Assembly (NCBI GenBank): GCA_027451605.1
Contig: DAIDJA010000017.1
Coordinates: 1-12,605, forward strand
DNA length: 12,605 nt
Direction: 5' to 3'
Origin: Acidimicrobiales bacterium
GTDB lineage: Bacteria > Actinomycetota > Acidimicrobiia > Acidimicrobiales > JABEUL01
In this document: positions 1-12,605 of the stretch, one piece after another
Numbering within the stretch: position 1 is the first letter of the stretch
How the letters are laid out: each line of letters starts with the position of its first letter
Notes under the pieces: generated by a model
The model's input: the letters and a program-made list of their open reading frames with translations, nothing else
Databases searched by the model: none
What the model was told of the DNA's origin: nothing
Translations under genes and position numbers: made by a program

Positions 1-97
1 AACTATATACGTAGAGTTTAAACAGGCGATAATATTTGTCTGCGAATAACCTATCAATTTATATTTTTAACTTTTTTTAGAAAGCAGTATTTATCAA

Positions 98-1228
98 ATG
101 AGCGATTTACCCGAAATAGTACTACCCAAAGAGCTAATACCTTCCGACGGTAGATTTGGATGCGGACCTTCGAAGGTTAGGCTTCAAACTCTAGACAATT
201 TGTGTAATACGAAAGATTCAATTTTGGGAACTTCACATAGACAGCCCACCGTTAAAGATCTAGTATCTTCGATCAGAGGTGGATTAACAGAGCTGTTCTG
301 TTTGCCGGAAGGTTATGAAGTTGTTCTGGGCAACGGCGGGGCAACAGCATTTTGGGATATTGCTACCTTTTGTCTAATAGATAAAAAGAGCCAGCATCTT
401 GAATTTGGCGAGTTTTCTTCTAAGTTCGCAAAAGCCAGTAAAGATGCACCGCATCTTTTGGAACCGGAAGTCATAAAATCGGAACCCGGAACCCATCCTC
501 TGCCACATGCAAATCCCGATATTGACCTCTATGCATTTACGCACAATGAAACTTCCACGGGAGTCTCGATGGAAATTGTAAAACCGGAGGGCATATCAGA
601 TAAGGCTTTGGTGGCAGTAGACGCTACAAGTGGCGCCGGCGGGCTCAGAGTGAATTCAGATCAATTTGATGTCTATTATTTTGCTCCGCAAAAGTGTTTC
701 GGATCCGACGGAGGACTATGGATCGCCTTAATGAGCCCAAAAGCCGTTGAACGAACTATGCAAATCGTCGAATCGGAGCGATTTGTACCCGCCTTTTTTG
801 ACTTAAAAGTCGCGATTGAAAATTCCAGATTAAATCAGACTTATAATACTCCGGCTCTTACAACTCTTTTTATGCTGAATGATCAGGTTAATTGGATGCT
901 GTCAAACGGGGGAATGGATTTTACCGTAGGCAGATGTGATACTTCGGCTACGACAATTTATTCATGGGCTGAGAACTCGGACTTTTCACAACCTTTTGTG
1001 GCTAATCCCGCTGAACGGTCCCATGTGGTTGCGACAATAGACTTTAATGAGGAAATTGATGCGATGGCAATCGCCAAAATTCTCAGAAAAAACGGAATAG
1101 TGGATACTGAACCCTACAGAAAGTTAGGCAGAAATCAACTTAGAATAGCGATGTTCCCGTCAATAGATCCTGACGACATCTCAACATTGTGCAACGCAAT
1201 TGATTATATAGTTCAGAAGATCAACTGA
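98..1228 (+). CDS. serC: Phosphoserine aminotransferase, actinobacterial type
   Basis: PLP-dependent class V aminotransferase that converts 3-phosphohydroxypyruvate and glutamate to phosphoserine and 2-oxoglutarate, the second step of serine synthesis in the cytosol. The 376 residues match the mycobacterial SerC pattern from end to end: DGRFGCGPSKVR near residue 18, GTSHRQ at 44-49, LGNGGATAFWD at 77-87, HNETSTG at 149-155, the cofactor-nitrogen Asp in VDATSGAGG (D175), the Schiff-base Lys in YYFAPQK (K199), NQTYNTPA near 245 and NGIVDTEPYRKLGRNQLR near the C-terminus. No residue expected for function is missing. The ATG at 98 has no clear Shine-Dalgarno, so a leaderless start or expression from an upstream promoter is possible. 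It converges on ilvC across a terminator. Identification rests on recalled family sequences. Confidence 0.96.
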   Translation: MSDLPEIVLPKELIPSDGRFGCGPSKVRLQTLDNLCNTKDSILGTSHRQPTVKDLVSSIRGGLTELFCLPEGYEVVLGNGGATAFWDIATFCLIDKKSQHLEFGEFSSKFAKASKDAPHLLEPEVIKSEPGTHPLPHANPDIDLYAFTHNETSTGVSMEIVKPEGISDKALVAVDATSGAGGLRVNSDQFDVYYFAPQKCFGSDGGLWIALMSPKAVERTMQIVESERFVPAFFDLKVAIENSRLNQTYNTPALTTLFMLNDQVNWMLSNGGMDFTVGRCDTSATTIYSWAENSDFSQPFVANPAERSHVVATIDFNEEIDAMAIAKILRKNGIVDTEPYRKLGRNQLRIAMFPSIDPDDISTLCNAIDYIVQKIN

Positions 1229-1260
1229 GAGCTTATGTTCAATTAACAACCTTTTGTACC

Positions 1261-1304
1261 AAAAAATCAGCCAGAAACGGTTTTATAACGGGTCTGGCTG
1301 ATTT
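1261..1304 (-). terminator. Intrinsic terminator downstream of ilvC, between convergent serC and ilvC
   Basis: The arms AAATCAGCCAG (1264-1274) and CTGGCTGATTT (1294-1304) are exact reverse complements of 11 nt around a 19-nt loop. Read on the minus strand, the stem is followed at once by a run of six T (1266-1261), the classic form for ending the ilvC transcript, 38 nt after its stop codon. On the plus strand the tail (ATTTAAAT) is weak, so it may also serve serC but less efficiently. Confidence 0.88.
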
Positions 1305-1341
1305 AAATCGGTAATTGACTTTAATCTAAAATCGTTTGTAT

Positions 1342-2367
1342 TTAGCCTCCGGAGATATCTTCAAGTCTTTGTTTGCCTTGGGTGATAAAGGGCATCATCT
1401 TTCGAAGTTCTTCGCCGACTTTTTCAATTTGGTGATTCTTCCCTTTCTCCTGCAGTTCGTAGTAGTTCTTTCGGCCGGTCTTATTCTCGTTTATCCATTC
1501 GGTTGCAAATCTGCCGTCCTGAATTTCATCGAGAATTCTGCGCATCTCGGCTTTAACTTCCGAGTTAATTATTCTCGGTCCTCTGGTCATGTCTCCATAC
1601 TCTGCGGTGTCTGATATTGAAAATCTCATTCCGGAAATACCCTGTTCATACATAAGGTCTACGATTAATTTGAGTTCATGAAGGCACTCAAAATAAGCCG
1701 ATTCGGGTTGATAACCCGCCTCGACCAATGTTTCAAATCCGGCGGTAACAAGTGCGGTTAATCCGCCACAGAGCACCACTTGTTCTCCGAATAAATCCGT
1801 TTCGGTCTCCTCTTCAAAGGTAGTTTCCAAAACGCCAGCCCGAGTGGCACCTATGGCATGAGCGTAGCTCAATGATAGCTCTTTGGCCTTACCGGAATGA
1901 TCTTGACTTACTGCAATTAAAGAAGGTACGCCTCCACCTTCGGTGTAGGTTCTTCTAACCAAATGACCCGGACCCTTCGGAGCCACCATTCCTACATCGA
2001 CGTTTGCTGGAGGTTTTATTTGGCCGAACCTTATATTAAAGCCATGGGCAAAAAATAGTGCGTCGCCTTCCTGCAGGTTTGGCTCAATTTCAGTTTTGTA
2101 TACGTCGGCTTGTTCGGTATCGGGAAGCAGAACCATAATAAGATCGGCTTCATGGCATGCGTCGGCAATTGAAGTGACCTTGAGTCCGGCGGCTTCGGCC
2201 TTTTGTTTTGAACTTGAATTTTCTCTTAGCCCTACTCTTACGTCAACGCCCGATTCCTTTAGGTTAAGAGCGTGTGCGTGACCCTGTGATCCGTAGCCCA
2301 AGACCGCAACTTTTCTGGATGCGATCAGTGATTTGTCGGCGTCATTTTCATAGTAAAGTGTTGCCAT
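1342..2367 (-). CDS. ilvC: Ketol-acid reductoisomerase, class I
   Basis: Converts acetolactate or acetohydroxybutyrate to the dihydroxy acid by Mg-dependent alkyl migration and NADPH reduction, the second shared step of branched-chain amino acid synthesis. At 341 residues it has class I length. Visible landmarks are the Rossmann loop GYGSQG (24-29), an Arg/Ser-rich stretch after beta-2 (R48, S51-S53) suggesting NADPH preference, the catalytic HGF (H108) and KGPGH (K131), and the metal ligands D191 and E195 in TDLFGEQ with E227 and E231 in FECLHE. The ATG at 2367 is preceded by AAAGGA with a 5-nt spacer, a good ribosome site. It lies downstream of dnaE2 on the same strand, 146 nt away and behind a hairpin, so it probably has its own promoter. 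It is separated from ilvBN by the mutasome genes. Confidence 0.97.
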
Positions 2368-2435
2368 TTCAATCCTTTCGTCAAATTACTAAATACAATT
2401 TTAACCCGTAATTTAAACTTTTATTTAAAGGCCTT

Positions 2436-2468
2436 AAGACCGTCTTTTAAATATTTAAAGACGGTCTT
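2436..2468 (-). terminator. Hairpin terminator after dnaE2, upstream of ilvC
   Basis: A perfect 12-bp stem (AAGACCGTCTTT at 2436-2447 and its reverse complement at 2457-2468) encloses a 9-nt A/T loop. It begins 45 nt past the dnaE2 stop codon on the minus strand. The sequence after it (AAGGCCTTTAAATAAAAG) has no continuous U run, so termination could be partial. It also lies 68 nt ahead of the ilvC start, so some readthrough into ilvC is possible. Confidence 0.7.
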
Positions 2469-2513
2469 TGCCATTTCGGACTTTTCAATCAATTATCTGA
2501 AGCCGTTTTGGAG

Positions 2514-5500
2514 TCAGCGATAGTCTTTGCTTCCTAAAGTTGCAGGTACTTCAAGTTTTTCTACGGTTTGGACATTTATTGTAATTGATAAGGTATTCTC
2601 AACTCTGACCACGGTGCCTTTAATTATTAGACCATGATTATTTGCTGTTTTTTTCCATCGAATCCATGCCCCCGGGGAAAATACCGTATTAATGAATCCG
2701 GTCTCATCTTCCAAATTTATAAAGACTGTTCCTTTTGCCGTAGGCGGAGCCTGCCTGTGAGTTACAAGCCCTGCCACTTTAATCACATCGCCAGTGTCAA
2801 AAGTGGTTAGATCTTTAGCCTTTACTATATTTAATCCGTTTAATTTATCTCTGAGTAAAGCGATTGGATGACCGTCCAGTCCTATTTGAACGGCCTCTAT
2901 ATCAAGTGCCAATCTCTCTGTTTTTGTCTCAGCCAAAAGAGGCGGTACTTTGATATTCAAAATTCCCGGAATTCTTGTGGGGTCTGCAACCTCACTTAAG
3001 ACTTGCGAATTCCAGATAGCCAGCCGCCTTTTCAGATAAGGGTCTGCCTCTATCAGAGGATCTAAAGCTCTGGCTGATGCCAAGATCTCAATCTGTGATT
3101 TGGTGGCTTTTGTGGTCTTTGCAAAATGCTCTAAATCTGAATAAGGCCCAAGGGAGGATATTTTTTCGGAAAATTCGACAGTTAAGTGAGATATAGTACA
3201 AAGCCCCAAACATACGACAAGATCTTTATTCTCTCTTATTATCGATGTTTTTCTTTCTGAAATATTTACGTTGGGTCCCGTTATTTTAACATTATGCCGC
3301 TTAGCGTCTTCGATTAAGGTGGCTGGTGACCAAAAACCCATGGGCTGGGCATTTAACATGGCCGTCAACCAAATTTCCGGATAATGTAGCTTAAACCAGG
3401 CCGATATATAGACTAAATAGGCAAAGGAGATGGCATGGCTTTCGGGAAAGCCATATCCGGAAAATGCGATAATTTGACGTACGATCTTTTCTGCGACCAA
3501 TCGATCGATTCCGCGCATAGCCATATTGTCATACAGTCTGTCTTGTAGCTTCTCCATTTTTAATTTTGATCGTTTTGAACCCATGGCTGACCTAAGTTCA
3601 TCGGCATCTTCTGCGGTAAAGCCCGCTGTGTCCATTGAAAGCCTCATTAGCTGTTCCTGAAACAGGGGAATTCCCAATGTCTTTTCCAAAGCCGGCTTTG
3701 CTGTTTCATGGTCATATGTGATCCGTTCTTTCCCCGACCGACGGTTCAAATAGGGGTGTACCGCTCCCCCCTGAATGGGGCCGGGTCTTATTAGGGCAAC
3801 TTCAATTACCAAGTCATAAAAGCACTTCGGCTTTAGCCTGGGTAGAGTGTTCATTTGAGCTCTGCTTTCAACTTGGAATACGCCTACGGAGTCTCCTTTT
3901 GATAGCATTTCATATACCTCGTTTTCCTGGGGCAGTTGGGATATGTCAACATTTGTGTCATGGTGTCGTTTGACTAATTTGACAGCCTCATGTATGGCAT
4001 CTAAGATTCTAAGACCCAAAAGGTCAAATTTGACCAAACCCGCAGCGGCACAGTCGTCCTTGTCCCACTGTAAAACACTTCTGTTGGCCCGGGTAGCCCA
4101 TTCAACCGGACAGATCGTCGAGACGGGTTCTTTGGTCAGTACGATACCGCCAGTATGTATGGACAGATGTCGAGGTGTTGATTTCAGGGAATTTATTAAA
4201 GATAAAAGGGGCTCCGGGAATGATTCGACGCCTTTGAGCTTAAGTTCTCCGGAGAGTTCATCGATCTTATCGGCTTTATAGTTTAAAACTTTTGCAACTT
4301 CGCGGAGTGCCAATCTCGACCTATAGGTAACGACGTTGGCTACTTGAGCTGCATTGAACCTTGAATACTTATCATAAATATAATTTATAACTTCATCCCG
4401 CCGATGCGACTCGATATCAATGTCTATGTCGGGCGGTCCTTCTCTTGCTTTGGATAAAAATCTCTCGAAGAGGAGCCCCAGAGATACGGCATCCACATTT
4501 GTTATTCCAAGTACATAGCATACGGCTGAGTTTGCAGCAGAGCCTCTTCCTTGGCACAGAATATCGTTAGAGTTGCAGAAATTTATTATGTCATATACGA
4601 CAAGGAAGTATCCGGCATAGCCAAGTTCTTCAATTATCTTAAGTTCATAATCCAGTTGTCTATAAGCGCCTTTTGGTGATTCGTTAGATCGTATTTTGTA
4701 TTTGGACTTTGCCTTTTCGTATACGGTTCTCCTTAAGAATTGTATTTCCGAAGTACCGTCGTGAGTTTCAAAGCTGGGTAGTTCGGGTGCAACCAGATTT
4801 AAGTTAAATGAGCAGTCAGCGGCAATCTCAGAGGCAGTCTCTACGGCTCCGGGCCATCTGGCAAAATTCGTCATTTGCTCAAAATGCCCTTTGAGGTACG
4901 CAGAACCGGCGACGGGAAGCCATCCATAAGCGTCTTGCAGAGTTTTATTCCCCCGGATTGCCGATACCACGTTTGACAGATAGAACTCTTTTTGTGTCGC
5001 ATAATGGACATTGTTTGTGGCTACATATCTCAGATTATATTTAACGGCAAGTTTGGACAGTACATCGTTTCTTTCGGCGTCGATTGGTTCTCTATGATTC
5101 CACAGCTCAACTATTACGTTATCTTTGCCGAATATCTCAATTAATTCGGCAAGCCTGATATCGGCGGCTTTGGTTCCTTTTTCCATCAGTGCAGTATTCA
5201 AAGGACCTTTTCTGCATCCGGTTAGTACAATCCAATCGTTACCGTTTAGTGATGCAAGTGACTTGAGATCAAACCTTGGTTCGTTTTTTTTGCCGTTTAG
5301 TTGAGCTTTAGATATGGCGTGAGCCAGAGATTTATATCCTTTAACATTTTTGGTAAGTATAACTATGTGTTCACCGAATGGATCAATCGCTCCGCTGCGT
5401 TTTTCTGTTCCGTCAATTGTAAGCTCGGCACCGAATATTGTGGCCAAACCATGCTCGGCTGCCGCTTGGCTAAATCTGACCACTCCGTAGAATCCGTTAT

Positions 5501-5618
5501 GATCGGTCAATGCCAAAGCCGAAAGTCTGAGCTCTGTCGCCTTTTCAACCAGACTTTCCGGACTGGATACTCCGTCCAAGAAACTGTAGTAGCTGTGACA
5601 GTGAAGTTCTGCGTACAT
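2514..5618 (-). CDS. dnaE2: Error-prone DNA polymerase III alpha-type subunit DnaE2 (ImuC)
   Basis: C-family polymerase that performs mutagenic translesion synthesis with ImuA and ImuB after DNA damage. At 1034 residues it is slightly shorter than most DnaE2 proteins. The order is PHP domain from residue 1 (HCHS at 6-9, TDHNG at 38-42, GAEL at 63-66), palm with QGRGSAANSAVCYVLG (356-371), the catalytic PPDIDIDIE (D397 and D399) and third Asp in VKFDLLGLR (D532), fingers with IRPGPIQGGAVHPYL (610-624) and LFQEQLMRL, then SGYGFPESHAISFAYL (720-735), typical of DnaE2, and a C-terminal OB fold (about 943-1025). It starts 6 nt after the imuB stop codon with no strong ribosome site of its own, which suggests translational coupling. 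It is the last gene of an SOS-controlled operon. The DnaE2 rather than DnaE1 call is supported by its ImuB neighbour and by its length. Confidence 0.96.
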   Translation of the reverse strand: MYAELHCHSYYSFLDGVSSPESLVEKATELRLSALALTDHNGFYGVVRFSQAAAEHGLATIFGAELTIDGTEKRSGAIDPFGEHIVILTKNVKGYKSLAHAISKAQLNGKKNEPRFDLKSLASLNGNDWIVLTGCRKGPLNTALMEKGTKAADIRLAELIEIFGKDNVIVELWNHREPIDAERNDVLSKLAVKYNLRYVATNNVHYATQKEFYLSNVVSAIRGNKTLQDAYGWLPVAGSAYLKGHFEQMTNFARWPGAVETASEIAADCSFNLNLVAPELPSFETHDGTSEIQFLRRTVYEKAKSKYKIRSNESPKGAYRQLDYELKIIEELGYAGYFLVVYDIINFCNSNDILCQGRGSAANSAVCYVLGITNVDAVSLGLLFERFLSKAREGPPDIDIDIESHRRDEVINYIYDKYSRFNAAQVANVVTYRSRLALREVAKVLNYKADKIDELSGELKLKGVESFPEPLLSLINSLKSTPRHLSIHTGGIVLTKEPVSTICPVEWATRANRSVLQWDKDDCAAAGLVKFDLLGLRILDAIHEAVKLVKRHHDTNVDISQLPQENEVYEMLSKGDSVGVFQVESRAQMNTLPRLKPKCFYDLVIEVALIRPGPIQGGAVHPYLNRRSGKERITYDHETAKPALEKTLGIPLFQEQLMRLSMDTAGFTAEDADELRSAMGSKRSKLKMEKLQDRLYDNMAMRGIDRLVAEKIVRQIIAFSGYGFPESHAISFAYLVYISAWFKLHYPEIWLTAMLNAQPMGFWSPATLIEDAKRHNVKITGPNVNISERKTSIIRENKDLVVCLGLCTISHLTVEFSEKISSLGPYSDLEHFAKTTKATKSQIEILASARALDPLIEADPYLKRRLAIWNSQVLSEVADPTRIPGILNIKVPPLLAETKTERLALDIEAVQIGLDGHPIALLRDKLNGLNIVKAKDLTTFDTGDVIKVAGLVTHRQAPPTAKGTVFINLEDETGFINTVFSPGAWIRWKKTANNHGLIIKGTVVRVENTLSITINVQTVEKLEVPATLGSKDYR

Positions 5619-5624
5619 TTTAGA

Positions 5625-7061
5625 TTAATCGTATATTCCCGCCAGATACCACTGCTGTTTAAACGAATAGACAAGCAATGCAATTTCATCTTCTGTTATC
5701 AACTGTAGGTAGGCAAATCGCTTGAACTTAGATTCATCCCACCAGAATTCGGAGATCGGCCACGGTCCGAAGCACGACGATATTTTTTTCTTGAATTTTG
5801 TCGCTACGATAAAATAAGGCGTGTCCGACATGAGAGCTTTATGGTTTACGGAAACTTTTATGGCATTTTTATTAAAGATGTCGATCTCCACCGGGTCTTC
5901 ATAAAATATGCCGGGATGAAATGTCGGTATGTTGGAAGGCCAGGGTCTTGATAGTTTGTCTATAGGCAAAAAAACCTCTTGATCGGTTAAGCTTTCATAA
6001 AAGATTGCCCCATCTTCAGTAAGTTCGTCTGTTCTGAACCCGCTCTTTATATAGGGAATTTCAACTTTTGAATCATAAAAAATTTTGCCTCTGTCACATG
6101 CGGGACGCCTTCCGGGTTTGATGATCGACTTATATATTCGATCTGTGCCAAGCAGTACTTCGATATGCTCTAAAGCCTTATCTAATCTTGGATTTTCTTT
6201 GACTTGCTCAAAGGATAAGTTATCTTGGAAGTATCCGTTTGATACGATGTCTTTTGCGGTAAATTCTATTTGTTCAATTGCTCCTGTTGGTTGTAGAATT
6301 TCAAGAAACCATCTGACTCTGTCTACTAAGTTTCTTTTATTAAAAAAGGAGTTGGAGTACCAGAGTCTTTCTGCGTTTTGGGAATCATCAAAATTAATTT
6401 TTAATAGTATCGAAGTAACAAGCAAACCTTGTTTGGCGATCGAGTCGATAAAGGATTCACTTAGTTGTTTGACATTGAACAATATTTGTTCGTAACTAAA
6501 GCTGGGAGGGTCAAATATGATATGACGTGTGAAAGCACGTTCTTTTTGCTGAAAGTTTAGATCATAGAGTTTGCCCTTGGCTAAATCGTGACACCACTTG
6601 CCACTGAGGCCCAATCTTTCTAAGATCATTCCCTCGCCAATGGCGCCAAATTCTCCGAGTGTCTTAATTCCGAGCTTTAACAGAAAATCGGCTATCTGTT
6701 TGTCCGGCAGATATCTGACCGATAACGGCGCCAAAAATTCTTGAATTTTATCCTGAGGAATTATTGCACTGTGCAATGCTGCAAGCCGTGCGGCAAATAG
6801 ACCATTGCCGATTCCCACGTTAACCGGTCTTAAGAGCAGATCCGTAAGGGCTTTTGTTACCTCTTTTATCAAGTTGGCTTCGGACTGAAAATAACCCGTT
6901 GCCGAAGAAGACAGCATAGCTACTTCCCCCGGGGCAATCATAGTTACTCCGTAAGAAAACCGTTCAAGAGTTTCCGTGGCTTCAATAAAACCGGCGGCAT
7001 CATCTTTTGGCCAACCCGGAGATATAACGTACAATATTCGGCTGTTAAAACTTCGTTCCAT
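5625..7061 (-). CDS. imuB: ImuB, inactive Y-family polymerase-like adaptor
   Basis: Adaptor of the mutasome. Related ImuB proteins resemble Y-family polymerases, lack polymerase activity, bind the beta clamp and bring in DnaE2. The 478 residues open with RILYVISPGWP, the ImuB form of the first palm strand, without the catalytic Asp of active DinB. The equivalent of the second acidic motif reads APGEVAMLSSSATGYF (43-58), again without the Asp-Glu pair. A helix-hairpin-helix-like segment follows (PDKQIADFLLKLGIKTLGEF, 119-138). QDNLSF at 279-284 fits a hexameric clamp-binding motif in the expected place. SRPWP (371-375) and the C-terminal YLAGIYD are also typical of ImuB. The start overlaps the imuA stop codon by one base (TAATG), so translation is probably coupled. 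Assignment is from recalled mycobacterial sequences. Confidence 0.9.
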   Translation of the reverse strand: MERSFNSRILYVISPGWPKDDAAGFIEATETLERFSYGVTMIAPGEVAMLSSSATGYFQSEANLIKEVTKALTDLLLRPVNVGIGNGLFAARLAALHSAIIPQDKIQEFLAPLSVRYLPDKQIADFLLKLGIKTLGEFGAIGEGMILERLGLSGKWCHDLAKGKLYDLNFQQKERAFTRHIIFDPPSFSYEQILFNVKQLSESFIDSIAKQGLLVTSILLKINFDDSQNAERLWYSNSFFNKRNLVDRVRWFLEILQPTGAIEQIEFTAKDIVSNGYFQDNLSFEQVKENPRLDKALEHIEVLLGTDRIYKSIIKPGRRPACDRGKIFYDSKVEIPYIKSGFRTDELTEDGAIFYESLTDQEVFLPIDKLSRPWPSNIPTFHPGIFYEDPVEIDIFNKNAIKVSVNHKALMSDTPYFIVATKFKKKISSCFGPWPISEFWWDESKFKRFAYLQLITEDEIALLVYSFKQQWYLAGIYD

Positions 7062-7903
7062 TATGGATTTTCTGTGATATTGGTTATATATTGCTGCCGC
7101 TGTTTTTCGTTTTTAATTAAGTTAAACACCGTTTGTTTAATTTCTGATTTTGACTCTGACAACAGCTTCAAATTATCTGAAGCGGACTCTTTGATTATTA
7201 AAGGTATTTGCGGCAGTATAAGTGAAAACTCGACCGGCTTGTATATTCTTCTGCCGGTAACATGAAATCTAATCTGTCTTTGTATGAATCTGCCGGTATC
7301 TATGGCACTTAAGTCATCGGATGTTTTTATGACCTTAAAAGTATTTTCAACGGGGGAAATTACATAGTCAAGATGCCACGGCTGATTTAATTTATGGGAT
7401 GTCTCAATATTAAAAGCATCTAAGACAATCAGTATTGCTCTTGATGCGCGAAGTTTTGCCATTACGTTATCGAGGTTTTTGATTGTCATTAGAAAAGATG
7501 AGTTAATTGCTATTACCCCAGACCCCTTAATTAATACGGAAAGGACATGTCGCAATTTTTCACTTGCGTATCTTTCTTTGTCACAGCTATTATCGATACA
7601 GTCGATCATAATTAAATTATTGAAATTTACTCCCAGCTCATAAGCGCTTAGATAGCCGAAATTAATAGGGGAGATGTATGCTACTCTGATGTTGGATCTG
7701 GTTAATTCCGATAGGAACAGGTATGCAAGAGAGGAAGATCCAACTCGGAAGGCATTAGAAAAGCTGATACTTTTTCCGTAGGGAAGCCGACCGTTGAATA
7801 CATAACGGTGAAAGGAGAAAGGCCTTAAATCGGTAAACAGGATTTGCCGAGCAGGTAAGCTTGCTCGTAAGTATAAAGATTCGTCAAACGAAGAAAAAGA
7901 CAT
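7061..7903 (-). CDS. imuA: ImuA'-type mutasome accessory protein (RecA-like fold)
   Basis: First gene of the mutasome operon. Actinobacterial ImuA' proteins are RecA-like partners that interact with ImuB and are needed for damage-induced mutagenesis. The 280 residues show the degenerate nucleotide-binding region of the family: FRVGSSSLAYLFLSEL (52-67) stands where RecA has its Walker A loop but lacks the GKT/S lysine, so ATP binding is doubtful. It is followed by VAYISPINFGYLSAYELGVNFNNLIMID (about 74-101), close to the pattern PELGLLAAAELGV of mycobacterial ImuA'. The C-terminal third is less recognisable. The ATG at 7903 lies 6 nt after a TATAAT hexamer, so the mRNA is probably leaderless, and there is no Shine-Dalgarno. 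The identity depends partly on the imuB-dnaE2 context. Confidence 0.85.
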   Translation of the reverse strand: MSFSSFDESLYLRASLPARQILFTDLRPFSFHRYVFNGRLPYGKSISFSNAFRVGSSSLAYLFLSELTRSNIRVAYISPINFGYLSAYELGVNFNNLIMIDCIDNSCDKERYASEKLRHVLSVLIKGSGVIAINSSFLMTIKNLDNVMAKLRASRAILIVLDAFNIETSHKLNQPWHLDYVISPVENTFKVIKTSDDLSAIDTGRFIQRQIRFHVTGRRIYKPVEFSLILPQIPLIIKESASDNLKLLSESKSEIKQTVFNLIKNEKQRQQYITNITENP

Positions 7904-7909
7904 ATCTTA

Positions 7910-7915
7910 ATTATA
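7910..7915 (-). promoter_or_regulatory. imuA-imuB-dnaE2 promoter -10 element
   Basis: Minus-strand TATAAT, a perfect sigma70-type -10 hexamer. It is followed by TAAGAT and then the imuA ATG, so transcription would start at or next to the A of the start codon. The LexA box touches its upstream edge and fills the spacer. No good -35 hexamer is visible (AATTAT at 17-nt spacing). Confidence 0.75.
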
Positions 7916-7931
7916 TCGAACATATGTTCGA
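7916..7931. promoter_or_regulatory. LexA operator (SOS box)
   Basis: TCGAACATATGTTCGA is a perfect 16-bp palindrome and matches the actinobacterial LexA consensus TCGAAC-N4-GTTCGA exactly. It abuts the imuA -10 hexamer and ends 12 nt before the start codon, where bound LexA would block RNA polymerase. RecA-stimulated LexA cleavage after DNA damage would release the whole mutasome operon. Confidence 0.95.
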
Positions 7932-8000
7932 AATAATTAAGATAGTCGTACCGGTACTTTAGGCTTAAGTTTTAAATATACATGTATGTATTTAGGCTAT

Positions 8001-8006
8001 TAAAAT
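8001..8006 (+). promoter_or_regulatory. Possible -10 element of the small Cys-rich gene
   Basis: TAAAAT (5 of 6 to TATAAT) is followed by seven bases and then the ATG at 8014, the spacing expected of a leaderless transcript. The -35 region (about 7978-7983) shows no consensus. Confidence 0.45.
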
Positions 8007-8013
8007 TAAGGTT

Positions 8014-8226
8014 ATGAAGGATATGAGCTGTGCAACTTATGAATGTGAATTTTGCGGGCTTCACTATTTTGATGAAGACACTGCTCAATCCTGTTTGAAC
8101 TGGTGCGTAGAACATAACAGCTGTAATCTTGAGATTACGGCAACTTCAGTGGAGAGAACCCATAAAGCAGACGACGACAACAGAAACTTTTCCGCCGCAA
8201 CTACTGAATTAAATCAGATTGAATAA
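8014..8226 (+). CDS. Small Cys-rich protein, putative zinc-binding, function unknown
   Basis: A 70-residue soluble protein with no signal peptide or membrane segment. The N-terminal half holds six Cys (C6, C11, C14, C27, C31, C37) and two His (H17, H34) in the order CEFCGLHYF, then SCLNWCVEHNSCNLEI. C11-x2-C14 with C27-x3-C31-x5-C37 looks like a small zinc-ribbon or knuckle. The tail from residue 45 is polar and probably disordered. The WC-x2-H-x-SCNLEI end resembles small uncharacterised Cys-rich proteins I recall from other prokaryotes, but I cannot name the family. It is divergent from imuA, whose LexA palindrome lies 83 bp upstream of its start, and its stop codon lies 14 bp from that of the convergent ilvN. 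A second in-frame ATG at 8023 is possible but has no better ribosome site. Confidence 0.75.
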   Translation: MKDMSCATYECEFCGLHYFDEDTAQSCLNWCVEHNSCNLEITATSVERTHKADDDNRNFSAATTELNQIE

Positions 8227-8240
8227 AGTTATCGCTTGTT

Positions 8241-8771
8241 TTAGGCAAGCTTAAGTTCGCTTTCAATCTTTGATTCGGCTAGGTAGCCTAACCGTGGAAG
8301 AGCCACTCTTCCTGTCCTTTGAATTCTGAGGATGCCGTAAGAATTCAGGAGCTCTTCTAAGGTATCCAATCTTTCCGGAGTCGATGACATCTCAATTGTA
8401 AGACAGGAGATGTCAACATCAACGATTTCTCCCCCGAGTGCCGTCACTATCTGGATAATTTCAGATCTTTTTTCCGGTGAACACTGTACCGTTGCCAGAA
8501 GCAGCTCCCTTTCGACCGCATCGGAAGGACTTAACTCCCGTATCTCCACTACGTTAATTAACTTATTTAGCTGACTTACCACTTGGTTCAACAGACTTGC
8601 CTCCACATCAACGACGATTGTAACTCGGCTAAGTTTGGCATCATCGGTGGGCGCTACTGCTAATGAGTAGATGTTAAATCCTCGTCTCGCAAAAAGTCCG
8701 GCAATGCGCGCCAACACACCTGCCTTATTTTCAACCAATGCCGATACTATATGATGATTTTTATTTTCCAC
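8241..8771 (-). CDS. ilvN: Acetolactate synthase small (regulatory) subunit
   Basis: Regulatory subunit of acetohydroxyacid synthase. It activates the IlvB catalytic subunit and mediates valine feedback inhibition. The 176 residues contain an N-terminal ACT domain (about 6-80) with the effector-site pattern ENKAGVLARIAGLFARRGFNI, then the second ALS-small-subunit domain with ERELLLATVQCSPEKR (88-102) and a C-terminal GRVALPRL (154-161). The length fits the usual 160-180. The start codon is GTG at 8771, with a purine-rich GGAAGAGAGA stretch about 9 nt ahead, and it lies 21 nt downstream of the ilvB stop codon, so the two subunits are co-transcribed. The gene on the far side converges on it with almost no spacer and I see no strong terminator there. 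Confidence 0.96.
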   Translation of the reverse strand: MENKNHHIVSALVENKAGVLARIAGLFARRGFNIYSLAVAPTDDAKLSRVTIVVDVEASLLNQVVSQLNKLINVVEIRELSPSDAVERELLLATVQCSPEKRSEIIQIVTALGGEIVDVDISCLTIEMSSTPERLDTLEELLNSYGILRIQRTGRVALPRLGYLAESKIESELKLA

Positions 8772-8792
8772 AACTATTCTCTCTTCCGTTGA

Positions 8793-10532
8793 TTACTGAA
8801 CTATGCCGTCGGCGTGTTCGGCTGATATTAATATGTCGTCGTTTGGCGCTCCTGCCGGTACCATGGGGAATACCCGTTCGGTAACATCTGTCCTAAAGTC
8901 TATTACGACGGGTCTGTCGTCTATCTCATTGGCCTTTTCAATAGTGGGTATGACCTCTTCGGGAGTGTCGACCCTGAAAGCAATGGCCCCCATAGCCTCT
9001 GCCCACTTAACATAATCGGGCAGATCCGGAGACAGATAAACCTCAGAGTATCTCTCCTCGTAGAACATATGCTGCCACTGGCGAACCATACCCAAATATG
9101 CGTTATTGAGAATTGCAATCTTAACCGGAATTTGTTCAGCCGATGCCGTAACCAGTTCTTGGGCAGTCATTTGAAAGCAACCGTCACCGTCAATTGCCCA
9201 AACCGGTTTGTCAGGTCTGCCGACTTTGGCACCTATTGCAGCCGGTACGGCAAATCCCATAGTCCCTGCGCCGCCTGAATTTATCCAGGTATTTGGTGTG
9301 TCGAACTTCCAATACTGTGAGGCCCACATCTGGTGTTGTCCAACACCGGATGCAAGAATCGTACCTTCCTCTTGGCGCTTTGACAGCTCTTCTATGACAT
9401 ACTGAGGTTTGACGACATCAGTTGCCTCTCTGTCGTAGCTTAAGGGGTATTTCTGTTTCCAGCCCTTTAGGGTGTTATGCCATTCATCTATGTCCAGGGG
9501 AAGTTTTAAGTCGCCGTTTCCGTTTGAAGTCTTCTCGGTCAGCGCCCGAGTCAATTCTTCGATTGACCGTCGGCATTCGCCCAGCAGGGTAATGTCGGGT
9601 CTTCTGACCTTACCTATCTCAGCCGGATCAATATCGGCGTGTATGATTTTGGCCAACGGTGCAAAAGCCGATATCTTTCCCGTTACTCTATCGTCAAATC
9701 TGGCACCCATAGCGATGACCAGATCTGCTTTTTGGAGCGCCATGACCGCGGTGTATGTTCCGTGCATCCCGGGCATTCCCAAATTGAGTTCATTGCTGTC
9801 GGGAAAGGCTCCTCTAGCCATTAGAGTAGTTACAACCGGAATTGATGTCTGTTCCACCAATATTTTCAGAGCCGCTGACGCGTTTGATTTCAGAACACCT
9901 CCGCCGACATAAAGTACCGGGCGTTTTGAGTTCAGTATCATGTCTGCAGCAGCCGATACCGCAGCCGGGTCGGGTTCAGTCTGCATAGTGAAACCCGCAA
10001 GTGATACTGCCCCGGGTTCTTGGTAGTCGACCTTGGAGTTGGCTATATCTTTTGGAAAGTCTATGAGTACCGGACCGGGTCTTCCGGTTGTCGCCACGTG
10101 GAATGCTTCGGCGATGGTCTGCGCAATTTCATTCGGATCCTTTATGAGCCAGTTGTGCTTGGTTATCCCCATAGTAATACCGGTAATATCACATTCCTGA
10201 AATGCATCAGTGCCGATTGAGCCTGTTGCCACTTGGCCGGTAACGACAACGAGAGGGGTGGAGTCCATAAATGCATTCAGTAAGGGGGTTACAATATTAG
10301 TTGCGCCGGGTCCCGAAGTTACCATTGCCACACCGGGTCGTCTCGTTGCCATTGAATATCCTTCGGCCATATGTCCGGCTCCCTGTTCATGTCTTACCAG
10401 TATGTGCCTGATTGAAGAATCCAGGATCGGATCATATACGGGCAAAATTGCACCGCCGGGAAGTCCGAAAATTACTTCAACTCCCTGATGTTCCAAACTT
10501 TTTATCAGTGCCTGTGCTCCGGTTAATTTCAT
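8793..10532 (-). CDS. ilvB: Acetolactate synthase large (catalytic) subunit
   Basis: TPP-, FAD- and Mg-dependent enzyme that condenses two pyruvates to acetolactate, or pyruvate with 2-oxobutyrate, the first committed step of valine, leucine and isoleucine synthesis. From the ATG at 10532 it has 579 residues. Landmarks are GLPGGAILPVYD (23-34), the catalytic Glu in RHEQGAGHMAEGY (E49), TSGPGATN (72-79), the FAD-region GARFDDRVTG (276-285), the TPP/Mg motif from IDGDGC (448-453) to LNNAYLGMVRQW (475-486), and W486, at the position linked to 2-oxobutyrate preference and herbicide sensitivity in relatives. The frame could also open at TTG 10544, but GGAG at 10542-10539 lies 6 nt before the ATG and decides for 10532. 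Expression should be controlled by the attenuator just upstream. Confidence 0.97.
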   Translation of the reverse strand: MKLTGAQALIKSLEHQGVEVIFGLPGGAILPVYDPILDSSIRHILVRHEQGAGHMAEGYSMATRRPGVAMVTSGPGATNIVTPLLNAFMDSTPLVVVTGQVATGSIGTDAFQECDITGITMGITKHNWLIKDPNEIAQTIAEAFHVATTGRPGPVLIDFPKDIANSKVDYQEPGAVSLAGFTMQTEPDPAAVSAAADMILNSKRPVLYVGGGVLKSNASAALKILVEQTSIPVVTTLMARGAFPDSNELNLGMPGMHGTYTAVMALQKADLVIAMGARFDDRVTGKISAFAPLAKIIHADIDPAEIGKVRRPDITLLGECRRSIEELTRALTEKTSNGNGDLKLPLDIDEWHNTLKGWKQKYPLSYDREATDVVKPQYVIEELSKRQEEGTILASGVGQHQMWASQYWKFDTPNTWINSGGAGTMGFAVPAAIGAKVGRPDKPVWAIDGDGCFQMTAQELVTASAEQIPVKIAILNNAYLGMVRQWQHMFYEERYSEVYLSPDLPDYVKWAEAMGAIAFRVDTPEEVIPTIEKANEIDDRPVVIDFRTDVTERVFPMVPAGAPNDDILISAEHADGIVQ

Positions 10533-10601
10533 TTTAGTCTCCAAGTTGTAATCTTGCTGTCTTTACCAATTTCAAGTCGGTTCAAAATCTTCGCCTTAAA
10601 T

Positions 10602-10629
10602 AAAAAAGCCCCCAGATTGATGGGAGCTT
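10602..10629 (-). terminator. Attenuator terminator in the ilvBN leader
   Basis: On the minus strand AAGCTCCC (10629-10622) pairs with GGGGGCTT (10613-10606), eight pairs with one G-U, around the 8-nt loop ATCAATCT. It runs straight into a T-rich tail (six T at 10607-10602, then ATTT). It lies 69 nt upstream of the ilvB ATG and 26 nt after the leader peptide stop codon, so it would end transcription before ilvB unless disrupted. Confidence 0.88.
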
Positions 10630-10656
10630 AAAGTACACGCCTTGTTAAGCGCGTAC
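10626..10656 (-). promoter_or_regulatory. Competing hairpins of the ilvB attenuator
   Basis: Two mutually exclusive pairings are visible on the minus strand. Hairpin 1:2 is GTACGCGC (10656-10649) with GCGTGTAC (10640-10633), eight pairs including one G-U, starting at the last base of the leader stop codon. The alternative 2:3 pairing is GCTTAA (10650-10645) with TTAAGC (10631-10626). It shares bases with hairpin 1:2 and with the 5' arm of the terminator. At six pairs the antiterminator is short, so this part is an inference. Confidence 0.6.
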
Positions 10657-10694
10657 TACATTACTACTACTACGAGGTTTTGAAAAAACTTCAT
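10656..10694 (-). CDS. ilvB leader peptide (attenuation, valine-rich)
   Basis: A 12-codon frame reading MKFFQNLVVVVM and ending in TAG. Codons 7-11 are one Leu (CTC) and four consecutive Val (GTA, 10673-10662). This is the signature of a leader peptide that senses valyl-tRNA charging. Scarcity of charged tRNA-Val would stall the ribosome on the GTA run, covering the first arm of hairpin 1:2 and allowing the antiterminator. Normal completion to the stop codon would cover 10650-10645 and let the terminator form. There is no Shine-Dalgarno; a TATAAA hexamer ends 7 nt before the ATG, which suggests a leaderless mRNA. The final Met codon before the stop is unexplained. Attenuation of ilvBN operons by such peptides is established in other actinobacteria; the mechanism here is inferred from sequence only. 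Confidence 0.85.
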   Translation of the reverse strand: MKFFQNLVVVVM

Positions 10695-10701
10695 TAATAT
10701 A

Positions 10702-10731
10702 TTTATAGCACGAATTTTTGCACTGTGTTAC
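10702..10731 (-). promoter_or_regulatory. Putative promoter of the ilvB leader and ilvBN
   Basis: Minus-strand TATAAA (10707-10702) serves as -10, and GTAACA (10731-10726, 4 of 6 to TTGACA) lies 18 nt upstream as a weak -35. The start would fall on the A of the leader peptide ATG. An A/T-rich inverted pair (CAAAAAA at 10731-10737 and TTTTTTG at 10742-10748) lies just upstream and could act as an UP-like element. Confidence 0.6.
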
Positions 10732-10808
10732 AAAAAAATAGTTTTTTGTCAAATCGCAAGATTTACTATTAACGCCATAATCAGCACTGACTATGCTTGA
10801 TTCGTTGC

Positions 10809-10972
10809 ATGAAGTTTGACGGTAGATCTTTAGGTCATAAAACATTTGATGCCCTTAGAAGGCACTCAGTTTGTCAAATAGTTGAAGATGGTCATTCAGC
10901 CAAAGCAGTTGGGAGATGTTTTTAGGTTTCCATCTACGGACAGTCCGGAACCGGGTTCGTAATTGCAAAAAA
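10809..10972 (+). pseudogene. IS630-family transposase, N-terminal remnant with frameshift
   Basis: The first 38 codons (to a TAG at 10923) begin MKFDGRSLGHKTFDALRR and continue with VCQIVEDGHSAKAVGRCF. They follow the N-terminal pattern of IS630-type transposases: DGR-x-L-x-H-x-T, then an Arg-rich helix, V-x-x-G-x-S and a helix-turn-helix. The conserved Gly-Phe that should come next appears one frame away (GFHLRTVRNRVRN, from 10925), consistent with a one-base indel in the T run at 10919-10923. After about 10972 nothing of the DDE catalytic domain is recognisable, so the gene is truncated as well as frameshifted. No terminal inverted repeats could be identified. The family call rests on recalled sequences. 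Confidence 0.7.
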
Positions 10973-11058
10973 GATGAAGCGCAATTACTTCAACAGAATG
11001 TGGGACAATCTCTATTGCAGTGTTCTACCTTTTGAATGGTCAAGAATTGCTTGCAAAT

Positions 11059-11151
11059 ATGGCCGCGCTCGTATCTTTGACAATTGATGTGGCGGAAGGA
11101 ATTTTGGATATTGATAAAATTGCGGGCATATTAAAGGAAAATACAAAGTGA
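11059..11151 (+). other. Orphan open frame, possible gene remnant
   Basis: A frame without stops runs from 10978 to the TGA at 11149 (57 codons). Its only ATG is at 11059, giving a 30-residue peptide that begins MAALVSLTIDVAEG and ends in KENTK. The composition (Ala/Ile/Leu-rich helix with regular acidic residues) looks protein-like rather than random, but there is no ribosome site and I recognise no family. It may be the tail of a decayed gene lying between the transposase remnant and the tRNA fragment. Confidence 0.3.
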
Positions 11152-11198
11152 GATAATTAGTTGCAGCTATCTTGATGATGAGGCAGGATTAAATCTAA

Positions 11199-11241
11199 CT
11201 CATAGCCCAAAGGTCGTAGTTTCTAATCCTACTTTCGTCCA
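11199..11241 (+). other. 3' half of a tRNA-fMet-like sequence (possible attachment-site relic)
   Basis: From 11199 the sequence reads like a tRNA from the anticodon loop on: loop CTCATAG with a CAT anticodon (11201-11203), 3' anticodon stem CCCAA, five-base variable loop AGGTC (11211-11215), T arm GTAGT-TTCTAAT-CCTAC (11216-11232), then seven acceptor-like bases and CA. The CCC after the loop is the hallmark of initiator tRNA. The 5' half is absent: bases before the loop do not pair with CCCAA and no matching acceptor strand lies upstream. The near-invariant G53 is T here. It cannot be a working tRNA; such 3' halves are typical of integrase attachment sites. Confidence 0.6.
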
Positions 11242-11306
11242 GATTCAATGTTCAAAAATTCCGGCAGGATGACGTTCGTAAGCTATATTATGTACTCCTA
11301 AGTAAT

Positions 11307-12605
11307 TTAAGATGTAATTGCCCCGTGTTCGGCACCACTGGCCAATTTGGCATACTTTGCCAATACTCCTCTGGTATATCTGGGTTCGGGCGGATTAAAT
11401 GATTTTTGACGTTCTTTGAGTTCGGTATCTGCAACCATCAGGTCCAATGATCGGTTTTTGACGTCAATAACGATGCGGTCTCCATCTTTTACGAAAGCTA
11501 TTGGACCTTTATCAACGGCTTCGGGAGCAACGTGGCCGATACAGAATCCGTGAGTTCCACCGGAGAATCGTCCGTCGGTAATCAGAGCACAGTCACCGCC
11601 TCTACCGGCACCTTTTAGCGCTCCTGTAACGGCAAGCATTTCTCGCATACCGGGTCCGCCCTTCGGGCCTTCGTATCTTATCACCAATACCGTATTGGGC
11701 TGAATCTGATTGTTTAAGATAGCTTCCATAGCTTTGTCTTCTCCGTCAAAGACTCTAGCGGTTCCGTCAAAGAATTCTATGTCCAAGCCGGCGACCTTAA
11801 CTACGGCTCCGTTAGGTGCCAGTGAGCCTTTAAGTATTGCGATTCCGCCGTCAACGTGGATCGGATAGTCAATTGAGTGAACAACTTTGCCGTCCGGCTT
11901 GGGAGGATTTATTTCTTTGAGATTTTCTTCTACGGTCTTTCCCGTAACGGTAACACAGTCTCCGTGAATTAAACCCCTGTCCAGTAGCTCTTTCATAACA
12001 ACAGGAACTCCGCCGATGTTGTCTAAATCAATCATGTGATATTTTCCATGTGGCTTAGTATCGGCAATATGGGGAACCCGAGAACCTATCTTATTGAAGT
12101 CTTCCAACTCCAAATCGACGTTGGCTTCACGTGCAATCGCCAATAAATGCAGTACGGCATTTGTCGAACCGCCGAGTGCCATCACAACAGAAATGGCATT
12201 TTCAAAAGCCTTCTTGTTCATTATTTTTCTCGGAGTTATTTGTTTTCTAAGCAGATTAATAGTCGCAACTCCGCAGTCGAATGCTTGCTGATCTCTTCTT
12301 GAATCTACAGCCGCAGCCGATGCTCCTCCGGGGAGCGACATTCCGATTGCCTCGGCTACTGAAGCCATGGTATTAGCCGTAAACATACCGGCACAGCTTC
12401 CTTCGGTGGGGCAGGCATGGCGCTCAATTAAAGCCAGCTCATCTGCCGTCAAGTGTCCGCTTGAATATGACCCTACAGCTTCAAACACCGATACTATGTC
12501 TAATGCCTCATCTTTGTAATGTCCGGGAAGAATAGAGCCGGCATAGCAGAAAACTGCCGGAAGATCTAAGCGCGCTGCGGCCATTAACATTCCCGGCAAT
12601 GATTT
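11307..12605 (-). CDS. ilvD: Dihydroxy-acid dehydratase, 5' end outside the window
   Basis: Iron-sulfur enzyme that dehydrates dihydroxyisovalerate or dihydroxymethylvalerate to the 2-oxo acid, the third shared step of branched-chain amino acid synthesis. The window holds the last 432 codons; about 120-130 N-terminal residues lie beyond its right edge. The visible part starts at [19 protein letters not shown], just after the expected first cluster Cys. Counting from the Leu as 1, it has [16 protein letters not shown] (C69 being a cluster ligand), [14 protein letters not shown] (143-156), [12 protein letters not shown] (311-322) and [12 protein letters not shown] with the catalytic Ser (S346). 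The apparent TTG at 12599 is an internal Leu codon, not a start. No convincing terminator follows; 612 bp of decayed sequence and the ilvB leader region separate it from the leader peptide start, so ilvBN is probably transcribed independently. Confidence 0.97.

Follow-up and report, generated by a model that had tools for sequence, protein, structure and literature searches.

A candidate valine-sensing attenuator ahead of ilvBN in an Acidimicrobiales bacterium, with leaders of like build before leuA, leuB and cimA

Experiments on the ilvBNC operon of Corynebacterium glutamicum, in the parts of the report that deal with its leader (PMC11857589), support leader-peptide attenuation with GUA among the control codons; removal of the leader start codon cut expression by 80%. 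The corresponding part of the work on ilvB1NC of Mycobacterium tuberculosis (PMC13236596) also gives experimental support for leader-peptide attenuation, again with GUA among the control codons. Upstream open reading frames (uORFs) and terminators before ilvB have been described in Corynebacterium, Mycobacterium and Streptomyces in PMC1262725, which, in the section concerned, calls the mode of regulation not clear and cites possible regulatory codon changes before S. coelicolor ilvBNC that were without effect, a result that counts against attenuation. Transcription starts close to the start codon are on record for the ilvB leaders of C. glutamicum (PMC11857589) and S. lividans (PMC8079986), as far as the relevant passages go. 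Our literature searches combining Acidimicrobi- with attenuation, leader peptides, ilvB or citramalate synthase found no report among the matches listed.

Here, we describe a leader that precedes ilvB and ilvN in a 12,605-nt stretch of DNA (the window, meaning the whole stretch analysed) from an Acidimicrobiales assembly of 2.18 Mb and 83% completeness. We propose, with a probability of about 85%, that it is a ribosome-mediated ilvBN attenuator sensing charged tRNA-Val, chiefly the GUA-reading isoacceptor, and we infer both termination in the cell and a response to starvation. Attenuation by charged branched-chain tRNA is very likely because the layout is conserved, GUA is strongly preferred, the stems covary and the codons match the operons.

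The ilvBN leader and its relatives

The uORF begins with the ATG at 10694, and its run of GTA codons is followed by ATG (Met) and then by the TAG stop at 10658-10656 on the minus strand (Table 1). Hairpin 1, with arms and loop AGTACGCGCTT-AACA-AGGCGTGTACT, takes the second base of the stop codon as its first base and is separated by 2 nt from the terminator stem, whose energy is -13.6 kcal/mol. The ilvB start is the ATG at 10532, 69 nt beyond 10602, and ilvD lies upstream of the leader on the same strand. The element is more than chance, since the 99-nt leader folds with z = -4.47 (0 of 200 shuffles as low) and its arrangement is conserved. The details that an earlier note had read from this sequence, namely a 12-codon uORF, four GTA codons, a stop-codon hairpin, a six-pair alternative, a U-tailed terminator and the 69-nt distance, are all correct, and its view of the element as an ilvBN attenuator testing mainly valine is supported. 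The final Met codon, which it had called odd, proved ordinary, as the last codon is Thr in 43, Arg in 15, Pro in 11, Ser in 9 and Met in 7 of 107 leaders.

Table 1. Features of the ilvBN leader region in the window
Feature	Position	Strand	Basis or status
Probable -10 box TATAAA (extended TGc, 10710-10708)	10702..10707	-	sequence; same place in relatives
Leader uORF MKFFQNLVVVVM, 12 codons, TAG stop	10656..10694	-	sequence and relatives
Val control codons, 4 x GTA	10662..10673	-	sequence
Hairpin 1, 11 pairs, -14.6 kcal/mol	10632..10657	-	predicted fold
Six-pair alternative, 5' strand GCTTAA	10645..10650	-	present; antiterminator role not supported
Six-pair alternative, 3' strand TTAAGC	10626..10631	-	present; antiterminator role not supported
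Intrinsic terminator: 9-pair stem 10629-10606, T run 10607-10602	10602..10629	-	predicted fold
ilvB, acetolactate synthase large subunit, controlled gene	8793..10532	-	NCBIfam match over cut-off
ilvN, acetolactate synthase small subunit	8241..8771	-	NCBIfam match over cut-off

The comparison drew on 130 ilvB loci (L002-L131, of which L002 is the window): 30 and 20 from genomes, the window's own counted, and 80 from named contigs, the last being the best 80 of 589 loci. The labels of these best 80 of 589 IlvB relatives are mostly Acidimicrobiales, Acidimicrobiaceae, Acidimicrobiia or Actinomycetes, with a few Acidobacteriota or "bacterium"; the viral contigs searched held no IlvB relative. A fixed pattern recovered a uORF and terminator in 113 of the 130 loci, the other 17 being short of upstream DNA (4) or without the pattern (13), and six of the latter (L008, L037, L049, L070, L100 and L108) plainly bear the element. 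Removal of L085, a false case with no leader, and merging of five near-duplicates identical over 30 nt left 107 distinct leaders, the window's included. All have a terminator and a short uORF rich in Val, Leu or Ile codons, with a hairpin that begins within or next to its stop codon. The pattern demanded CTCC..GG(A/G)G, so that conservation of the terminator sequence is partly the result of selection; the same holds for the Val/Ile/Leu enrichment of the uORFs, which were picked for that content, and the share of GTA is unaffected.

Leader peptides of the window's family include MKFFQNLVVVM (L003), MKISSSIVLVVM (L004 and L112) and MSSNLIVLVVM (L005), and one from a neighbouring family is MSALHTLVVVIVT (L113). 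Side by side with these stands a second leader type (L075, L076, L077, L079, L090, L094 and L102), in which the uORF continues past the Val run, e.g., VVVGARRR; most of its members have a base-sharing alternative stem near GCCGGT..ACCGGAGG.

A covariance model built on these leaders matched 54 of the 59 nearest genomes, the window's genome among them, at E values up to 0.01; of 296 genomes sampled from the phylum it matched 79, where the matched site did not always precede ilvB. The match at L193, which precedes an isocitrate lyase gene and has a poor uORF, was taken as false. Against Rfam 15, neither the window nor any of 16 loci had a match that reached the gathering score, and the low-score listing for 10480-10760 held no ilv family down to E 10.

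The ilv cluster of the window is itself split, between ilvN and ilvC, by a mutagenesis cassette on the minus strand (2514-7903). It encodes an ImuA'-like protein with a weak NCBIfam match and an ImuB-like Y-family protein with matches to DNA polymerase IV, both short of the cut-off, as well as the error-prone DNA polymerase DnaE2, whose match exceeds the cut-off. The same gene order occurs in another genome of the genus (G002), and ilvN adjoins ilvC in two genomes of the family (G003 and G004; the three loci are L308, L309 and L310, respectively). The sequence CGAACATATGTTCG, which we take to resemble an actinobacterial LexA box, stands at 7917-7930 on the minus strand, 13 nt before the ImuA'-like gene, and the cassette is probably served by an SOS promoter of its own. 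A long hairpin (AAGACCGTC...GACGGTCTT; 2436-2468, minus strand) lies between dnaE2 and ilvC, and ilvC may be transcribed apart from ilvBN.

Control codons, promoters and leaders of other operons

Among the last eight codons of the leaders, GTA makes up 175 of 239 Val codons (73%), compared with 4.2% of 4978 in the ilvB genes. The bias is present in the subset whose ilvB exceeds 60% GC, where GTA accounts for 137 of 185 leader Val codons against a mean of 1.5% in ilvB, and where 89 of 90 leaders carry at least one GTA. In the window's own genome GTA is not rare, at 30% of ilvB Val codons. Only 2 of the 107 leaders are devoid of GTA, and the 5'-most GTA occupies codon -4 in 57, -5 in 19 and -3 in 15 of them, lying at -4 or farther upstream in 89.

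Transcription appears to be set on the start of the uORF. A TTG-type -35 box together with a -10 box places the transcript start at the uORF start in 79 of 103 leaders (4 of the 107 have too little upstream DNA), compared with 0-3 of 103 at each of eight shifted positions, and a motif like a Shine-Dalgarno site precedes 3 of the 79 promoter-positive uORFs, compared with 71 of 107 ilvB genes. The uORF is thus probably leaderless, in that the transcript would start at the AUG, without a Shine-Dalgarno site. The window leader fails this strict placement test, and no promoter emerged from a strict scan for sigma-70 sites in 10200-11000; TGcTATAAA stands 7 nt before its ATG, where relatives have the -10 box.

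Leaders of the same layout precede other genes of branched-chain amino acid synthesis. A fold-based scan found them at 18 of 25 leuA loci (within L202-L226; 26 loci matched, and the partial L227 was excluded), where the hairpin and terminator follow Leu runs of at least three consecutive codons in all 18 (LLLLT, LLLLV, LLLLM, etc.), and found Val/Ile leaders (VAVIP, IVVIP, VVIIA) at 16 of 30 leuB loci, scanned from 58 matches. The scan is lossy: L213 was missed, although L173, at the same place, has a Leu leader. Ten proteins downstream of further covariance-model matches were classified by NCBIfam as 3-isopropylmalate dehydrogenase (2), 2-isopropylmalate synthase (2), citramalate synthase (4) and isocitrate lyase (1), with one giving no match; the four cimA leaders end in FIIIP, AIIIIL, TVIIT and RIIGS. 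Preferred codons recur as well, with CTT making up 25 of 72 Leu codons in leuA leaders (4% in leuA), GTA 13 of 26 Val codons in leuB leaders (3% in leuB) and ATT 10 of 33 Ile codons in leuB leaders (9.3% in leuB). The window's genome has a second candidate attenuator of like build before its own leuB (L288). Its uORF is MSKFSSQFQAIVII*, with TACAAT just before the ATG; the hairpin has 11 pairs and begins at the stop codon's second base, and 2 nt separate it from a terminator. The model trained on ilvB did not report this leuB copy. Since one layout precedes ilvB, leuA (with Leu runs) and leuB or cimA (with Val/Ile), the codons match the operons. That the codons follow the operon while the scaffold stays the same is the strongest evidence in these sequences that the progress of a ribosome over them would be what is read.

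Elsewhere in the phylum, at L186, L188, L191 and L196, a small ORF, about 92-119 codons long, comes after leaders of the LVLIT or LVLIS type; that of L196, the one checked, had no NCBIfam or Pfam match.

Stems and the predicted switch

The stems are conserved as structures. In alignment A1, which holds 71 of the 107 leaders, standard pairs make up 94.1% of cells, and two-sided changes occur in 12 of the 15 pairs; none of 500 shuffles, which ignore relatedness, scored as high, and sliding the partners by 1-3 columns lowered pairing to 35-57%. Hairpin 1 covers the span from the stop codon to the terminator in 85 of the 107 leaders (1702 of 6420 shuffles), with an energy of -10 kcal/mol or better in 79 (737 of 6420 shuffles). 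Its first base coincides with base 2 or 3 of the stop codon in 77 of 107, and it ends 0-3 nt from the terminator stem in 97 of 107. Abutment alone proves little, because 8 of 15 control terminators in the same loci (a small set, in which four rows are one L042 terminator that itself resembles that of a leuA leader) also have a fold within 3 nt upstream. The alignment of upstream regions, which the earlier note had put forward as one of its checks, bore out the Val/Leu/Ile codons, which are kept, and the covariation of the hairpin 1 and terminator stems, but not the six-pair stem, which is not conserved.

For the main reading, the following course is envisaged. Transcription would start at the AUG of the uORF, which would be translated without a Shine-Dalgarno site. 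When valine is short, the ribosome would be held on the GUA codons, and its front edge would reach no farther than the stop codon; hairpin 1 would then stay folded against the terminator and hinder it, and ilvBN would be transcribed. When valine is plentiful, the ribosome would reach UAG and its footprint would open hairpin 1, upon which the terminator would fold and transcription would end near 10602. With the front edge of the ribosome taken as A site +12, a ribosome holding the 5'-most GTA in its A site has its front edge at or near the stop codon and leaves hairpin 1 free or nearly so, whereas one at the stop codon covers the 5' arm of hairpin 1.

Hairpin 1 should act against the terminator if expression is to rise on starvation. 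That it would do so by abutment in the RNA polymerase exit channel, where two helices this near each other would lack room to form together as the terminator folds, and with no shared bases, is a tentative proposal to which we give somewhat less than even odds; it draws on geometry, and the literature search found no paper supporting the exit-channel argument. Under abutment, untranslated RNA should read through, and the C. glutamicum start-codon mutant, with its 80% loss of expression, goes against this.

The same mutant agrees with the opposite role, in which hairpin 1 pauses the polymerase or helps termination, a ribosome at the last Val codons prevents hairpin 1 from forming, and both hairpins form once the ribosome leaves the stop codon. 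Two points speak for this role: the first hairpin in trp and his leaders is usually a pause hairpin, and hairpin 1 would be partly covered by a ribosome standing on codons -3 to -1. However, the position of the 5'-most GTA, at -4 or farther upstream in most leaders, leaves hairpin 1 free, and we regard the opposite role as unlikely.

We find it quite improbable that the leader is a classical trp-type switch, in which GCUUAA/UUAAGC, or another helix sharing bases with the terminator, forms when the ribosome stalls late in the Val run. The earlier note had proposed such trp-like logic through the six-pair helix, which does exist in the window; it loses to the terminator wherever it is unmasked, and it is not conserved. 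The six-pair hairpin has an energy of -2.0 kcal/mol (its segment folds at best to -3.4), compared with -13.6 for the terminator, and it is never part of the best fold in the window: free RNA with the six pairs forced reaches -10.4 kcal/mol, and the best folds with the ribosome at Val 8, 9, 10 and 11 reach -28.7, -28.3, -23.3 and -17.6 kcal/mol, respectively. A ribosome at Met 12 or at the stop codon masks one of its strands. With the ribosome on the first or second Val codon, hairpin 1 stays intact, and the strand that stalling on Val had been suggested to free is not released. The register of the window retains 6, 4, 5, 5 and 2 of 6 pairs in L002, L003, L004, L112 and L005, with two double changes in L004/L112, and 1-3 of 6 pairs in 97 of the 107 leaders. 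In any register, six contiguous pairs occur in 2 of 107 leaders (138 of 3210 shuffles), and the best helix averages 3.3 pairs (3.6 in shuffles). The pairs retained in the close relatives count in favour of a trp-type switch, and judging from the alignment of these few leaders, a use of the six-pair helix limited to the window's family is conceivable.

Other helices that share bases with the terminator fared no better in the window leader and most relatives, where masked folds yielded no competitive antiterminator of this kind. With no ribosome, or with one at codon -5, -4, -3, -2 or the stop codon, all 107 leaders favoured the terminator at equilibrium; its nascent 5' arm was mostly paired in 18, 1, 1, 1, 3 and 3 of them, respectively. 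Masks counted from the stop codon misplace a few leaders with longer uORFs, and the calculation was therefore repeated with the ribosome at the 5'-most GTA; the terminator was favoured in 105 of 105, and the nascent arm was mostly paired in only 4 of 105 (L077, L079, L102 and L103), with pairing of 0.45-0.49 in L075, L076 and L090. These folds suggest that in the seven leaders named, whose uORFs are longer (VVVGARRR type) or whose stems differ, an antiterminator that shares bases with the terminator may be at work, a point for the trp-type switch. The terminator was favoured wherever the ribosome was placed, so that base pairing by itself provides no switch. The uORF codons can also pair with the terminator arm (a raw count of at least 3 pairs in 58 of 107 leaders without a ribosome), but this was set aside because a stalled ribosome covers those codons.

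That the element is simply a terminator separating ilvD from ilvB, and the small ORF incidental, as the terminator itself and the position of ilvD upstream on the same strand would allow, is scarcely credible in view of the GTA bias, the match of codons to operons, the promoter set on the uORF start and the hairpin tied to the stop codon.

To return to the ribosome-mediated attenuator, its widest form would be a codon-swappable device used across a bacterial class, in which a stop-codon hairpin that shares no bases with the terminator excludes it purely by adjacency within the polymerase exit channel and is opened by the ribosome at the stop codon; this general form is possible, and we consider it rather doubtful.

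Comparison with described attenuators

The leaders described here would extend branched-chain attenuation to the Acidimicrobi- group, with like-built leaders for Val, Leu and Val/Ile operons. Their strong preference for rare control codons (GUA, and also CUU and AUU) bears on which tRNA isoacceptors sense starvation well. Additionally, they offer a clean test case for attenuator switching, as most members of a large, covarying family lack the overlapping antiterminator that would be expected.

Compared with a trp-type attenuator, the leader has a predicted intrinsic terminator before the first structural gene and a putatively translated ORF with a run of codons for the operon's product, conserved and changing with the operon, but an antiterminator that shares bases with the terminator and excludes it was not found; because hairpin 1 and the terminator share no bases, the leader is not filed as a member of that class. 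Branched-chain codons with GUA, a terminator and a downstream ilvB, as in the actinobacterial leaderless ilvB leaders, are all present.

Comparable leaders have been described in other actinobacterial groups. Those of PMC1262725, in the portion on ilvB, likewise combine a short uORF containing Ile/Val/Leu codons with a terminator; for leuA of other Actinobacteria, the same source gives a LEU element without an obvious terminator, whereas the leuA leaders here have a hairpin and a terminator. The ilvL leader of S. lividans, in the passage that describes it (PMC8079986), is also a short branched-chain uORF with a terminator, and is transcribed leaderless there. The ilvB-II and ilvB-OMG motifs (PMC10272879) can be likened by their published description, as structured RNAs before ilvB with uORFs rich in branched-chain codons.

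The M. tuberculosis ilvB1NC leader, as presented in the corresponding part of PMC13236596, shares with the window a short branched-chain uORF with GUA, its terminator lying about 40 nt before the gene, and shares with the course proposed here a logic in which a ribosome at the stop codon prevents the antiterminator and one at the control codons allows it. Unlike the leader here, it is long and, from its authors' context, not leaderless, and a mutually exclusive antiterminator is predicted for it. The C. glutamicum ilvBNC attenuator, in the leader section of PMC11857589, has a VVV run, a GUA codon and a terminator before ilvB, as here, and its transcript starts one nucleotide from the start codon, which is likened to the predicted placement of the start at the uORF in most of our leaders; the VVVGARRR-type uORFs of the second leader type recall its VVVTARRLP. 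Its antiterminator hairpin lies between control codons and terminator, as hairpin 1 does here. However, the C. glutamicum antiterminator and terminator share GCC, and an earlier anti-antiterminator hairpin lies in the uORF, whereas hairpin 1 begins in the stop codon and has no base in common with the terminator stem. By analogy, the window leader would work like the C. glutamicum and M. tuberculosis ilvB attenuators, minus the shared bases.
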